Assembly: GCF_026340675.1 (NCBI RefSeq)
Contig: NZ_JAPEOX010000001.1
Coordinates: 3,596,001 to 3,660,000, forward strand
Direction: 5' to 3'
Length of the DNA: 64,000 bases
From: Streptomyces sp. NBC_01264
GTDB taxonomy: Bacteria > Actinomycetota > Actinomycetes > Streptomycetales > Streptomycetaceae
The notes under the pieces are model-generated. The model ran no database searches. It saw only the letters and a list, made by a program, of their open reading frames with translations, and was not told the origin of the DNA. Shown piece by piece: positions 1-64,000 of the stretch (the stretch's first letter is position 1; every line of letters begins with the position of its first letter). A program made the translations under genes and the position numbers.

Positions 1-817
1 GGCGGCCCTTGCCCTCCAGGCCGACCCGGGCGAGCAGGTCGGCGGCGCGGGCCCGGGGGTGGGGGTGGGCCTGGGAGGCGGTGCGGCCGTGGCTGTGGCT
101 GTGGCCGCCGGCCAGGCGCATGGGGAGCAGGACGTTCTGCTCGACGGTGAGGGAGGGGAGGAGGTTGAAGGCCTGGAAGACGAAGCCGAGGCGGCTGCGG
201 CGGAGTTCGGTGAGCTGGTTCTCGTCCATGCCGGTGATCTCGGTGCCGCCCAGGCGGACGGAGCCCTCGGTGGGGAGGTCCAGGCCGGCGGCGCACCGGA
301 GGAACGTGGACTTCCCGGAGCCGGAGGGGCCCATCACCGCGGTGAAGCTGCCGTGGGGGAGGGCGAGGTCGATGCCGCGCAGGGCGTGGACCGCGGTGTT
401 GCCGCGGCCGTACTGACGGCGGACCGAGCGGAGCTCGACGGCGGGGGTGGGGGTGGCGTGGGCCGCCGACCCGGGGTGGCCCGGGTTGCCCAGGTGGCCC
501 GGGTTGCCGGGGTGGCCCGGCTGGCCCAGGTGGCCGGGGTGGCCCAGGTGGCCCGGCTGACCCGGGTTGCCGGGGTGGCCCAGGTGGCCCGGCTGGCCCG
601 GGTTGCCGGGGTGGCCCGGGTTGCCGGGGTGGCCCGGGTGGCCCAGGTGGCCCAGGTGGCCCGGGTGGCCGGGGCCCAGGGAGCCCGGCTGGCCCAGGTG
701 GCTCGGGTTGCCGGGGTGGCCCAGGTAGCCCGCGTGGTCTTGCTGGCCTGTGTGGCCCGGCTGGCCGGCCTGCTGGGCGTGCTGCTCGGCCTGTCGCTTG
801 CTGCGCCGGAGCTCCAT
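1..817 (-). CDS. ABC transporter ATP-binding protein with collagen-like N-terminus (3' end outside window)
   Basis: Read from an ATG at 817, preceded by a GGAAGG ribosome site, and running off the left edge, so only about 272 residues are visible. Residues 1-49 are polar and Gln/His-rich. Residues 50-115 are 22 uninterrupted Gly-X-Y triplets where X is His, Asn or Gln and Y is Pro or Leu. The ATPase domain begins near residue 127: Walker [10 protein letters not shown] at 163-171, Q-loop in [14 protein letters not shown], and an E-rich segment in between typical of the MacB/LolD-like family that energises FtsX-type permeases. A second His-rich patch (GGHSHSHG) sits after the Q-loop. The signature motif and Walker B lie outside. 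The ATPase assignment is secure. The substrate and the role of the collagen-like arm are unknown. Confidence 0.9.
473..670 (-). repeat. coding 9-bp tandem array specifying 22 Gly-(His/Asn/Gln)-(Pro/Leu) triplets
   Basis: The 198 bp consist of 22 consecutive 9-bp units, each GGC/GGT + CAC/AAC/CAG + CCG/CCC/CTG on the minus strand. The array codes for residues 50-115 of the ABC ATPase. A single phase slip (Gly-Pro) separates it from about seven less regular triplets nearer the N-terminus. Near-identical units suggest expansion by slippage, so length probably varies between strains. Confidence 0.9.
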
Positions 818-1011
818 GGTGTGCCGCCTTCCGTGCCGGTCGAGCACCTGGTGGTGATCGTGTCTCCGACGCTACGGAGGGTGGGGTGGTCGTGACCATG
901 ACGGGAGCGGGTGGACCCGTGGTGGGGGTAACCCGACCATCGGCCCGGGGGATCGGGCGGGTCCGAACCGGAGGCCCGGCGATGCGCGGCCCGGCCACGG
1001 CTGCGGGTGTG

Positions 1012-1245
1012 CCGCTGCGCGGGGCGGAGTCCCCTACCCGCCCTTCCATCGTTCCCCGAGCTCTGCCCGGACCCCGGTCCTCAAACGCCGGACGGGCTGA
1101 AAAGCGGGGCCCCGGGCTGCACCCGAACCCCCTGGGGCTCCGCCCCCGGGAACGGCGCCGCACCCGGCAGGGGTCCGGGCGGAGCCCGGGGAACGGGCGA
1201 AGGGTGGGTACGGGACCTCGCCCCGCAGGGCCGACCCAGCCGCAC
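1012..1245. repeat. dispersed GC-rich intergenic inverted repeat, copy 1
   Basis: Left arm starts GTCCCCTACCCGCCC at 1029. Right arm ends in the near-complement, GGGTGGGTACGGGAC, at 1215. Between them sit the core CCTCAAACGCCGG (about 1079-1091) and a CCGGGCTCCGCCC-type segment. The same elements recur at 16745-16846 and 39502-39738. The element lies 3' of the phosphatase gene (minus strand) and could fold as a long stem-loop, possibly a terminator or processing signal. Confidence 0.75.
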
Positions 1246-1316
1246 CCGCCCACCCGCCCCGCGCCGGGACGGCAGTGGCCGCAGCGCCGACCGACCCGCC
1301 ACCGCCGGACGGAGTC

Positions 1317-1428
1317 CGGCGCAGCGCCACGAAGCCCGCGCAGCGGTGCGAGCGGCGCGTCAAGAAGGTGCCCGGCGCAGCGAGGCGAAGCCCGCGCAGC
1401 GGTGCGAGCGGCGCGTCAAGAAGGCGTG
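1317..1428. repeat. two-copy tandem repeat, 56-bp period
   Basis: A 38-base block beginning GAAGCCCGCGCAGCGG is perfectly repeated at 1331-1368 and 1387-1424. The flanking CCGGCGCAGCG is also repeated, giving a 56-bp period. It ends 8 bp before the phosphatase stop codon, in its 3' flank. Confidence 0.8.
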
Positions 1429-1431
1429 CGG

Positions 1432-2577
1432 CTAGTGGGGGGCTCGGCGGATCAGGAGGAGGGCTCTGTCGTCGTTGACGTCCTTGGCGACCTTTTCGAT
1501 CAGGTGCCAGGTCGCGCCCTCCCAGCCCGCGCCGACGTAGCGGTCGGCCTCGCCCGTGAGGCGGTCGATGCCCTCGCTGATGTCGCGGTCGGCCGTTTCG
1601 ACCAGGCCGTCGGTGAAGAGCATCAGGACGTCGCCGGGGCGGAGGTTGCCGCGGGCGGGGATGAAGTCGGCACCGTCGTAGACGCCGAGGAGCGGGCCCT
1701 CGCCGGTCTTCTCCTGCCAGCGGCCGGTGCCCGCGGAGAGCTGGAGGGCGGGCAGGTGGCCGGCGGAGAGGAGTTCGTAGTCGCCGGTCTCTAGGTCCAG
1801 GACGAGGTGGATGGAGGTGGCGAAGCCCTCGTCCCAGTCCTGGCGGAGCAGGTAGCCGTTGGCGGCCGGGAGGAAGTCCTGGGGCGGGAGGGCGCCCAGG
1901 AGGCCGCCGAAGGCGCCGGAGAGGAGGAGGGCGCGGGAGCCCGCTTCCATGCCCTTGCCCGAGACGTCGGTGAGGACGATCTCCAGGGTGCGGCCGCCGT
2001 TGGTGCGGGCGGCGACGACGAAGTCACCGGAGAAGGACTGGCCGCCCGCCGGGCGCAGGGCCATCTCCCGGTGCCAGCCGCGCGGCAGGGAGGGCAGTTT
2101 GCTCTGGACCCGGATGCGTTCGCGCAGGTCGAAGAGCATGGTGCCGCCGCGCCGCCAGGGCACGCCCACGCGGCTGCGGAACTGGGCGATGACCAGGCCG
2201 AAGAACCCGCAGGCCGCGACGACGAGGACGGTGCCGGGGGTGACCCGCGCCGGGCCCTGGGTGTAGGGGCCGAGGACGAGGGCCTCGACGATGAGCGCCG
2301 CCGCGGAGGCCGCGTACAGGGCGAGGAGGCTGGCGGGGCGCAGGAGCAGGCCGCCGGCCACGATCGGCAGGACGAGGGCGGCCGGCGAGAACCAGACGGG
2401 CAGCATCAGCGTGCCGCAGGCGATGGCCGGGATGGTCAGGAGGAGGCCGCCGAAGGCCAGCCAGTCGGAGGCGTCGCCGCGGAAGTAGTCGACGGCGGAT
2501 TTGCGCAGCGCCGTGCGCGCCCGGTGCCACATCATGCGGGACCGGGCCAGGAGGGACTCCACGTGTGCTCCGGCCAT
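1432..2577 (-). CDS. membrane-anchored PP2C/SpoIIE-family serine phosphatase
   Basis: 381 aa from ATG at 2577. Four hydrophobic segments lie at about residues 40-62, 66-80, 83-103 and 114-133. A SpoIIE-type PP2C domain (PF07228 family) fills the rest: SGDF at 183-186, DVSGKG at 204-209, then SAGHLPAL and LFTDGLVE in the C-terminal third. These Asp residues form the metal centre in the family. There is no PAS, GAF or HATPase domain, so it is a membrane-tethered phosphatase rather than a multi-sensor one. Streptomyces relatives usually dephosphorylate anti-sigma-factor antagonists; the partner is not encoded nearby. It is divergent from the acetyltransferase at 2694. Confidence 0.9.
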   Translation of the reverse strand: MAGAHVESLLARSRMMWHRARTALRKSAVDYFRGDASDWLAFGGLLLTIPAIACGTLMLPVWFSPAALVLPIVAGGLLLRPASLLALYAASAAALIVEALVLGPYTQGPARVTPGTVLVVAACGFFGLVIAQFRSRVGVPWRRGGTMLFDLRERIRVQSKLPSLPRGWHREMALRPAGGQSFSGDFVVAARTNGGRTLEIVLTDVSGKGMEAGSRALLLSGAFGGLLGALPPQDFLPAANGYLLRQDWDEGFATSIHLVLDLETGDYELLSAGHLPALQLSAGTGRWQEKTGEGPLLGVYDGADFIPARGNLRPGDVLMLFTDGLVETADRDISEGIDRLTGEADRYVGAGWEGATWHLIEKVAKDVNDDRALLLIRRAPH

Positions 2578-2693
2578 TGCTTCGGGACCCTATCCATCCT
2601 GGCTGTGCGCGCGCAGGGGTACCCCCTGAGATGGGTCCATCGGCGACCGAAAAGAGATCGACCGGGACGGATTGCCCTGATAGGGATGGCCGT

Positions 2694-3929
2694 ATGCCTC
2701 TTGAGACGCGCGTATTGCAGCCGGATGAGTGGGATGTCTGGTACGACCAGCTGGAACTGGCGTTCGGTGGGGTGCCCGAATCCCCCGAGGAGCGGGAGCT
2801 CTACCGGTCGCTGACGGAGACCGAGCGTTCCCTCGGCGTCTGGGACGGCGGGACCTGTGTCGCCACGGCGGGGGCCTTCTCCTTCCGGCTCTCCGTGCCG
2901 GGCGGGTCGCTCGTCCCGGCCGCCGGGGTCACGATGGTGGGCGTCTCCCCCACCCACCGCAGGCAGGGCGTGCTCACCTCCCTGATGCGGCGCCAATTGG
3001 ACGACGTCCGGGCGGGTGGCGAACCGATCGCCGTGCTGACGGCGTCGGATCCGGCCATCTACGGGCGCTTCGGCTACGGCACCGCCGCGTACTCGATGTC
3101 CGTGGAGATCGACAAGACCCGCGTACGGCTCTCCGTGCCGCCGGGCACCGACGGCGTACGGCTGCGGCTGGTCGATCCGCGCAAGGCCCTGGCCGACTGC
3201 GAGCGAGTCTACGCGGCGCTGGTCGCGGGCCGTCCCGGGATGCCGGCCCGGCAGCCGGGCTGGGAGTTGCAGGCGCTGCTCGACCCGGAGGCGATGAGGA
3301 ACGGCGGGTCACCGCTGAAGTGCGTGGTCGCGGAACGGGCGGACGGCGAGGTGGTCGGGTACGCCCGCTACCGGGTCAAGCCCGAGTGGGACCTGACCGG
3401 TTCGGACGGCCGGGTGGACGTGGCGGACCTCGACGCGCTCGATCCGGCGGCCTACGCGGCGCTGTGGCGTTACGTGTGCTCCATCGACCTGACCTGGACC
3501 GTACGGGCCGTCAAGCGGCCGTCGGACGATGCGCTGCTGCACCTGGTCACCGATGTCCGGCGGACGCAGGTGCGACTGCGCGACTCCCTGCACCTACGGC
3601 TCGTGGACCTGCCGGCGGCGCTGACCGCGCGGGCCTACGGGGCTCCGCTGGACGTGGTGCTGGAGGTGGAGGACGCGTTCTGTCCGTGGAACGCGGGTCG
3701 CTGGCGGCTGGCCGCCGGCGCGGACGGGGCCGCGGTCTGTACCCGGACGGAGGACCCGGCCGACTTGGAGCTGTCGGTACGGGAGCTGGGCGCGGCCTAT
3801 CTGGGCGGGGTCACCCTGCACTCGCTGGCCGGGGCGGGCCTGGTGCGCGAGCTGCGCGCGGGAGCCCTGGCCTCCGCCTCGCGCGCCTTCGCGGGCGACG
3901 TGGCCCCCTGGCTGCCGCACGGCTTCTAG
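2694..3929 (+). CDS. GNAT family acetyltransferase, Eis-like
   Basis: 411 aa. I chose the ATG at 2694, with AGGGA upstream, because an earlier in-frame start at 2565 would overlap the divergent phosphatase gene. The N-terminal GNAT fold has the acetyl-CoA loop RRQGVLTSLM at about 89-98 and the IYGRFGYG motif at 122-129 found in Eis proteins. A second GNAT-like domain and a C-terminal sterol-carrier-like domain follow. The protein ends in HGF; in mycobacterial Eis the C-terminal Phe carboxylate acts as catalytic base, so this ending fits an active enzyme. Substrate is not predictable: Eis relatives acetylate aminoglycosides, polyamines or lysines. Confidence 0.88.
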   Translation: MPLETRVLQPDEWDVWYDQLELAFGGVPESPEERELYRSLTETERSLGVWDGGTCVATAGAFSFRLSVPGGSLVPAAGVTMVGVSPTHRRQGVLTSLMRRQLDDVRAGGEPIAVLTASDPAIYGRFGYGTAAYSMSVEIDKTRVRLSVPPGTDGVRLRLVDPRKALADCERVYAALVAGRPGMPARQPGWELQALLDPEAMRNGGSPLKCVVAERADGEVVGYARYRVKPEWDLTGSDGRVDVADLDALDPAAYAALWRYVCSIDLTWTVRAVKRPSDDALLHLVTDVRRTQVRLRDSLHLRLVDLPAALTARAYGAPLDVVLEVEDAFCPWNAGRWRLAAGADGAAVCTRTEDPADLELSVRELGAAYLGGVTLHSLAGAGLVRELRAGALASASRAFAGDVAPWLPHGF

Positions 3930-3946
3930 CCGGGGCGCCGGCCGGC

Positions 3947-4753
3947 CTAGCGGCTCTGGCACCCCGGGCACCAGAAGAGGTTGCGGGCGGCGAGACCGGC
4001 GGTGCGGATCTCGCCCCCGCAGATGTGGCAGGGCATGTTGGCCCTGCGGTACACGTACACCTCGCCGCCGTGGTCGTCCACCCTCGGCGGGCGGCCCATG
4101 GCCTCGGGCAGGTGCTCGTCGCGCACGGTGTCGATGCGGTTGTTGCGCACGCCCTCGCGCATGAGCAGGACGAGGTCCGCCCAGATCGCGTCCCATTCGC
4201 GGCGGGTCAGGTCCTTGCCCGCGCGGTAGGGGTCGATGCCGTGCCGGAAGAGCACCTCGGCGCGGTAGACGTTGCCGACGCCCGAGACGACCTTCTGGTC
4301 CATGAGCAGGGCGGCCACGGTGGTGCGGGAGCGGGAGATCCGGTGCCAGGCGCGGTCGGGGTCGTCAGTGGGCCGCAGCGGGTCCGGGCCGAGCCGGTCG
4401 TGTATCGCCTTCTTCTCGCCCTCGCCGATGAGCGCGCACGCGGTGGGGCCGCGCAGGTCGGCGTAGTGGTCCTCGTTCAGCAGCCGGAGCCGGACGGTCT
4501 CCGCGGCGGGCGGGGCCGGGGCGGGGCCGAAGCCGAGCTTGCCGAAGAGGCCGAGGTGGATGTGGATCCACGCGTCGCCGAGCTCGAGGAACAGGTGCTT
4601 GCCGTGCGCCTCGGCGGATTCCATCTCGCGGCCGTCGAGCAGGGCCGCGCTCTCGGCGAACCGGCCCTGCGGGCTGCTCACCCGGACCGGCCGGCCTGCG
4701 AAGCGCTCGGTGTGGTCCTGGGCGAGGCGGTGGATCGTATGCCCCTCGGGCAC
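3947..4753 (-). CDS. Fpg/Nei family DNA glycosylase
   Basis: 268 aa from GTG at 4753, preceded by GAGGAG. Longer frames upstream lack support, because the family needs Pro2 and Glu3 exposed after Met removal (here MPEGHTIHRL). It excises oxidised bases and cleaves the abasic site by beta/delta elimination. Visible features are Pro2/Glu3, the conserved Lys in AHGKHLFLE, a helix-two-turn-helix region ending GVGNVYRAEVLF, and a C-terminal zinc finger with Cys 242, 245, 262 and 265. The MPEGHT start is nearer to Nei (endonuclease VIII) than to MutM. It lies 80 bp downstream of rpiB, beyond a strong terminator, so it is probably transcribed separately. Confidence 0.92.
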   Translation of the reverse strand: MPEGHTIHRLAQDHTERFAGRPVRVSSPQGRFAESAALLDGREMESAEAHGKHLFLELGDAWIHIHLGLFGKLGFGPAPAPPAAETVRLRLLNEDHYADLRGPTACALIGEGEKKAIHDRLGPDPLRPTDDPDRAWHRISRSRTTVAALLMDQKVVSGVGNVYRAEVLFRHGIDPYRAGKDLTRREWDAIWADLVLLMREGVRNNRIDTVRDEHLPEAMGRPPRVDDHGGEVYVYRRANMPCHICGGEIRTAGLAARNLFWCPGCQSR

Positions 4754-4781
4754 GGCGGTACTCCTCGGAGAAGCGGGCAGG

Positions 4782-4825
4782 AAAAGAAAAACCGGCCGCG
4801 CCGCCCCGGAGGGCGGCGCGGCCGG
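4782..4825 (-). terminator. intrinsic terminator of rpiB
   Basis: On the minus strand a perfect 15-bp stem (4792-4806 with 4811-4825, four-base loop) is followed by TTTTTCTTTT at 4791-4782. It lies 8 bases after the rpiB stop. This is a textbook rho-independent terminator, unusual in having a real U-tract in such GC-rich DNA. Confidence 0.92.
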
Positions 4826-4833
4826 AAGCGGGA

Positions 4834-5319
4834 TCAGCCCTGCGGGTGGTGCGCCGGGATCGGGGGGAGCTCGCCGGTGGCCTCGTAGGCGGAGAGCATG
4901 TCGATCCGCCGGGTGTGGCGCTCCTCGTCGGAGTACGGCGTCTTCAGGAACGCGTCGATGAAGCTGACGACCTCGTCCTGGGTGTGCATGCGGCCGCCGA
5001 CGGAGATGACGTTGGCGTTGTTGTGCTCGCGGCCGAGCTCGGCGGTCTGGACGCTCCACGCGAGGATGGCGCGGATGCCCTTGACCTTGTTCGCGGCGAT
5101 CTGCTCGCCGTTGCCGGAGCCGCCGATCACGATGCCGAGGGAGCCGACGTCCGCGGCGGTCTTCTCCGCGGCGCGGAGGCAGAACGGCGGGTAGTCGTCC
5201 ACCGCGTCGTAGATGTGGGGCCCGCAGTCGACGGGCTCGTGGCCGTTGTTCTTGAGCCAGTCCACCAGGTGGTTCTTGAGCTCAAAGCCGGCATGGTCGG
5301 ATCCGAGGTACACGCGCAT
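4834..5319 (-). CDS. rpiB: ribose-5-phosphate isomerase B
   Basis: 161 aa from ATG at 5319. It interconverts ribose-5-phosphate and ribulose-5-phosphate in the pentose phosphate pathway. The RpiB/LacAB signature is clear: GSDHAGFELK at the N-terminus, VIGGSGNGEQIAANKVKGIRA in the centre and REHNNANVISVGGR in the second half. Length is usual for actinobacterial RpiB. It appears monocistronic, since a strong terminator follows and the upstream 220 bp form a divergent promoter region shared with the permease at 5540. Confidence 0.95.
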   Translation of the reverse strand: MRVYLGSDHAGFELKNHLVDWLKNNGHEPVDCGPHIYDAVDDYPPFCLRAAEKTAADVGSLGIVIGGSGNGEQIAANKVKGIRAILAWSVQTAELGREHNNANVISVGGRMHTQDEVVSFIDAFLKTPYSDEERHTRRIDMLSAYEATGELPPIPAHHPQG

Positions 5320-5422
5320 GGTCCGAGTGTGGCACGAGCCGGGCCGAGGACCCGCCGCGGGGTGTCGCGTAAGTCACTTCTAAAGCTCAAGTAAACCCAA
5401 AGAACGCAGATGGGACACCACG

Positions 5423-5434
5423 GGACCTAGGTCC
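5423..5434. promoter_or_regulatory. 12-bp perfect palindrome upstream of the first permease
   Basis: GGACCTAGGTCC lies 106 bp before the permease start and 104 bp before the rpiB start, in the divergent spacer. It is a possible operator; no regulator is assigned. Confidence 0.35.
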
Positions 5435-5539
5435 TGGACGTTCGTCCCGGCGCAACGATCCGGATTGGGGTCTTCCGCCCTGCGTTCATCTCGGGTTTGA
5501 ATGCCGGGGCTCGCCACCCGAGAACCTAAGGATCCGTTC

Positions 5540-6979
5540 ATGAGCTCCACGACGACCCTTCAGAAGGAAGGCTCCCCCACCGGCGATCCCGGTGAAGGCC
5601 AGCCCTCCGACGGCCTGAAGGCCGGTCTCAAGAACCGCCACCTGTCCATGATCGCCATCGGTGGTGTCATCGGCGCCGGACTCTTCGTCGGCTCCGGCGG
5701 CGGTATCGCCAAGACCGGCCCCGCCATCCTGATCTCCTACGCGCTGGTCGGCGCCATGGTCGTCTTCGTGATGCGGATGCTGGGCGAGATGGCCGCCGCC
5801 AGCCCGAACTCCGGCTCCTTCTCGGCGTACGCCGACCGGGCCCTGGGCCGCTGGGCCGGTTTCTCCATCGGCTGGCTGTACTGGTTCTTCTGGGTCGTCG
5901 TCCTGGCCGTGGAGGCCACCGCCGGCGCCGTCATCCTCGAAGGCTGGGTCCCGGCCGTCCCGCAGTGGGCCTGGGCGCTGATCGTGATGGCCGTGCTGAC
6001 GGTCACCAACCTCGGCTCGGTCGCCTCGTACGGCGAGTTCGAGTTCTGGTTCGCCGGCATCAAGGTGGTCGCCATCGGCGGCTTCGTGATCATCGGCCTG
6101 CTGGCCGTCTTCGGCGTGCTGCCCGGCTCGGACAACCCCGGCGCCGGCTTCGCCCACCTCACCGACACGGGCGGCTTCATGCCGAACGGCTGGGGCTCGG
6201 TCCTCACCGGTGTGCTGATGGTCGTCTTCTCCTTCATGGGCAGCGAGATCGTCACCCTGGCCGCAGGCGAGTCCGAGGACCCGCGGCGCGCGGTCACCAA
6301 GGCCACCAACTCGGTGATCTGGCGCATCGGCGTCTTCTACCTGGGCTCGATCTTCATCGTGCTGACCCTGCTGCCGTGGAACGACAAGTCGATCGTCGAC
6401 AAGGGCTCGTACGTCGCCGCCCTGGACTCGATCGGCATCGCGCACGCCGGCCAGATCATGAACGTGATCGTCCTGACGGCGGTGCTGTCCTGCCTGAACT
6501 CCGGCCTGTACACCGCTTCCCGCATGGCCTTCTCGCTGGGTGAGCGCGGCGATGCCCCGAAGGCCTTCGCCAAGGTCAACAAGAGGGGCGTGCCGGTGGC
6601 CGCGATCCTCGGGTCGGTCGTCTTCGGCTTCGTCGCCGTCTACTTCAACTACGCCTTCAAGGACACGGTCTTCAGCTTCCTGCTGAACGCCTCGGGTGCG
6701 ATCGCGCTGTTCGTGTGGCTGGTGATCTGCCTGACCCAGCTGCGGATGCGCGGGATCCTCATGCGCGAGGCCCCGGAGAAGGTGACGGTGAAGATGTGGT
6801 TCTTCCCGTACCTGACCTGGGCCACCGCCGCGATGATCACCTTCGTCCTCGGCTACATGGTCTACGACAAGGACAACCGCGAGACCGTCCTGCTGTCGCT
6901 GCTGGTCGCGGCCGTGGTGATCGCGATCGGCGTGGCACGGCAGCTGCGCCGCAAGGCCGCCCTGAAGGCCTCCGCGTAA
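5540..6979 (+). CDS. amino-acid permease, APC superfamily (GabP/AroP type)
   Basis: 479 aa. The ATG at 5540 follows AAGGA; an ATG 39 bp upstream lacks a site. About 12 membrane segments. The APC hallmark GGVIGAGLFVGSG is in the first helix at about 41-53, and SYGEFEFWFAGIK and HAGQIMNVIV are family-typical. It likely imports an amino acid by proton symport; GabP/AnsP/ProY-type relatives take GABA, asparagine or proline, and I cannot separate these. It is closely paralogous to the permeases at 7934 and 10357, which share LTLLPWN and the EFEFWFA block. Confidence 0.9.
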   Translation: MSSTTTLQKEGSPTGDPGEGQPSDGLKAGLKNRHLSMIAIGGVIGAGLFVGSGGGIAKTGPAILISYALVGAMVVFVMRMLGEMAAASPNSGSFSAYADRALGRWAGFSIGWLYWFFWVVVLAVEATAGAVILEGWVPAVPQWAWALIVMAVLTVTNLGSVASYGEFEFWFAGIKVVAIGGFVIIGLLAVFGVLPGSDNPGAGFAHLTDTGGFMPNGWGSVLTGVLMVVFSFMGSEIVTLAAGESEDPRRAVTKATNSVIWRIGVFYLGSIFIVLTLLPWNDKSIVDKGSYVAALDSIGIAHAGQIMNVIVLTAVLSCLNSGLYTASRMAFSLGERGDAPKAFAKVNKRGVPVAAILGSVVFGFVAVYFNYAFKDTVFSFLLNASGAIALFVWLVICLTQLRMRGILMREAPEKVTVKMWFFPYLTWATAAMITFVLGYMVYDKDNRETVLLSLLVAAVVIAIGVARQLRRKAALKASA

Positions 6980-6993
6980 CCGCTCCGGACATG

Positions 6994-7034
6994 ACGGCAG
7001 CCCCGGACCGCACTGCGCGGTCCGGGGCTGCCGT
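6994..7034. terminator. bidirectional hairpin between permease and bioY
   Basis: An 18-bp perfect stem (6994-7011 with 7017-7034, five-base loop) sits between two converging genes. No U-tract; strong GC hairpins of this kind are usual terminators in Streptomyces. Confidence 0.85.
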
Positions 7035-7067
7035 GTGAAGCGTGTGAAACGCAGGGCGTACGAGCGC

Positions 7068-7649
7068 TCACGCGCGGCCGAGCAGCTTCCAGGCGGCCGG
7101 CAGCAGGCCCATCGCCAGCGCGGCCTTGAGCGCGTCGCCGATCAGGAAGGGCGTCAGCCCGCCCGCGACGGCCGCGCCGAAGGACATCCCGGTGGACAGC
7201 GCGAGGTAGGGGACGCCGACGGCGTAGACGACCGCCGAGCCCAGCACCATCGCGCCCGCGGTACGCAGCACCGAGCGGTCGGCGCCGCGCCGCGCGAGGG
7301 CGCCGACGAGGGTGGAGGCCAGCAGCATGCCGAGGACGTACCCGAAGGTCGCGCCGCCCGCGCCGGAGGCGCCGCCCGCGAACCACGGCACGCCGGCCAT
7401 GCCGACCAGGGTGTAGAGGGCCAGCGAGAGGAAGCCGCGGCCGGCGCCCAGCGCGGTGCCCACGAGCAGCGCGGCGAAGGTCTGCCCGGTGATCGGGGCG
7501 GCCAGGCCGTCGACGTGCACGGAGATCTGAGCGGCCAGGCCGGTGAGCGCGGCTCCGCCGGCCACGAGCGCGATGTCGCGGACGCGGCTCGCGGGCAGCA
7601 GGTCGGCGAGGACGGCGCCGGGCCGGAAGGAGACGGAAGCAGTGCTCAT
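7068..7649 (-). CDS. bioY: biotin transporter BioY (S component)
   Basis: 193 aa, about six membrane helices. BioY binds biotin in the membrane and works alone or with an ECF energising module. The family pattern is visible: PITGQTFAALLVGTALGAGRGFLSLALYTLVGMAGVP in the middle (about 52-88) and the C-terminal GLTPFLIGDALKA. No ecfA/ecfT gene is adjacent, so it either works alone or shares an energising module encoded elsewhere. It converges with the permease at 5540 and is divergent from that at 7934. No biotin operator was recognised upstream. Confidence 0.93.
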   Translation of the reverse strand: MSTASVSFRPGAVLADLLPASRVRDIALVAGGAALTGLAAQISVHVDGLAAPITGQTFAALLVGTALGAGRGFLSLALYTLVGMAGVPWFAGGASGAGGATFGYVLGMLLASTLVGALARRGADRSVLRTAGAMVLGSAVVYAVGVPYLALSTGMSFGAAVAGGLTPFLIGDALKAALAMGLLPAAWKLLGRA

Positions 7650-7851
7650 CGGGGACTCCGCAGGAGGTGGGGGCGGCAGGGACGATCACCGACGTTAGTC
7701 CCGGGTCCGGGGTCCCATCAGGGTGGCCCGGGACAAAGCCGTACTCCCCGGTTTGGTGGGGAGTGCACAAAGGCCCCGCTCAACGCCCGAGTTGGAGTGA
7801 TCCGCATCACGGGCGATGACTGCTGACACGTCCGTTTTGCGCGGATGGGCG

Positions 7852-7863
7852 CTCTCCGGAGAG
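7852..7863. promoter_or_regulatory. 12-bp perfect palindrome upstream of the second permease
   Basis: CTCTCCGGAGAG lies 70 bp before the ATG at 7934, immediately 5' of a TAGGGT that could be a -10 element (7868-7873). If so, a bound protein would cover the promoter. No regulator is assigned. Confidence 0.35.
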
Positions 7864-7933
7864 ACTGTAGGGTCCCTCCAACTGTCGCGGAGCCCCCACC
7901 GCCGCCAGGCCTTAGAGAGTACGAGCACCCCTC

Positions 7934-9334
7934 ATGCGCGACCTGCCGTCCGCCCCTCCCGGCACCACGGACGAGCTCCTCACAGCGGAGCCCCTGAGCC
8001 ACAGCCTCAAACAGCGCCACCTGACCATGCTGGGTCTCGGCGGCGTGATCGGCGCCGGGCTGTTCGTCGGCTCCGGCGCCGGCATCACCATCGCCGGGCC
8101 CGCGATCATCTGCTCGTACCTGCTCGCGGGCATCCTCGCGATGCTGGTGATGCGGGCCCTCGGCGAGATGTCGGCGGCGATGCCCGCCTCCGGCTCCTTC
8201 TCCGTCTACGCGGAGAAGGCGCTCGGCCGCTGGGCCGGCTTCACGGCAGGCTGGCTGTACTGGTTCCTGCTGGTCGTGGTGCTGGCCGTGGAGGCGACCG
8301 CCGCCGCGAAGATCGCGAACGGCTGGCTGCCCTCGGTGGACCAGTGGGTCTGGGTGCTCCTCTTCATGGTGGTCTTCACCGTGAGCAACCTGGCCGCCGT
8401 GCGGAACTTCGGCGAGTTCGAGTTCTGGTTCGCGGCCCTCAAGGTCGGCGCCATCGTGCTGTTCCTGATCCTGGGCACGCTGGCCGTCTTCGGCCTGCTC
8501 CCCGACACGGACCCGATCGGGATGGCCAACCTGACCGGCCAGGGCGGTTTCTTCCCGAACGGCGCGAGCGGCGTGGTCGCCGGCATGCTGGCCGTGGTCT
8601 TCGCCTTCGGCGGCCTGGAGGTCGTCACCATCGCGGCCGCCGAGTCCGACGACCCGGCCCGGTCCGTGTCCCGCGCGGTGCGCAGCGCCGTGTGGCGCAT
8701 CCTCTTCTTCTACGTCGGCTCGATGCTGGTCATCGTGACCCTGCTGCCGTGGAACTCGCTGACGCCGGGCCAGAGCCCGTACGTGGCCGTCCTCGACTCG
8801 ATCGGCATCGCGCACGCGGGCCAGATCATGGACGTCGTGATCTTCGTGGCCCTGCTGTCGGCGCTCAACGCCAACCTGTACGGGTCCTCGCGCATGGTGT
8901 TCTCGCTGGCGGAGCGGGGCGAGGCGCCGAAGTCCCTGCTGAAGGTGTCGGGCGGCGGGGTGCCGCGCCGGGCGGTCTTCGCCTCGGTGGCCTTCGGGTT
9001 CGTCTCGGTGGTGCTGAACCTGCTGTGGCCGGACACGATCTTCCTCTACATGCTCAACGCGGTGGGCGCCGTCCTGCTCTTCGTGTGGGCGCTGATCGCG
9101 GTCTCGCAGCTCAAGCTGCGCAGGAGGATCGAGCGGGACATGCCGGAGCGGCTGACGCTGCCGATGTGGCTGTTCCCGTACGCGACGTGGGCGGCGCTGA
9201 TCGGGATGGCCACGGTGCTGGTCCTGATGCTGTTCGACGATTCGGCGCGGCCCCAGCTGCTGTGGTCCACGGGGGCCGCGGCCGCGGTGCTGATCGTGGC
9301 GTGGATCCGGGAGCTCCGGGCCGCGAAGGCCTGA
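7934..9334 (+). CDS. amino-acid permease, APC superfamily (paralogue 2)
   Basis: 466 aa, about 12 membrane segments, with GGVIGAGLFVGSGAG at the first helix and NFGEFEFWFAALK in the middle. Very similar throughout to the permeases at 5540 and 10357, so all three derive from one ancestor. It probably imports a different amino acid. It has its own 284-bp upstream region and a hairpin downstream, so it is a single-gene unit. Confidence 0.9.
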   Translation: MRDLPSAPPGTTDELLTAEPLSHSLKQRHLTMLGLGGVIGAGLFVGSGAGITIAGPAIICSYLLAGILAMLVMRALGEMSAAMPASGSFSVYAEKALGRWAGFTAGWLYWFLLVVVLAVEATAAAKIANGWLPSVDQWVWVLLFMVVFTVSNLAAVRNFGEFEFWFAALKVGAIVLFLILGTLAVFGLLPDTDPIGMANLTGQGGFFPNGASGVVAGMLAVVFAFGGLEVVTIAAAESDDPARSVSRAVRSAVWRILFFYVGSMLVIVTLLPWNSLTPGQSPYVAVLDSIGIAHAGQIMDVVIFVALLSALNANLYGSSRMVFSLAERGEAPKSLLKVSGGGVPRRAVFASVAFGFVSVVLNLLWPDTIFLYMLNAVGAVLLFVWALIAVSQLKLRRRIERDMPERLTLPMWLFPYATWAALIGMATVLVLMLFDDSARPQLLWSTGAAAAVLIVAWIRELRAAKA

Positions 9335-9350
9335 CCCCTGGCCGGTCCCC

Positions 9351-9389
9351 CGCGAAGGCCCCCGCGCACATCGCGCGGGGGCCTTCGCG
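9351..9389. terminator. bidirectional hairpin between permease 2 and the SDR gene
   Basis: Perfect 17-bp GC-rich stem (9351-9367 with 9373-9389, five-base loop) between converging genes. Confidence 0.85.
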
Positions 9390-9407
9390 CGTCAGGTGCG
9401 CGGCGCA

Positions 9408-10190
9408 TCAGGTGCGCAAGTACGAGGCCCCGTTGACGTCGAGGACGGCGCCCGAGCTCCAGCGCGCCGCGGGCGAGGCCAGGTGGAGTACGGCGGCGGC
9501 GATCTCCTGCGGGGCTCCCACCCGGCCGAAGGGGCTCTGCGCCCGGATCCGCTCGCCCTCCTCCCCCTCCAGTCGGCCGGCGACCCGCTCGGTGGCGACG
9601 AAACCGGGTGCGACGGAGGCCACCGCGATGCCGTGCGGGGCGAGGGAGACGGCGAGGGACTGGCCCAGCGCGTGCAGCGCGGCCTTGGTGGCGCCGTAGG
9701 CGGGGTGGTCGGGCTCGCCCCGGAAGGCGCCGCGCGAGCCGATGTTGACGATGCGTCCCTCGCGGCCGCCGTCGATCATGTGGCGGGCCGCGCAGTAGGC
9801 CAGGTTGGCGGCGCCGAACAGGTTGACCGCGGCCGTGTGCTGCCAGGCGGCCTGCCAGTCGGCGTACGAGGTGGTGGGCAGGGGATGCGCGACCATCACG
9901 GCGGCGTTGTTCACGAGCACGTCGATCCCGCCGAGCGCCTTCTCCGCCTCGGCGGCGAGGGCTTCCACGCGCGCCGGGTCGGCGAGGTCGCCGGCGACGA
10001 GGACGTGCCCCTCGCCCGGCAGCTCCGCGAGGGTCCGCCCGGCGTCGGGCCCGCGGACCGTGCAGTGCACCGCGACCCGGTCGCCCTGCTCGGCGAACGC
10101 CGTGGCGATCGCCCGTCCGATGCCCCGCGAGGCTCCGGTGACGAGCACGCCCCGGCCCGTCGCGGCCAATTCCCTTGTGCCGTGGTCCAT
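9408..10190 (-). CDS. SDR family NAD(P)-dependent oxidoreductase
   Basis: 260 aa. I chose the ATG at 10190 with GGAGGG six bases upstream; a longer frame from 10244 adds 18 residues without a site. Classical short-chain dehydrogenase: cofactor motif TGASRGIG near residue 18, NNAA around 94, catalytic Ser in NIGSRG, and the YGATK pair (Tyr-x-x-x-Lys). FabG-like closest in architecture, but the substrate is unknown. It is divergent from the permease at 10357, with two operator-like motifs in the shared spacer. Confidence 0.9.
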   Translation of the reverse strand: MDHGTRELAATGRGVLVTGASRGIGRAIATAFAEQGDRVAVHCTVRGPDAGRTLAELPGEGHVLVAGDLADPARVEALAAEAEKALGGIDVLVNNAAVMVAHPLPTTSYADWQAAWQHTAAVNLFGAANLAYCAARHMIDGGREGRIVNIGSRGAFRGEPDHPAYGATKAALHALGQSLAVSLAPHGIAVASVAPGFVATERVAGRLEGEEGERIRAQSPFGRVGAPQEIAAAVLHLASPAARWSSGAVLDVNGASYLRT

Positions 10191-10260
10191 TCGGCCCTCC
10201 GTCGTGCGCTCCGGTCCGATGCGCCAGCGTACGGGGACGATCACACCTGGTCACCCGCCT

Positions 10261-10297
10261 GTCCGGATAGCGGACACTTAAGGTCCGAGGATCGGAC
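10261..10297. promoter_or_regulatory. tandem operator-like sites GTCCG-N5-CGGAC
   Basis: Two perfect 5-5-5 inverted repeats, GTCCG-gatag-CGGAC at 10261-10275 and GTCCG-aggat-CGGAC at 10283-10297, are centred exactly 22 bp apart, close to two helical turns. They lie 71 bp upstream of the SDR start and 60 bp upstream of the permease start. The arrangement suggests cooperative binding of a dimeric regulator controlling one or both genes. Confidence 0.6.
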
Positions 10298-10356
10298 ACG
10301 GGAGAGACTGGGGCACTCCCTCCCGTCCCACCGCACACCGGACAGGCATCTCCCCC

Positions 10357-11778
10357 ATGAGCCAGAGCACCCTGACCCCGCCCGAGGAACAGGCCCCGAT
10401 ACGACCCGGAGCCGAAGCCGGATCGCCCCTCGGCAACGGACTCAAGCAGCGGCACCTTTCGATGATCGCCCTCGGCGGGGTCATCGGCGCGGGCCTCTTC
10501 GTCGGCTCCGGCGCCGGCATCGCGGCCGCCGGTCCCTCGATCGTGCTCGCGTACGCCGCTTCCGGGCTGCTCGTGATGTTCGTGATGCGGATGCTCGGCG
10601 AGATGTCCGCCGCGAACCCCTCCTCCGGCTCCTTCTCGGTGCACGCGGAGCGGGCCATCGGCCCGTGGGCCGGTTTCACGGCCGGCTGGATGTTCTGGAC
10701 CCTGCTGTGCGTGGGCGTGGCCATCGAGGCCATCGGCGCGGCGCACATCATGACGGGCTGGTTCCCGGGCACCCCCTCGTGGATGTGGGTGCTGGTCTTC
10801 ATGGCGATGTTCTGCGGCTCCAACCTGGCGGCCGTCTCCAACTTCGGTGAGTTCGAGTTCTGGTTCGCCGCCCTGAAGATCGGCGCGATCGGCCTCTTCC
10901 TGGGCCTGGGCGTGCTGGCCGTCCTGGGCGTGCTGCCCGGTACCGGCTCCCCCGGCACCGCCAACCTGCTCCACGACGGCGGCTTCCTGCCGGGCGGCGT
11001 GGACGGGCTGCTGGTCGGCCTGCTCGCCTCCGTGGTCGCGTACGGCGGGCTGGAGACCGTGACCATCGCGGCCGCCGAGTCCGACAACCCGGTCCGCGGC
11101 GTCGCCAAGGCCGTGAAGACCACCATGTGGCGGATCGCGATCGTCTACGTCGGCTCGATGCTGGTCATCGTCACCCTGCTGCCGTGGAACGACCCGACGG
11201 TCACCACCGACGGCCCGTACGCGGCCACCCTGGACCACCTGGGCATCCCGCACGCCGGCCAGGTCATGAACGTGGTCATCCTGATCGCCCTGCTGTCCGC
11301 GATGAACGCGAACATCTACGGCTCCTCCCGCATGGCCTACTCCCTGGTCTCCCGCGGCCAGGGCCCCAAGGCGCTGGGCAAGCTCTCCGGCCGGGTGCCG
11401 CGCCGGGCGGTGCTCGCCTCCTCCGGCTTCGGCTTCGTCACCGTGCTGCTGTCGTACTGGTACCCGGACACCCTGTTCGCCTGGCTGCTGAACATGGTCG
11501 GCGGCGTCATCCTCGTCGTCTGGGGCTTCATCGCCGTCTCGCAGTTCGTGCTGCGGCGCCGCACCGAGCGCGAGGCCCCCGAGAAGCTGGTCGTGAAGAT
11601 GTGGGGCTTCCCCTATCTGACCTGGGTCGCGCTGGCCGGACTCCTCGGGGTCCTGGTCCTGATGGCCAGGGGCGACGCCACCCGCATCCAGCTCGTCTTC
11701 ACCGGCGGCCTGACCGTGGCCCTGGCCGCCACCGGCTACCTCATCCAGCGCAGGGCGGCGGCGCGCGAAGCCGCGTAG
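10357..11778 (+). CDS. amino-acid permease, APC superfamily (paralogue 3)
   Basis: 473 aa, about 12 membrane helices. Shares GGVIGAGLFVGSGAG, NFGEFEFWFAALK and TLLPWN with its two neighbours. An N-terminal 27-residue Pro/Glu-rich tail precedes the first helix. It has a separate promoter region with a tandem operator and a strong cruciform-like hairpin after the stop, so it is transcribed alone. Confidence 0.9.
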   Translation: MSQSTLTPPEEQAPIRPGAEAGSPLGNGLKQRHLSMIALGGVIGAGLFVGSGAGIAAAGPSIVLAYAASGLLVMFVMRMLGEMSAANPSSGSFSVHAERAIGPWAGFTAGWMFWTLLCVGVAIEAIGAAHIMTGWFPGTPSWMWVLVFMAMFCGSNLAAVSNFGEFEFWFAALKIGAIGLFLGLGVLAVLGVLPGTGSPGTANLLHDGGFLPGGVDGLLVGLLASVVAYGGLETVTIAAAESDNPVRGVAKAVKTTMWRIAIVYVGSMLVIVTLLPWNDPTVTTDGPYAATLDHLGIPHAGQVMNVVILIALLSAMNANIYGSSRMAYSLVSRGQGPKALGKLSGRVPRRAVLASSGFGFVTVLLSYWYPDTLFAWLLNMVGGVILVVWGFIAVSQFVLRRRTEREAPEKLVVKMWGFPYLTWVALAGLLGVLVLMARGDATRIQLVFTGGLTVALAATGYLIQRRAAAREAA

Positions 11779-11798
11779 CACCCCGCCGGACGGCGGCT

Positions 11799-11840
11799 CC
11801 GGAAGCCGGGCTCATGCGATCGCATGGGCCCGGCTTCCGG
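11799..11840. terminator. long hairpin terminator of permease 3
   Basis: A 42-base palindrome with 21-base arms (11799-11819 with 11820-11840) that match except for one T/G pair. Its centre is GCGATCGC. In RNA this gives a long stem 20 bases after the stop. Confidence 0.8.
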
Positions 11841-11866
11841 CGTTCCGGAGGTCCCGACAAGTGAGG

Positions 11867-11895
11867 TGACCCTTATGAGAATCATGGAATAGATA
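11867..11895 (+). promoter_or_regulatory. probable sodF promoter
   Basis: TGACCC at 11867-11872 and TAGATA at 11890-11895 are separated by 17 bp. Transcription would begin near 11902, just before the Nur-like box. The spacer also contains ATGA-GAA-TCAT, which resembles half of a Fur-family site. Confidence 0.5.
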
Positions 11896-11909
11896 CTGCT
11901 AGCGTGCAG

Positions 11910-11926
11910 TTGCGCATTGATTGCAA
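11910..11926. promoter_or_regulatory. Nur-type operator of sodF
   Basis: TTGCGC-ATTGA-TTGCAA fits the Nur box I recall from S. coelicolor (tTGCaa-N5-ttGCAA). In that organism nickel-bound Nur, a Fur-family protein, represses sodF. The site starts about 8 bp past the inferred transcription start and would block initiation. Its position and match together make this one of the stronger regulatory calls in the window. Confidence 0.75.
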
Positions 11927-11962
11927 TAAGCGGTTGGCACGCCGAGGGGACCGGATACACGC

Positions 11963-12619
11963 ATGGCCATTTACACGCTTCCTGAGCTTCCTTACGACTA
12001 CGCGGCTCTCGAGCCGGTGATCAACCCGCAGATCATCGAACTGCACCACGACAAGCACCACGCCGCCTACGTCACGGGCGCCAACAACACGCTGGAGCAG
12101 CTGGCGGAGGCGCGCGACAAGGAGAACTGGGGCGCGCTGAACGGCCTGGAGAAGAACCTCGCGTTCCACCTCTCCGGCCACATCCTGCACAGCATCTACT
12201 GGCACAACATGGCCAGCCCGAAGACCGGCGAGGGCGGCGGCGAGCCCACCGCGGCCGAGGGTCTGGGCGAGCTGGCCGACGCGATCACCGAGTCCTTCGG
12301 CTCCTTCGCGAAGTTCAAGAAGCAGCTGACCTTCGCGTCCTCCGCGACCCAGGGCTCCGGCTGGGGCGTGCTCGCGTACGAGCCCGTCAGCGGCCGCCTG
12401 ATCGTCGAGCAGATCTACGACCACCAGGGCAACGTCGGCGTGGCCAGCACCCCGGTCCTCGTGTTCGACGCCTGGGAGCACGCCTTCTACCTTCAGTACA
12501 AGAACCAGAAGGTGGACTTCATCGAGGCGATGTGGAACGTCGTCAACTGGCAGGACGTGGCCAAGCGCTACGCCGACGCCAAGGCGAACACCCCGCTGCT
12601 GATCCCCGTCAAGGGCTGA
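11963..12619 (+). CDS. sodF: superoxide dismutase, Fe/Mn family (Fe-type SodF)
   Basis: 218 aa from ATG at 11963. Dismutates superoxide to oxygen and peroxide in the cytoplasm. Metal ligands are visible: His28 (LHHDKHH), His76 ([10 protein letters not shown]), Asp169 and His173 ([11 protein letters not shown]). Length is normal. Fe versus Mn cannot be proven from sequence alone, but the upstream Nur-like box supports the nickel-repressed iron enzyme, which in Streptomyces is the backup for nickel SodN. Single gene with its own promoter, following a terminator. Confidence 0.95.
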
Positions 12620-12657
12620 TCGGCGCCACCCAGCCCGTCCGCCTCGTGATCGTCTTC

Positions 12658-13353
12658 TCAACCTTCACTTGCGGGCGTGTCCACCAGAAGGCCCCCGTGA
12701 GGACGTGACTCGCGGGGGTCTTCTGCGTCCACCAGGCCGTCGACCTCGCCGACCACCGTGAACTCCCGCGCCAGCCCGGTCTCGTGGAGCCGGGCGAACG
12801 GGGTGAAGGGGACGCCGAACTCCGACTCCCCGCGGTCGAAGTTCCAGCTCTTGTGCACCTGGAAGCGGTAGTCGCTCACCACGGAGCCGTCCTCGTGGAC
12901 CCGTACCGTGCCGCTGATCCGGTACTGGGCCCCGCGCAGGGCCAGCCACCAGTCCGCGCTGCCTCCCTCGCGGGCGCGCCGGGTGATCAGCACCCCGCGC
13001 CAGCCGCTGTCCGCCGCGTAGGCGCCGGGCTCGCCGAGCGCCCGCGCGGCCTCCCGCCACTCGGCCAGGCGCCGGTCCACGTCCTCCCGTACGGCGGGCA
13101 CCGCGAGCAGCGCCCGCGCGTCGACCCGGTACGGGCGGCCCGTGCCCCGGAGGTAGTGGCGCAGGGTGCCGGCGGCATGGCGGACCCCGAGGGCCGTCCA
13201 CAGCGGGGGCACCGCGACGCAAGCCGCCCGCAGCACCCGGTCTCGGGGGCGTGCGGGCAGGCTGGCGTGCGCGGCGTTGTCGTTCGGTATCGCCGGCTCC
13301 GCCCGGCCGCCGCTGCGGCCGAGTGGTTCCTCCCGTGTCGGAGCAGTCCCCAT
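12658..13353 (-). CDS. conserved hypothetical protein, actinobacterial
   Basis: 231 aa from ATG at 13353. I do not recognise a named domain. Residues 1-35 are polar with low complexity. A short hydrophobic patch (VLRAACVAVPPLWTALGV, about 40-57) is too weak to call a membrane helix. The second half carries an aromatic beta-rich segment: WWLALRGAQYRISGTV, then DYRFQVHKSWNFDRG, which resembles a sequence seen in some secreted Streptomyces proteins with C-terminal effector-like domains; this is a recollection, not a search result. It converges with sodF. Confidence 0.6.
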   Translation of the reverse strand: MGTAPTREEPLGRSGGRAEPAIPNDNAAHASLPARPRDRVLRAACVAVPPLWTALGVRHAAGTLRHYLRGTGRPYRVDARALLAVPAVREDVDRRLAEWREAARALGEPGAYAADSGWRGVLITRRAREGGSADWWLALRGAQYRISGTVRVHEDGSVVSDYRFQVHKSWNFDRGESEFGVPFTPFARLHETGLAREFTVVGEVDGLVDAEDPRESRPHGGLLVDTPASEG

Positions 13354-13430
13354 AGGGGGACGTTAAGGGAGGAACCGGACCCCTGCGAGTCGGGCTGCTC
13401 CGGCTGGTCGGGCTGGGCGGACCAGGTGGA

Positions 13431-14078
13431 CTAGTCGAAGATCGGGCCCTGCGTGCGGGTGCGCTTGATCTCGTAGAAGCCCGGGGTGGAGGCGACGAGC
13501 AGGGTGCCGTCCCAGAGGCGGGCCGCGGCCTCGCCGCGCGGGGCGGGGGTGACGACCGGGCCGAAGAAGGCGACCTCTTCGCCGTCGGCGCCCGGCACGG
13601 AGATGACCGGGGTGCCGACCTCCTGGCCGACGCGGTTGATGCCGTCGTTGTGGGAGTCGCGCAGGACCTCGTCGTACTCGTCGGAGTCCGCGTAGTGGAT
13701 CAGCTCGGCGGGCAGGCCGACCTCGTTCAGCGCCTCGGCGATCGCCTCGCGGGTCGGGCCCGTTCCCTCGTTGTGGAAGCGGGTGCCCAGCGCGGTGTAG
13801 AGCTTGCCGGTGACCTCGTCGCCGAACTTCTGCTGGGCGGCGACGACCACGCGCACGGGGGCCCAGCCCTTGGGGCCGAGCAGTTCGCGGTAGCGCTCGG
13901 GCAGTTCGTCGAGCTTGTTCTCGTTCAGGACCGCCAGGCTCATCACGTGCCAGCGGACTTCCACGTCACGGACCTTCTCGACCTCCAGCATCCAGCGGGA
14001 CGTCATCCAGGCCCAGGGGCAGAGCGGGTCGAACCAGAAGTCGACTGCGGTCTTCTCGCGCACCTGGGTGTCAGCCAT
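13431..14078 (-). CDS. DsbA-family / Rv2466c-like thioredoxin-fold oxidoreductase
   Basis: 215 aa from ATG at 14078, with GAGGAG upstream; the frame could extend to 14135 but without a site. DsbA-like thioredoxin fold with the motif FWFDPLCPWAW at about 14-24 and the cis-Pro loop GTPVISVPG later. The family includes the mycothiol-dependent nitroreductase Rv2466c. Here the usual second Cys of the CxxC pair is Ala (CPWA), so a monothiol, mycothiol-using mechanism is likely. It is cytoplasmic, with no signal peptide. Divergent from pepN at 14189. Confidence 0.85.
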   Translation of the reverse strand: MADTQVREKTAVDFWFDPLCPWAWMTSRWMLEVEKVRDVEVRWHVMSLAVLNENKLDELPERYRELLGPKGWAPVRVVVAAQQKFGDEVTGKLYTALGTRFHNEGTGPTREAIAEALNEVGLPAELIHYADSDEYDEVLRDSHNDGINRVGQEVGTPVISVPGADGEEVAFFGPVVTPAPRGEAAARLWDGTLLVASTPGFYEIKRTRTQGPIFD

Positions 14079-14188
14079 GTCTCTCCTCAGATCGGAACGT
14101 TCCTCCCTGCCCAACCGCTCCGGCCGTACACGCATTCCCCCGTGGGAGGATTCCGTCAGGTATCGCGATCACGCACGAAGGAGTGCAC

Positions 14189-16744
14189 GTGCCCGGAGAG
14201 AATCTGTCCCGTGACGAGGCCCGTGAACGGGCCGAGCTGCTGTCCGTCGACGGGTACGAGGTGGTCCTCGACTTGAGGTCCGCGGTGGACGAGGCCGAAC
14301 CGGCCGACGGGCCCAGGACCTTCCGCTCGGTGACCACCGTCCGGTTCCGTGCCGCCGCTCCGGGGGCTTCGAGCTTCGCGGACCTCGTCGCGCCCCGGGT
14401 GAACGGCGTGACCCTGAACGGGCGCGCGCTGGACCCGGCCGTCGTCTTCGACGGCGCGCGGATCGCCCTGGACGGGCTGGCCTCCGAGAACGTGCTCGTG
14501 GTCGACGCCGACTGCGCGTACAGCCGCACCGGCGAGGGCATGCACCGCTTCGTGGACCCGGAGGACGGCGAGGTCTACCTCTACACCCAGTACGAGCCGG
14601 CCGACGCGCGGCGGGTGTACGCGAACTTCGAGCAGCCCGACCTCAAGGCCCCGTACCGCTTCGAGGTGACCGCGCCCGAGGGCTGGCAGGTCTGGAGCAA
14701 CGGGGTCGAGGAGTCCCGCGAGGGGCGGACCCGGCGGTTCGCCGAGACCGCGCCGATCTCCACGTACATCACGTGCGTGGTGGCGGGGCCGTACCACTAC
14801 GTCACGGACTCCTACACCCACGGGGACCTGACGATCCCGCTGGGCGCGATCTGCCGCAAGGGACTGGCCAAGCACTTCGACGCGGACGACGTGTTCCGCG
14901 TCACGAAGCAGGGCTTCGACTTCTTCCACGAGATCTTCGACTACCCGTACCCCTTCGGGAAGTACGACCAGGCCTTCGTGCCGGAGTACAACCTGGGCGC
15001 CATGGAGAACCCGGGGATGGTGACCTTCAAGGAGGAGTACATCTTCCGCGGGAAGGTCACGCAGGCCTCGTACGAGCGGCGCGCGAACACGATCCTGCAC
15101 GAGATGGCGCACATGTGGTTCGGCGACCTGGTCACCATGAAGTGGTGGGACGACCTGTGGCTGAAGGAGTCCTTCGCCGACTTCATGGGCTCCTTCGCGC
15201 TGGTCGAGGCCACCCGCTTCGACCAGGCGTGGGTCACCTTCGCCAACAGCCGCAAGGCGTGGGCCTACCGCGCCGACCAGCTGCCGTCCACGCATCCGGT
15301 CACGGCCGACATCCGTGACCTGGAGGACGCGAAGCTGAACTTCGACGGCATCACCTACGCCAAGGGCGCGGCGGTGCTCAAGCAGCTCGTGGCGTACGTG
15401 GGGCGGGACGCCTTCCTGGAGGGCGCGCGCCGCTACTTCAAGGCGAACGCCTACGGGAACACCACCCTGGGCGACCTGCTGTCGGTGCTCGCCGAGGTGT
15501 CCGGGCGGGACATGACGGAGTGGTCGCGGGCCTGGCTGCAGACGGCCGGCGTGAACGCGCTGACCCCGGTGGTGACCTGCGACGCGGGCGGCCGGGTGAC
15601 CGAGCTGGCGGTGGTCCAGGACGGCGCCGAGCTGCGCCCGCACCGAATCGCGGTGGGCCTGTACCGGCTGGACCCGGACGGCGCGCTGGTGCGCTACGCG
15701 CGGGCCGAAGCGGACGTCGCGGGGGCCCGGACGGCCGTCGGCGAGCTGGCCGGGCAGGAGAAGCCCGCGCTGGTGCTCGTCAACGACGAGGACCTGACGT
15801 ACTGCAAGATCCGCTTCGACGAGGCCTCGCTGGCCACGCTGCGCTCGCACCTGGGCTCGGTGACGGACCCGCTGAGCCGCGCGCTGTGCTGGTCGGCGCT
15901 GTGGAACCTGACGCGCGACGGGCTGATGCCGGCGCGGGACTTCGTCTCGCTCGTGGTGGCCCACGCGGGCCGGGAGACGGACGTCGGCGTCCTGCAGATG
16001 GTGCACGCGCAGGCACTGACCGCGGTCACCCACTACGCGGCGCCCGACTGGCGGGAGCAGGGCGGCAAGGTGCTGGCCGCTTGCGCCCTGCAGGAACTGC
16101 GGTTCGCGGAGCCGGGGTCGGAGCACCAGCTCACCTGGGCCCGCTTCTTCGCGGCGGGCGCGGCGACCGAGGGCGACTTCCAGCTGCTGCTGGGGCTGCT
16201 GGAGGGATCGGCGCGGATCGACGGGCTGGAGGTGGACCAGGAGCTGCGCTGGGACTTCCTGCTGCCGCTGGCCGCGCACGGGGCGATCGGCGAGGAGGTC
16301 CTCGCGGCCGAACTCGCCCGGGACGACACCGCGTCGGGCAAGCGGCACCAGGTCCGGTGCCTGGCGGCGCGGCCGTCGGCGGCGGTCAAGGACCAGGCGT
16401 GGGCCGCGGTGGTGGAGTCGGACGCGCTGTCGAACGCGCTGGCCGAGGCGACGATCGCGGGGATGCAGCGGTCTTCGCAGCGGGAGCTGTTGGCGCCGTA
16501 CACCGGTCGCTATTTCGACGCCATCGAGCGGATCTGGGCCGAGCGGTCGATCCAGATCGGCATCCATGTGGTGCGGGGGCTGTACCCGTCGCTGCAGGAC
16601 TCGCAGGAGACGGTGGACGCGACGGACGCGTGGCTCGACGCCCATGTGGATGCGGCGCCTGCGCTGCGACGCCTGGTGCTGGAGTCGCGTGACGACCTGG
16701 CGCGGGCGCTGCGGGCTCAGGCTTGCGACGTGGCGGCGGGCTGA
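14189..16744 (+). CDS. pepN: aminopeptidase N, M1 family (copy 1)
   Basis: 851 aa. I chose the GTG at 14189 because AAGGAG lies five bases upstream and the N-terminus MPGENLSRDEA then aligns with the second copy at 27241; a GTG at 14183 overlaps the ribosome site. Zinc metallo-aminopeptidase that trims N-terminal residues in the cytoplasm. GAMEN exopeptidase motif at 270-274 and zinc site His304-Glu-x-x-His308 with Glu327 are intact. No signal peptide. The large C-terminal helical (ERAP1-like) domain is complete. A dispersed repeat follows the stop. Confidence 0.95.
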   Translation: MPGENLSRDEARERAELLSVDGYEVVLDLRSAVDEAEPADGPRTFRSVTTVRFRAAAPGASSFADLVAPRVNGVTLNGRALDPAVVFDGARIALDGLASENVLVVDADCAYSRTGEGMHRFVDPEDGEVYLYTQYEPADARRVYANFEQPDLKAPYRFEVTAPEGWQVWSNGVEESREGRTRRFAETAPISTYITCVVAGPYHYVTDSYTHGDLTIPLGAICRKGLAKHFDADDVFRVTKQGFDFFHEIFDYPYPFGKYDQAFVPEYNLGAMENPGMVTFKEEYIFRGKVTQASYERRANTILHEMAHMWFGDLVTMKWWDDLWLKESFADFMGSFALVEATRFDQAWVTFANSRKAWAYRADQLPSTHPVTADIRDLEDAKLNFDGITYAKGAAVLKQLVAYVGRDAFLEGARRYFKANAYGNTTLGDLLSVLAEVSGRDMTEWSRAWLQTAGVNALTPVVTCDAGGRVTELAVVQDGAELRPHRIAVGLYRLDPDGALVRYARAEADVAGARTAVGELAGQEKPALVLVNDEDLTYCKIRFDEASLATLRSHLGSVTDPLSRALCWSALWNLTRDGLMPARDFVSLVVAHAGRETDVGVLQMVHAQALTAVTHYAAPDWREQGGKVLAACALQELRFAEPGSEHQLTWARFFAAGAATEGDFQLLLGLLEGSARIDGLEVDQELRWDFLLPLAAHGAIGEEVLAAELARDDTASGKRHQVRCLAARPSAAVKDQAWAAVVESDALSNALAEATIAGMQRSSQRELLAPYTGRYFDAIERIWAERSIQIGIHVVRGLYPSLQDSQETVDATDAWLDAHVDAAPALRRLVLESRDDLARALRAQACDVAAG

Positions 16745-16846
16745 CCCTGCGGGGCCGTCCCCTACCCGCCCTTCCACCGTTCCCTGGGGCTCCGCCCCAG
16801 ACCCCGCGCCTCAAACGCCCGGCGGGGCTGATTTTTCAGCCCCGCC
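16745..16846. repeat. dispersed intergenic repeat, copy 2, with terminator hairpin
   Basis: Carries the left half of the element: GTCCCCTACCCGCCC, GGCTCCGCCCC and CCTCAAACGCC, directly after the pepN stop. It ends in an 11-bp stem-loop with a TTTT loop (16821-16831 with 16836-16846), a plausible pepN terminator. The right arm seen in copies 1 and 3 is missing. Confidence 0.75.
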
Positions 16847-16970
16847 CGCGTGCGTGCCCCCTGAAGCGGTGCTCGGCCTGGTCAGCGGGGGGTGCCATCG
16901 GCAGTCGAACGTCCGTACTTTAGCCCCGTCTTGTCCCGATTTGCCGACGGATGTGTAACAGGGGTTAGCG

Positions 16971-16995
16971 AGGCCATGGCCTGAGGGAACCTCAG
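16971..16995 (+). promoter_or_regulatory. paired palindromes over the ribosome site of the AbiEi-like gene
   Basis: AGGCCATGGCCT (16971-16982) abuts CTGAGG-gaa-CCTCAG (16981-16995). The second palindrome contains the GAGGGAA ribosome site, five bases before the ATG at 17000. It could be an operator for autoregulation or a small RNA hairpin that hides the ribosome site. A possible promoter lies upstream: TTGTCC, 17 bp, TGTAAC. Confidence 0.45.
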
Positions 16996-16999
16996 CGTC

Positions 17000-17959
17000 A
17001 TGAACCACAACGCACCCCTCCCCCTCGCCCACCTCACCGACAACCGCCCCCGCGTGCTGTCGCTGGCCCAGCTCCGCGAGCACGGGGTCTCCGCCTCCGA
17101 CGCCGCCGAGCGGTCCTGGCAGCAGATCCTGCCGGGAGTGTTCCTGCTCCACTCCGGTACCGCGACGAGCGAGGAGCGGCTGCACGCGGCGCTCCTCTAC
17201 GCGGGGCGCCGCGGGGACGAGGTCATGATCACGGGGCTGGCCGCCCTCGCCCTGTACCGGTTCTCCTCCGTCCCCGCGCTGCTCGGCCTCCCGCAGATCG
17301 ACGTGCTCGTCCCGAACACCCGCCGGCTGCGCTCCGCCGGACAGGTCCGCATCGTCCGCGCGCACACCCCGCCCCGGCCGATGGAGGTCACCGGACTGCC
17401 CGTCGCCCCCGTGGCCCGCGCCGTCGCCGACGCCGTCGCCCACCTCTCCGACGCCGGTACGGTCCGCCGCCTGCTCAGCGAAGCCGTCCGCGGCGGGCAC
17501 TGCGAACCGGCCGCCGTGGTGCGGGAGCTGACGGTGGCCCGGCTGCTGAACCGCCCGCACGTGGTGGACGCCGTCGAATCGCTGCTCGCCGAGGGGCGGG
17601 CCATCGCCGAGGACCGGCTGTACCAGCTCGTACGGGGCTTCGAGCTCCCCGAGCCCGTCTGGAACGTGGACCTGCGGCTGCCCGGCGGCCCGCACCTGGG
17701 CGGGGTCGACGCGTACTGGCCGGAGCAGGCGGTGGCCGTCGAGATCGACACCCGGGCCCCGCGCCAGGGCGAGGACGAGGCGTGGACGGAGTCCGTCCGC
17801 AAGCGGGAGACGCTGGAGCGGTGCGGAATCACCGTCCTGCACATCACCCCGCGCAAGCTCCGCGACTGGCCCGAGCAGCAGGCGGCGGTCGTACGGACCG
17901 CCCTGACGGCGTCCGCCGACCGCGAGCCCGCCGCCTACCTCGTCGTCCTGCCCAGGTGA
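17000..17959 (+). CDS. AbiEi-antitoxin-like protein with DUF559-type C-terminal domain
   Basis: 319 aa from ATG at 17000. The N-terminus (about 15-75) looks like the winged-helix domain of type IV antitoxin AbiEi (LAQLREHGVSASDAAERSWQQILPGVFLLH). The middle (TGLAALALYRF, then PRPMEVTGLPVAPVARAVADA) is also AbiEi-like. The C-terminus (GGVDAYWPEQAVAVEIDT, then RKRETLERCGITVLHITPRKL) matches the restriction-endonuclease-like DUF559/VSR fold. No AbiEii nucleotidyltransferase toxin is adjacent, so a working toxin-antitoxin pair is not supported here. Such orphan proteins are common in Streptomyces; function unknown. Confidence 0.75.
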   Translation: MNHNAPLPLAHLTDNRPRVLSLAQLREHGVSASDAAERSWQQILPGVFLLHSGTATSEERLHAALLYAGRRGDEVMITGLAALALYRFSSVPALLGLPQIDVLVPNTRRLRSAGQVRIVRAHTPPRPMEVTGLPVAPVARAVADAVAHLSDAGTVRRLLSEAVRGGHCEPAAVVRELTVARLLNRPHVVDAVESLLAEGRAIAEDRLYQLVRGFELPEPVWNVDLRLPGGPHLGGVDAYWPEQAVAVEIDTRAPRQGEDEAWTESVRKRETLERCGITVLHITPRKLRDWPEQQAAVVRTALTASADREPAAYLVVLPR

Positions 17960-17979
17960 GGGCCCTGCCCCCGAACCAC

Positions 17980-18885
17980 CTACCGCGAAGGCCGCCAAGG
18001 CGGCGCGGGCAGCACCGGATTGGCCGGCGAGTACTCCGGGGCGCTCCACAGCAGCCGCCCCGGGTGCACGCTCTCCACCACCGACTCGATCCGGAAGCGG
18101 ACCCGCCGCTCCCCGCCCGCCCCGAACTCGGGCTCCGCCCGCCCGCTGAGCTGGAGCAGCGCCCCGCTCTCCCAGTCGGGGAAGAGCAGCCCGGCCCGCG
18201 GGTCGGCCAGCAGGTTCCCCAGGGTCAGGAACATCGCGTTGCCCGCGTAGTCCGGCCAGGCCAGTTCCGTCGGGGACAGCACCTCGACGAACCCCGGCAT
18301 CCCGCCCCGGTGGCTCGCGTCGGCCCCGTCCTCCCCCGCGGAGGTGGCGACGAAGAAGGTGTCGGCGGCGCGGACGGCCCGTTCCTGGTCGGGGGTGAGC
18401 GCGTCCCCGCGCCGCACGACACCGGCTCCTTCGGCGGCGAGCTGGACAGGCTGCCGCTTCTGGAGGTACTTGGGGCAGTTGGCGAAGACCCGTTCGGCCG
18501 CCAGCGCGAATCCGCCGGGGGTCACCTCCAGGGTTCCGCCCAGCCGCATCCGGCGCCGGGTGCGCGGGTCGAGGGAGATGGTCCCGACCCGGGTGCCGGC
18601 GGTGGCCAGCGCCTCGGCGAGCGGATCGCCCTCGGGGATCCCGCCCTTGACCGCGATCCGGTCCGGCCCGGTGGCCCGTACGAAGCCGGGGGCGCCAGTC
18701 AGCAGTGAGGCCCAGAACAGGCCTCCGGGATCGGCCGCGCCGACGACCAGGTGCGGCTGCAGCCCCAGGAAGGCCGCCGCCACGTCCTTGACGTGCGGGG
18801 TGACGGACCGGCCGACGTGCACGGCGTGCTCCCGGACACCGACCCGCTCCTGGATGGCCAGCGAGCCCCAGTGGTACCCGGACAT
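17980..18885 (-). CDS. pyridoxamine 5'-phosphate oxidase-like flavoprotein
   Basis: 301 aa. The ATG at 18885 overlaps the preceding VOC gene's stop by one base (TAATG), implying coupled translation. Split-barrel PNPOx-like fold: HVKDVAAAFLGLQPHLVVGA near the N-terminus, RVGTISLDPRTRRRMRLGG in the middle, and RAADTFFVATSAGEDG...ASHRGGMPGFV with GNAMFLTLGNLLADPRAGLLFPDW in the second half, typical of general stress/FMN-binding proteins. The substrate is unknown. Pairing with a VOC protein suggests detoxification or redox chemistry. Confidence 0.85.
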   Translation of the reverse strand: MSGYHWGSLAIQERVGVREHAVHVGRSVTPHVKDVAAAFLGLQPHLVVGAADPGGLFWASLLTGAPGFVRATGPDRIAVKGGIPEGDPLAEALATAGTRVGTISLDPRTRRRMRLGGTLEVTPGGFALAAERVFANCPKYLQKRQPVQLAAEGAGVVRRGDALTPDQERAVRAADTFFVATSAGEDGADASHRGGMPGFVEVLSPTELAWPDYAGNAMFLTLGNLLADPRAGLLFPDWESGALLQLSGRAEPEFGAGGERRVRFRIESVVESVHPGRLLWSAPEYSPANPVLPAPPWRPSR

Positions 18886-19343
18886 TAGAAGAACCCGCAG
18901 GTCGGGGCCCCTGTGGTGGGAGCCTCGGCGCCTTCGGCGCCGCTCGGCACGGAGATCTCCAGACGGGTCCCGTCGGGGTCGTGGAAGAAGATCCCGCCGG
19001 AGGCCGCCCCTTCACCGTGGGCGACGACGCCTTCGTAGGCGAAGTCGACGCCCAGACCGCGCAGCCGCTCCTCGTACGCCCTGACCTCCTCGATCCCGTC
19101 GGCGGAGAGCGCCAGGTGGTGCAGTCCGGCCGCGGCGGGTGCGTAGGCCCCGTCGGCCTGCTGCCACAGGGTGAGGACGAGCTCGCCGTCCTGACCGAGG
19201 AAGGCGAAGCGCCGGTCCTCCTCCTTGCCCTCACCGAGCAGCTCGAAGCCGAGGCCGTCCCGGTAGAAGACGAGCGACCGGTCGAGATCCGTGACGTTCA
19301 GGCCCACGTGGCCGGTGCGCAGCTTGCTGATGACGGTCGTCAC
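18885..19343 (-). CDS. VOC family protein (glyoxalase/dioxygenase superfamily)
   Basis: 152 aa from GTG at 19343, preceded by GGAAGGAA. Two beta-alpha-beta-beta-beta repeats: HVGLNVTDLDRSLVFYRDGLGF at the start and HHLALSADGIEEV...FFHDPDGTRLEI at the end, the usual VOC metal-site positions (His, Glu). Substrate unclear; relatives include lactoylglutathione lyase and ring-cleaving dioxygenases. First gene of a two-gene unit with the PNPOx-like protein. A perfect inverted repeat in its promoter region is shared with the divergent CGNR gene. Confidence 0.88.
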   Translation of the reverse strand: MTTVISKLRTGHVGLNVTDLDRSLVFYRDGLGFELLGEGKEEDRRFAFLGQDGELVLTLWQQADGAYAPAAAGLHHLALSADGIEEVRAYEERLRGLGVDFAYEGVVAHGEGAASGGIFFHDPDGTRLEISVPSGAEGAEAPTTGAPTCGFF

Positions 19344-19373
19344 AACGGTTCCTTCCCCGGAACTACTCGATAC

Positions 19374-19403
19374 CTAACCTTCTAAATCGAGATTAAAGGT
19401 TAG
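19374..19403. promoter_or_regulatory. inverted repeat operator between VOC and CGNR genes
   Basis: CTAACCTT (19374-19381) and AAGGTTAG (19396-19403) form 8-bp perfect arms around an AT-rich 14-bp centre. A third AGGGTTAG half-site follows at 19437. The region is strikingly AT-rich for this genome. It probably binds the divergently encoded CGNR protein or another regulator controlling both directions. Confidence 0.55.
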
Positions 19404-19462
19404 ATGATCGAGAGTCAACCGCTCACGTACTCTTGAAGGGTTAGTGCCACGAGGAGGCGGAC

Positions 19463-20035
19463 ATGACGGCGGCGGACACGACGACGGACCCACGACCCCT
19501 GACCGGGGAACCGGTGGCCCTGGACCTGGTCAACACCCGGTGGGTCCAGGAGGGCGAGCCCGTCGACCTCTTCGCGGGGGCCTTCGGACTCACCCGCGTC
19601 GAAGGGCTCGCGCTCTGGCTGGAGAGCACCGGGCTGGCCGGCCGCTTCCGCGCCGACGCCTCGACCCTGGTCCACCTGCTCACCGCCCGCGAGGCACTGG
19701 CCCGCGCGGTCGCGGACCCGGCCGACGAGAGTGCCCGCACCCTGGTCGACGCCGTCCTGGAGCACGGCCGGATCCGGGCGACCCTGACCGCCGAAGGCCC
19801 CGGGGAGCGGACCGAGTTCGACGACCCGACCTGGGGCCCGGCCTGGACGGCCGCCCGCGACTACCTGGAGCTGCTCGGCTCGGACCCCGCCCGGATCCGC
19901 AAGTGCGCCTCCGAGACCTGCGTGCTGCGCTTCCACGACACCTCGCGCAACGGCACCCGGCGCTGGTGCTCGATGTCCGCCTGCGGAAACCGGGCGAAAG
20001 CATCCCGTCACTACGCGCGCACGCGCGAGCGCTGA
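19463..20035 (+). CDS. CGNR zinc-finger protein with ABATE domain (putative regulator)
   Basis: 190 aa from ATG at 19463, with GAGGAGG upstream. N-terminal ABATE domain (LDLVNTRW at about 19-26) and C-terminal zf-CGNR: RKCASETCVLRFHDTSRN...RWCSMSACGNR, with C-x4-C and C-x3-C-GNR zinc ligands. The family is thought to regulate stress genes by binding DNA. Divergent arrangement with the VOC/PNPOx unit across an inverted repeat suggests this is its regulator. Confidence 0.88.
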   Translation: MTAADTTTDPRPLTGEPVALDLVNTRWVQEGEPVDLFAGAFGLTRVEGLALWLESTGLAGRFRADASTLVHLLTAREALARAVADPADESARTLVDAVLEHGRIRATLTAEGPGERTEFDDPTWGPAWTAARDYLELLGSDPARIRKCASETCVLRFHDTSRNGTRRWCSMSACGNRAKASRHYARTRER

Positions 20036-20211
20036 ACACCCGGAAGTTGTCACACCCGATCTGAGACCCGGGTCCGCCCGGCCCCTGACGCACGGTCGGG
20101 GAGTCTACAAATCCATGTTCCACCCCGAGGGTTCGCACCGGTTCGGTCCGGTACGGGCCCTCTGGCGTATGTCCCGAGCTGGCGGGAGTCCGCCATGGCA
20201 GGTATCGGTCC

Positions 20212-20239
20212 GTGACAACTCTCCCCAAAGAGCTGTCAC
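20212..20239. promoter_or_regulatory. imperfect 28-bp palindrome upstream of the subtilase gene
   Basis: Arms GTGACAACTCT (20212-20222) and AGAGCTGTCAC (20229-20239) match except at one base and are separated by CCCCAA. The site is 69 bp before the start codon at 20309. It may be an operator or an mRNA leader hairpin in the 270-bp upstream region. Confidence 0.5.
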
Positions 20240-20308
20240 TTACGCGAGGCTGACCGGTCATCCGGCACCGAAATCCGGACCGTACCTTTCACTTAGCCAG
20301 GGATGCTG

Positions 20309-23300
20309 ATGACCCTCGACTCCCCCAGCGCCATACCCGCGACCCGGCGCGCCGCGCGCGTCGCGGCCGCGGCCGGCCTGGTGGCCGCCCTCGCGGCCAC
20401 CGGTGCCATGCCCGTTTTCGCGGCGACCGGCTCGAATACCCCCGCGCCCAACCCCGCAGTGAAGTCTGCCGACCAGAAGCTCGGGTCGGCCGATGCCGAA
20501 CTGCTTCAGGAAGCCAAGACCAAGGGCGAGAAGACCGTCACGGTCATGGTCGCGACGGCTCCCGGCCAGACCCAGCAGGTGGCCAAGCAGCTCGACGACG
20601 TCCAGGGCGCCTCGGTGGGCCAGACGTACGACAAGCTCGGCTACGTGCGGGCCACCCTGCCGACCGACAAGGCGGACGCCGCACTGAAGGCGGCCGCCAA
20701 GCTGTCCACCGTGCACGGCATCGACCTGCGGCACGAGATCCAGCTGCCGGACCCCCGTCCGGACGCGGACCGCGAGACGGGGACGGTGAAGCGGACCGCC
20801 GCCGAGACCTACCCCGGGCCGGACAAGAACACCCCGGCGAAGAACCCGTACAACCCGTCCTTCGAGACGGGTGCGCTGGACTTCCTCAAGAAGAACCCCA
20901 AGGCCGACGGCCGCGGCGTGACCATCGGTGTCCTGGACTCGGGTGTCGACCTCGGTCACCCCGCGCTCCAGAAGACCACCACCGGCGAGCGCAAGATCGT
21001 CGACTGGGTCACCGCGACCGACCCGCTCGCCGACGGCGACGCCACCTGGCGCGCGCAGATCACCCCGGTCGCCGGTGGCACCTTCACCGCGGGCGGCGGG
21101 ACCTGGAAGGCCCCCGCGGGCTCGTTCCAGTGGAGCCGCTTCACCGAGTCGATCACCGCCACCGGTGACATGGCGGGCGACGTCAACCGCGACGGTGACA
21201 CCACCGACCGGTTCGGCCTGCTCTACGACCCGGTCGCCGGGACCGTCCGCGTCGACACCGACCAGGACAACGACTTCACGAACAACGAGCCGATGAAGCC
21301 GTACAAGGACGGCTACCAGATCGGCTACTTCGGCACGGACAACCCGGCGACCGAGGTCGCCGAGCGCATCCCGTTCGTGATCGAGATCCGCAAGGACGTC
21401 CCCATGGACCCGCTGGGCGGTGACTGGGTCGGCAAGAAGGCCGACTTCGTCAACGTCGGCATCATCGAGTCCGAGCACGGCACGCACGTCGCGGGCATCA
21501 CCGCCGCCAACGGCCTGTTCGGCGGCAAGATGAACGGCGAGGCGCCCGGCGCCAAGGTCGTCTCCTCGCGCGCCTGCTCCTGGTCCGGCGGCTGCACCAA
21601 CATCGCGCTGACCGAGGGCATGATCGACCTCGTCGTCAACCGCGGCGTGGACATCGTCAACATGTCGATCGGCGGCCTGCCGGCCCTGAACGACGGCAAC
21701 AACGCGCGCGCCGAGCTCTACAAGAACCTCATCGACACCTACGGTGTCCAGCTCGTCATCTCGGCGGGCAACGAGGGCCCCGGCATCAACACCATCGGCG
21801 ACCCCGGTCTCGCGGACAAGGTCATCTCCGTGGGTGCGGCGGTCTCCAAGGAGACCTGGGCGGCCAACTACGGCTCCGGCGTGACCAAGAAGTACAACAT
21901 GTTCCCCTTCTCCTCCCGCGGTCCGCGTGAGGACGGCGGCTTCACGCCGACGATCACCGCCCCGGGCGCGTCGATCAACACCATCCAGACCTGGCTGCCC
22001 GGCGCACCGGTGAAGGAGGCCGGCTACACCCTGCCGGCCGGTTACGGCATGCTCCAGGGCACCTCGATGTCCTCGCCGCAGGCGGCGGGCGCCAGCGCCC
22101 TGCTGATCTCGGCCGCCAAGCAGCAGAAGATCGCCCTCACGCCGGCGACCCTGCGCATCGCGCTCACCAGCAGCGCGAAGAAGATCGACGACGTTCCGGC
22201 GCACGCCCAGGGCGCGGGCCTGATCAACATCCCCGGCGCGTGGGAGTCCATCCAGCGCGGCGCGAAGGCCAACGAGTTCACCGTCAAGGCTCCGGTCGAC
22301 ACCGCGATCGACCAGTTCCTGAAGACCCCGGGCTTCGGCACCGGTGTCTACGACCGTGAGGGCGGCCTGAAGGTCGGCCAGAAGAAGGTCTACGACGTCG
22401 TCGTCACCCGCACCACGGGCGTCAAGTACGGCACCCCGCACCAGCTCAGCTGGCGCAACGACGACGGGACCTTCAAGGTCATCGGCGGCTACGACTACGT
22501 CACCCTGCCGCTGAACAAGCCCGTCACCATCAAGGTCGAGGCCAAGGCCAAGACGGCCGGCGTCCACAGCGGCATCCTGCAGCTCGACGACCCCTTCACC
22601 GAGGGCATCGACAAGCAGATCCTCTCCACGGTCGTCGTCTCGACCCCGCTGGCACAGCCCGCGTACAGCTACTCGGACACCTCCTCCGTGCAGCGCAACA
22701 GCCACAAGTCGTACTTCGTGACCGTCCCGGCGGGCGCGAAGACCCTTGAGGTCGCCCTCGGCGGTCTGAAGCAGGGCAGCCAGACGCGCTTCATCTCGAT
22801 CCACCCGTACGGCGTGGGCGTCGAGGACAGCGCGACGACCCAGTGCTACCCGAACTACGACAACCCGGCCAACCAGTGCCGCCCCGACCTGCGTTCGTAC
22901 CCGAACCCGCAGCCGGGCGTCTGGGAGATCGAGGTCGAGTCGCGTCGTACGTCGCCGCTGCTCGACAACCCGTTCAAGCTGGACGTCTCCGTGCTCGGCG
23001 CGGCCTTCGACCCCGCGGTCAAGGTCCTGCCCGAGGTCAAGCAGGGCACCCCGGCGCCGGTCCAGTGGACCGTGAAGAACGACGGGGCCGCCATCTCCGG
23101 CGGAAAGCTCCAGGGTGGGCCGCTCGGCTCCGCGAAGGTCGCCAAGCCGACCATCGCCGCCGGTGAGACCCACACCACCGAGGTCACGATCGGCGAGGGC
23201 GTCTCCCGCCTCGACATCGCGATCGGCAAGGTGTCCGACACCGCCGCCGACCTCGACCTGGACGTGTACAAGGACGGCGTCAAGGTCGGCACCTCCGCCG

Positions 23301-23626
23301 ACGGCGACTCCGAGGAGGCCGTGAGCCTCGTCAACCCGGCCGCGGGCACCTACACCATCGAGGTGTTCGGCTACGCGATCCCGTCCGGCTCCACCACGTA
23401 CGACTACCGCGACGTCTACTACTCGGCCGCCCTGGGCACCGTCCAGGTCGACGAGGCCGCCGCGGTCAACCTCGCCAACGGCGCCTCGGCGACCGTGTCC
23501 GCGAACGTGCTGGTCAACAGCGCCGCTCCGGAAGGCCGCCAGTTCTTCGGCGAGGTCAAGCTGCTCAACGCCCGCGGCACCGCCGCCGGCACCGGCAGCG
23601 TGCAGATCGAGAAGGTCCTGCCGTAA
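20309..23626 (+). CDS. secreted S8 family (subtilisin-like) serine protease
   Basis: 1105 aa. I chose the ATG at 20309, six bases after AGGG; the ATG at 20303 directly abuts it. Signal peptide with Arg-rich start and cleavage near residue 38 (VFA). Residues about 60-150 look like a propeptide. Catalytic triad is intact: Asp210 (VLDSGVDLGH), His390 (SEHGTHVAG), Ser586 (GTSMSSPQAAG). The Asp-His distance is large (180 residues), with a long insertion of about 100 residues (PVAGGTFTAGGGTWK...). Residues beyond about 650 form a C-terminal beta-rich region including a pre-peptidase-C-like domain (DLDLDVYKDG). Extracellular protein degradation is likely. Confidence 0.93.
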   Translation: MTLDSPSAIPATRRAARVAAAAGLVAALAATGAMPVFAATGSNTPAPNPAVKSADQKLGSADAELLQEAKTKGEKTVTVMVATAPGQTQQVAKQLDDVQGASVGQTYDKLGYVRATLPTDKADAALKAAAKLSTVHGIDLRHEIQLPDPRPDADRETGTVKRTAAETYPGPDKNTPAKNPYNPSFETGALDFLKKNPKADGRGVTIGVLDSGVDLGHPALQKTTTGERKIVDWVTATDPLADGDATWRAQITPVAGGTFTAGGGTWKAPAGSFQWSRFTESITATGDMAGDVNRDGDTTDRFGLLYDPVAGTVRVDTDQDNDFTNNEPMKPYKDGYQIGYFGTDNPATEVAERIPFVIEIRKDVPMDPLGGDWVGKKADFVNVGIIESEHGTHVAGITAANGLFGGKMNGEAPGAKVVSSRACSWSGGCTNIALTEGMIDLVVNRGVDIVNMSIGGLPALNDGNNARAELYKNLIDTYGVQLVISAGNEGPGINTIGDPGLADKVISVGAAVSKETWAANYGSGVTKKYNMFPFSSRGPREDGGFTPTITAPGASINTIQTWLPGAPVKEAGYTLPAGYGMLQGTSMSSPQAAGASALLISAAKQQKIALTPATLRIALTSSAKKIDDVPAHAQGAGLINIPGAWESIQRGAKANEFTVKAPVDTAIDQFLKTPGFGTGVYDREGGLKVGQKKVYDVVVTRTTGVKYGTPHQLSWRNDDGTFKVIGGYDYVTLPLNKPVTIKVEAKAKTAGVHSGILQLDDPFTEGIDKQILSTVVVSTPLAQPAYSYSDTSSVQRNSHKSYFVTVPAGAKTLEVALGGLKQGSQTRFISIHPYGVGVEDSATTQCYPNYDNPANQCRPDLRSYPNPQPGVWEIEVESRRTSPLLDNPFKLDVSVLGAAFDPAVKVLPEVKQGTPAPVQWTVKNDGAAISGGKLQGGPLGSAKVAKPTIAAGETHTTEVTIGEGVSRLDIAIGKVSDTAADLDLDVYKDGVKVGTSADGDSEEAVSLVNPAAGTYTIEVFGYAIPSGSTTYDYRDVYYSAALGTVQVDEAAAVNLANGASATVSANVLVNSAAPEGRQFFGEVKLLNARGTAAGTGSVQIEKVLP

Positions 23627-23640
23627 CCCGGTAGGAGCCT

Positions 23641-23686
23641 GAAACAGCGGGGGCGGTGCTCGTCAGAGCACCGCCCCTCCTGTTTC
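23641..23686. terminator. bidirectional terminator between subtilase and M28 peptidase
   Basis: Core stem GGGCGGTGCTC/GAGCACCGCCC (23651-23661 with 23666-23676, four-base loop), with outer complementary GAAACA and TGTTTC. In the + direction the stem is followed by TCCTGTTT. Confidence 0.85.
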
Positions 23687-23712
23687 CCCCTCTTCCCCCC
23701 TCGGGTGCGGGG

Positions 23713-25203
23713 CTACTTCCCCAGCGAGCTCAGGTCCTGCGCGTAGGTGCCGACCGCGTGGGCGATCACGTCCAGGTTCGTGTCGAAGGCCTTCAGGTCG
23801 ATGTTCTTCAGGGTGTCCCCCGCCCCGTGGTAGTTCGGGTCGTACGGGGCCCCCGCCTGGCCGCCGTACCGCTTGGCCTGCTCCGGCGTCTTGATGCCCT
23901 CGGCCCCGGTGAAGGTGCCGCCGGCCGGGATGCCGTTCGCGATGAAGGGGCCGTAGTCGGAGCGGCCGTCGAAGTCACTGCCCTCGTGCGGCTTGCCCTT
24001 CTTGTCGAGGAAGCCGTTGATCAGCGCCTCGATCTGCGCCGAGCCGGCCGGGCCGGCGCCCTCGCCGGTCTTGTCCGAGTCGTCTCCGTCGTAGACGAAC
24101 TGCGCCGGGTTCGGCGAGGCGATCATGTCGAAGTTCAGGTAGAGCGCGAGGTCCTTCTTCTGCTTCTCGGAGAGCTGCGCCACGTAGTGCTCGGAGCCCT
24201 GCAGGCCGAGCTCCTCCGCCGACCACCAGGCGAAGCGGACCTTGTTGGCGGTCTGCTTGCCCTTGCCCTTCTTGTTGGCCCCCTCGTCCGCGAGCTTGAG
24301 GGCCACCTCCAGCAGGCCGGCCGAGCCGGACCCGTTGTCGTTGATGCCCGGGCCCTCGGGGACCGAGTCCAGGTGGGAGCCGACGGTGACCACGCGGTCG
24401 GCCCGGCCGCCCCGGGTCTCGGCGATCACGTTGCGGGTGGTCTTCTTCACGTGCTCCTGGTCCAGGTCCAGGCGCAGCGTCACCTCGCCCTTCGCGGCGG
24501 CCGCGGTCAGCGCCTCCCCGTCGGCGAGGGTGATCCCGGCGCTCGGGATGATCCCCTCGGCGGGCGAGGAGAAGGTGCCGCGGACCGGGGTGGTCCCGCT
24601 GTGGTTGTAGACGATCACGCCGAGGGCGCCCGCCTCGGCGGCGGCCCGCTGCTTCTCCACGAAGGTGCAGGTGCCGCGCTTGACCAGGGCGATCTTCCCG
24701 GTGAAGGTGCCGGTCGCGTAGTCGTCGGCGGTGCAGCCGGGGCTCTCGTCGACCCGGGCGAGGGCCAGCGGCGCGGTGAGGCCGCCGGCCGGGGTGGACT
24801 TGGTGAAGGTGAAGGCGGCCGTGGCCAGCTCGCGGGGGTCCGCGCCGCTCAGGACCGTGGCCTTCTCCGTCTTCGTGTGCGCGTCGTAGATGTCGAAGTC
24901 CTGGTACGAGACCTCGTACCCGGCCTTCTTCAGCGTGTCGTGGACGTAGGCGGCGGAAGCGGCGTGGCCGAGGGTGCCCGCGGCGCGGTTGCCGCCGTTG
25001 GCGGCGGCGATCTGCTGGAACTTCACCAGGTGCTTGTAGGCACCGCGGGCGGTGACCTCCGACACCAGTTCCCTGGCCAGCCGGCCCTCGCGCGGGTGGG
25101 CGGCCGCCGGGGTGGCGGCGAGCAGGACGGGTGCCGCGACGGCGGCTGCCGCGAGGGCGGCGAGGGCCGGTATGGACCGGCGGCGGTGGCGGATGGCGCG
25201 CAC
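23713..25203 (-). CDS. secreted M28 family aminopeptidase with PA domain
   Basis: 496 aa from GTG at 25203, seven bases after GGGGAG. The signal peptide runs to about residue 35 (TPAAAH). A protease-associated domain spans about 150-235 (IALVKRGTCTFVEKQRAAAEAGALGVIVYNHSG). The M28 zinc core has His277, Asp289, Glu330/331, Asp359 and His459, all present. Relatives such as the Streptomyces griseus aminopeptidase and the vacuolar Y-type enzymes release hydrophobic N-terminal residues. With the adjacent secreted subtilase it could complete extracellular protein breakdown to amino acids. Confidence 0.93.
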   Translation of the reverse strand: MRAIRHRRRSIPALAALAAAAVAAPVLLAATPAAAHPREGRLARELVSEVTARGAYKHLVKFQQIAAANGGNRAAGTLGHAASAAYVHDTLKKAGYEVSYQDFDIYDAHTKTEKATVLSGADPRELATAAFTFTKSTPAGGLTAPLALARVDESPGCTADDYATGTFTGKIALVKRGTCTFVEKQRAAAEAGALGVIVYNHSGTTPVRGTFSSPAEGIIPSAGITLADGEALTAAAAKGEVTLRLDLDQEHVKKTTRNVIAETRGGRADRVVTVGSHLDSVPEGPGINDNGSGSAGLLEVALKLADEGANKKGKGKQTANKVRFAWWSAEELGLQGSEHYVAQLSEKQKKDLALYLNFDMIASPNPAQFVYDGDDSDKTGEGAGPAGSAQIEALINGFLDKKGKPHEGSDFDGRSDYGPFIANGIPAGGTFTGAEGIKTPEQAKRYGGQAGAPYDPNYHGAGDTLKNIDLKAFDTNLDVIAHAVGTYAQDLSSLGK

Positions 25204-25271
25204 GTGGTTCTCCCCGAGTTCGAAGTGCGGAACGCGCGTCCGGAGTACGGACACGACAGACCGGACGCTAA

Positions 25272-26483
<1,212 letters not shown>

Positions 26484-26498
26484 TCCCGCTCGCACCGG

Positions 26499-26531
26499 CG
26501 AAGGGCGGCACCGTGACGGTGCCGCCCTTCG
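26499..26531 (+). terminator. terminator of asd
   Basis: Stem CGAAGGGCGGCAC/GTGCCGCCCTTCG of 13 bp with a CGTGACG loop, 16 bases after the stop. The motif TGCCCTTCGGCGTT is then directly repeated downstream. Confidence 0.8.
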
Positions 26532-26590
26532 GCGTTCTTGCCTGCCCTTCGGCGTTTCCGCCCCTTCGGGGTTTGCGCCCCGCGGCGCCC

Positions 26591-27100
26591 CTAAGCCCGG
26601 CGGACCTCGAAGAGGTAGCAGCCGAACTCGGCCGCGCGGACGTGGACGAGCGCGGTCCGCGGGTCGGCGAAGGCCTCCGTCAGCGCCCGCCCGACCACCG
26701 CGTCCGGGTCCTCGGCGAGGTCGAGCACCCGTCCGCCGAGGATGTGGCCCTCGGCGTCGTAGCGGCGGGCCGTGCGCAGGGCGCCGGGGTGGCCGAAGGG
26801 GAGGCCGGTCAGCGGGGCCGGTCCGCCGCAGTCGGCGGCGTGGATGAACACCGGGCCCTGTTCGTCGTAGGCCCCGGGGTCGGCGCCCGTCTCGGCGGCC
26901 CAGCGGCGCAGCGGGGCGTACGCGACGAGGGCGATCCGTTCGCCGGGGACGCTGCGGCGCAGGCAGCAGCGCAGCGGAGCGCCGCCCTCCGGGTCCTCGT
27001 ACGGGGTGCAGGGCCGCCCGGCGTCGTCGAGGGTGCGCAGGCGGGAGAGGGCGGCGGGGGCGATGGCGAGCACGGTGTGGGTGGTCACGTGGGTGGTCAT
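26591..27100 (-). CDS. DUF1203 family protein
   Basis: 169 aa from ATG at 27100. Small cytoplasmic protein with PLRCCLR, YDEQGPVFIHAADC and RRYDAEGHILGGR, the pattern I associate with DUF1203. Conserved Cys and His residues hint at metal or cofactor binding, but no function is known. Lies between asd and the second pepN, in convergent and divergent arrangement respectively, with its own upstream region. Confidence 0.8.
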   Translation of the reverse strand: MTTHVTTHTVLAIAPAALSRLRTLDDAGRPCTPYEDPEGGAPLRCCLRRSVPGERIALVAYAPLRRWAAETGADPGAYDEQGPVFIHAADCGGPAPLTGLPFGHPGALRTARRYDAEGHILGGRVLDLAEDPDAVVGRALTEAFADPRTALVHVRAAEFGCYLFEVRRA

Positions 27101-27240
27101 GACGTCCAGGGTGCTCCGGCGGAACGGGCGGAGCTGGCAGAAATCAGACGTCGAGTTTTCGCCCGTGGATTACTCCGGCGCGATGGCCCGGCCCGCGTGG
27201 AAGGATGGGCGGGAATGTCACCATCGAAGGAGATGACCGC

Positions 27241-29823
27241 GTGCCAGGCACGAATCTGACCCGTGAAGAGGCTCAGCAGCGCGCGAAGCTGCTCAGTGTC
27301 GACTCGTACGAGATCGAGCTCGATCTCAGCGGAGCGCAGGAGGGCGGCACGTACCCCTCCGTGACCACCGTGCGCTTCCAGTCCGCCGAGGCCGGCGCCG
27401 AGACCTTCATCGACCTGGTCGCCCCGGCCGTGCACGAGGTCGTCCTCAACGGCAAGTCCCTCGACGTGGCCGCCGTCTTCCGGGATTCCCGGATCGCGCT
27501 CGCCCACCTCGCGGCCGGGGCCAACGAGCTCCGCGTCGTCGCCGACTGCGCCTACACCAACACCGGTGAGGGTCTGCACCGCTTCGTCGACCCGGTCGAC
27601 GAGCAGGCCTACCTGTACACCCAGTTCGAGGTCCCGGACGCGCGCCGCGTGTTCGCGAGCTTCGAGCAGCCCGACCTGAAGGCGACGTTCCGGTTCACCG
27701 TGACGGCCCCCGCGGGCTGGACGGTCATCTCGAACTCCCCGACGCCCGAGGTGCCCGCCGACAACGTCTGGCGCTTCGAGCCCACCCCGCGCATCTCCAC
27801 GTACATCACGGCCCTGATCGTCGGCCCCTACCACGCGGTGCACAGCTCCTACGAGGGTGCGGACGGGCAGTCCGTCCCGCTCGGCATCTACTGCCGGCCC
27901 TCGCTCGCCGAGTTCCTCGACGCCGACGAGATCTTCGACGTGACCCGGCAGGGCTTCACCTGGTTCCAGGAGAAGTTCGCGTACGACTACCCCTTCGCGA
28001 AGTACGACCAGCTCTTCGTGCCGGAGTTCAACGCGGGCGCGATGGAGAACGCGGGCGCGGTCACCATCCGCGACCAGTACGTCTTCCGCTCGAAGGTGAC
28101 GGACGCGGCGTGCGAGACGCGCGCCGAGACCATCCTGCACGAGCTCGCGCACATGTGGTTCGGCGACCTCGTCACCATGGAGTGGTGGAACGACCTGTGG
28201 CTGAACGAGTCGTTCGCCACCTACACCTCCATCGCCTGCCAGGCGTACGCGGAGGGCTCGAAGTGGCCGCACGCCTGGACCTCCTTCGCCAACTCCATGA
28301 AGACCTGGGCGTACCGGCAGGACCAGCTGCCCTCCACGCACCCGATCATGGCCGACATCCGTGACCTGGACGACGTCCTGGTCAACTTCGACGGCATCAC
28401 GTACGCCAAGGGCGCCTCCGTCCTCAAGCAGCTCGTGGCCTACGTCGGCCAGGACGCCTTCTTCAAGGGCGTGCAGGCCTATTTCAAGGCGCACGCCTTC
28501 GGGAACACGCGCCTGTCGGACCTGCTGGGCGCGCTGGAGGAGACCTCCGGCCGCGATCTGACCGCCTGGTCGAAGGCGTGGCTGGAGACGGCCGGCATCA
28601 ACATCCTGCGCCCGGAGATCGAGACGGACGAGAACGGCGCCATCACCGCCTTCGCCGTCCGCCAGGAGGCCCCGGCGCTGCCCGCCGGCGCCAAGGGCGA
28701 GCCCGTTCTGCGCCCGCACCGCATCGCGGTCGGCCTGTACGAGCTGACCGACGGCAAGCTGGTGCGCGGCGAGCGGATCGAGCTGGACATCGACGGCGAC
28801 CTGACGGCCGTGCCGGAGCTGATCGGCCGGACCCGTCCGGCCGTGGTCCTGCTGAACGACGACGACCTGTCGTACGCCAAGGTCCGCCTCGACGAGGTGT
28901 CCCTGGCCAACGTCACCGCGCACCTGGGTGACTTCACCGAGTCGCTGCCGCGCGCGCTGTGCTGGGCCTCGGCCTGGGACATGACCCGCGACGGAGAACT
29001 GGCCACCCGCGACTACCTCGCCCTCGTCCTGTCGGGCATCGGCAAGGAGTCGGACATCGGCGTCGTCCAGTCGCTGCACCGCCAGGTCAAGCTGGCCGTG
29101 GAGCTGTACGCCGACCCGGCCTGGCGCGACCAGGGCCTGGCCGTCTGGACGGAGGCCACGCTGGAGCACCTGCGCGCGGCCGAGCCGGGCAGCGACCACC
29201 AGCTGGCGTGGGCCCGCGCCTTCGCGGCGACGGCCCGCACCGAGGAGCAGCTGGCCTACCTGTCGGCGCTGCTGGACGGGTCGGCCGAGCTCAAGGGCCT
29301 GGCGGTGGACACCGAGCTGCGCTGGGCGTTCCTGGAGCGCTTGGTCGCCACGGGCGTCGCCGACGAGCCGGCCATCGCGGCCGAGCTGGAGCGGGACAAG
29401 ACGGCGGCGGGCGAGCGGCACGCGGCGACGGCCCGTGCGGCGCGTCCCACGGCGGAGGCCAAGGCGGAGGCGTGGGCCTCGGTCGTGGAGAGCGACTCGC
29501 TCCCGAACGCGGTGCAGGACGCGGTGATCGGGGGCTTCGTCCAGACCGACCAGCGCGAGCTCCTGGCCCCGTACACGGAGAAGTACTTCGCGGCGGTCAA
29601 GGAGGTCTGGGAGACCCGTAGCCACGAGATCGCCCAGCAGATCGCGGTGGGGCTCTACCCGTCCCTCCAGGTCTCCGCGGAGACCCTCGCGGTGACGGAC
29701 GCCTGGCTGGCCTCGGCCGAGCCGAACGCGGCGCTGCGGCGGCTCGTCTCCGAGTCCCGCGCGGGCGTGGAGCGCGCGCTGCGCGCCCAGGCGTCCGACG
29801 CGGCTGCCGCAGCCCAGGGCTGA
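27241..29823 (+). CDS. pepN: aminopeptidase N, M1 family (copy 2)
   Basis: 860 aa from GTG at 27241, preceded by AAGGAGATGACCGC. Same architecture as copy 1 at 14189, with strong similarity along the whole length (MPGTNLTREEAQQRAKLLSV start). GAMEN at 266-270; zinc site His300-ELA-His304 and Glu323. Both copies therefore appear catalytically competent. This copy has HELAHMWFGDLVTMEWW, the more common form, whereas copy 1 has HEMAHMWFGDLVTMKWW. Cytoplasmic peptide turnover is the likely job. Confidence 0.95.
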   Translation: MPGTNLTREEAQQRAKLLSVDSYEIELDLSGAQEGGTYPSVTTVRFQSAEAGAETFIDLVAPAVHEVVLNGKSLDVAAVFRDSRIALAHLAAGANELRVVADCAYTNTGEGLHRFVDPVDEQAYLYTQFEVPDARRVFASFEQPDLKATFRFTVTAPAGWTVISNSPTPEVPADNVWRFEPTPRISTYITALIVGPYHAVHSSYEGADGQSVPLGIYCRPSLAEFLDADEIFDVTRQGFTWFQEKFAYDYPFAKYDQLFVPEFNAGAMENAGAVTIRDQYVFRSKVTDAACETRAETILHELAHMWFGDLVTMEWWNDLWLNESFATYTSIACQAYAEGSKWPHAWTSFANSMKTWAYRQDQLPSTHPIMADIRDLDDVLVNFDGITYAKGASVLKQLVAYVGQDAFFKGVQAYFKAHAFGNTRLSDLLGALEETSGRDLTAWSKAWLETAGINILRPEIETDENGAITAFAVRQEAPALPAGAKGEPVLRPHRIAVGLYELTDGKLVRGERIELDIDGDLTAVPELIGRTRPAVVLLNDDDLSYAKVRLDEVSLANVTAHLGDFTESLPRALCWASAWDMTRDGELATRDYLALVLSGIGKESDIGVVQSLHRQVKLAVELYADPAWRDQGLAVWTEATLEHLRAAEPGSDHQLAWARAFAATARTEEQLAYLSALLDGSAELKGLAVDTELRWAFLERLVATGVADEPAIAAELERDKTAAGERHAATARAARPTAEAKAEAWASVVESDSLPNAVQDAVIGGFVQTDQRELLAPYTEKYFAAVKEVWETRSHEIAQQIAVGLYPSLQVSAETLAVTDAWLASAEPNAALRRLVSESRAGVERALRAQASDAAAAAQG

Positions 29824-29906
29824 CCAGAGCCCGGACGCCGGGCGGTGCCGGACCCTCCGGCCCCGCCCGGCCCCGTGCCCTGCGGGCCGCCCACCCCCGG
29901 CAGCGG

Positions 29907-30809
29907 CTACGGCCGGGCCGCGGCGACGGCTCGTAGGGCCGCCAGGACGTGGGCCACGGCCGGGGCCGACTCCGAGCCCCGCCGCAGGGCGGCGACGACG
30001 TGCCGGGTCGGCCGGTCGTGGGGCAGGTCGCGGACGGCGACTCCCGCCGCGCGGCTCGCCACCATGCGGGGCACCAGCGCCACGCCCATGCCCGCCTCGA
30101 CCATGGCCAGGATCGCGGTCCAGCCGGAAGCCGAGTGCGCCTGCTCGGGCACGAACCCCGCCGCCTCGCACGCATGGCGGGTGATCTCCGACCAGGGCCC
30201 GGAGCCACCGTAGATCCAGGGGTCCCCGGACAGGTCCGCGAGCCGCAGCTCGCCGGCTCCGGCCAGCGGGTGGTCCGGGGGCAAGGCCACGTCGAGGGGG
30301 TCCTCCAGCAGGGTCCGGCGGGTGAAGCGCGGGTCACGGGCGGTCGGGGCGTGCGCCGCGAGGGAGAGCGCGAGGTCGACGCCCCCGGCGGACAGCAGCT
30401 CGTAGGACTCGGCCGCCTCGGTCTCCCGTACGCGTACCTCCACGCCGGGGTGCGAGCGCCTCAGGGCGGCGACCGCCGGGACCACGAGGACCGGTACGGC
30501 GGTGGAGAAGGCCCCGACCCGCACCTCGCCCGCCTCCCCCGCGAGGTATCCGGTGAGTTCCGCGTCGGCCCGCTCCAGCTGCGCGAACACCGCCTCCGCG
30601 TGCCGCAGTACGAGGTGGGCGGCGTCGGTGAGCCGGACCCGCCGGCCCTGGGCCTCCAGCAGCGGGACCCCCAGCATCCGGGCCAGGTTGGTCAGCTGCT
30701 GCGAAACGGCCGAGGGCGTCATGTGCAGCGCCTCGGCCGTCGCGGTCACGGTCCCCCGTTCGGCGAGGGTCCGCAGGATCCGCAGCTTCTTGATGTCCCA
30801 CTCGATCAT
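29907..30809 (-). CDS. LysR family transcriptional regulator
   Basis: 300 aa from ATG at 30809; a GTG at 30833 overlapping the preceding gene is possible. N-terminal winged helix (LRILRTLAERGTVTATAEALHMTPSAVSQQLTNLARMLGVPLLE) and a periplasmic-binding-like effector domain (about 90-295). It follows the DMT transporter gene with a 10-bp gap, so it is probably cotranscribed with it and may control this exporter operon. The effector is unknown. Confidence 0.9.
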   Translation of the reverse strand: MIEWDIKKLRILRTLAERGTVTATAEALHMTPSAVSQQLTNLARMLGVPLLEAQGRRVRLTDAAHLVLRHAEAVFAQLERADAELTGYLAGEAGEVRVGAFSTAVPVLVVPAVAALRRSHPGVEVRVRETEAAESYELLSAGGVDLALSLAAHAPTARDPRFTRRTLLEDPLDVALPPDHPLAGAGELRLADLSGDPWIYGGSGPWSEITRHACEAAGFVPEQAHSASGWTAILAMVEAGMGVALVPRMVASRAAGVAVRDLPHDRPTRHVVAALRRGSESAPAVAHVLAALRAVAAARP

Positions 30810-30819
30810 GGGACCGAAC

Positions 30820-31746
30820 TTACCGCCGGGCACCCAGACCCACGCCGCCCAGGATCAGCGCCATGCAGAGGAGCTGCGTCGGCCCGGTCGTCTCGCCGAG
30901 GAGCAGCAGGCCGAGGCCCGCGACGCAGACCGGCTGGAGGTAGTAGACGACTCCGGCGCGGGCGGCGCCGATCATCGAAACGGCCTTGTTCCAGGCGAAG
31001 AAGGCGACGGCGGAGGAGAAGACGCCGACGTACAGGAGCATTCCGGCGGTGGAGGGGGTGACCTGGAAGCCGCCCTGGACCCCGACGGACACCGCGTAGG
31101 CCGGGGCGAGCATCAGCGCGCCGAGGACGAAGGTGGTCAGCAGGAAGGCGAGGCCGCCCAGTTCGGCGGGCTTGCGCTTGAGGAGCGCGCTGTACGTGGC
31201 GAAGGACAGGGCGGCGCCGAACATCCACAGGTCTCCTGCGGCGAAGTCGAAGCGGATCGATCCCTTGCCGACCAGCAGGAGCACGCCGAGGGCGGCGAGG
31301 GCCAGTCCGAAGGTGCGCCGGGCTCCGAGCTTCTCGCCGCCGAGCCGGGCGTACAGGGCCATGATGACCGGCGCGGCAGCCATGATCATGCCCATGTTGG
31401 AGGCGGAGGTGGTCAGGCCGGCCTGGTGGACGAGGGTGTTGTAGAGGGTGACGCCGAAGAGGGTGGCCAGAGCGACGTAGCCGAAGTGCTTGCGGATCAG
31501 GGCCCGCTGCTGCCAGGCCTGCCGGGCGGCGAAGGGGGCGATGGCCACGGTGGCGATCACCCAGCGCCAGAAGACGGCCTGGACGGGCGGGATGCTGTCG
31601 GCCATGCCGCGGGTGGCGACGAAGCTGCCGGACCAGACGACCGTCGCGAGCAGGGCGAGGAGCACGCCGAGACCGGCGGCCCCCTTCTTCGCCTTGCCGG
31701 GCACTGCTTCCTGCGGGACGGTGCGGACTCGGTCCATGACGGCCAC
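30820..31746 (-). CDS. EamA/DMT superfamily transporter (copy 1)
   Basis: 308 aa from GTG at 31746, after GGGGGAG; an ATG at 31737 is an alternative. Ten membrane helices in two EamA repeats (LALLATVVWSGSFVATRGMADSIPPVQAVFWRW at the start; FGAALSFATYSALLKRKP opening the second). The RhaT/YdcZ-type family usually exports metabolites or amino acids. Middle gene of the DMT-DMT-LysR operon. Confidence 0.9.
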   Translation of the reverse strand: MAVMDRVRTVPQEAVPGKAKKGAAGLGVLLALLATVVWSGSFVATRGMADSIPPVQAVFWRWVIATVAIAPFAARQAWQQRALIRKHFGYVALATLFGVTLYNTLVHQAGLTTSASNMGMIMAAAPVIMALYARLGGEKLGARRTFGLALAALGVLLLVGKGSIRFDFAAGDLWMFGAALSFATYSALLKRKPAELGGLAFLLTTFVLGALMLAPAYAVSVGVQGGFQVTPSTAGMLLYVGVFSSAVAFFAWNKAVSMIGAARAGVVYYLQPVCVAGLGLLLLGETTGPTQLLCMALILGGVGLGARR

Positions 31747-31788
31747 GGTGTGTCTCCCCCTCGGGGTTCGGAGTGTCGGTTCGTCGGT

Positions 31789-32739
31789 CTACCGTCGCAC
31801 CGGTCCACCCGTCAGGTCCATCGAAACATTTCGATGGGTTTCTTCAGCAGAACTGAACGGTTCGGCCTTCGGCCGCGGCGCGCCCGCCGAGCCCGCCGCG
31901 AGCTGCCCCGCGACGGTGGCACCGAAGGCGATCACCATGCCCAGCACCTGCACCGGAGACAGCGCCTGCCCCAGGGCGGCCCAGCCGATGACGGCGGCGG
32001 TGAGCGGCGAGAGCGGGCCGAGGAGGGTGACCGACGTGGCGGTGAGCTGCCCGATGCCGCGGAACCAGAGCCAGTACGCGATGCCGGTGTTGATCAGCAT
32101 CATGTAGCCGTAGCCGAGGAAGGCCTTGCCGTCGAGCGCCGGCGGCGCCCCTTCCACCAGCGCGGCGACCGGGATGATGATCAGGCCGCCCGCGGTGAGC
32201 TGCCAGCCGGTCATGGCCAGGGGGCCGACGCCCTCCGGCCGCCCCCACCGCTTGGTCATGACGGTGCCCGCACCCATCGAGGCGGAGGAGACGACGCCGG
32301 CCACCACCCCGACCAGGTCGAGCCGCGCCTCCGCGGTCAGCACGACCATGCTGACGCCGAAGGCCGCCACGACGGCGGCGAGCACGGTCCGCAGCCGGGC
32401 CCGCTCGCCCAGGAGCAGGGCGGCGAGCCCCACGACGAAGAGCGGTCCGGCGGAGCCCAGTACCGCCGCGACCCCGCCGGGCAGGCGGTAGGCGGAGAGG
32501 AACAGGAGCGGGAAGAAGGCGCCGATGTTGAGCCCGCCGAGGACGGCCGCCTTCCACCACCACCGCCCCGTGGGCAGCTTCCGCGCGAGGGCCGTGAGGA
32601 GCAGTCCGGCGGGCAGGGCGCGCATCACGCCGGTGAACAGCGGCCGGTCGGGCGGCAGCAGCTCGGAGGCCACGGCGTAGGTGGAGCCCCAGGAGATGGG
32701 GGCGAGGGCGGTCAGGGCGAGGGTGGTGATGCGCTTCAC
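31789..32739 (-). CDS. EamA/DMT superfamily transporter (copy 2)
   Basis: 316 aa. The GTG at 32739 has GGAGGAG seven bases upstream; the longer frame starting at 32835 would run through the palindromic operator. Ten membrane helices in two EamA repeats (LALTALAPISWGSTYAVASELLPPDRP; second repeat around VGVVAGVVSSASMGAGTVMTKRW). First gene of the operon and divergent from the MarR gene, so the MarR protein is its likely repressor. Substrate unknown. Confidence 0.9.
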   Translation of the reverse strand: MKRITTLALTALAPISWGSTYAVASELLPPDRPLFTGVMRALPAGLLLTALARKLPTGRWWWKAAVLGGLNIGAFFPLLFLSAYRLPGGVAAVLGSAGPLFVVGLAALLLGERARLRTVLAAVVAAFGVSMVVLTAEARLDLVGVVAGVVSSASMGAGTVMTKRWGRPEGVGPLAMTGWQLTAGGLIIIPVAALVEGAPPALDGKAFLGYGYMMLINTGIAYWLWFRGIGQLTATSVTLLGPLSPLTAAVIGWAALGQALSPVQVLGMVIAFGATVAGQLAAGSAGAPRPKAEPFSSAEETHRNVSMDLTGGPVRR

Positions 32740-32762
32740 GGCGGTGCTCCTCCGGCAGGGAC

Positions 32763-32827
32763 GAGTAGCTCGAGTGAGTGACACAAGCGAGTAGCTCACT
32801 TGGAAGTAGCTTAGCGCTAAGCTACTT
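32763..32827. promoter_or_regulatory. MarR-type operator cluster with perfect 24-bp palindrome
   Basis: A perfect 24-bp palindrome at 32804-32827 has arms AAGTAGCTTAGC and their complement. Two further copies of the half-site GAGTAGCTC lie at 32763-32771 and 32789-32797. The cluster sits between the DMT exporter operon and the marR gene, AT-rich relative to surroundings. MarR dimers bind palindromes of this kind, so it probably controls both directions. Confidence 0.8.
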
Positions 32828-32880
32828 TTCCGCAAGCAACTTTCTTGCCAACGAATCTGCGGAAGCCGGATACTGCGCCC

Positions 32881-33381
32881 ATGACCGACAAGGACCCCGT
32901 CGACGCGGTCGACGCGATCACCGACCAGTGGTTCGCGGTGCGACCCGATCTGGACACCACGCCCATGGCCGTCTTCGGCCGGATCTACCGGATCTCCAAA
33001 GCCATGGGCGACGCGATGGAGAAGGCCTACGGGCGCTACGGGATCTCGCGCGGGGAGTTCGACGTCGTGGCCACGCTGCGCCGGAGCGGAACCCCGTACA
33101 CGCTCTCGCCCCGCCAGCTCTCGGCCACGCTGATGCTCACCACGGGCGGGATGACGGGACGGCTCGACAAGCTGGAGAAGGCCGGACTGCTCTGCCGCAA
33201 CCCCGATCCGGACGACCGCCGGGGGCTCCGGGTGACCATCACCGACCGGGGCCTCGCGCTCATCGACGAGGCGGTCGGGGCGGGGCTGGAGGTGCAGCGC
33301 GAGGCGCTCACCGGGCTGGACGAGGCGGAGATCACGGCGCTCACCGCCCTGCTGCGCAAGGTGATGGCGGGGGTTCCGTAG
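32881..33381 (+). CDS. MarR family transcriptional regulator
   Basis: 166 aa from ATG at 32881; a TTG at 32845 would give 12 more residues but lacks a ribosome site. Winged helix with the MarR core LSPRQLSATLMLTTGGMTGRLDKLEKAGLLCRNPDPDDRRGLRVTITDRG (about 77-126), including the DxRxxxV wing. Divergent from the two-DMT operon across a perfect palindrome, so it likely represses exporter expression and its own gene until an inducer binds. Confidence 0.92.
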   Translation: MTDKDPVDAVDAITDQWFAVRPDLDTTPMAVFGRIYRISKAMGDAMEKAYGRYGISRGEFDVVATLRRSGTPYTLSPRQLSATLMLTTGGMTGRLDKLEKAGLLCRNPDPDDRRGLRVTITDRGLALIDEAVGAGLEVQREALTGLDEAEITALTALLRKVMAGVP

Positions 33382-33417
33382 GGAATCCGGGCCACGGAAC
33401 CGGGTCCGGGGTACGAC

Positions 33418-33453
33418 AAGGCGCCGGGTGTCCTCACGGACCCCCGGCGCCTT
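33418..33453. terminator. bidirectional terminator between marR and the small membrane gene
   Basis: Outer stem AAGGCGCCGGG with CCCGGCGCCTT plus inner TCC/GGA around a CACGG-type loop, between two converging genes. Confidence 0.8.
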
Positions 33454-33467
33454 CGTTCAGTCTTCGG

Positions 33468-33707
33468 TCAGCTCTCGTTCTGCGTCTTGCGCGACTTGTC
33501 GCCGACCATCACCAGACCGGCGATGACCAGGAACAGCACGATCGGCGCGGCCACGTAGAGGCCGAGCGTCTCGGCGACGCTCAGGCCCGGACCCGGGTCG
33601 TCGCCGTCGTCACGGGTGAGCGCGAGGGCGGGAGACGTCATCAGCAGCATCATCAGCGTCGTTCCGGCCGTGACGGCGCCGGCGCGCAGAGCGTTCTTCT
33701 TGTCCAC
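33468..33707 (-). CDS. small secreted/membrane protein, conserved in Streptomyces
   Basis: 79 aa from GTG at 33707. A hydrophobic N-terminus (about 9-30, ending PALAL) looks like a signal peptide. A short acidic linker DDGDDPGPG follows, then one membrane helix at about 48-69 and a basic C-terminal tail (KSRKTQ). It probably spans the membrane once with a short outside segment. Lies 20 bp after malQ in the same direction. No function known. Confidence 0.75.
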   Translation of the reverse strand: MDKKNALRAGAVTAGTTLMMLLMTSPALALTRDDGDDPGPGLSVAETLGLYVAAPIVLFLVIAGLVMVGDKSRKTQNES

Positions 33708-33727
33708 GGTGCAAACGTAGCGAACAC

Positions 33728-35800
33728 CTAAACGCCGCGCGCGCCCGGGGGTGCCGTACGGGTGCCCGCGGCCCCCCGCACCGCCCCCAGCAGGGCGTTC
33801 GCCCGCGCCGAGGCGGCCAGCGCCTCCAGGCTCAGCGGCCGCCCCTCCGCGTCGGCCACCGGGAGCCTCCAGTTGGGGTACTGGTCCCAGGTGCCGGGCA
33901 GGTTCTGCGGGCGCCGGTCGCCCACCGCGTCGGGCAGCCACACCCCGACCAGCCGGGCCGGGGTGCGCAGCAGGAACGCGTACAGGGCCCGTACGGCGGC
34001 CTCCTCGCCCTTGGTGTCGAGCCCGAGGTCCTCCAGTACGTCCAGCCAGCGCGCGGTGTCGGCGGAGTCCTCGGCCCGCTCCCGCTCGGCCGGCCGGGTC
34101 AGCAGGCCGAGCCGGTCGCGCAGTTCCACGTGGGAGCCGGCCAGTTTGGCGGCCGTGGGCGGCAGGTCGTGGGTGGTCACGGTGGCCAGGCAGTCGGCCC
34201 GCCAGCGCTCCGGCTCCAGCGGCTCCCCGTCGCCGCCCCAGTCCCGCTCGAACCACAGCACCGAGGTGCCCAGCACCCCGCGCCGGGCCAGCGCCTGACG
34301 GACCCCCGGCTGCACGGTGCCGAGGTCCTCGCCGATGACCAGGGCTCCGGCCCGGTGCGCCTCCAGGACCAGCAGGGCGAGCATCGCCTCCCCGTCGTAC
34401 GCGACGTACGCGCCTTCGGCGGGCGGGGCCCCTTCCGGGATCCACCAGAGCCGGAAGAGTCCCATGACGTGGTCGATCCGCAGGGCGCCCGCGTACCGGA
34501 ACACCCCCCGCAGCAGCGCCCGCAGCGGCGCGTACCCGGTGGCGGCCAGCCGGTCGGGCCGCCACGGGGGCAGTCCCCAGTCCTGGCCGCGCGCGTTGAA
34601 GGCGTCCGGTGGGGCGCCGACGGAGACGGCCCGGGCATAGTGCGGGGCTCCGAAGGGGGCGCCGGTGGCGTCCGAGCCCTCCGGGTGCACCCCGACGGCC
34701 AGGTCGTGCACGATGCCGACCGCCATCCCGGCCTCCTTGGCCGCACGCTGGGCGGCGGCGAGCTGGGCGTCCGTCAGCCAGACCAGCCAGCGGTGGAAGT
34801 CGGCCCGGGCCTGCGGATCCTCCCCGGCGTGCCCGGCGCACCAGGCGGCGTGCCGGTCCAGCTCCGCGCCCTGCGCGGCACGGAACCTCCCGTAGTCCGC
34901 GTCCCGTTCGGGGGTCCGCGGGACGGCGTACAGCAGCTCCAGGGCGGCCCGCTTGAGGGCCCAGACGGCGTCCCGGTCGATCAGCGCCCCCTTCTCCAGC
35001 ACCTCGCACCTCAACTGCGCACCCCGGTCGGCCAGTTCCGCGAGGGCGGCCCGCTCCGGGCAGTCGGCGTACTCGGGGACGTCCTCGATCCGCAGGTGCA
35101 CCGGGTCGGGGAAGCGGCGCGAGGAGGGCCGGTACGGGGAGGGGTCGGTCGGGGTGCCGGGCACGGCCGCGTGCAGCGGGTTGACCTGGACGAAGCCGGC
35201 TCCGTGGACACGGCCCGCCCAGCGCGCCAGCTCCGCCAGGTCGCCCAGGTCGCCCATGCCCCAGGAGCGTTCGGAGAGCACCGAGTAGAGCTGGACGAGC
35301 AGCCCGTGGGTACGTTCGGGGGCCGCCGGGGCCCGGTCGGGGGCCACGATCAGGGTGGCGGTCGCGGTGCGGCCGTCGGGGGCCTCCGCGTGGATCAGGT
35401 GCACGCCCAGCGGCGGCTCCCCCGCGTCGGCCGCGCTCCAGGGCACCGCGCGGCCCGCCGCCTCCGGGGCCCGGGCCGAGTCCGCCTCCGAGTCCGCGGC
35501 AGATTCCGCCTCCGCCTCCGCCTCCAGCAGGGTCCGCGTCCCCGGGGGCAGGGCGGCCAGCTCCACGGGGGGCCGGGAGCCGGCCCACCACACCAGCACG
35601 CGCGGCAGCAGCCGGTGCGCCGCTTCGCGTTCGGCCGCGGCCAGGTCCGCGCGCAGGGACTCCGGGGTGTCCGTGTTCACCCCCAACCGCCGCAGTACGG
35701 CGGCGACGGTGGCCTCCGGGACCCGGAGGGTGACGTCCTCGGCGGGCTGGTAGGTGGTGGCGACTCCGTACAGGGCCGCGAGCCGGGCGAGGTCGTCCAT
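33728..35800 (-). CDS. malQ: 4-alpha-glucanotransferase (amylomaltase), GH77
   Basis: 690 aa from ATG at 35800, after AAGGAACC. Transfers alpha-1,4-glucan segments in maltodextrin/glycogen metabolism. Catalytic residues of the family: Asp in ALRIDHVMGLFR (nucleophile), Glu in IGEDLGTV (acid/base), Asp in TTHDLPPTA. YSVLSERSWGMGDLGDL opens the catalytic barrel. An N-terminal extension of about 160 residues, usual for bacterial MalQ, contains a low-complexity Glu/Ala/Ser stretch (EAEAEAESAADSEADSA) near residue 94. The upstream LTSEP gene is 15 bp away and probably cotranscribed. Confidence 0.95.
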   Translation of the reverse strand: MDDLARLAALYGVATTYQPAEDVTLRVPEATVAAVLRRLGVNTDTPESLRADLAAAEREAAHRLLPRVLVWWAGSRPPVELAALPPGTRTLLEAEAEAESAADSEADSARAPEAAGRAVPWSAADAGEPPLGVHLIHAEAPDGRTATATLIVAPDRAPAAPERTHGLLVQLYSVLSERSWGMGDLGDLAELARWAGRVHGAGFVQVNPLHAAVPGTPTDPSPYRPSSRRFPDPVHLRIEDVPEYADCPERAALAELADRGAQLRCEVLEKGALIDRDAVWALKRAALELLYAVPRTPERDADYGRFRAAQGAELDRHAAWCAGHAGEDPQARADFHRWLVWLTDAQLAAAQRAAKEAGMAVGIVHDLAVGVHPEGSDATGAPFGAPHYARAVSVGAPPDAFNARGQDWGLPPWRPDRLAATGYAPLRALLRGVFRYAGALRIDHVMGLFRLWWIPEGAPPAEGAYVAYDGEAMLALLVLEAHRAGALVIGEDLGTVQPGVRQALARRGVLGTSVLWFERDWGGDGEPLEPERWRADCLATVTTHDLPPTAAKLAGSHVELRDRLGLLTRPAERERAEDSADTARWLDVLEDLGLDTKGEEAAVRALYAFLLRTPARLVGVWLPDAVGDRRPQNLPGTWDQYPNWRLPVADAEGRPLSLEALAASARANALLGAVRGAAGTRTAPPGARGV

Positions 35801-35815
35801 CTGGTTCCTTGTCCT

Positions 35816-36055
35816 CTAGTCACCCGCGGCGGCCGCCGCGGCATGGGTGGTCGGCTCGCTGGTCAGCGGGGCCTCGCAGGCGAGCGGGGGCTCACTGGTC
35901 AGCGGCGCGTGCGCGGCGTCGGCGAGCGACGGCTCGCTGGTCAGGGTCCGCTCGTTGGGGTCGGACTGCGCCGGCAGGTGGGCGAGCGGCGGGCGCCGTT
36001 TGGGGGCGGATATGGCGGTGGTGGCGCTCTTCGTCTTCGCGGCCTTGATGTTCAC
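35816..36055 (-). CDS. small protein with three LTSEP repeats, possible multi-core peptide
   Basis: 79 aa from GTG at 36055, preceded by AAGGAG. No known domain is recognised. Residues 1-35 are basic and Lys/Ala/Pro-rich (MNIKAAKTKSATTAISAPK), followed by an in-tandem motif: LTSEPSLA, then LTSEPPLAC, then LTSEPTT, spaced 14 and 12 residues, and an Ala tail. The three repeats are coded by near-identical 17-bp DNA units at 35853-35869, 35889-35905 and 35931-35947. No signal peptide. It ends 15 bp before malQ. A leader plus repeated Thr/Ser/Glu cores looks like a ribosomal peptide precursor, but no maturase gene is adjacent. A spacer or regulatory peptide is also possible. Confidence 0.6.
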   Translation of the reverse strand: MNIKAAKTKSATTAISAPKRRPPLAHLPAQSDPNERTLTSEPSLADAAHAPLTSEPPLACEAPLTSEPTTHAAAAAAGD

Positions 36056-36454
36056 CGGCAGGCACTCCTTCGTGAGTGAGGATCCGTCAGGACCCGTGAA
36101 TGGGTCCCACTGTGTCGGTCCGCGCGCCGCACGCGCACCACCGACAGCGGAAATTCTCCTGTGCGGGCCGTGAATTCGCACAGACGTGCCTGCGTTCGCG
36201 CCGCGCACAGGAGGTGTTGCCGAGCTCCGCGCCGATCACCGCGCGTCCGGAGCCATCGGCCCTGGCGTGCGGGAACGTCGGGAACACCCTCCGGCGCGCG
36301 GACCGGAGAACATCCCCTCCCTACCCAGTCGGCCGCACCGCATTCCTGGCCGATCCAGGTCAGATCACCCGCCGGCGTTGACACCCCGGCCGTACGGATG
36401 GTGGGCTCTGGCTCATTCGTACGAGCGGGGGACGACTCGGGACGGGGTGGCTCC
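36056..36454. promoter_or_regulatory. 399-bp divergent regulatory region of the LTSEP-malQ unit and the GH84 gene
   Basis: No gene. CTCCTGTGCG (36156-36165) and CGCACAGGAG (36204-36213) are perfect 10-bp complements; a third half-site CGCACAG is at 36177-36183. The three together suggest a multi-site operator. Nearer the GH84 gene, a consensus TTGACA at 36378-36383 is followed 18 bp later by TGGGCT, a plausible promoter. Confidence 0.55.
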
Positions 36455-39400
36455 GTGCACAGTAGGGGCAGCAAGCGGGCCACGGCCACGGCCGCGGCGG
36501 TCGCCGTCATCGGTGCGCTGCTCAGCGGCTCGGCGGTAGTGGGTCCCCCCACCGGCTTCGCCGCGCCGACCGCACCGGACTCGCCCACCGCCCCGGACGC
36601 GGGAGCGGCCCCCGCGCCCCCCATGACTCCCGCGGCGCTGCGCGAACCCGCGGCCGCCCCCGTGCTCGACCCCGGCTCCGATCCGGTGCGCTCCGCCGCC
36701 GAGGGGCCCGCGGTGCATCCCCGGCCGCAGTCGATGACCGCTGACCCGGCGCGCGCGGTGCCGCTGGGCGCCGAGGCCGTCCTGGTGCTGCCCGCGGGCG
36801 TGGACCCGTACGCCGTCCAGGTGGTGCGCGACGCCCTGCACGGGGCGGGCGTACGGACCCTGCACGAGCGGGCCGACGGGGAACCGCTGCCCGCGACCGG
36901 GACCGTCGTACGGCTCCAGGGGCACGGCGACGGGGACACGGAGCGGGCGCTGCGGGCGCTCGGCGCGAACGCGGCCGGCGACCTGCCGGCGGGCGGCTAC
37001 CGGCTGGCGGTGGGCCGGGCCGAGGGGCGGGACACGGTCGCGCTGGCCGGCGTGGGCGAGGACGGCCTGTTCCACGCGGCGCAGACACTGCGCCAACTGC
37101 TCGCCGGGAGCGGCGGGAAGGTGCCCGGGGTCCTCGTGCGGGACTGGCCGTCCGCACCGGTGCGCGGGATCACGGAGGGGTTCTACGGGACTCCGTGGAC
37201 GGCCACCCAGCGGCTCGCGCAGGTGGACTTCATGGGCGCCACCAAGCTGAACCGGCTGCTGCTGGCGCCCGGTGACGACCCGTACCGGACCACGGAGTGG
37301 CGCCGCGACTACCCGGCGGCGCAGGCCGCGGAACTGCGGAAGCTGGCCGACCGGGCGCGCTCCAACAAGGTGGTGCTCGCCTGGGCGGTGGCGCCCGGGC
37401 AGTCGATGTGCCTGGCCTCCTCGGCGGACCGGGCGGCGCTCGCCCGCAAACTGGACGCCATGTGGGACCTCGGATTCCGTGCGTTCCAGCTGCAGTTCCA
37501 GGACGTCAGCTACACCGAGTGGGGCTGCCGGGACGACCGCGAGCGGTACGGCAGGGGCCCGGCGGCGGCCGCGAAGGCGCACGCGGAGGTGGCGGGCGAG
37601 CTGGCCGCGCACCTGGCCCGGCGCTATCCGGGGGCGCCCGCGCTGTCGCTGCTGCCGACGGAGTACTACCAGGAGGGCTCGACGCCCTACCGGACCGCGC
37701 TGGCCGGGGCCCTGGACGCCCGGGTGGAGGTGGCCTGGACGGGCGTCGGCGTGGTGCCGCGCACGATCACCGGGCAGGAGATGAGCGGGGCGCGCTCCGC
37801 ACTCGGGCAGCACCCGCTGGTCACCATGGACAACTACCCGGTCAACGACTGGGACCCGGGCCGGATCTTCCTCGGCCCGTACGCGGGACGGGACGCCGTG
37901 GTCGCGGGCGGTTCCGCCGCCGTGCTGGCCAACGCGATGCCCCAGGGCACGCTGTCGCGCATCCCGCTGTTCACGGCGGCGGACTTCACCTGGAACCCGC
38001 GCGGCTACCGGGCCTCCGACTCCTGGGCGGCGGCCGTGGCCTCGCTCGCCGGACCCGACCCCAAGGCCCGGGAGGCCTTGGCGGCGCTGGCCGGGAACAA
38101 CGCCTCCTCCGGCCTCGCCCAGCCCGAGTCGGCCTACCTGGTCCCGCTGACGGAGGAGTTCTGGCGGGCCCGCAGCTCCGGCGACCCGGCGGCGGGCGAC
38201 CGGCTGCGCGCCGCCTTCCGCGTGCTGCGCGAGGCACCGGACCGGCTGCCCGCGCTCGCGGAGGAGGCCGGGCCCTGGCTGTCGCGGCTCGCGCGCTACG
38301 GGGCGGCCGGGGAACTGGCCCTCGACGTCCTCCAGGCGCAGGCCCGCGGGGACGGGGCGGCGGCCTGGCGGGCCTCGCAGGCCTTCACCACCGCCCGCGC
38401 GGCGCTGTCCGGTGCGGAGACCGCCCGGGTCGACGAGGCGGTGCTGGACCCCTTCCTGGCCCGGGCCGCGGCCGAGGCCGACGCGTGGACCGGCGCGGCC
38501 CGCCCGCAGGGCACGGTGACCCGGCAGGCCGACGCCTTCACGGTCGCGCTGTCCACCGCCCGGCCGGTGTCGGTGGTGACCGTGATGACCGACCCGCTGC
38601 CGCCGGGCAGCCGGGGCGCCGCGATCGAGGCCCACGTACCGGGAGAGGGCTGGCGCAAGGTCGCGGAGGCGGCGGCCTCGGGCTGGACCCAGGCGGACGT
38701 GGGCGGCCTGCGGGCCGATGCTTTCCGGCTCGTCTGGTCGGGCCCGGCCCCGGCCGTGCACAGCGTGGTCCCGTGGACGGCGGACGGCCCCGAAGCCCGC
38801 TTCGAGCTGCCGCAGAGCGTGGACGCGGAGATCGGCGGTGCCCCGCAGCGGATCCCGGCGCAGCTGTCCGCGCTGCGCCCCGGCGAGGTCCGCGGGCCCC
38901 TGTCGGCGACGCCGCCGCCGGGTATCTCGGTGCGCCTGCCGCAGACGGCCGCGGCCGCGCGCGGTACGACGGCGGTCGTCCCGGTGGAGGTCACGGTGGC
39001 CGCGGGCACGGCGCCGGGCACCTACGAGGTCCCGGTGACCTTCGGCTCCGAGAGGCACACCCTGAAGGTCCGGGCGTTTCCGCGCACGGCCGGCCCGAAC
39101 CTGCTGCGCTCCGCCGTGGCCTCGTCCTCGGCGGACGAGACCCCGGCGTTCCCCGCGTCGGGGGTGCTGGACGATTCCCCGGGCACCCGCTGGTCCTCTC
39201 CCGCGCAGGACGGGGCCTGGTGGCAGGCGGAGCTGCCGGCTCCGGCGCGGATCGGGCTGCTGCGTCTGCGCTGGCAGGAGGCGTACCCGTCCCGGTTCCG
39301 GGTGGAGACCTCGGCGGACGGTGTCGCCTGGCACCCGTCCGCGACGGTCGCGTCCCGCGGCGGGGTGGACTCCGTCCACCTGGACCCGGTGGCCGCCCCG

Positions 39401-39490
39401 GCCCGCTTCGTCCGGGTCACCTGCGAGACCCGGGCCACCCGCTACGGCTGCAGCCTCCTGGCCGCCGAAGCCTTCGCGGTGGCCCCGTAG
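36455..39490 (+). CDS. secreted GH84-family beta-N-acetylglucosaminidase-like enzyme with CBM32-type C-terminus
   Basis: 1011 aa. GTG at 36455 gives a normal signal peptide (MHSRGSKRATATAAAVAVIGALLSG), with GGGG upstream; the frame continues to 36161 without support. Order: signal peptide 1-38, Pro/Ala-rich linker to about 90, GH20-like N-terminal fold, GH84 barrel from about 235 (RGITEGFYGTPW, with Glu241 in this motif; DDPYR). GH84 enzymes use two adjacent Asp residues; here that position reads FQDV (Gln349-Asp350), so the first Asp is replaced. A beta domain follows, then a discoidin/CBM32-type module (about 880-1011; NLLRSAVASSSADETPAF...WWQAEL). Predicted substrate is GlcNAc-containing polymer or glycoprotein, but activity is uncertain. 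Confidence 0.8.
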   Translation: MHSRGSKRATATAAAVAVIGALLSGSAVVGPPTGFAAPTAPDSPTAPDAGAAPAPPMTPAALREPAAAPVLDPGSDPVRSAAEGPAVHPRPQSMTADPARAVPLGAEAVLVLPAGVDPYAVQVVRDALHGAGVRTLHERADGEPLPATGTVVRLQGHGDGDTERALRALGANAAGDLPAGGYRLAVGRAEGRDTVALAGVGEDGLFHAAQTLRQLLAGSGGKVPGVLVRDWPSAPVRGITEGFYGTPWTATQRLAQVDFMGATKLNRLLLAPGDDPYRTTEWRRDYPAAQAAELRKLADRARSNKVVLAWAVAPGQSMCLASSADRAALARKLDAMWDLGFRAFQLQFQDVSYTEWGCRDDRERYGRGPAAAAKAHAEVAGELAAHLARRYPGAPALSLLPTEYYQEGSTPYRTALAGALDARVEVAWTGVGVVPRTITGQEMSGARSALGQHPLVTMDNYPVNDWDPGRIFLGPYAGRDAVVAGGSAAVLANAMPQGTLSRIPLFTAADFTWNPRGYRASDSWAAAVASLAGPDPKAREALAALAGNNASSGLAQPESAYLVPLTEEFWRARSSGDPAAGDRLRAAFRVLREAPDRLPALAEEAGPWLSRLARYGAAGELALDVLQAQARGDGAAAWRASQAFTTARAALSGAETARVDEAVLDPFLARAAAEADAWTGAARPQGTVTRQADAFTVALSTARPVSVVTVMTDPLPPGSRGAAIEAHVPGEGWRKVAEAAASGWTQADVGGLRADAFRLVWSGPAPAVHSVVPWTADGPEARFELPQSVDAEIGGAPQRIPAQLSALRPGEVRGPLSATPPPGISVRLPQTAAAARGTTAVVPVEVTVAAGTAPGTYEVPVTFGSERHTLKVRAFPRTAGPNLLRSAVASSSADETPAFPASGVLDDSPGTRWSSPAQDGAWWQAELPAPARIGLLRLRWQEAYPSRFRVETSADGVAWHPSATVASRGGVDSVHLDPVAAPARFVRVTCETRATRYGCSLLAAEAFAVAP

Positions 39491-39501
39491 GGGGCCGGGC
39501 A

Positions 39502-39738
39502 ACCCTGCGGGGCCGTCCCCTACCCGCCCTTCGCCCGTTCCCCGGGCTCCGCCCGGACCCGTACGTGCGCTCCGCGCCCATGCCCTCAAACGCCGGGCGG
39601 GCTGGTTTTGCCGCTGCGCGGCAGAATCCAGCCTCGCCGGCGTTTGAGGCGCGGGGTCCGGGGCGGAGCCCCGGGGAACGGGCGAAGGGCGGGTAGGGGA
39701 CCTCGCCCCGCGCAGCGGCACTCCCCGCGGCCGGGCCC
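39502..39738. repeat. dispersed GC-rich intergenic inverted repeat, copy 3
   Basis: Most complete copy. The outer arms at 39515-39554 and 39661-39701 are nearly perfect complements (about 40 bp, beginning GTCCCCTACCCGCCC). Inner arms CCTCAAACGCCGG (39584-39596) and CCGGCGTTTGAGG (39637-39649) pair as well, enclosing a small GCCGC/GCGGC hairpin. It fills the space between convergent genes and can act as a bidirectional terminator. Confidence 0.85.
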
Positions 39739-39750
39739 CGGCTCAGGGGG

Positions 39751-40305
39751 CTACGACGCGACCGCCGCGGCGGCGACCGGAACCCCGATGCGATCCAGCG
39801 CATCCTCCGCCCCGTACGGCTGGAGGTACGGCATCCAGCACGGATCCCGGTGCCCCGTCCCGATGATCCGCCAGGCCAGCCCCGACGGCGGAGCCGGCTG
39901 GTGCCGCAGGCGCCAGCCGAGGTCGACGAGGTGGCGGTCGGCCTTGACGTGGTTGCAGCGACGGCAGGCGGCGACGACGTTGTCCCAGGCGTGCTGCCCG
40001 CCCCGGCTGCGCGGGATGACGTGGTCGACACTGGTGGCGACGGCCCCGCAGTACATGCAGCGGCCGCCGTCCCGGGCGAACAGCGCGCGGCGGGTGAGTG
40101 GAACGGGCCCCCGGTAGGGGACCCGCACGAAGCGCTTGAGCCGAACCACGCTGGGCGCGGGGACGGCCCTTGTCGCACTGTGCAGAAAGGCGCCGGATTC
40201 TTCCAGGGAGACGGCTTTGTTCTCCAGGACGAGGACGAGCGCGCGACGGAGCGGTACGACGCCGAGGGGCTCGTACGACGCGTTGAGGACCAGGACGTGC
40301 GGCAC
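39751..40305 (-). CDS. HNH endonuclease family protein
   Basis: 184 aa from ATG at 40305. The N-terminus HVLVLNASYEPLGVVPLRRALVLVLENKA is typical of the conserved stand-alone actinobacterial HNH protein. The HNH module at about 83-122 has CMYC and CRRC zinc ligands and SVDHVIPRSRGG...WDNVVAACRRCNHVKAD. It is a chromosomal housekeeping-type protein rather than an intron homing enzyme, since the neighbourhood shows no intron or phage. Function is unproven; roles in DNA repair have been suggested for relatives. Confidence 0.9.
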   Translation of the reverse strand: MPHVLVLNASYEPLGVVPLRRALVLVLENKAVSLEESGAFLHSATRAVPAPSVVRLKRFVRVPYRGPVPLTRRALFARDGGRCMYCGAVATSVDHVIPRSRGGQHAWDNVVAACRRCNHVKADRHLVDLGWRLRHQPAPPSGLAWRIIGTGHRDPCWMPYLQPYGAEDALDRIGVPVAAAAVAS

Positions 40306-40566
40306 GGACTGCCTCCTTGTACGCCGGCGGCGCGTGGCTCGCGCCGGGACGATCTGCTTTCCAGTCTCCCCTTACGGCTGGTCGAAGCGCCACCACGCGC
40401 CCGTAACGGGTCCGAGGTGTTTTCGACCACAACCGCTTCATCCCCGCGTGAGTCTGGTCTCTCCCTCGAACACGGCAACAAGTCAGGCCGAGTGCCCCGT
40501 TAGGGTGGATGGTCTGCCCGCACCATCCCTTCCGCGGGCAGGACGCCATATCTGGAGGTTCCCGCC

Positions 40567-41670
40567 GTGCCCAGGCCTGCCGCCCTGCTCCCGCTCGCAG
40601 CCGAGAACCCGGACGCGGCGGAAACGATCAGAGAAACCCACGAGAGCGTCACGAACGCCGCCAGTTTCATCGAGGAGAACTGGGCCGGATGGCTCTACCT
40701 GGGCCTGCGGATCCTGCTGATCCTGGTCATCGCCTTCGCCCTGCGCTCGGTGGTCCGCAAGTCGCTGACCAAGCTGATCACCCGGATGAACCGCGGCGCC
40801 GACGCCGTGGAGGGCACCGCCCTGAGCGGGCTCCTGGTCAACGCGGAGCGGCGTAGGCAGCGGTCCGAGGCCATCGGTTCGGTCCTGCGTTCCGTGGCCT
40901 CGTTCCTGATCCTCGGCACCGCGGCCCTGATGGTGCTCGGCGCGCTCGACATCAACCTGGGGCCGCTGCTGGCGAGCGCCGGTGTGGCCGGTGTGGCGAT
41001 CGGTTTCGGCGCCCGGAACCTGGTCACGGACTTCCTCTCCGGCGTGTTCATGATCCTCGAGGACCAGTACGGCGTCGGTGACAAGATCGACGCCGGGGTG
41101 GCCTCGGGCGAGGTCGTCGAGGTGGGGCTGCGCGTCACCAAGCTGCGCGGCGACAACGGCGAGATCTGGTACGTCCGCAACGGCGAGATCAAGCGGATCG
41201 GCAACCTCAGCCAGGGCTGGGCCACGGCGAGCGTCGCGGTGCAGGTCAAGCCCACCGAGAGCCTCGGCCGCATCCGCGAGGTGATCAAGGACATAGCCGA
41301 CACCATGGCCAAGGAGTCCCCGTGGGACGAGCGGCTGTGGGGTCCGGTGGAGGTGCTGGGCCTGGACGAGGTGCTGCTGGCCTCGATGTCGGTTTCGGTG
41401 TCGGCCAAGACGATGCCGGGCCAGCAGTTCGCCGTGGAGCGCGAGCTGCGCTGGCGGATCAAGGGCGCCTTCGACGCGGCGGGCATCGGGATCGTCGGGG
41501 GCCTGCCGGTGCCCGAGGAGGACGCGGCCCCGGCCGACCCCTCGGCCGCCGTCGCCCCGCCCTCGGCGCTGGCGAACCCGACCTCCCCGCAGTCCCTGGC
41601 CGCCGCGGAGATCCCGCATCCGGCCGCGGGCGGCGCGGCCTCCGGCTCCGGCCCGCGCATCACGAAGTAG
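40567..41670 (+). CDS. small-conductance mechanosensitive channel, MscS family
   Basis: 367 aa from GTG at 40567, preceded by TGGAGG. Membrane helices at about 39-63, 108-126 and 131-160. The pore helix and cytoplasmic vestibule show the MscS signature: GVAGVAIGFGARNLVTDFLSG, then DQYGVGDKI and VEVGLRVTKLRGDNGEIWYVRNGEI. The C-terminal 60 residues are Pro/Ala-rich and likely disordered. Protects against osmotic downshock by opening under membrane tension. Followed by a strong hairpin. Confidence 0.93.
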   Translation: MPRPAALLPLAAENPDAAETIRETHESVTNAASFIEENWAGWLYLGLRILLILVIAFALRSVVRKSLTKLITRMNRGADAVEGTALSGLLVNAERRRQRSEAIGSVLRSVASFLILGTAALMVLGALDINLGPLLASAGVAGVAIGFGARNLVTDFLSGVFMILEDQYGVGDKIDAGVASGEVVEVGLRVTKLRGDNGEIWYVRNGEIKRIGNLSQGWATASVAVQVKPTESLGRIREVIKDIADTMAKESPWDERLWGPVEVLGLDEVLLASMSVSVSAKTMPGQQFAVERELRWRIKGAFDAAGIGIVGGLPVPEEDAAPADPSAAVAPPSALANPTSPQSLAAAEIPHPAAGGAASGSGPRITK

Positions 41671-41699
41671 CGCCCGCCGCGCCCGAACCCGCGTCCTGA

Positions 41700-41740
41700 C
41701 GCCACTGCCCCCGTAGGTCCTGCCTGCGGGGGCAGTGGCG
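41700..41740 (+). terminator. terminator of the MscS gene
   Basis: 14-bp perfect stem CGCCACTGCCCCCG/CGGGGGCAGTGGCG (41700-41713 with 41727-41740) with a 13-base loop, 30 bases after the stop and just before the csnR promoter. Confidence 0.85.
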
Positions 41741-41752
41741 TACGCAGCGCCA

Positions 41753-41786
41753 TTGACACGAGCGACCACCAATAGGAAACTTACCT
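41753..41786 (+). promoter_or_regulatory. csnR promoter with CsnR-like operator
   Basis: A consensus -35 TTGACA is at 41753-41758. The 13-bp near-palindrome AGGAAACTTACCT at 41774-41786 covers the expected -10 region. As I recall, the operator of CsnR-type ROK repressors is close to AGGAAAnTTTCCT; this site differs by one base. Its position 33 bp before csnR suggests autoregulation by promoter occlusion. Confidence 0.65.
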
Positions 41787-41819
41787 AACAGTTCACCTCG
41801 GTGAGAGAGAAGTCACCCC

Positions 41820-43067
41820 ATGCCCGCCACCCCCGGTACGCCCAGCCTGTTGCGCGCCCTGAACGACCGGGCCGCGCTCGAGCTCCTGCTGACGCACGGT
41901 CCCCTGTCCCGGACCCGGATCGGGCACCTCACCGGCCTCTCGAAGCCCACCGCCTCCCAGCTGCTGGCCCGCCTGGAGGCCGCCGGGCTCGTCGTCCTCA
42001 CCGGCACCGCCACCGGCCGCCCCGGCCCCAACGCGCAGCTCTACGCCGTCAACGCGCGGGCCGCGTTCGTCGCCGGACTCGACGTCACCCCCGGCCGGAT
42101 CCTCGCCTCCGTGGCCGACCTGGCCGGAGAGGTGATCGGCAGCCACGAGCTCCCGTACGCGGAGGGCACCGGGCCGGTCGAGCAGGTCACCCGCGCCCTC
42201 GGCGAGGCCGTCAAGGACGCCGGACTGCACCTCGCCGACATCCACCGGGTGGTCATCGCGACCCCCGGCTCCTTCGACCCCCGCACCGGGGTGCTGCGCT
42301 ACGCCGACCACCTGGCGGGCTGGCAGTCCCCCACGCTCCTCGACGAGCTGGCCGCGGCCCTGCCGATGCCGGTCGAGTACGAGAACGACGTGAACCTCGC
42401 CGCCGTCGCCGAGCAGCGGCTCGGCGCCGCCCGCGGCCACGAGGACTTCGTCCTGCTGTGGAACGAGGAGGGCCTCGGGGCCGCCCTCGTGCTCGGCGGC
42501 CGGCTGCACCGCGGCTGGACCGGCGGCGCCGGGGAGATCGGCTTCCTGCCGGTCGCCGGGCACCCGCTGGTCCGCCAGGTCACCCGGGTCAACTCCGGCG
42601 GCTACCAGGAGCTGGCCGGCGCACAGGTGCTGCCCGCGCTGGCGGCCCGGCTCGGCGTCGACGCGCCGCCGGCCGCCGAGGCCGGGGCCGGTTCGGTGCA
42701 CGGCGCCGTGCACGGGGCCGAGTCCGGGGCCATGGTCGAAGCGGCGGCCGCGTTGCTGGCCCAGGCCGCCGCCTCGCCCGAGGGCGGCCACCTGGAACTC
42801 CTGCGGGAGTACGCCACCGCTCTCGCCACCGGACTCGCCTCGCTGGTCGCCGTACTGGACCCGGAGGTCGTGATCCTCTCCGGCGCGCTGACCATCGCCG
42901 GCGGCGAGCCGCTGCGCGAGCTCCTCGAAGCCGAACTCGCCGACCTCGCCCCGTCCCGGCCCCTGCTGGTGACCGGCGAGGTACGGGAACGGCCCGTACT
43001 GCGCGGGGCACTGGAGAGCGCCCTCGCCGCCACCCGCGACGAGGTCTTCGACACCTCCCGCCGCTGA
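41820..43067 (+). CDS. csnR: ROK family transcriptional repressor, CsnR-like
   Basis: 415 aa from ATG at 41820. N-terminal winged helix (LTHGPLSRTRIGHLTGLSKPTASQLLARLEAAGLVVLTG, about 24-62) followed by a ROK sugar-kinase-like domain (about 80-400: VAGLDVTPGRILASVADL; GFLPVAGHP; EVVILSGALTIAGG). ROK repressors sense sugar or sugar phosphate. As first gene of the sugar operon and with an operator-like site at its promoter, it is the likely repressor. The family name rests on gene order recalled from S. coelicolor csnR-K. Confidence 0.85.
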   Translation: MPATPGTPSLLRALNDRAALELLLTHGPLSRTRIGHLTGLSKPTASQLLARLEAAGLVVLTGTATGRPGPNAQLYAVNARAAFVAGLDVTPGRILASVADLAGEVIGSHELPYAEGTGPVEQVTRALGEAVKDAGLHLADIHRVVIATPGSFDPRTGVLRYADHLAGWQSPTLLDELAAALPMPVEYENDVNLAAVAEQRLGAARGHEDFVLLWNEEGLGAALVLGGRLHRGWTGGAGEIGFLPVAGHPLVRQVTRVNSGGYQELAGAQVLPALAARLGVDAPPAAEAGAGSVHGAVHGAESGAMVEAAAALLAQAAASPEGGHLELLREYATALATGLASLVAVLDPEVVILSGALTIAGGEPLRELLEAELADLAPSRPLLVTGEVRERPVLRGALESALAATRDEVFDTSRR

Positions 43068-43397
43068 ACCGCACCACCCGCACCGCCGCACCACCGCACC
43101 ACCCGCACCGCCTGCAAGGCCCGCACTGCCGCACCACCGCACCGTCTGCAAGGCCCGCACCAACCGCATCACCCGCACGGACCCGCAAGGCCCGCACCGC
43201 CCGCATCACCCGCATCACCCGCACGGACCCGCACCGCATCCCGCCCGATCAAGCCCCCGGCACACGCAGCCCCGTACAGCGCTCCCCCACCACCTGCCCC
43301 GCACCTCCCCCGCGTGAGCCCGCATCGCACGTCTCCCCGCACCACGGTTCCTCCCCACCCCTCCAGGAAGTCCCCCCGCGCAGAGAGCGACTCCGCC
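43068..43397 (+). other. C-rich, G-poor repetitive leader between csnR and csnE
   Basis: No gene supported. The + strand is made of short repeats around CCGCACCACC, CCGCATCACC and GCAAGGCCCGCAC, with very few G residues until about 43310. The longest run (43070-43250) has tandem near-copies, strongly strand-asymmetric. It may be a slippage-derived spacer, or in mRNA an unstructured C-rich stretch. An upstream start for csnE at 43314 would lie inside it and is not favoured. Confidence 0.7.
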
Positions 43398-44732
43398 ATG
43401 CCCAGAATCAGCCGCCTGACCTCCGCCGCCACCGCCGTCGCCGCGATATCCGTACTCGCCACCGCGTGTGCGGGCTCCACCTCCGACACGGCCGCCGACG
43501 ACCCCAAGAAGGACGTCACCCTCAACTTCTGGCACGGCTGGTCCGCCCCCAGCGAGGCCAAGGCCATCGAGGACAACATCGCCCGGTTCCAGAAGGCGCA
43601 CCCGAACATCAAGGTCAACGTCACGGGCAACATGACGGACGACAAGATCAACCAGGCGCTGCGCGCCGGCGGCGACAAGGCCCCCGACGTGGTGGCCTCC
43701 TTCACCACCGACAGCGTCGGCAAGTTCTGCAACAGCGGCGCCTTCACGGACCTGAACCCCTTCCTGAAGAAGTCCGGGATCGACAAGGAGAAGGTCTTCC
43801 CCAAGACCCTTCTCCAGTACACCCAGTTCAACGGCAACCAGTGCACGCTGCCGCTGCTGAACGACGCGTACGGCCTCGTCTACAACAAGACCGCCTTCGC
43901 CGCCGCCGGGATCACCGAACCGCCCAAGACGTGGAGCCAGTTCGAGGCCGCCGCCCAGAAGCTGACGATCGCCAAGGGCGACTCGTACCAGCAGCTCGGC
44001 ATCATGCCCACCTACCACGGCTACGAGACCGCCCCCCAGCGCCTGGCCGCCATGTGGAGCCCGTCGTACTTCGACGCCGACGGCAAGTCGAACCTGGCCA
44101 AGGACCCCGGCTTCGCCAAGATGCTGACGGCGCAGAAGGACCTGGTCGGCAAGCTCGGCGGGTACGAGAAGCTGGAGAAGTTCCGCACCACCTTCGGTGA
44201 CGAGTGGGGCGCGGAGCACCCCTTCCACCTGGGCCTGGTCGCCATGCAGATCGACGGCGAGTGGCGGGCGAACATGGCGAAGGAGGCCGGGGTGAAGTTC
44301 GAGATCGGCACCGCCCCGATGCCCGTCCCGGACGACCAGGCCGCCGACTATGGCAAGGGCTACCTCTCCGGCACGATCATGGGCATCGCCTCGGGCAGCA
44401 AGAAGCAGAACGCCGCCTGGGAGCTGGCGAAGTACATGACCACCGACACCGACGCGGTCGTGGAGTTCGCCAACGCCATCCACAACGTGCCCTCCACCCT
44501 GGCCGCCCTGGACTCCCCCAAGCTCCAGGTGACCCCGGAGTTCAAGACCTTCATCGACATCGCCAAGCACCCGAAGTCGACCACCACCCCGGCGCAGGTG
44601 GACGGCGGCACCTACCAGCTGACCTTCACGGACTTCGCGTACGCGGTCGAGAAGGGCGACGTCGCGGACATCCACGCCGGGCTCGCCAAGACCGACCAGC
44701 AGATCGACACGGACATCGCGAAGGCGAAGTAG
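43398..44732 (+). CDS. csnE: extracellular sugar-binding lipoprotein of ABC importer, CsnE-like
   Basis: 444 aa from ATG at 43398. Lipoprotein signal with lipobox ending LATAC, Cys24. Bacterial solute-binding family 1 (MalE/UgpB): VTLNFWHGWSAPSEAKAI near the mature start, EDNIARFQKAHPNIKVNV next. It delivers oligosaccharide to the permeases encoded downstream; csn-type systems take chitosan-derived glucosamine units. Four bases separate its stop from csnF. Confidence 0.88.
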   Translation: MPRISRLTSAATAVAAISVLATACAGSTSDTAADDPKKDVTLNFWHGWSAPSEAKAIEDNIARFQKAHPNIKVNVTGNMTDDKINQALRAGGDKAPDVVASFTTDSVGKFCNSGAFTDLNPFLKKSGIDKEKVFPKTLLQYTQFNGNQCTLPLLNDAYGLVYNKTAFAAAGITEPPKTWSQFEAAAQKLTIAKGDSYQQLGIMPTYHGYETAPQRLAAMWSPSYFDADGKSNLAKDPGFAKMLTAQKDLVGKLGGYEKLEKFRTTFGDEWGAEHPFHLGLVAMQIDGEWRANMAKEAGVKFEIGTAPMPVPDDQAADYGKGYLSGTIMGIASGSKKQNAAWELAKYMTTDTDAVVEFANAIHNVPSTLAALDSPKLQVTPEFKTFIDIAKHPKSTTTPAQVDGGTYQLTFTDFAYAVEKGDVADIHAGLAKTDQQIDTDIAKAK

Positions 44733-44736
44733 CACC

Positions 44737-45687
44737 ATGGCCGGCACCCTCTCCCCCGAGCTGCGCACCAGGCGCCGCAGGTCCTCCCTGCGCACGGCGG
44801 CCTTCATGTCGCCCTGGCTGATCGGGTTCAGCGTCTTCTTCGCCTACCCGCTCCTCTCCACCGTCTACTTCTCCTTCACCAAGTACGACGGCTTCCGCCC
44901 ACCCGTCTTCAACGGGCTGGACAACTGGGACTACGTCTTCAACGACCTCCCGATGTTCTGGCCGGCCATGCGCAACACCCTGTGGCTGGTCCTGGTCATG
45001 GTGGCCTGCCGGGTCGCCTTCGGCCTGGGCATCGGCCTGCTCATCACCAAGATCAAGCTGGGCACGGGCGTCTTCCGCACCCTGTTCTACCTGCCCTACC
45101 TGGCCCCTCCGGTGGCGGCGACCCTCGCCTTCGTCTTCCTGCTCAACCCGGGCACCGGCCCGGTGAACACCCTGCTGGACGCGGTCGGACTGCCCACGCC
45201 CGGCTGGTTCACGGACGCCGACTGGTCCAAGCCGGCGCTGACCGCGCTCGCGGTGTGGGGGGTCGGCGACCTGATGGTCATCTTCATGGCCGCGCTGCTC
45301 GACGTACCGCGCGAGCAGTACGAGGCCGCCGAGCTGGATGGAGCCGGGCCGCTGGCGCGGTTCCGCCACATCACCCTGCCGAACATCTCGCCGATCATCC
45401 TGTTCGCGGTGGTCACCGGGGTCATCCAGGCCATGCAGTACTACACGCAGCCCCTGGTCGCGGGGAAGGTGGCGGCCGGCGTGATCGCCGGCTCGGGCCA
45501 GCAGTTCGAGCCCGGGTACCCCGACAAGTCCACGCTGACCCTGCCCCAGGTCATCTACAACGCGGGCTTCCAGCGCTTCGACTACGGCACCGCCTGCGTG
45601 GTCGCCCTGGTGCTGTTCGCCCTCTCCATGGCCTTCACCGCGCTGCTCATGCGGCGGCGCGGCGGGCTGATCGAGGCAGGTGACTGA
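44737..45687 (+). CDS. csnF: ABC sugar permease 1, CsnF-like
   Basis: 316 aa from ATG at 44737. MalF-type inner-membrane permease, about six helices. The EAA loop that contacts the ATPase is EAAELDGAGPLARFRHITLPNISP at about 202-225. Forms a heterodimer with the next gene's product. No ATPase gene is present in the operon, so the shared ATPase MsiK, encoded elsewhere in Streptomyces, is expected to drive it. Confidence 0.9.
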   Translation: MAGTLSPELRTRRRRSSLRTAAFMSPWLIGFSVFFAYPLLSTVYFSFTKYDGFRPPVFNGLDNWDYVFNDLPMFWPAMRNTLWLVLVMVACRVAFGLGIGLLITKIKLGTGVFRTLFYLPYLAPPVAATLAFVFLLNPGTGPVNTLLDAVGLPTPGWFTDADWSKPALTALAVWGVGDLMVIFMAALLDVPREQYEAAELDGAGPLARFRHITLPNISPIILFAVVTGVIQAMQYYTQPLVAGKVAAGVIAGSGQQFEPGYPDKSTLTLPQVIYNAGFQRFDYGTACVVALVLFALSMAFTALLMRRRGGLIEAGD

Positions 45688-45692
45688 GGATC

Positions 45693-46613
45693 ATGAGCCA
45701 GACCATCACCCGCGAAGCGCGGCGCACTCCCCGTCCCACCGGATCATCCGGTACGACGGACTCCGCGCGGCCCGTGCGCACCGCGCGCCGCCGGGCCGCC
45801 CTGCACTGGGTGGCCGTGCACTCCCTCGGCGTCGCCGCGGCGCTCTTCTTCGTCCTCCCGTTCGTGTTCCTCTTCCTGACCTCGGTGATGAGCGACCAGC
45901 AGGCGCTGACCCGCGACCTGTGGCCGCACACCTGGGAGTGGGGCAACTACGCGAAGGTGTGGGACACCCCCGGCTTCCTGACCTGGTGGCGCAACACCCT
46001 GCTGTACGCGGGCCTCGGCACCGTGCTGACCGTGGTCTCCTCGGTGCCCGTCGCCTACGCGCTCGCCAAGTTCCGCTTCCGCGGCCGGCGGCTGTCGCTG
46101 CTGCTCGTGATCGCCATGATGATGCTGCCGCCCCAGGTGGTCGTCATCCCGATGTACCTCTTCTGGGCCAAGCAACTGGACCTCTCCGGCACCCTGTGGC
46201 CGCTGATCATCCCGATGGCCTTCGGCGACGCCTTCTCCATCTTCCTGCTGCGCCAGTTCCTGCTGACCATCCCCGACGAGTACCTCGACGCGGCGAAGGT
46301 CGACGGCTGCGGCGAGCTGCGCACCCTGCTGCGGGTGGTCCTGCCGATGGCGAAGCCCGGGATCGCGGCGGTCGCACTGTTCCAGTTCTTCGCCGCCTGG
46401 AACGACTACTTCGGCCCACAGATCTACGCCTCGGACAACCCGGCCGCCTGGACCCTCAGTTACGGGCTGGAGTCCTTCAAGGGCGCACACCACACCAACT
46501 GGAACCTGACCATGGCGGCGACCGTGCTGGTCATGGCCCCGGTGATCGTCCTCTTCTTCTTCGCCCAGAAGGCGTTCGTCGAAGGCGTCACCCTGACCGG
46601 AGTGAAAGGCTAG
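45693..46613 (+). CDS. csnG: ABC sugar permease 2, CsnG-like
   Basis: 306 aa from ATG at 45693, preceded by GAGGATC and only five bases after csnF. MalG-type permease with about six helices after a 35-residue cytoplasmic tail. EAA loop: DAAKVDGCGELRTLLRVVLPMAKPG at about 204-228. It ends in the family-typical KAFVEGVTLTGVKG. Confidence 0.9.
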   Translation: MSQTITREARRTPRPTGSSGTTDSARPVRTARRRAALHWVAVHSLGVAAALFFVLPFVFLFLTSVMSDQQALTRDLWPHTWEWGNYAKVWDTPGFLTWWRNTLLYAGLGTVLTVVSSVPVAYALAKFRFRGRRLSLLLVIAMMMLPPQVVVIPMYLFWAKQLDLSGTLWPLIIPMAFGDAFSIFLLRQFLLTIPDEYLDAAKVDGCGELRTLLRVVLPMAKPGIAAVALFQFFAAWNDYFGPQIYASDNPAAWTLSYGLESFKGAHHTNWNLTMAATVLVMAPVIVLFFFAQKAFVEGVTLTGVKG

Positions 46614-46618
46614 TCACG

Positions 46619-47884
46619 ATGAAACTCGCAGTGGTGGGCGGCGGTTCCACCTATACCCCCGAGCTGATCGACGGGTTCGCCCGACTGCGCGACACCCTGC
46701 CGATCAGCGAGTTGGTGCTGATCGACCCGGCCGCCGAGCGGCTGGAGCTCATCGGCGGCCTGGCCCGGCGGATCTTCGCCAAGCAGGGGCACCCGGGCCT
46801 CATCACCACCACCTCCGACCTCGACGCGGGCGTCGCGGACGCCGACGCGGTCCTGCTGCAGCTGCGCATCGGCGGGCAGGCGGCCCGGCTCCAGGACGAG
46901 ACCTGGCCGCTGGAGTGCGGCTGCGTGGGCCAGGAGACCACCGGGGCCGGCGGTCTCGCCAAGGCGCTGCGCACGGTCCCGGTGGTCCTCGACATCGCCG
47001 AGCGGGTCCGGCGCTCCAACCCGGACGCCTGGATCATCGACTTCACCAACCCGGTCGGGATCGTCACCCGGGCTCTGCTCCAGGCCGGGCACAAGGCCGT
47101 CGGGCTGTGCAACGTGGCCATCGGCTTCCAGCGCAGGTTCGCCGCGATGCTGGACCTGACCCCGGCCGACATCCACCTCGACCACGTGGGCCTCAACCAC
47201 CTCACCTGGGAGCTGGGGGTGCGCAAGGGCGGCCCGGAGGGCGAGAACCTGCTGCCGCAGCTCATCGCCCGGCACGGCGAGGCCATCGCCGCGGACCTGC
47301 GGCTGCCGCGCGCGGTCCTGGACCGGCTCGGGGCGGTCCCCTCGTACTACCTGCGCTACTTCTACGCGCACGACGAGGTGGTCCGGGAGCTCGGGACCAA
47401 GCCCTCGCGGGCCGCCGAGGTCGCCGCGATGGAGAAGGAACTGCTCGGCCTGTACGGGGATCCCGCGCTGGACGAGAAGCCGGAACTGCTCTCCAAGCGG
47501 GGCGGCGCCTTCTACTCGGAGGCGGCGGTGGACCTGGCCGCGGCCCTGCTGGGCGACGGCGGGAGCGCCGTACAGGTGGTCAACACGCTGAACAACGGCA
47601 CCCTGCCGTTCCTCCCGGACGACGCGGTGATCGAGGTCCAGGCGCGCGTGGACCGCTCCGGACCCTCGCCGCTGGCCGTACCGCGGCTGGACCCGCTGTA
47701 CGCGGGGCTCATCTCCCACGTCACGGCCTACGAGGACCTCGCGCTGGACGCGGCGCTGCGCGGCGGCCGCGAGCGGGTGTTCAAGGCGCTGCTGGCACAC
47801 CCGCTGGTGGGCCAGTTCGACCTCGCCGAGGGGCTGACCGACCGGCTCCTCGCGCACAACAAGGAGCACCTGGCATGGGCGTGA
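46619..47884 (+). CDS. csnH: GH4 family 6-phospho-beta-glucosidase-like enzyme, CsnH-like
   Basis: 421 aa from ATG at 46619. NAD- and metal-dependent GH4 fold: VVGGGSTYTPELIDGFARL near the N-terminus binds NAD, and FTNPVGIVTRALLQAGHKAVGLCNVAIGF holds the metal-binding Cys. GH4 enzymes cleave sugar phosphates through oxidation at C3. An ABC importer brings in unphosphorylated sugars, so the cotranscribed kinase may supply the phosphorylated substrate. Confidence 0.88.
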   Translation: MKLAVVGGGSTYTPELIDGFARLRDTLPISELVLIDPAAERLELIGGLARRIFAKQGHPGLITTTSDLDAGVADADAVLLQLRIGGQAARLQDETWPLECGCVGQETTGAGGLAKALRTVPVVLDIAERVRRSNPDAWIIDFTNPVGIVTRALLQAGHKAVGLCNVAIGFQRRFAAMLDLTPADIHLDHVGLNHLTWELGVRKGGPEGENLLPQLIARHGEAIAADLRLPRAVLDRLGAVPSYYLRYFYAHDEVVRELGTKPSRAAEVAAMEKELLGLYGDPALDEKPELLSKRGGAFYSEAAVDLAAALLGDGGSAVQVVNTLNNGTLPFLPDDAVIEVQARVDRSGPSPLAVPRLDPLYAGLISHVTAYEDLALDAALRGGRERVFKALLAHPLVGQFDLAEGLTDRLLAHNKEHLAWA

Positions 47885-48888
47885 GCCGGCCCCTGAAGGC
47901 AGCCGTCCTCGCCGTCGACGCGGGCAACAGCAAGACGGACGTGGCGTTGATCGCCGCGGACGGCCGCGTCCTCGGCACCGGACGCGCGGGCGGCTTCCAG
48001 CCCCCGCGCGTCGGGGTCGAGGCGGCGGTGGACGTCCTCGCGCAGGCCGTCGCCGAGGCGGCCGCGGCCGCCGGGCTGCCGGAGCCCGCGGCCGGGGCCC
48101 CGTACGCCGACCGGGTCTCGGCCTGTCTGGCCAACGCGGACCTCCCGGTGGAGGAGGCCCTGCTCGCGCAGGCCATCGGCGCGCGGGGCTGGGGCGCGGA
48201 CACCGAGGTCCGCAACGACACCTTCGCGATCCTGCGGGCGGGCCTCGGCGAGGACGCCGGGGGGCCGCGCGGGGTCGCGGTGGTCTGCGGGGCGGGCATC
48301 AACTGCGTGGGCATGCTGCCCGACGGGCGCACCGCCCGGTTCCCGGCGCTGGGGCAGATCTCCGGCGACTGGGGCGGCGGCGGCGGGCTGGCCGCCGAGG
48401 CCATGTGGTGGGCGGCGCGCGCCGAGGACGGGCGCGGCGGTCCCACCGAGCTCGCGGCGGCCCTGCCGGGGCACTTCGCACGGGAGTCCGTGTACGCGCT
48501 GATCGAGGCGCTGCACCTGGGCATCGTCGAGCCCGTACGGATGCACGAGTTGGTGCCGGTGCTGTTCGCGGTGGCCGCGGCCGGTGATGCGGTCGCCGCG
48601 GCCCTCGTCGAGCGGCAGGCCGAGGAGGTCGTGGCGCTGGCCTCGGTGGCGCTGGAGCGGCTCGGGCTGCTGGCCGAGGAGGCGCCCGTCCTGCTGGGCG
48701 GCAGCGTACTGGCCGCCCGGCACCCGCAGCTGAACGGCCGGGTGGAGGCCCTGCTCGCCGAACGGGCGCCGCACGCCCGGGTGTCGGTGGTGACGGCCCC
48801 GCCGGTGCTGGGCGCCGGCCTGCTGGGCCTGGACGCCCTGGGCGCCGGCCCCGAGGCCTACGGGAAGCTGCGTGCCCACTTCGGTTGA
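47875..48888 (+). CDS. csnK: BadF/BadG/BcrA/BcrD-type sugar kinase, CsnK-like
   Basis: 337 aa. The ATG at 47875 has AAGGAG upstream and overlaps csnH by 10 bases, indicating coupled translation. ASKHA fold: phosphate motif LAVDAGNSKTDVALIAADG at about 12-30, GVAVVCGAGINCVGM in the centre, and PVLLGGSVLAARH in the second half. Relatives phosphorylate N-acetylglucosamine or glucosamine. Last gene of the csn operon. Confidence 0.88.
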   Translation: MGVSRPLKAAVLAVDAGNSKTDVALIAADGRVLGTGRAGGFQPPRVGVEAAVDVLAQAVAEAAAAAGLPEPAAGAPYADRVSACLANADLPVEEALLAQAIGARGWGADTEVRNDTFAILRAGLGEDAGGPRGVAVVCGAGINCVGMLPDGRTARFPALGQISGDWGGGGGLAAEAMWWAARAEDGRGGPTELAAALPGHFARESVYALIEALHLGIVEPVRMHELVPVLFAVAAAGDAVAAALVERQAEEVVALASVALERLGLLAEEAPVLLGGSVLAARHPQLNGRVEALLAERAPHARVSVVTAPPVLGAGLLGLDALGAGPEAYGKLRAHFG

Positions 48889-49087
48889 ACCGCGCCCGAT
48901 GCGGAACCATCGCGGCCCGCAGGGCGTACTGACGGTGAAGGGGTGGAGCGGACGGGGGGATACCGGCCGGGGCAGGACCGGGGACGGATCGGGGCGGATC
49001 GTGCCCGATCTCGGACCGCGTGCTGTGGAGGACCGCCACTAAGGCCATACTGCTGCGAAGCACGAAGGACCGAGGGGGAGGTCAGGG

Positions 49088-50494
49088 GTGGCCATCACAT
49101 CACGCGCGCCCGCGCCCGGCGGCGTCGTCGCGGCGTCCTCCGGGACGCCCGCGCCGCCGCCCGACGGGCTGCCCCGGCGCGGCACCGCCTGGGCCGAGGG
49201 CGTGGAGCGGCTGCGCGCGGCCGCCACCACCGAGCCCGGCCGGCTGCGGATCATCGGGGCGGCGCTGGCCGCACTGGTCCTGCTGTTCGGCGCGGTGGCC
49301 GTCTGGGAGATCTCCGGCCGGGTCGCCGCCGCCGACGACGTCGTGGGCCGCAGCCAGCCCCTGAGCGCCGACGCGGCGAGCATCTACCGCTCCCTCGCGG
49401 ACGCCGACACCGCCTCCTCCAGCGGTTTCCTCGCGGGCGGCCAGGAGCCCCGCGAGGTCCGCAGCCGGTACGAGAAGGACATAGCCAACGCGTCCCGGCT
49501 GCTGGTGAACGCGGCCGCCAGCACCACGGCCGGCGAGGACTCCCGCAAGCAGATCACCCTGCTGAGCGAGCAGCTCCCCCGCTACGCCGGACTGATCGAG
49601 CAGGCCCGGGCCACCAACAAGCAGGGCCTGCCGCTCGGCGGCGCCTACCTCCGGTACGCGAACGAGCAGATGAGCACCCAGCTGCTGCCCGCGGCGCAGC
49701 GGCTCTACGAGGCGGAGACCGGCCGGCTCTACACGGACTACGACGAGGCCCGCGCGCTGCCCCTGGCCTCGTTGGGGGCCGGTCTGCTCGCCCTCGTCGC
49801 CCTGGTCTGGGCCCAGCGGCGCAACTACCGCCGGACGAACCGCGTCCTCAATCACGGGCTCGTCGCCGCGACCACCGCCTCGCTGGTGCTGCTGCTGTGG
49901 CTGGCCGCGGGGCACACGGTCGCCCGGTCGGGGCTGAGCGAGGCCCGCACGGACGGTCAGGAGTCGCTCAAGGTGCTCAACGACGCGCGGATCGCCTCGC
50001 TCCAGGCGCGGGCCAACGAGAACCTGACGCTGGTCTCGCGCGGCGCCGTACTGGCCGAGGACAAGAAGTCCGACAAGTACGACGTGGACTACTCGAACAA
50101 CATGAAGGACCTCGACGCGGGCCTGGCGACGGCGGCGAAGCTGGCCGACGACAAGGCCGGCCGGGATCCCGTGGCCCGCGCCGCGGAGGGCGTGCGGCAG
50201 TGGAAGGGGCTGCACGCGGCGGCCCGGCAGACCGACCTGACGGGCGATTACCAGGGCGCCGTCGGGCAGGTCATCGGCGACAAGGACCATCCGAAGCCCA
50301 CGGGGAGCGCCTTCGACACGGTGGACGCCTCGCTGGAGGAGGCCGTGGCCCACGAGCAGCGTGAGTTCACCGGCGCGGCGCGGGACGGGCTCGGGGCGCT
50401 CGACGGTTTGGTGACGGGTACGGCGGCCCTGGCGGTCGTCGGCGCGGTGGCCGCCCTGCTCGGCATCGGGCGCAGGCTTTCGGAGTACAGGTGA
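49088..50494 (+). CDS. glnX: GlnX-like four-helix membrane sensor protein
   Basis: 468 aa from GTG at 49088, preceded by GGGGGAGG. Membrane segments at about 54-74, 222-240, 255-277 and 439-461. Two extracytoplasmic domains lie between helices 1-2 (about 140 residues, helical) and 3-4 (about 165 residues). This is the topology I recall for mycobacterial GlnX. It is followed by a GlnH-like gene and, one gene later, pknG, matching glnX-glnH-pknG of mycobacteria, where the three sense aspartate/glutamate. Its own sequence similarity could not be tested. Confidence 0.7.
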   Translation: MAITSRAPAPGGVVAASSGTPAPPPDGLPRRGTAWAEGVERLRAAATTEPGRLRIIGAALAALVLLFGAVAVWEISGRVAAADDVVGRSQPLSADAASIYRSLADADTASSSGFLAGGQEPREVRSRYEKDIANASRLLVNAAASTTAGEDSRKQITLLSEQLPRYAGLIEQARATNKQGLPLGGAYLRYANEQMSTQLLPAAQRLYEAETGRLYTDYDEARALPLASLGAGLLALVALVWAQRRNYRRTNRVLNHGLVAATTASLVLLLWLAAGHTVARSGLSEARTDGQESLKVLNDARIASLQARANENLTLVSRGAVLAEDKKSDKYDVDYSNNMKDLDAGLATAAKLADDKAGRDPVARAAEGVRQWKGLHAAARQTDLTGDYQGAVGQVIGDKDHPKPTGSAFDTVDASLEEAVAHEQREFTGAARDGLGALDGLVTGTAALAVVGAVAALLGIGRRLSEYR

Positions 50495-51582
50495 GAGCGA
50501 TGCCGGGACGGGTGAAGCACGCGGTCATGGGCTCCGAGGGCTCGGGGGGCACCGCGTCCCCCACGGTGGCCTCCGAGGAGGTACGGGAGGTACGCGGCCT
50601 GCGACGCCTCACCGGCCGGCTGCGCGGCTGGGGCGGGGTCGGTGCGATGGCCGCGGCCTGTGCGCTGACGGCCGCCGCCGTGCTGCTGCCGCTGGCCCAG
50701 GCGGCCCCGGGCGGCCCGGGTATCTCCGCACCGGTGCGCGGGCCGGCCAGGACGGCCGTCGCTCCGCAGGCACCCGCGGACACCTGCGAGAACCCCGAGG
50801 CGAGCCTGCGCCCCAACGGCCTGGACGGCTCGTCCATCGAGCGGATCCGCGCCGCGGGCCACCTCGTCGCGGGCGTGGACCAGAACAGCTTCAAATGGGG
50901 CTACCGCAACCCGGCCGGGGAGCTCGACGGTTTCGACATCGCCCTGGTCCAGGCCATAGCGAAGGACATATTCGGCACCGACGGCAAGGTCATCTACCGG
51001 GCCATCCCCACCAGTCAGCGCATCCCCGCGCTCAAGGACGGCACCGTCGACATCGTCGTGCGCACGATGACCGTCAACTGCAAGCGGCTGGAGGAGGTCG
51101 CCTTCTCGACGGCGTACTTCGAGGCCGGGCAGCAGGTGCTGGCCCCCAAGGACTCGAAGATCACCGGCTACGACGCCTCGCTGAAGGGCCGCCGCATCTG
51201 CACGGCGGCCGGCTCGACGGCGGAGGCGGCCCTGGCCACCCAGTCCTACGGCGCCGTCCCGGTCAGCGTGCCCAACCAGCTGGACTGCCTGGTCCGGCTG
51301 CAGTTGGGCGAGGTGGACGGCATCATCACCGACAACGCCCTCGCCGCGGGCCAGGCCGCGCAGGACCCGTCGATCCGGCTGGTCGGCTCCCCGTTCACCA
51401 AGGAGTTCTACGGGGTGGCCATGAACAAGGACGCCGGTGACCTGGTGCGCCGGGTCAACAAGGTGCTGGAGGACTACCGCGCGGGCGGCGACGCCAGCCC
51501 CTGGATGGCGGCCTACAAGCACCACCTGGAACCCGTGCTGCCCGGTGTGGCCGGCCCGCCCGTTCCCAAGTACCGGGACTGA
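50491..51582 (+). CDS. glnH: GlnH-like glutamate/aspartate-binding protein, solute-binding family 3
   Basis: 363 aa. GTG at 50491 overlaps the glnX stop by four bases (GTGA). Cytoplasmic tail of about 45 residues, one hydrophobic segment (about 50-72) ending QAAPGG. No lipobox Cys follows, so it is membrane-anchored or secreted. Family 3 fold: HLVAGVDQNSFKWGYRNPAGELDGFDIALVQAI, VDIVVRTMTVNCKRLEEVAFS and EVDGIITDNALAAG. No ABC permease is encoded nearby, which supports a sensing rather than a transport role. Confidence 0.8.
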   Translation: MRAMPGRVKHAVMGSEGSGGTASPTVASEEVREVRGLRRLTGRLRGWGGVGAMAAACALTAAAVLLPLAQAAPGGPGISAPVRGPARTAVAPQAPADTCENPEASLRPNGLDGSSIERIRAAGHLVAGVDQNSFKWGYRNPAGELDGFDIALVQAIAKDIFGTDGKVIYRAIPTSQRIPALKDGTVDIVVRTMTVNCKRLEEVAFSTAYFEAGQQVLAPKDSKITGYDASLKGRRICTAAGSTAEAALATQSYGAVPVSVPNQLDCLVRLQLGEVDGIITDNALAAGQAAQDPSIRLVGSPFTKEFYGVAMNKDAGDLVRRVNKVLEDYRAGGDASPWMAAYKHHLEPVLPGVAGPPVPKYRD

Positions 51583-51587
51583 GGCCG

Positions 51588-53015
51588 GTGGCGGATTCTG
51601 AGCCCGATGTCACGAGACCGGAGGCGGAATCGGTGGAGTCCCATCCTTGGGGATCGCAGCCTCGGGGCGCACAGCCCCCGGGAGCGCAGCCGGCGGTGAT
51701 GGACCGGGACGGCGTGGACCGTGCGCTGGCCCGGCTGGGCGCGGAGCACGAGGCCGTCGAGACCTCGCTGCTCGCGCTCCAGGACCACTCCGGCCGGCGG
51801 CTCCTGGAGGGCGCCGGGCTGACCGGGGTCACCAAGGAGCGGTGGGCCGGGGCCGACGCGGCCATCACCCGGCTGTGGCGGTACTTCGACGCCTACAGCG
51901 GGGCGCTGGGCGCCGCCCGGGAGATCCGCGAGCGGCGCCGCTGGCCGAGCCGCGAGGACCTGGTCGAGCTGACGGACCGGCTGCGCGGGCCCGGGGTGCT
52001 GATCTCCGGGGCCGCGGTGGAGGGGGCCCCGCTCGCGGAGCGGTTCTCCCTCGCCGAGCTGGTGTCGCGCATGAACGAGCTGTACGCGAGCTCCCTGGAC
52101 GTGGTGGTCGCCGCGGACTCGGTCTGGTCGGCGCTGCCCGCCCGGATCGACCTGCTCTCCGCCGAACTGCACCGCACCCGTACCCTCGCCCACTCGGTGG
52201 GGGTCCGGCCGGGGGAACACCCCTCGGGGGACGACCTGGAGGCCATCACGGCCGAGCTGGCGGACCTGCGGGCCCGGGTGATCGAGGACCCGCTGGCGTT
52301 CTGGTTCTCCGTGGCCGGGAGCTCCGCCCCGGGCGGCGGCCGTCCGGACACCGGGCGCTACGACCGGGCCGCGCTCGCGCTGGAGGACGTACGCCGGGAG
52401 GTCGAGGCGGTACTGGCCGTCCGGCAGGACGCCGAGCAGCGGCTGATCGGGCTGCGGGACCTGCTCTCGCGGGCCGACCGGACCCTGGCGGAGGCCCGGG
52501 TGGCCCGCGGCGAGGTGCTAGCGAAGATCGCGGCGTCCGAGGTGCCCGCGGTGAGCGGCCCGCCGACGGCGCTGCAGGAGCAGCTCTCGGCGGCGGCCGA
52601 GTACCGGCGCCGGGCCCAGTGGCACCGGCTGTCGCCGCTGCTGGAGTCGTTGGAGGAACGGGCCGAGGAGGAACTGCTGAGGGCCCGCGAATCGTTGACC
52701 GCGGTGACGGCTCCGCTGGCCGTGCGGGCGGAACTGCGCGGCCGGCTCGACGCCTACAAGGCGAAGGTGGCGCGGCTCGGCATGGCGGAGGATCCGCTGC
52801 TGATGGAGCGGTACGACACCGCCCGGCGGATGCTGTGGAGCGCGCCCTGCGATCTGCGGGCCGCCGAGCAGGCGGTGCTCCGCTACCAGTGGGCGACGGC
52901 CGAGGCGCTGCCGGCGCCTCAGCAGGACCGGCAGAGCCCGCAGGACCAGCAGGACCGGCAGGGGCACCGACCGGTGCACGAGTGGCCCGACGGGCCGAGG
53001 GAGGGGGACGCGTGA
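51588..53015 (+). CDS. coiled-coil protein of the pknG operon, unknown function
   Basis: 475 aa from GTG at 51588, five bases after the glnH stop. Predominantly helical, Glu/Arg/Ala/Leu-rich with long heptad-like stretches (about 40-420), no signal peptide or membrane helix. A Gln/Asp/Arg tail (PQQDRQSPQDQQDRQ) ends the protein. Inserted between glnH and pknG; mycobacteria lack it at this place as far as I recall. A scaffold between the GlnX cytoplasmic face and PknG is a guess from position. Confidence 0.7.
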   Translation: MADSEPDVTRPEAESVESHPWGSQPRGAQPPGAQPAVMDRDGVDRALARLGAEHEAVETSLLALQDHSGRRLLEGAGLTGVTKERWAGADAAITRLWRYFDAYSGALGAAREIRERRRWPSREDLVELTDRLRGPGVLISGAAVEGAPLAERFSLAELVSRMNELYASSLDVVVAADSVWSALPARIDLLSAELHRTRTLAHSVGVRPGEHPSGDDLEAITAELADLRARVIEDPLAFWFSVAGSSAPGGGRPDTGRYDRAALALEDVRREVEAVLAVRQDAEQRLIGLRDLLSRADRTLAEARVARGEVLAKIAASEVPAVSGPPTALQEQLSAAAEYRRRAQWHRLSPLLESLEERAEEELLRARESLTAVTAPLAVRAELRGRLDAYKAKVARLGMAEDPLLMERYDTARRMLWSAPCDLRAAEQAVLRYQWATAEALPAPQQDRQSPQDQQDRQGHRPVHEWPDGPREGDA

Positions 53016-55768
53016 GTCTGATCGGAACGGCGTGCATGCGCCCCGGCTGCCCGGGGACGTACGAGGACATGGGCGGCGGCGAGGTCTACTGCGACACCTG
53101 CGGGCTGGCGCCGGCAGGCGCCGTCGCGGCGGGCGCCGAGGAGCTGGTGTCGGTACCGACGGCGATGACGAGCGCGGCCCGCCACGGGGACTCGCAGGGC
53201 TCGCACGGGTCACAGGGGTCCCAGGGCTCGCACGGGTCCGGGCGGTCCTCCTCGTCCTCCTCCTCGCGGGCCTCCCGGTCTTCGCGGTCCTCGCGTTCTT
53301 CGTCGTCCCGCCGCTCCGTGTCGGGCCGGCTCTCGCGCGCGCTCTCGGGAGCCGCGTCCACCCGGTCGGTGTCGGTGCGCAGTTCGGGTTCGGCCGCCTC
53401 GGCGTCGGGCCGCAGCCGACTGGGCGCCGGGCTGGTCAACGTACCGGAGGTGCCCCGTCCGGATCCTTCGGCGGCGGTGCTGGAGAACCCGGAGGTCCCG
53501 GAGCGCAAGCGGTTCTGCTCGCGCTCCGACTGCGGAGCGCCCGTGGGGCGCGCCCGCGGCGAGCGGCCGGGGCGGACGGAAGGTTTCTGTACCAAGTGCG
53601 GCCACCCGTACTCCTTCGTGCCCAAGCTGCGCGGGGGCGACCTCGTCCACGGCCAGTACGAGGTCGCGGGCTGCCTCGCGCACGGCGGGCTGGGCTGGGT
53701 CTACCTCGCGGTGGACCGGGCCGTGTCGGACCGGTGGGTGGTGCTCAAGGGCCTGCTGGACACCGGGGACCAGGACGCGATGGCGGCCGCGATCTCGGAG
53801 CGGCGCTTCCTCGCGGAGATCGAGCACTCCAACATCGTGCGGATCTACAACTTCGTGGAGCACCTGGACCAGCGGACCGGTTCGCTGGACGGGTACATCG
53901 TCATGGAGTACGTGGGCGGCAAATCGCTCAAGGAGATCGCCAACGAGCGGCGCAGGCCCGACGGCCGCCGCGATCCGCTGCCGGTGGAACAGGCGTGCGC
54001 CTACGGCATCGAGGCGCTGGAGGCGCTCGGCCACCTGCACTCCAGGAACCTCCTGTACTGCGACTTCAAGGTGGACAACGCCATCCAGCAGGCCGACCAG
54101 CTGAAGCTGATCGACATGGGCGCGGTCCGGCGGATGGACGACGAGGAGTCGGCCATCTACGGCACCGTGGGCTACCAGGCGCCGGAAGTGGCGGAGCTCG
54201 GCCCGTCGGTCGCCTCCGACCTGTACACGGTGGCGCGCACGCTGGCCGTGCTGACCTTCGACTTCCAGGGCTACACGAACGTGTTCGTGGACTCCCTGCC
54301 GGACCCTCAGCACATCGAGGTGTTCGGGCGGTACGAGTCCTTCTACCGGCTGCTGGTACGGGCCACCGACCCGGATCCGGGACGGCGGTTCGCGTCCGCG
54401 CAGGAGATGGCGGACCAGCTGACGGGAGTGCTGCGCGAGGTCGTCGCGCTCCAGACGGGCCGCCCGAGGCCGCAGGTCTCCACGCTCTTCGGGCCGGAGC
54501 TGCGGGTTCCGGACGACCGGCTGTTCACCGACGACCGGTCGGGCGGGCACGTGTCCCGGCTGGGCGAGCGGCCCGCGAAGCGGTGGCGGGCGGGCCGGGG
54601 CCGGGCTCCGGCCGAAGTCCCCGGACCGGCGCCGGATCCGGTTCCGGCGCTCACCGCCGCCGCGTCCGCGGGGGCTCCCGCCGCTCCGTCGGCCGCGCCG
54701 ATCACGGGGTACGGCACCACCGGGCTGGTCACCACGGCGACCCACCGGGCCGCCGGCCCCGGCGTGCCGGCCCCGCGCCGGGCACCGGCGGCCGCGCCGC
54801 CGCCGCCCGTCGGGATCACCGCCTCGCGGCGGCCGGAGCTGTCCACGCTGGACACCCGCGAGGCCGCGCTGGCGCTGCCCGTGCCGCTGGTCGACGCCGG
54901 GGACCCCAACGCAGGCTTCCTGGCGGGTCTGCTGGCCTCCGCGCCGGCCGACCTGCTGGCCGCGCTGGGTTCGGCGCCGGCCGAATCCGCGGAGCTGCGG
55001 CTGCGGGAGCTGCGGGCCCGGCTCGAACTGGGCGGCGCCGACGCGCCGCTCGTCGCCGACGCGCTGACCCGGCTGGAGGCACGGCACCCCGACGACTGGC
55101 GCGTGGTGTGGGCCCGGGGCATCTCCTCGCTGGCCGTCGGGGAGGACGAGACGGCGGCGCTGTCCTTCGACGCCGTCTACGACGCCTTCCCGGGCGAGCC
55201 GGCGCCGAAGCTGGCGCTGGGGCTGTGCGCGGAGGTGCTGGGGCAGTTGGACAACGCCGCCGAGTACTACCGCCTGGTGTGGGCCACGGACCCCGGCTTC
55301 GTCGGCGCGGCGTTCGGGCTGGCCCGGGTGCAGCTGGCCACCGGGGACCGGGACGGAGCCGTGCGCACGCTGGAGTCCGTACCGGAGGTGTCGATCCACC
55401 ACACCGCCGCGCGGGTGGCCGCCGTACGGGCACGCCTGCGCGACCGGTCGCCCCAGGAAGCCCTGCTGCCCGATCTGACGGCGGCCGCGGCGCAGGTGGA
55501 GGCCCTGGGACGGTTCGGCCTGGACTCGGTGCGCCACGAGCGGCTCAGGGCGGAAGTTCTGGGCTCGGCGCTGGACTGGGTACTGTCGGGCAGCCGGGGT
55601 TCCGACCCCGGCCGTACCTCGCTGCTCGGCTGCCAACTGGACGAGCGGGGACTGCGCTTCGGCCTGGAGCGCTCGTTCCGCGTGCTGGCACGGCTGGCGC
55701 AGCGGGGCGAGGAGAGGATCGAACTGGTGGAGCGGGCAAACCGTTTCCGTCCCCGGACGTGGGTGTGA
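53012..55768 (+). CDS. pknG: serine/threonine protein kinase PknG
   Basis: 918 aa from GTG at 53012, overlapping the coiled-coil gene by four bases. Order: zinc ribbon Cys8, 13, 27, 30; Ser/Gly/Arg-rich linker about 60-135 coded by repetitive DNA; rubredoxin-like metal site Cys169, 174, 193, 196; kinase domain about 215-450; Pro/Ala linker to about 605; TPR-type helices to the end. Kinase features: Gly-rich loop 222-228, Lys246, catalytic Asp351 in YCDFKVDN with no preceding Arg (non-RD), and IDMGAV in place of DFG, as in mycobacterial PknG (IDLGAV). Soluble. In relatives PknG phosphorylates FHA proteins (GarA/OdhI). The extra N-terminal ribbon is not in the mycobacterial protein as I recall. 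Confidence 0.92.
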   Translation: MSLIGTACMRPGCPGTYEDMGGGEVYCDTCGLAPAGAVAAGAEELVSVPTAMTSAARHGDSQGSHGSQGSQGSHGSGRSSSSSSSRASRSSRSSRSSSSRRSVSGRLSRALSGAASTRSVSVRSSGSAASASGRSRLGAGLVNVPEVPRPDPSAAVLENPEVPERKRFCSRSDCGAPVGRARGERPGRTEGFCTKCGHPYSFVPKLRGGDLVHGQYEVAGCLAHGGLGWVYLAVDRAVSDRWVVLKGLLDTGDQDAMAAAISERRFLAEIEHSNIVRIYNFVEHLDQRTGSLDGYIVMEYVGGKSLKEIANERRRPDGRRDPLPVEQACAYGIEALEALGHLHSRNLLYCDFKVDNAIQQADQLKLIDMGAVRRMDDEESAIYGTVGYQAPEVAELGPSVASDLYTVARTLAVLTFDFQGYTNVFVDSLPDPQHIEVFGRYESFYRLLVRATDPDPGRRFASAQEMADQLTGVLREVVALQTGRPRPQVSTLFGPELRVPDDRLFTDDRSGGHVSRLGERPAKRWRAGRGRAPAEVPGPAPDPVPALTAAASAGAPAAPSAAPITGYGTTGLVTTATHRAAGPGVPAPRRAPAAAPPPPVGITASRRPELSTLDTREAALALPVPLVDAGDPNAGFLAGLLASAPADLLAALGSAPAESAELRLRELRARLELGGADAPLVADALTRLEARHPDDWRVVWARGISSLAVGEDETAALSFDAVYDAFPGEPAPKLALGLCAEVLGQLDNAAEYYRLVWATDPGFVGAAFGLARVQLATGDRDGAVRTLESVPEVSIHHTAARVAAVRARLRDRSPQEALLPDLTAAAAQVEALGRFGLDSVRHERLRAEVLGSALDWVLSGSRGSDPGRTSLLGCQLDERGLRFGLERSFRVLARLAQRGEERIELVERANRFRPRTWV

Positions 55769-55771
55769 TTG

Positions 55772-57727
55772 ATGTCGATGCATCGGCTGTCGGGCTGCCC
55801 CAGCTGCGCGGAACCGCTGGAGGAGGGTGACCGTTTCTGCGGGCTCTGCGGCTACGCCCTCACGACCCCGGACCGGACGGCGGCGCACACACCGCCGGCC
55901 GCTCCCACGAGCGCGGCGTACGCGGCCCCGGTCGCCCCGGCCGGGGCGGCTCCGGCGGCACCGGCGCCCCCGGTCCCGGCGGCGCCAGCCCCGCCCGCGC
56001 CGCCCGCCCCGGAGCCGGCCGGCTCCGCTCACGCGGGCGCCACCGGTCAGGCCACCCCGCCGGCCGGGATCCCGGCCACGCGCGGGCTCCCGTCGTCCGG
56101 CGAGGACTTCGCGCCCCGGCACTCCGGCGGCCACCCCGAACCGGCGGCCCCCGGGTACGCCGGCGAGGCCGCGCCCGGCTGGGGCAGCGTCTCCACCGCC
56201 GCCCCCACCCTGGTGTCGGGCCCCACCGGCTGGTCCGACGCCGGGCACGGCACGCCCCGGACCTCCGAGAGCCCGTACGCCACGCCCCCTCAGGGCCCGC
56301 ACCCCGCGGAAGCCACCTCCTACGGCGCGGGCGCGCAGGGCGCGGGTCCCACGGGCGCGGCCTCTTACGGCAGGGCCGACGGTTCCGACGCGTACGGCAC
56401 CCCGGGCCCCGGAGAGCACGCCCTCCCCTACGAAGCCACCCCCTACGACCCCGCCCCGCAGGGACAGCACCCCGGCGGCCCGGCCCCGTACGGCGGCCCC
56501 CCGTCGCCGGAGTACGCCCCCGGCGGCGAAGCCCCGTACGGCGGCCCCGCTCCGCAGGGGCAGCACGGCGGCGAGACCCCGTACGGCGGCCCGACCGGCG
56601 GGCACGGCGCCGGCCACGGCCCCCAGGAGCCGGGCCCGGGGCACGAAGCCCCGTACGGCGGTCCCGCCGAGCAGGGCCACGCCCCCGGCGGCGAGGTCCC
56701 GTACGTCAGTGATCCCTCAGGTCAGGGCCCCGCCCCGCAGGGGGACCCCGGGGGGAAGACCTGTGTGGCCTGCCGCGCCGGGCGGGTGGACACCGACGGG
56801 TACTGCGAACACTGCGGGCACGCGCAGCCCCGGGAGCGGGACCACCTCGAGGAGGAGCTCGGGAGCGTCGCCGCCGTCAGCGACCGCGGGCTGCGCCACC
56901 ACCGCAACGAGGACTCCTTCGCCGTCGCGGCCACCGCGCTGCCGGACGGCTCCGCCGCCACCGTGGCCATCGTCTGCGACGGCGTCTCCTCCGCCAGCCG
57001 CCCCGACGAGGCCTCCGCGGCCGCCGCCGGAGCCGCCAACGAGGCGCTGCTCGACGCCCTCCCCCGCGGCGCCCACCCCCAGGAGGCCATGCACGAGGCG
57101 ATCCTGGCCGCCGCCGCCGCGGTGAACGCCCTCGCACCCGAGGTGCCGAGCGCCCAGAACGCCCCCGCCTGCACCCTGGTCGGCGCCGTGGTCAGCGGTG
57201 GCCTGCTGACCATCGGCTGGGTCGGCGACAGCCGCGCGTACTGGGTCCCCGACGACCGCGCCGCCCTGCCCCGTCGCCTGACCGAGGACGATTCCTGGGC
57301 CGCCCAGATGGTCGCGGCGGGCCTGATGGGCGAGGCCGAGGCCTACGCCGACGTCCGCGCACACGCCATCACCGGCTGGCTCGGGGCCGACGCGTACGAC
57401 CTGGAGCCGCACACCGCCACCTTCAAGCCCGACCACGACGGCGTGGTCGTGGTCTGCACCGACGGGCTGTGGAACTACGCCGAGTCCGCGGGCGACATGG
57501 CCCGGGTCCTGCCGCAGGACGCCGCCGTCCGGCCCCTGCACAGCGCGCAGGTCCTGGTGGGCCACGCCCTCGACGGTGGCGGGCACGACAACGTGACCGT
57601 GGCCATCGTCCCCTTCGCGGCGACCCCGCCGGTGGCGCAGCACCCGTCGGCGCCGCAGGCCCCGCCGATGCCGCCGACCCCGCCCACGAGCCCCGCGGGC
57701 CCCGCCGGCCCGCAGGCCCAGGCCTGA
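55772..57727 (+). CDS. PP2C-family protein phosphatase with two zinc ribbons
   Basis: 651 aa from ATG at 55772, three bases after pknG; an ATG at 55778 is an alternative. Zinc ribbon 1 has Cys9, 12, 23, 26. A disordered Pro/Gly/Ala region (about 30-325) contains repeats of APYGGP. Zinc ribbon 2 has Cys331, 334, 345, 348. The PP2C domain begins near 365: SDRGLRHHRNEDSF with the metal-binding Glu-Asp about 380, VCDGVSS about 403, VGDSRAYW, and CTDGLWNYAE and GGHDNVTVAIV at the end. Likely reverses PknG phosphorylation. A short Pro/Ala tail follows. Confidence 0.9.
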   Translation: MSMHRLSGCPSCAEPLEEGDRFCGLCGYALTTPDRTAAHTPPAAPTSAAYAAPVAPAGAAPAAPAPPVPAAPAPPAPPAPEPAGSAHAGATGQATPPAGIPATRGLPSSGEDFAPRHSGGHPEPAAPGYAGEAAPGWGSVSTAAPTLVSGPTGWSDAGHGTPRTSESPYATPPQGPHPAEATSYGAGAQGAGPTGAASYGRADGSDAYGTPGPGEHALPYEATPYDPAPQGQHPGGPAPYGGPPSPEYAPGGEAPYGGPAPQGQHGGETPYGGPTGGHGAGHGPQEPGPGHEAPYGGPAEQGHAPGGEVPYVSDPSGQGPAPQGDPGGKTCVACRAGRVDTDGYCEHCGHAQPRERDHLEEELGSVAAVSDRGLRHHRNEDSFAVAATALPDGSAATVAIVCDGVSSASRPDEASAAAAGAANEALLDALPRGAHPQEAMHEAILAAAAAVNALAPEVPSAQNAPACTLVGAVVSGGLLTIGWVGDSRAYWVPDDRAALPRRLTEDDSWAAQMVAAGLMGEAEAYADVRAHAITGWLGADAYDLEPHTATFKPDHDGVVVVCTDGLWNYAESAGDMARVLPQDAAVRPLHSAQVLVGHALDGGGHDNVTVAIVPFAATPPVAQHPSAPQAPPMPPTPPTSPAGPAGPQAQA

Positions 57728-57753
57728 TCCCCGTCCCCCAGGAGGAGCGACCG

Positions 57754-59079
57754 ATGGCGAACTTCGCCAAGCCGAGCGCCCCGCGCTTCAGCGTGGAGGT
57801 GTACCAGAACGAGTTCCTCGCCGAGGGCGCCCGCGACGTCCACGCCATCGTCACGGTCACCTCCACCGGCGGAGCCACGGCCACCCGGACGTCCGTCGCC
57901 CCGGGCGGCGCCGCCGTGGTGATCATGGTGGACTGCTCCGGTTCCATGGAGTACCCGCCCGACAAGATGCGCGGGGCCCGCGAAGCGACGGCCGCCGCCG
58001 TCGACACCCTCCGCGACGGCACCGCCTTCGCCGTGATCGCCGGCACCCACGTGGCCAAGGAGGTCTTCCCCCGCCGGGGCCTCCTCGCCGTCGCGGACGC
58101 GACCACCCGCGCCCAGGCCAAGGAGGCCCTGCGCGGCCTCTCCTCCGGCGGCGGCACCGCCATCGGCACCTGGCTGCGGCTGGCCGACGGACTGCTGCGC
58201 GGATCCACCGCGGCGATCCGCCACGGGATCCTGCTCACCGACGGCCGCAACGAGCACGAGGACCCGGCCGTGCTGCGCGCCACGCTCGACGCCTGCGCGG
58301 GCCGTTTCACCTGTGACGCCCGCGGCGTGGGGACCGACTGGGAGGTCAAGGAGGTCACCGGCATCGCGAACGCGCTGCTCGGCACGGCCGACATCGTGGC
58401 CGACCCGGCCCGGCTGAGCGCCGACTTCACGCACATGATGGAGGAGGTCATGGGCAAGGAAGTGGCGGACGTCTCGCTGCGCCTGTGGACCCCGGTCGGC
58501 ACGGAGGTCATGTACGTCAAGCAGGTCGCCCCCGCCGTGCAGGACCTGACCGGCCGCCGTACGGAGGCGTCCCCGCGCGCCGGGGACTACCCGACGGGTT
58601 CCTGGGGCGACGAGTCCCGCGAGTACCACGTGTGCGTACGGGTCCCGGGCGCGGCCGTCGGCCAGGAGATGCTGGCCGCCCGCGCCGCCCTCGTCATGCC
58701 GGGAGCCCCCGGCGAGGACCCGGCCGTGCTCGCCCAGGGCCTGGTCAGGGCCGTCTGGACGGACGATCTCGCCGCGTCCACCGCCATCAACCCCCAGGTG
58801 GCCCACTACACCGGCCAGGCCGAGCTCGCACAGGCCATCCAGCAGGGCCTGGAGGCCCGCAAACTGGGGGACGTCGGTGGTGCCACGGCCAAGCTCGGCC
58901 GGGCCGTGCAGCTGGCGAGTTCCTCGGGCAACGCCGACACCGCCAAGCTGCTGGCCAAGGTGGTGGATGTCGTCGATGCGGCGGCGGGTACTGTGCGACT
59001 GAAGGCAAAGGTCGCCGACGCGGACGAGATGACACTAGAAACGCGTTCCACTCAAACCGTTCGAGTGCGAAAATCTTGA
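57754..59079 (+). CDS. VWA-domain protein of the pknG operon
   Basis: 441 aa from ATG at 57754, with AGGAGGAG six bases upstream. The VWA domain occupies about 50-230 with an intact MIDAS motif Asp60-C-Ser62-G-Ser64; LLTDGRNEHED carries the later Asp. The C-terminal part includes helical and beta segments (about 340-430). No signal peptide, so it acts in the cytoplasm. VWA proteins assemble complexes; with a kinase, phosphatase and FHA reader nearby, a scaffold or signalling role is likely. Similar VWA partners occur in other phospho-signalling clusters. Confidence 0.88.
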   Translation: MANFAKPSAPRFSVEVYQNEFLAEGARDVHAIVTVTSTGGATATRTSVAPGGAAVVIMVDCSGSMEYPPDKMRGAREATAAAVDTLRDGTAFAVIAGTHVAKEVFPRRGLLAVADATTRAQAKEALRGLSSGGGTAIGTWLRLADGLLRGSTAAIRHGILLTDGRNEHEDPAVLRATLDACAGRFTCDARGVGTDWEVKEVTGIANALLGTADIVADPARLSADFTHMMEEVMGKEVADVSLRLWTPVGTEVMYVKQVAPAVQDLTGRRTEASPRAGDYPTGSWGDESREYHVCVRVPGAAVGQEMLAARAALVMPGAPGEDPAVLAQGLVRAVWTDDLAASTAINPQVAHYTGQAELAQAIQQGLEARKLGDVGGATAKLGRAVQLASSSGNADTAKLLAKVVDVVDAAAGTVRLKAKVADADEMTLETRSTQTVRVRKS

Positions 59080-59169
59080 CGTGAAGCGTGACGCTCTGAT
59101 CGTGACCTGATCAGACGCGAAGAAGAAGAACCTGCCTCTATGACGCAGGAAGAAGGAGGAAGCGCCGCG

Positions 59170-60225
59170 ATGCCGACCTGCCCGAACGGGCACCAGTCCG
59201 CCTCCGACGACTGGTGCGAGGTCTGCGGCCACCGCATGGCTGCCCCTACGGGCACCCCCGCGGCGCCCTCCTACGGCTACGGCTTCCCTCCCACCGGCGA
59301 GCCGACCGCCCAGGCCGAGCTCTGCCCGCAGTGCCGGACCCCGCGCGAGGCCATGGCCCCGTTCTGCGAGGAGTGCCGGTACAACTTCCTGACCCGTACG
59401 GCGACCTCGTACACCCCGGTCTCCCCGGACCTGCCCCCGCCGCCGCCGCCGTCCCCGGGCCCGCCCGCGGCACCGCCGGCGTACTCGCAGGACCACTTCG
59501 ACTACCAGGGCTCGCGGCCCTCCCGGGTCAACCGCCCGGCCGAGCCGCTGCAGCGCGAGGACGACTGGATGCTGCCGCCCCCGGCGCGCCAGGACTTCCA
59601 GCAGCCCCCGTACCAGCAGCAGCCGCCGCCCCCGCAGCAGCACCAGCAGCCGGGCCAGGGCCAGCAGCAGGGGCACCAGCCTCCGCCGCCGTACCAGCAG
59701 CAGCCGTCCCGGACCGGGCAGTACCAGCCGCCGCAGCCGCCGCAGCACCAGCAGCACCACCAGCAGCAGGCGCCGCAGGCGCACCCGCCCTACCAGCAGC
59801 AGCCCTACCAGCAGCCGGGCAGGTCCTGGAGCGCGACCATCGGCCCGGACCGCTCGTACTTCATGGCGATGATGCACCGCAGCGGCCCCGAGGCGGCCGG
59901 GCTGGACCTGCCCGCGTACTCCCCCGAGCAGCACCTCCCGCTCTCCGGTGGCCAGATCACCATCGGCCGGCGCCGCGCCTCGACGGGCGAGTCCCCCGAC
60001 ATCGACCTGTCGGTGCCCCCGGAGGACCCGGGCGTCTCGCACCAGCACGCGGTGCTCGTCCAGCAGCCCGACGGCAGCTGGGCCGTGGTGGACCAGAACT
60101 CCACCAACGGCACCACGATCAACGGCGGCGAGGAGTCGATCCAGCCGTACGTGCCGGTTCCGCTCGCCGACGGGGACCGCGTCCACGTCGGTGCCTGGAC
60201 CACGATCACCGTCCGGCGCGGCTGA
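59170..60225 (+). CDS. FHA-domain protein with two zinc ribbons (candidate PknG substrate/reader)
   Basis: 351 aa. I chose ATG 59170, ten bases after AAGGAGGA; the upstream ATG at 59140 lacks a site. First ribbon: Cys4, His8, Cys16, Cys19. Second: Cys52, 55, 66, 69. A Gln/Pro-rich disordered linker (about 100-215) with PYQQQ repeats follows. The FHA domain is at about 250-350: ITIGRRRAS, DPGVSHQHAVL, QNSTNGTTIN, the phosphothreonine-binding residues. It resembles GarA/OdhI in having a single C-terminal FHA, but lacks their short phosphorylatable ETT motif in the visible N-terminus. Terminator follows. Confidence 0.88.
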   Translation: MPTCPNGHQSASDDWCEVCGHRMAAPTGTPAAPSYGYGFPPTGEPTAQAELCPQCRTPREAMAPFCEECRYNFLTRTATSYTPVSPDLPPPPPPSPGPPAAPPAYSQDHFDYQGSRPSRVNRPAEPLQREDDWMLPPPARQDFQQPPYQQQPPPPQQHQQPGQGQQQGHQPPPPYQQQPSRTGQYQPPQPPQHQQHHQQQAPQAHPPYQQQPYQQPGRSWSATIGPDRSYFMAMMHRSGPEAAGLDLPAYSPEQHLPLSGGQITIGRRRASTGESPDIDLSVPPEDPGVSHQHAVLVQQPDGSWAVVDQNSTNGTTINGGEESIQPYVPVPLADGDRVHVGAWTTITVRRG

Positions 60226-60251
60226 GCCCGCGCGGCCACCGGTCCCGAACG

Positions 60252-60288
60252 CGGCGAAGCCCTCCGGTATCACCGGAGGGCTTCGCCG
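60252..60288. terminator. terminator of the pknG operon, bidirectional
   Basis: Perfect 16-bp stem (60252-60267 with 60273-60288, five-base loop TATCA), then TTTG. It ends the seven-gene unit and serves the converging gene at 60301. Confidence 0.9.
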
Positions 60289-60300
60289 TTTGACGGATCC

Positions 60301-61176
60301 TCAACCGCCGACCAGCGGGTCCCCGGCCCCGCGCCGGCGCCGCACGCTCACCACCGCGGCGGCGGCCAGCAGCAGGACGAACAGACCGGCCAGGGCGAGC
60401 GGGAGCAGCGTCCCGGGGTGGAGGGCGAGGAACAGGACCGGCAGGCCCGCGAGCAGCACAGCGGGCGCGGTGCGCAGCCCGGCGAACGCCCGGCGTCCGG
60501 CCAGCAGCAGGCCGGCGGCCAGCGTGACGGCGAAGCGCAGCTGGGTGAAGGGGTACACCAGCGGGACCAGCACCACCGCACTCGTCAGCACCAGCGTCCA
60601 CGCCATCACCGCGAGCACGCCGGCCCGGGTGCGGACACGGGGAGCGGGCCTCAGGTCCGGCGGGCACGCCACGGCCACCAGGGCCAGGACGAGCATGGGC
60701 CCGTCGGTGAGCGCCGAGAACCCGATGGAGCCGATGCCCATCCGGACCGCGCCGAGCGCGAACACCACGACGGTTCCCGCCAGCACGGTCCAGCTGCCCG
60801 CCGCCCAGCGTCCGGCCAGCGCGAGGAACACTCCGAACACCATGACGAGGTAGGCCGCGACCATCCCCGCGAAGCCCGGACCGATCTCGTCCAAGTCCGC
60901 GATGAAGAAGACGTTGCGCATCACTCCGGCCCAGCTCGACGCGGCGGCCCCGACGGCGACCAGGGCGAACGGTGCCAGCGCCGCCAGGAGCCGGCCGGGG
61001 CGTCCCGCGGAGCCCAGGCCCAGCCGCATGCGCAGGGCGTGTCCGGCCACATCCGCGCCCTCCCGCACCCGGGCGGGGACCGCCGCTCCGCGCGTCGCCT
61101 CGTGGTACGCGTCGGCGATCTCGTCGCCGAACTCCCGCCGGTAGGCGGCGGGATACAGCCTCAGCAGCGCGCTCAC
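60301..61176 (-). CDS. membrane protein paired with PadR regulator
   Basis: 291 aa from ATG at 61176, overlapping the padR stop (ATGA). The N-terminal motif LYPAAYRREFGDEI is a short segment common in PadR-associated membrane proteins, in front of about seven to eight hydrophobic helices. No catalytic motif seen. PadR genes in actinobacteria are often followed by permease-type partners, and this fits that pattern. Confidence 0.8.
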   Translation of the reverse strand: MSALLRLYPAAYRREFGDEIADAYHEATRGAAVPARVREGADVAGHALRMRLGLGSAGRPGRLLAALAPFALVAVGAAASSWAGVMRNVFFIADLDEIGPGFAGMVAAYLVMVFGVFLALAGRWAAGSWTVLAGTVVVFALGAVRMGIGSIGFSALTDGPMLVLALVAVACPPDLRPAPRVRTRAGVLAVMAWTLVLTSAVVLVPLVYPFTQLRFAVTLAAGLLLAGRRAFAGLRTAPAVLLAGLPVLFLALHPGTLLPLALAGLFVLLLAAAAVVSVRRRRGAGDPLVGG

Positions 61177-61550
61177 GTGCCCACCGCCGTGCGTCCGAGG
61201 CGCAGGGCCGTGCCGAGGGAGGCCGCGGACCCGCCGAGCCCCAGCCGCCGGGTGGCCTCCTGCGCGGTGCGTGCGAGCCGGGCCGCCTCGGCGGCCAGGG
61301 TCTCCCGGCCGCGCGGGGCGAGCGTGTAGCTGCGCCGTCTGCGGCCGTCGACCACCTCTTCCTCGTGGACGGCGATCAGTTCTTGTTCGAGGAGCCGCTC
61401 CAGGGCCCCGTAGAGCGTTCCGGTGCGCATCTTGGTGCGGCCTTCCGAAATCTTCTCGACCTCCTGGGCGATCGCGTATCCGTGCCGCGGGGCATCGGCG
61501 ATCGCCGTGAGGATCAGCAGGGTCGGCTCACGGAGAGCTTGATCAGTCAC
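61173..61550 (-). CDS. PadR family transcriptional regulator
   Basis: 125 aa from GTG at 61550. Winged helix: LILTAIADAPRHGYAIAQEVEKISEGR...RTGTLYGALERLLEQELI and a C-terminal RRRSYTLAPRGRETLAAEAARLARTAQEATRR helix. First gene of a two-gene unit with the membrane protein. A large operator palindrome lies 8 bases upstream of the start. Confidence 0.92.
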   Translation of the reverse strand: MTDQALREPTLLILTAIADAPRHGYAIAQEVEKISEGRTKMRTGTLYGALERLLEQELIAVHEEEVVDGRRRRSYTLAPRGRETLAAEAARLARTAQEATRRLGLGGSAASLGTALRLGRTAVGT

Positions 61551-61557
61551 ACCCCGA

Positions 61558-61599
61558 CCATAGCTCGGTGGCCGACATATGTCGATGACCGACCTATGG
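61558..61599. promoter_or_regulatory. 42-bp hyphenated palindrome, probable PadR operator
   Basis: Outer CCATAG (61558-61563) and CTATGG (61594-61599), and inner CGACATATGTCG (61573-61584), share one centre of symmetry at 61578.5. 17 of 21 half-site positions match. Inner ACAT/ATGT elements are typical of PadR sites. It overlaps the stop codon of the preceding methyltransferase gene and lies just 5' of padR, suggesting autoregulation. Confidence 0.75.
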
Positions 61600-62607
61600 G
61601 TCCCCCGCCGTCTCCCCCGCCACCTGCCCCACCGCCTCCCCCAGGGGCCACACGTAGGGTCCCTGCGGATCGTCGAGCCAGCACCACTGCCCCGCGGCGC
61701 CCACCGTCACCCCGAAGCGCTCGCGCGCCGGCCGGTCCTCGCGCCGCCACAGGTCCAGCGCCTCCCTCGGGTGCAGGGCGCCCGAGGTGAGCACGAGCAT
61801 GAACTGGACGCGCTCGTTCTCCACCAGCTCGTACGGGAGCCCCTGCGGCATCCCGTACGTGCCCGGCGGCGCGGCCGTGGACCCGCGCAGGGGCACGAAG
61901 TAGGCCGAGGTGTGCAGGAAGCGGCCCTCGGCGAACGCGGCGTCCCGCACCGTGAGCGCGATCAGCCCGGTCGACAGCGGGGCCAGGATCCGCGCCCCGG
62001 GCCGGCACTGCCCCAGCCAGGCGGGCGGGATCAGCGGGATCGTGCAGGTCACCAGGATCCGGTCGAAGGGAGCGCGGGCGGGGCAGCCGCGCGCCCCGTC
62101 GCCCGTGACGACGGCCGGGTGGTAGCCGAGCCGGTCCAGGTGCCCGCGCGCCGACTCGGTGATCTCCTCGTCCAGGTCGACGGTGGTGACCAGCTCGTCG
62201 CCGAGCCGGTGGCACAGCAGGGCCGCGTTGTAGCCGGTGCCCGCGCCGATCTCCAGCACGCTGTCCCCGTCGCGCACCTCCAGGGCCTCCAGCATCTTCG
62301 CCATCAGCGAGGGCTGGCTGCTGGAGGAGACCAGTTCGCCGTCGCGCAGCCGGGTGGCGAGCGGGGCGTCGGTGTAGACCCCGCGCAGCCAGCGGGCCCG
62401 CTGTTCGGGGTCGGGGTCCTCGGCCCAGAGCCGCTCGTGGCCGGCGCCGCGGCCGGTGTAGAAGTACGGGACGAACACGTGCCGGGGCACGGCGGTGAAG
62501 GCCGCCCGCCAGCGCGGATCCTCCAGCGCCCCGGCGGCGGTCAGCTCCCGTACCTGGGCGGCGTGCGCGGTCTCCCGGACGTCGCGTACCTCGGCGTGTG
62601 CGCCCAT
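61594..62607 (-). CDS. PCMT-like (protein-isoaspartate O-methyltransferase family) methyltransferase
   Basis: 337 aa from ATG at 62607. N-terminus WRAAFTAVPRHVFVPYFYTG, then the PCMT region SSSSQPSLMAKMLEALEVRDGDSVLEIGAGTGYNAALL, with SAM motif LEIGAGTGYNAA and acidic strand TTVDLDEEI. A long C-terminal extension (about 230-337) is more like the methyltransferases of ATP-grasp peptide systems than housekeeping Pcm. No ATP-grasp gene lies nearby, so substrate is unknown. Divergent from the globin gene. Confidence 0.82.
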   Translation of the reverse strand: MGAHAEVRDVRETAHAAQVRELTAAGALEDPRWRAAFTAVPRHVFVPYFYTGRGAGHERLWAEDPDPEQRARWLRGVYTDAPLATRLRDGELVSSSSQPSLMAKMLEALEVRDGDSVLEIGAGTGYNAALLCHRLGDELVTTVDLDEEITESARGHLDRLGYHPAVVTGDGARGCPARAPFDRILVTCTIPLIPPAWLGQCRPGARILAPLSTGLIALTVRDAAFAEGRFLHTSAYFVPLRGSTAAPPGTYGMPQGLPYELVENERVQFMLVLTSGALHPREALDLWRREDRPARERFGVTVGAAGQWCWLDDPQGPYVWPLGEAVGQVAGETAGDP

Positions 62608-62733
62608 GTCTCCACTGTCCTGCGGACACCGCCCGGGTGCGACCGCGCCGCGGCCGTGCGGAGCACGGGTCCTCCTCCACGGGGAGGTCCTAGGACCGGG
62701 GTCCTCCGTCCGGGCGTCTGAGACGATGGTCGG

Positions 62734-63138
62734 GTGAATGAGATTCCGCGGGGCACGGTCCAGGAGCAGACCTTCTACGAACTGGTGGGCGGCGAGGACA
62801 CCTTCCGCCGTCTGGTCCACCGCTTCTACCAGGGGGTCGCCGAGGACCCGCTGCTGCGCCCGATGTACCCGGAGGGGGACCTCGGTCCGGCCGAGGAGCG
62901 GTTCGCGCTGTTCCTGATGCAGTACTGGGGGGGCCCGAACACCTACAGCGAGAACCGCGGCCACCCGCGCCTGCGCATGCGGCACGCGCCGTTCCAGGTG
63001 GACGCCGCCGCGCACGACGCGTGGCTGGCCCACATGCGGGTGGCGGTGGACGAGCTCGCCCTCGCGCCGGAGCACGAGGCGCAGCTGTGGCGGTACCTGA
63101 CGTACGCCGCCGCGTCGATGATCAACACCGCGGGCTAG
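62734..63138 (+). CDS. group II truncated haemoglobin
   Basis: 134 aa from GTG at 62734. Two-over-two globin: FYELVGGEDTFRRLVHRFY at the start, DLGPAEERFALFLMQYWGGPNTYSENRGHPRLRMRHAPFQV in the middle with the proximal His in RHAPF, and HDAWLAHM with the conserved G8 Trp. Binds haem and oxygen or NO, typical of GlbO-like proteins in actinobacteria. Single gene with palindromic DNA after the stop. Confidence 0.92.
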   Translation: MNEIPRGTVQEQTFYELVGGEDTFRRLVHRFYQGVAEDPLLRPMYPEGDLGPAEERFALFLMQYWGGPNTYSENRGHPRLRMRHAPFQVDAAAHDAWLAHMRVAVDELALAPEHEAQLWRYLTYAAASMINTAG

Positions 63139-63162
63139 GGCGTCCGGGATCCCGTACCTGTT

Positions 63163-63185
63163 CCCGTACGGGTCCCCGTACGGGG
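63163..63185. terminator. paired CCCGTACGGG palindromes between globin and hypothetical gene
   Basis: CCCGTACGGG (63163-63172) is followed at once by CCCCGTACGGGG (63174-63185), and a partial CCGTAC occurs upstream. The short hairpins lie between convergent genes and may stop transcription in both directions. Confidence 0.55.
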
Positions 63186-63192
63186 CGGCCGG

Positions 63193-63906
63193 CTAGACCG
63201 GCCGGACGAGCAGGGTGCCCAGGCCGCCGGGGCGGCGCGTGGCCACGGACCCGTACGGGGTGCGCAGTCGCAGCCAGCCGCCGGAGGCGAACAGCGCCAC
63301 CGGTTCGGTGGCTCCGGCCGCGGTGGGGGCGGCGGGCACGGTCGACCGTACCGGCCGCAGGAAGCCCAGGGACTGCGCGGCGTGCACGGCGCGCAGCGGA
63401 AGTTCGGTGTCCCCCAGCGTGCGGGACCAGATCTCGCGGCCGATGCGGTCGCGCTCGGAGCGGGTCCGGTGCTGCGGGGGCAGGGCCTCGTCGCGGGCCC
63501 GGAACTCGGCGACGGCGACCGCAAGGGCCCGGGCCATCGCCTCGGGGCCGGGCAGACCGGCCACCGGGGTCCAGCCGCCGCGGGGCGGCAGCACGCCCGC
63601 CCAGGGCGGTCCGGTGACGGCCGCGGGGACGGCGGCTCCGGCCCGCTCGCCCTCGTCGACCGACTCCAGCAGCTCCCCGGCCGAGACGGTCAGGTCGAGC
63701 GGAGCGGACAGCGGAGCGGCGAGCCGCACCGTGCGGACGGCCAGCACGTCGAAGGACGGCGGCCGCCCGAAAACGGCGAGCGCGCCACCGCCGGCCTGCG
63801 CCTGCAGGCGGACGGCGGCGGCGCGGTCGTAGTGCACCAGCCGGCCCAGGAAGGCGGCGAGGTCCGCCGCCTCCCCGGAGTCGGCGAAGTGCAGCTGCTC
63901 GTTCAT
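63193..63906 (-). CDS. conserved hypothetical protein, actinobacterial
   Basis: 237 aa from ATG at 63906, which overlaps the stop codon of the upstream gene (ATGA). No domain recognised. The protein starts ADLAAFLGRLVHYDRAAAVRLQA, ends GGWLRLRTPYGSVATRRPGGLGTLLVRP, and has a DRIGREIWSRTL segment in between. Cytoplasmic and Arg/Ala-rich. Translationally coupled to the partial gene at the right edge. Confidence 0.7.
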   Translation of the reverse strand: MNEQLHFADSGEAADLAAFLGRLVHYDRAAAVRLQAQAGGGALAVFGRPPSFDVLAVRTVRLAAPLSAPLDLTVSAGELLESVDEGERAGAAVPAAVTGPPWAGVLPPRGGWTPVAGLPGPEAMARALAVAVAEFRARDEALPPQHRTRSERDRIGREIWSRTLGDTELPLRAVHAAQSLGFLRPVRSTVPAAPTAAGATEPVALFASGGWLRLRTPYGSVATRRPGGLGTLLVRPV

Positions 63907-64000
63907 GCCGCGATGCCCCCGGCAGGGGCGCCGGTCTTCGGCTGTGCCTTCGGCTCGTCCAGGTACTCCTGGAGGAAGAGCTTCTCCTCGGCCGTGATGC
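63903..64000 (-). CDS. 3' end of an unidentified gene (rest outside window)
   Basis: The last 31 codons of a minus-strand gene (ITAEEKLFLQEYLDEPKAQP...) end in a TGA that overlaps the next start. Too short to identify; the charged C-terminal tail looks like the end of a cytoplasmic protein. Confidence 0.6.
   Translation of the reverse strand, partial: ITAEEKLFLQEYLDEPKAQPKTGAPAGGIAA

Follow-up and report, generated by a model that had tools for sequence, protein, structure and literature searches.

PknG is known chiefly from mycobacteria and Corynebacterium, where it belongs to a three-gene system acting on GarA. PMC6069109 and PMC8546545 describe the operon linkage of GlnX, GlnH and PknG as conserved in Actinobacteria. 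Two other systems resemble the locus studied here. In the nutrient-signalling ArnA/ArnB-ArnC-PP2A system of Sulfolobus, a protein with a VWA domain, a beta-sandwich and a helical bundle stands beside a zinc-ribbon FHA protein, a kinase with a TPR-like part and a phosphatase (PMC12852372). The threonine phosphorylation pathway of type VI secretion (T6SS; PpkA, PppA, Fha1) also combines a periplasmic sensor, a kinase, a PP2C phosphatase and an FHA protein (PMC10482370); its VWA domain is fused to the kinase, and PMC1262709, on Pseudomonas aeruginosa, places VWA only in PpkA.

We analysed a 64,000-nt window of Streptomyces sp. NBC_01264 (GCF_026340675.1, NZ_JAPEOX010000001.1, forward strand 3,596,001-3,660,000). 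Coordinates below are window positions on the + strand, with start codons picked by eye. Seven genes, all on the + strand, occupy positions 49088-60225 in the order glnX, glnH, a helical/coiled-coil gene, pknG, and the genes for a PP2C phosphatase, a VWA protein and an FHA protein. Like the GlnX-GlnH-PknG-GarA/OdhI system of mycobacteria and Corynebacterium glutamicum, the locus encodes GlnX, GlnH and a PknG with rubredoxin, kinase and TPR domains. It differs by the additional helical, PP2C, VWA and FHA genes, by an extra zinc ribbon on PknG and by an operon FHA protein that is not GarA. In the open-licence PMC literature we found no paper joining PknG with the VWA/PP2C/FHA set; "von Willebrand" is absent from the available text of PMC9769921 and PMC8546545, and that of PMC6069109 mentions neither VWA, von Willebrand nor a phosphatase.

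The six junctions (4-nt overlap, 5, 4-nt overlap, 3, 26 and 90 bases) agree exactly between the preliminary description and the gene calls. Of 81 Streptomyces-type loci, 67 have the complete set and contig ends truncate the remaining 14; the ATGA/GTGA overlap of glnX and glnH is retained in 75/80 loci, that of the helical gene and pknG in 49/81. The grouping thus exceeds chance. The single terminator proposed at the operon end corresponds to a terminator-like hairpin at 60251-60289 with a perfect 18-bp stem and a 3-base loop (75-nt stretch folding at -48.6 kcal/mol, z -5.5). Only TTT follows it; a T-run-based scan did not call it and detected no sigma70-type promoter. Writer, eraser and reader form a conserved functional set, as had been proposed; the description of the circuit as "self-contained" is unproven. 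The earlier view of an "extended" operon probably inverts the direction: among the other families sampled the larger set is common, and the mycobacteria-like trio looks reduced. This suggests that mycobacteria, with their three genes, keep a pared-down remnant of the larger set.

On the sensing side, GlnX (49088-50494, 468 aa) is a membrane signal transducer of the GlnX subfamily (NF058618, E 7e-144) with four hydrophobic segments, peaking near residues 55, 223, 257 and 442. GlnH (50491-51582, 363 aa) is a predicted extracytoplasmic amino-acid-binding protein (SBP_bac_3); in the PDB it matches GlnH 6h2t/6h1u best (E 8e-54). Together with the PknG domains and their alignment to 2pzi, these matches identify the trio of the GlnX-GlnH-PknG sensing system, as previously assigned. 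The binding of Asp/Glu by GlnH is less secure. The mapped contacts are R177, R191, T192, T194, R199, Q263 and D281; for the mycobacterial pocket, PMC6069109 lists R147, T162 and W232 among the contacts, the Trp touching the ligand side chain. The Arg and Thr are kept in the window, but the Trp is Gln in 80/80 Streptomyces-type rows. An acidic ligand is plausible and probable, though not certain. The C. glutamicum GlnH is a lipoprotein (PMC9769921), whereas no lipobox was seen by eye in the window GlnH.

The third gene (51588-53015, 475 aa) is conserved beside pknG. Its product matched no family in Pfam or NCBIfam; its model (pLDDT 92) is predicted to be helical almost throughout, with no convincing match in a PDB comparison. 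For the other six proteins family matches bear out the identities first given, and the catalytic or metal-site residues of the kinase, PP2C and VWA (MIDAS) are intact.

PknG (53012-55768, 918 aa; PF16919, PF00069, PF16918; PDB 2pzi, E 3e-165) is laid out as an extra N-terminal zinc ribbon, a Ser-rich tail, rubredoxin, kinase and PknG_TPR. The extra ribbon (53033-53101; Cys 8, 13, 27, 30) is conserved in 99-100% of 81 rows, and the rubredoxin cluster (53516-53599; Cys 169, 174, 193, 196; PF16919) is invariant in them. The PP2C phosphatase (55772-57727, 651 aa; PF13672 (PP2C_2), NF033484), with PstP 1txo/2cm1 among its PDB matches, has a long low-complexity linker and two ribbons, one of the CxxC-x10-CxxC form (55796-55849, PF13240) and one with Cys 331, 334, 345 and 348 (56762-56815), invariant in 76 rows. 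The FHA protein (59170-60225, 351 aa; PF00498, PF12773) carries two N-terminal ribbons, a low-complexity linker and an FHA domain at residues 263-341 (59956-60192; G-R, S..H and N..NG recognised by eye). Its first ribbon, CPNGH...CxxC, was read by eye at 59179-59226; the second (59323-59376; Cys 52, 55, 66, 69) is conserved in 93-94% of 67 rows. Such ribbons, together with the rubredoxin, could sense redox or metal state, with amino acids contributing little or nothing as input. In favour of this, PknG, PP2C and the FHA protein each carry two Cys clusters, six in all, and PMC6069109 reports that the rubredoxin of recombinant PknG modulates its activity. However, glnX and glnH adjoin pknG in 80/81 Streptomyces-type loci, the sole exception being contig-truncated, and are adjacent on the same strand in 39/60 others, second copies counted. 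We regard a redox or metal sensor as the least probable of the readings considered, and very unlikely.

The VWA protein (57754-59079, 441 aa; VWA_2/VWA_3/VWA_3_C) comprises a VWA domain with MIDAS residues D60, S62, S64, T135 and D163, a beta-sandwich and a C-terminal helical part in which conserved Thr/Ser were noted. Its structural model is ArnB-like, with the inserted beta-sandwich and the C-terminal helical bundle predicted as in the ArnA/ArnB switch, and the gene next to it encodes a zinc-ribbon FHA partner whose second ribbon has the CxxC-x10-CxxC spacing of the ArnA zinc finger (Cys positions from PMC12852372). The relation to ArnB is, on the model, one of fold: in the sequence-profile search ArnB ranks fifth, the match to 8s05 spans the VWA domain alone, and VWA_3_C had no match in 14 control genomes, Sulfolobus acidocaldarius among them. 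The inter-alpha-inhibitor heavy chain also fits the structure (333 residues, 6.3 A), and according to the ArnB paper most proteins of such architecture lie outside multi-phosphorylation switches. A solved structure among the closest known is that of a Catenulispora acidiphila VWA protein (PDB 4fx5). Unlike the archaeal system, the window module has a phosphatase of another family and an extracytoplasmic sensor, and no archaellum.

The T6SS pathway offers another model, a local assembly switch in which the FHA protein, once phosphorylated, seeds assembly of a complex at the membrane. Its gene logic is shared, PpkA of P. aeruginosa has a VWA domain, the operon FHA weakly matches TagH (1e-7) and the PP2C a solved PppA (6e-4). 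However, the kinase here is PknG-type and the VWA a separate protein, and family searches found no type VI secretion component among the seven proteins or in the next gene. Beside the module, what recurs across families is limited to small groups of frames for common-looking enzymes or transporters (<=6/793), and hence the module does not seem to be accompanied by genes for a machine. We consider this alternative improbable, though slightly less so than redox sensing.

In the mycobacterial mode, PknG would phosphorylate GarA encoded elsewhere, controlling the TCA cycle and glutamate use, and the operon PP2C, VWA and FHA would be accessory or fine-tuning. The TCA-cycle regulator is a different protein from the operon FHA protein, which scores 23.5 bits against NF041660 (cut-off 200) and has no ETTS; a GarA/OdhI orthologue with ETTS lies elsewhere in the genome (196 bits). 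Saccharopolyspora erythraea GarA is phosphorylated within this motif (PMC12321487). Against a GarA-centred output, GarA is present in 288/296 genomes of the class and PknG in 108, so that the presence of GarA is independent of PknG. Outside the mycobacteria-like family it is VWA, not GarA, that tracks PknG, and a crude pattern search found [ED]TT in GarA of only 3/9 VWA-bearing genomes read. Within the window's genus VWA itself occurs in 29 of the 31 genomes sampled, once as a fragment; it is absent from 38/108 PknG genomes. The GarA-centred mode is unlikely, though the strongest of these three alternatives.

The extra PknG ribbon was not found in any of the 9 mycobacteria-like PknGs without VWA. 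In a first test with a stricter pattern and range (133 rows, 81 Streptomyces-type and 52 others, 8 others being unscored), the ribbon was found in 81/81 Streptomyces-type rows, with VWA seen in 75/81. The 52 others comprised 28 with both, 3 with VWA only (L112, L140, L169), 4 with the ribbon only (L114, L115, L122, L127) and 17 with neither; the ribbons of L112 and L169 were afterwards visible by eye. A second test relaxed the pattern and the range for all of 69 rows and left 10 of them unscored, 8 for want of a ribbon call and 2 because VWA was undefined. Set by hand were VWA as present in L114 (partial gene) and undefined in L115 and L127 (regions end early), and the ribbon as undefined in L140 (short 5' end). 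Both features occurred in 41 rows, of which the window accounts for one and selected Streptomyces-type loci for eight, and the association was cleaner than in the first test. In L132, scored as having neither, half a ribbon is visible by eye. Presence of the ribbon appears to track the VWA gene, although the independent events behind this are few (5 of 6 pairs, p 0.06). Short ribbons are common, and since GarA often has one whether VWA is present or not, they are not a general VWA-docking signature.

From gene content, order, conservation, co-occurrence, intact active-site motifs and the ArnB-like model fold, we give an even chance to the reading of the operon as a membrane-coupled nutrient-signalling module with a VWA hub and an ArnA/ArnB-like VWA-FHA switch. 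On the outer side of the membrane GlnH would bind an amino acid, probably but not certainly an acidic one, and GlnX would relay the signal across. PknG, held via its TPR domain, would then phosphorylate threonines on module proteins; the likeliest sites lie in the VWA protein, within its C-terminal helical part or its tail, and/or in the N-tail of PknG itself, where T50 is conserved. The FHA protein may dock loosely via its zinc ribbons and then tightly by FHA-phosphothreonine binding, and the PP2C, also ribbon-bearing, would reverse the phosphorylation, making the VWA protein the hub and the VWA-FHA pair the switch. GarA may be a second PknG substrate.

It is tempting to propose, as a doubtful but possible extension, that an ArnA/ArnB-type (Sec23/24-core) VWA-FHA switch, and not GarA, was the original actinobacterial output of PknG, that the extra ribbon docks PknG on the VWA hub, and that mycobacteria lost switch and ribbon while keeping sensor and kinase. 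If so, a nutrient-sensing module of TPR-kinase, phosphatase, zinc-ribbon FHA and ArnB-like proteins would be common to bacteria and archaea. Should the trio prove to be reduced, a more general PknG circuit with a dedicated phosphatase, VWA hub and FHA reader has escaped study. The operon supplies specific candidate PknG substrates and suggests a function for the solved structure 4fx5. It would also tie amino-acid sensing in bacteria that make antibiotics to a switch whose mechanism was established in archaea.

The seven genes named in the preliminary description, namely glnX (49088-50494), glnH (50491-51582), a helical gene (51588-53015), pknG (53012-55768) and the PP2C phosphatase (55772-57727), VWA (57754-59079) and FHA (59170-60225) genes, all on the forward strand, are present, and gene calls and the window sequence reproduced its junctions precisely. 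Pfam and NCBIfam identified GlnX, PknG (with rubredoxin, kinase and TPR domains), PP2C, VWA, FHA and a family-3 solute-binding protein, and gave no family match for the helical gene. PknG kinase residues K246, D351, K353, N356 and D368, counted by hand, align with the solved PknG 2pzi, and the PP2C metal residues are retained against a solved phosphatase in an alignment read by eye. The VWA protein is MIDAS-bearing, as had been described, with D60, S62, S64, T135 and D163 invariant in 21 rows. A single terminator at the operon end was borne out in part: an 18-bp hairpin lies 25 bases past the last gene, but only TTT stands behind it and a T-run-based scan did not call it. This hairpin (60251-60289) sits between the ends of the FHA gene and a convergent reverse-strand gene (60301-61176), whose 291-aa product matches no Pfam or NCBIfam family and contains several hydrophobic segments. 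The scan likewise found no sigma70-type promoter.

Conservation was followed in 81 Streptomyces-type rows, that is, the window and 80 loci (78 named Streptomyces) picked by similarity to its PknG and hence close relatives by choice. All seven genes occur in 67 rows; each of the other 14 lies at a contig end, at most 678 bases from the last gene found, and one (L086) is cut at both sides. Sixty further PknG neighbourhoods, some cut short, were chosen to cover other families and second copies. There, GlnX (39), GlnH (39), the helical gene (22), PP2C (29), VWA (37) and FHA (30) share the strand of pknG, and all seven do so in 16 loci: eight of family f15, seven of f16 and one of f4, a family equated with mycobacteria through neighbour genes recognised by eye. 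The arrangement helical-PknG-PP2C-VWA-FHA-GlnX-GlnH prevails in f15, while f16 and others mostly keep that of the window. Three f16 loci (L163-L165) carry two glnX-glnH pairs flanking a pknG-VWA-FHA set on opposite strands. When 793 coding-like frames from the 60 loci were clustered, the cross-family groups, once the seven families and their relatives are set aside, held at most six frames, by eye common-looking enzymes or transporters.

Outside the f4 family, the VWA gene tracks pknG. Among 296 genomes of the class, PknG_TPR is above cut-off in 108 (110 at E <= 0.001) and a VWA orthologue (E <= 1e-60) is found in 70, all within those 108 and in none of the other 188 (Fisher 2e-40, uncorrected for kinship). 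PknG occurs without VWA in 38 genomes: 26 from f4, out of 27 in that family, and 12 from elsewhere. In the window's genus, represented by 31 genomes, both genes are missing from two, and G134 has them as fragments. Across a phylum sample, also of 296 genomes, ten have a VWA orthologue (E <= 1e-40), nine from the window's genus and one from another class (G457). That genome encodes all seven genes, with the glnX-glnH pair running opposite to the rest, and its PknG bears the extra ribbon described below. Second PknG copies of Streptomyces-family genomes adjoin a VWA gene in 6 of 10 loci, the other five partners being absent from the fetched stretch; in these six (L145, L149-L151, L169 and L170), the VWA is diverged, and glnX, glnH, PP2C and FHA are absent there. 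In L121, L114 and L140, the tblastn match to the VWA protein is confined to its beta-sandwich or helical region and misses the VWA domain, which could reflect loss of the domain, sequence divergence or a broken frame.

The preliminary description regarded the operon as an extended one; the opposite direction is likelier. Seven of the ten f4 loci hold glnX-glnH-pknG only, two pknG alone and one (L144) all seven genes. In a quickly built, midpoint-rooted PknG tree of 69 rows, the nine remaining f4 rows form the sister group of L144 (99% SH-aLRT for the ten), a trio row of family f41 joins them (support 92), and the clade is nested among seven-gene families. Had the trio come first, the four additional genes would have had to be acquired independently more than once, so reduction from the larger set is the probable origin of the trio. 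The genome of L144 (G259:C144:1-13800) has another strong PknG match on a different contig (G259:C24), and the L144 set may have been kept from an ancestor or acquired by transfer.

Most non-f4 families have an extra N-terminal zinc ribbon upstream of the PknG rubredoxin; its cysteines (8, 13, 27 and 30 in the window) are present in 99-100% of the 81 rows. Ribbon and VWA could be scored for 59 of the 69 tree rows, with four states set by hand and a looser pattern than in a first, less clean pass: 41 rows have both, 17 neither, one (L122) the ribbon without VWA and none VWA without the ribbon. The link is thus strong in count and rests on few events, as the tree holds only six independent pairs, five in the same direction and one undecided (p 0.06). 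Ribbons occur in most PP2C and FHA proteins too, and in 26 of 39 GarAs (38 of 40 fetched plus that of the window's genome), but in none of the ten from f4. Since GarAs carry them irrespective of PknG or VWA, ribbons per se are not evidence of VWA docking.

The preliminary description set the operon FHA beside the mycobacterial FHA proteins of TCA-cycle control. The identity of the operon FHA with GarA/OdhI was rejected, as it scores 23.5 bits against the OdhI/GarA model versus 196 bits, slightly below the cut-off of 200, for the best match elsewhere in the genome. This GarA contains a zinc ribbon, ASETTSTIS and FHA, and GarA is found in 288 of the 296 class genomes (E <= 1e-30). A crude pattern search detected [ED]TT in 17 of 39 GarAs, and in 3 of 9 from VWA-bearing genomes. 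The GarA/OdhI at L172 (G000:C1:2076371-2076724) has the N-terminal ribbon preceding an ETTS motif. Downstream of its second ribbon, the operon FHA of Streptomyces-type rows conserves the sequence T(N/R)TATSYTP, which is not retained in the other families compared.

The closest PDB match of the window GlnH is GlnH 6h2t/6h1u. At the ligand contacts R147, K161, T162, S164, R169, W232 and D250, as given in the accessible text of PMC6069109, it has R, R, T, T, R, Q and D, letters shared by 77 of 80 Streptomyces-type rows, with Gln replacing Trp in all 80. Acidic ligands are still plausible judging from sequence, because 5eyf, named as glutamate-binding, aligns a Tyr there. By eye, the signal-segment Cys lies within a hydrophobic stretch and no lipobox is evident.

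Both the linkage of glnX, glnH and pknG in an operon across Actinobacteria, as stated in the accessible text of PMC6069109 and PMC8546545, and the ArnB-like fold of the Catenulispora acidiphila VWA structure 4fx5 are already known; no literature joining the two was found in open-licence PMC. From homology, GlnH, GlnX and PknG likely act as sensor, relay and kinase, and with intact domains and linkage PP2C would be the eraser and FHA the reader. Fold, partner layout and co-occurrence leave it about evenly balanced whether the VWA protein is the hub of a switch like ArnA/ArnB, the zinc-ribbon-FHA and VWA pair of archaeal Sulfolobus.
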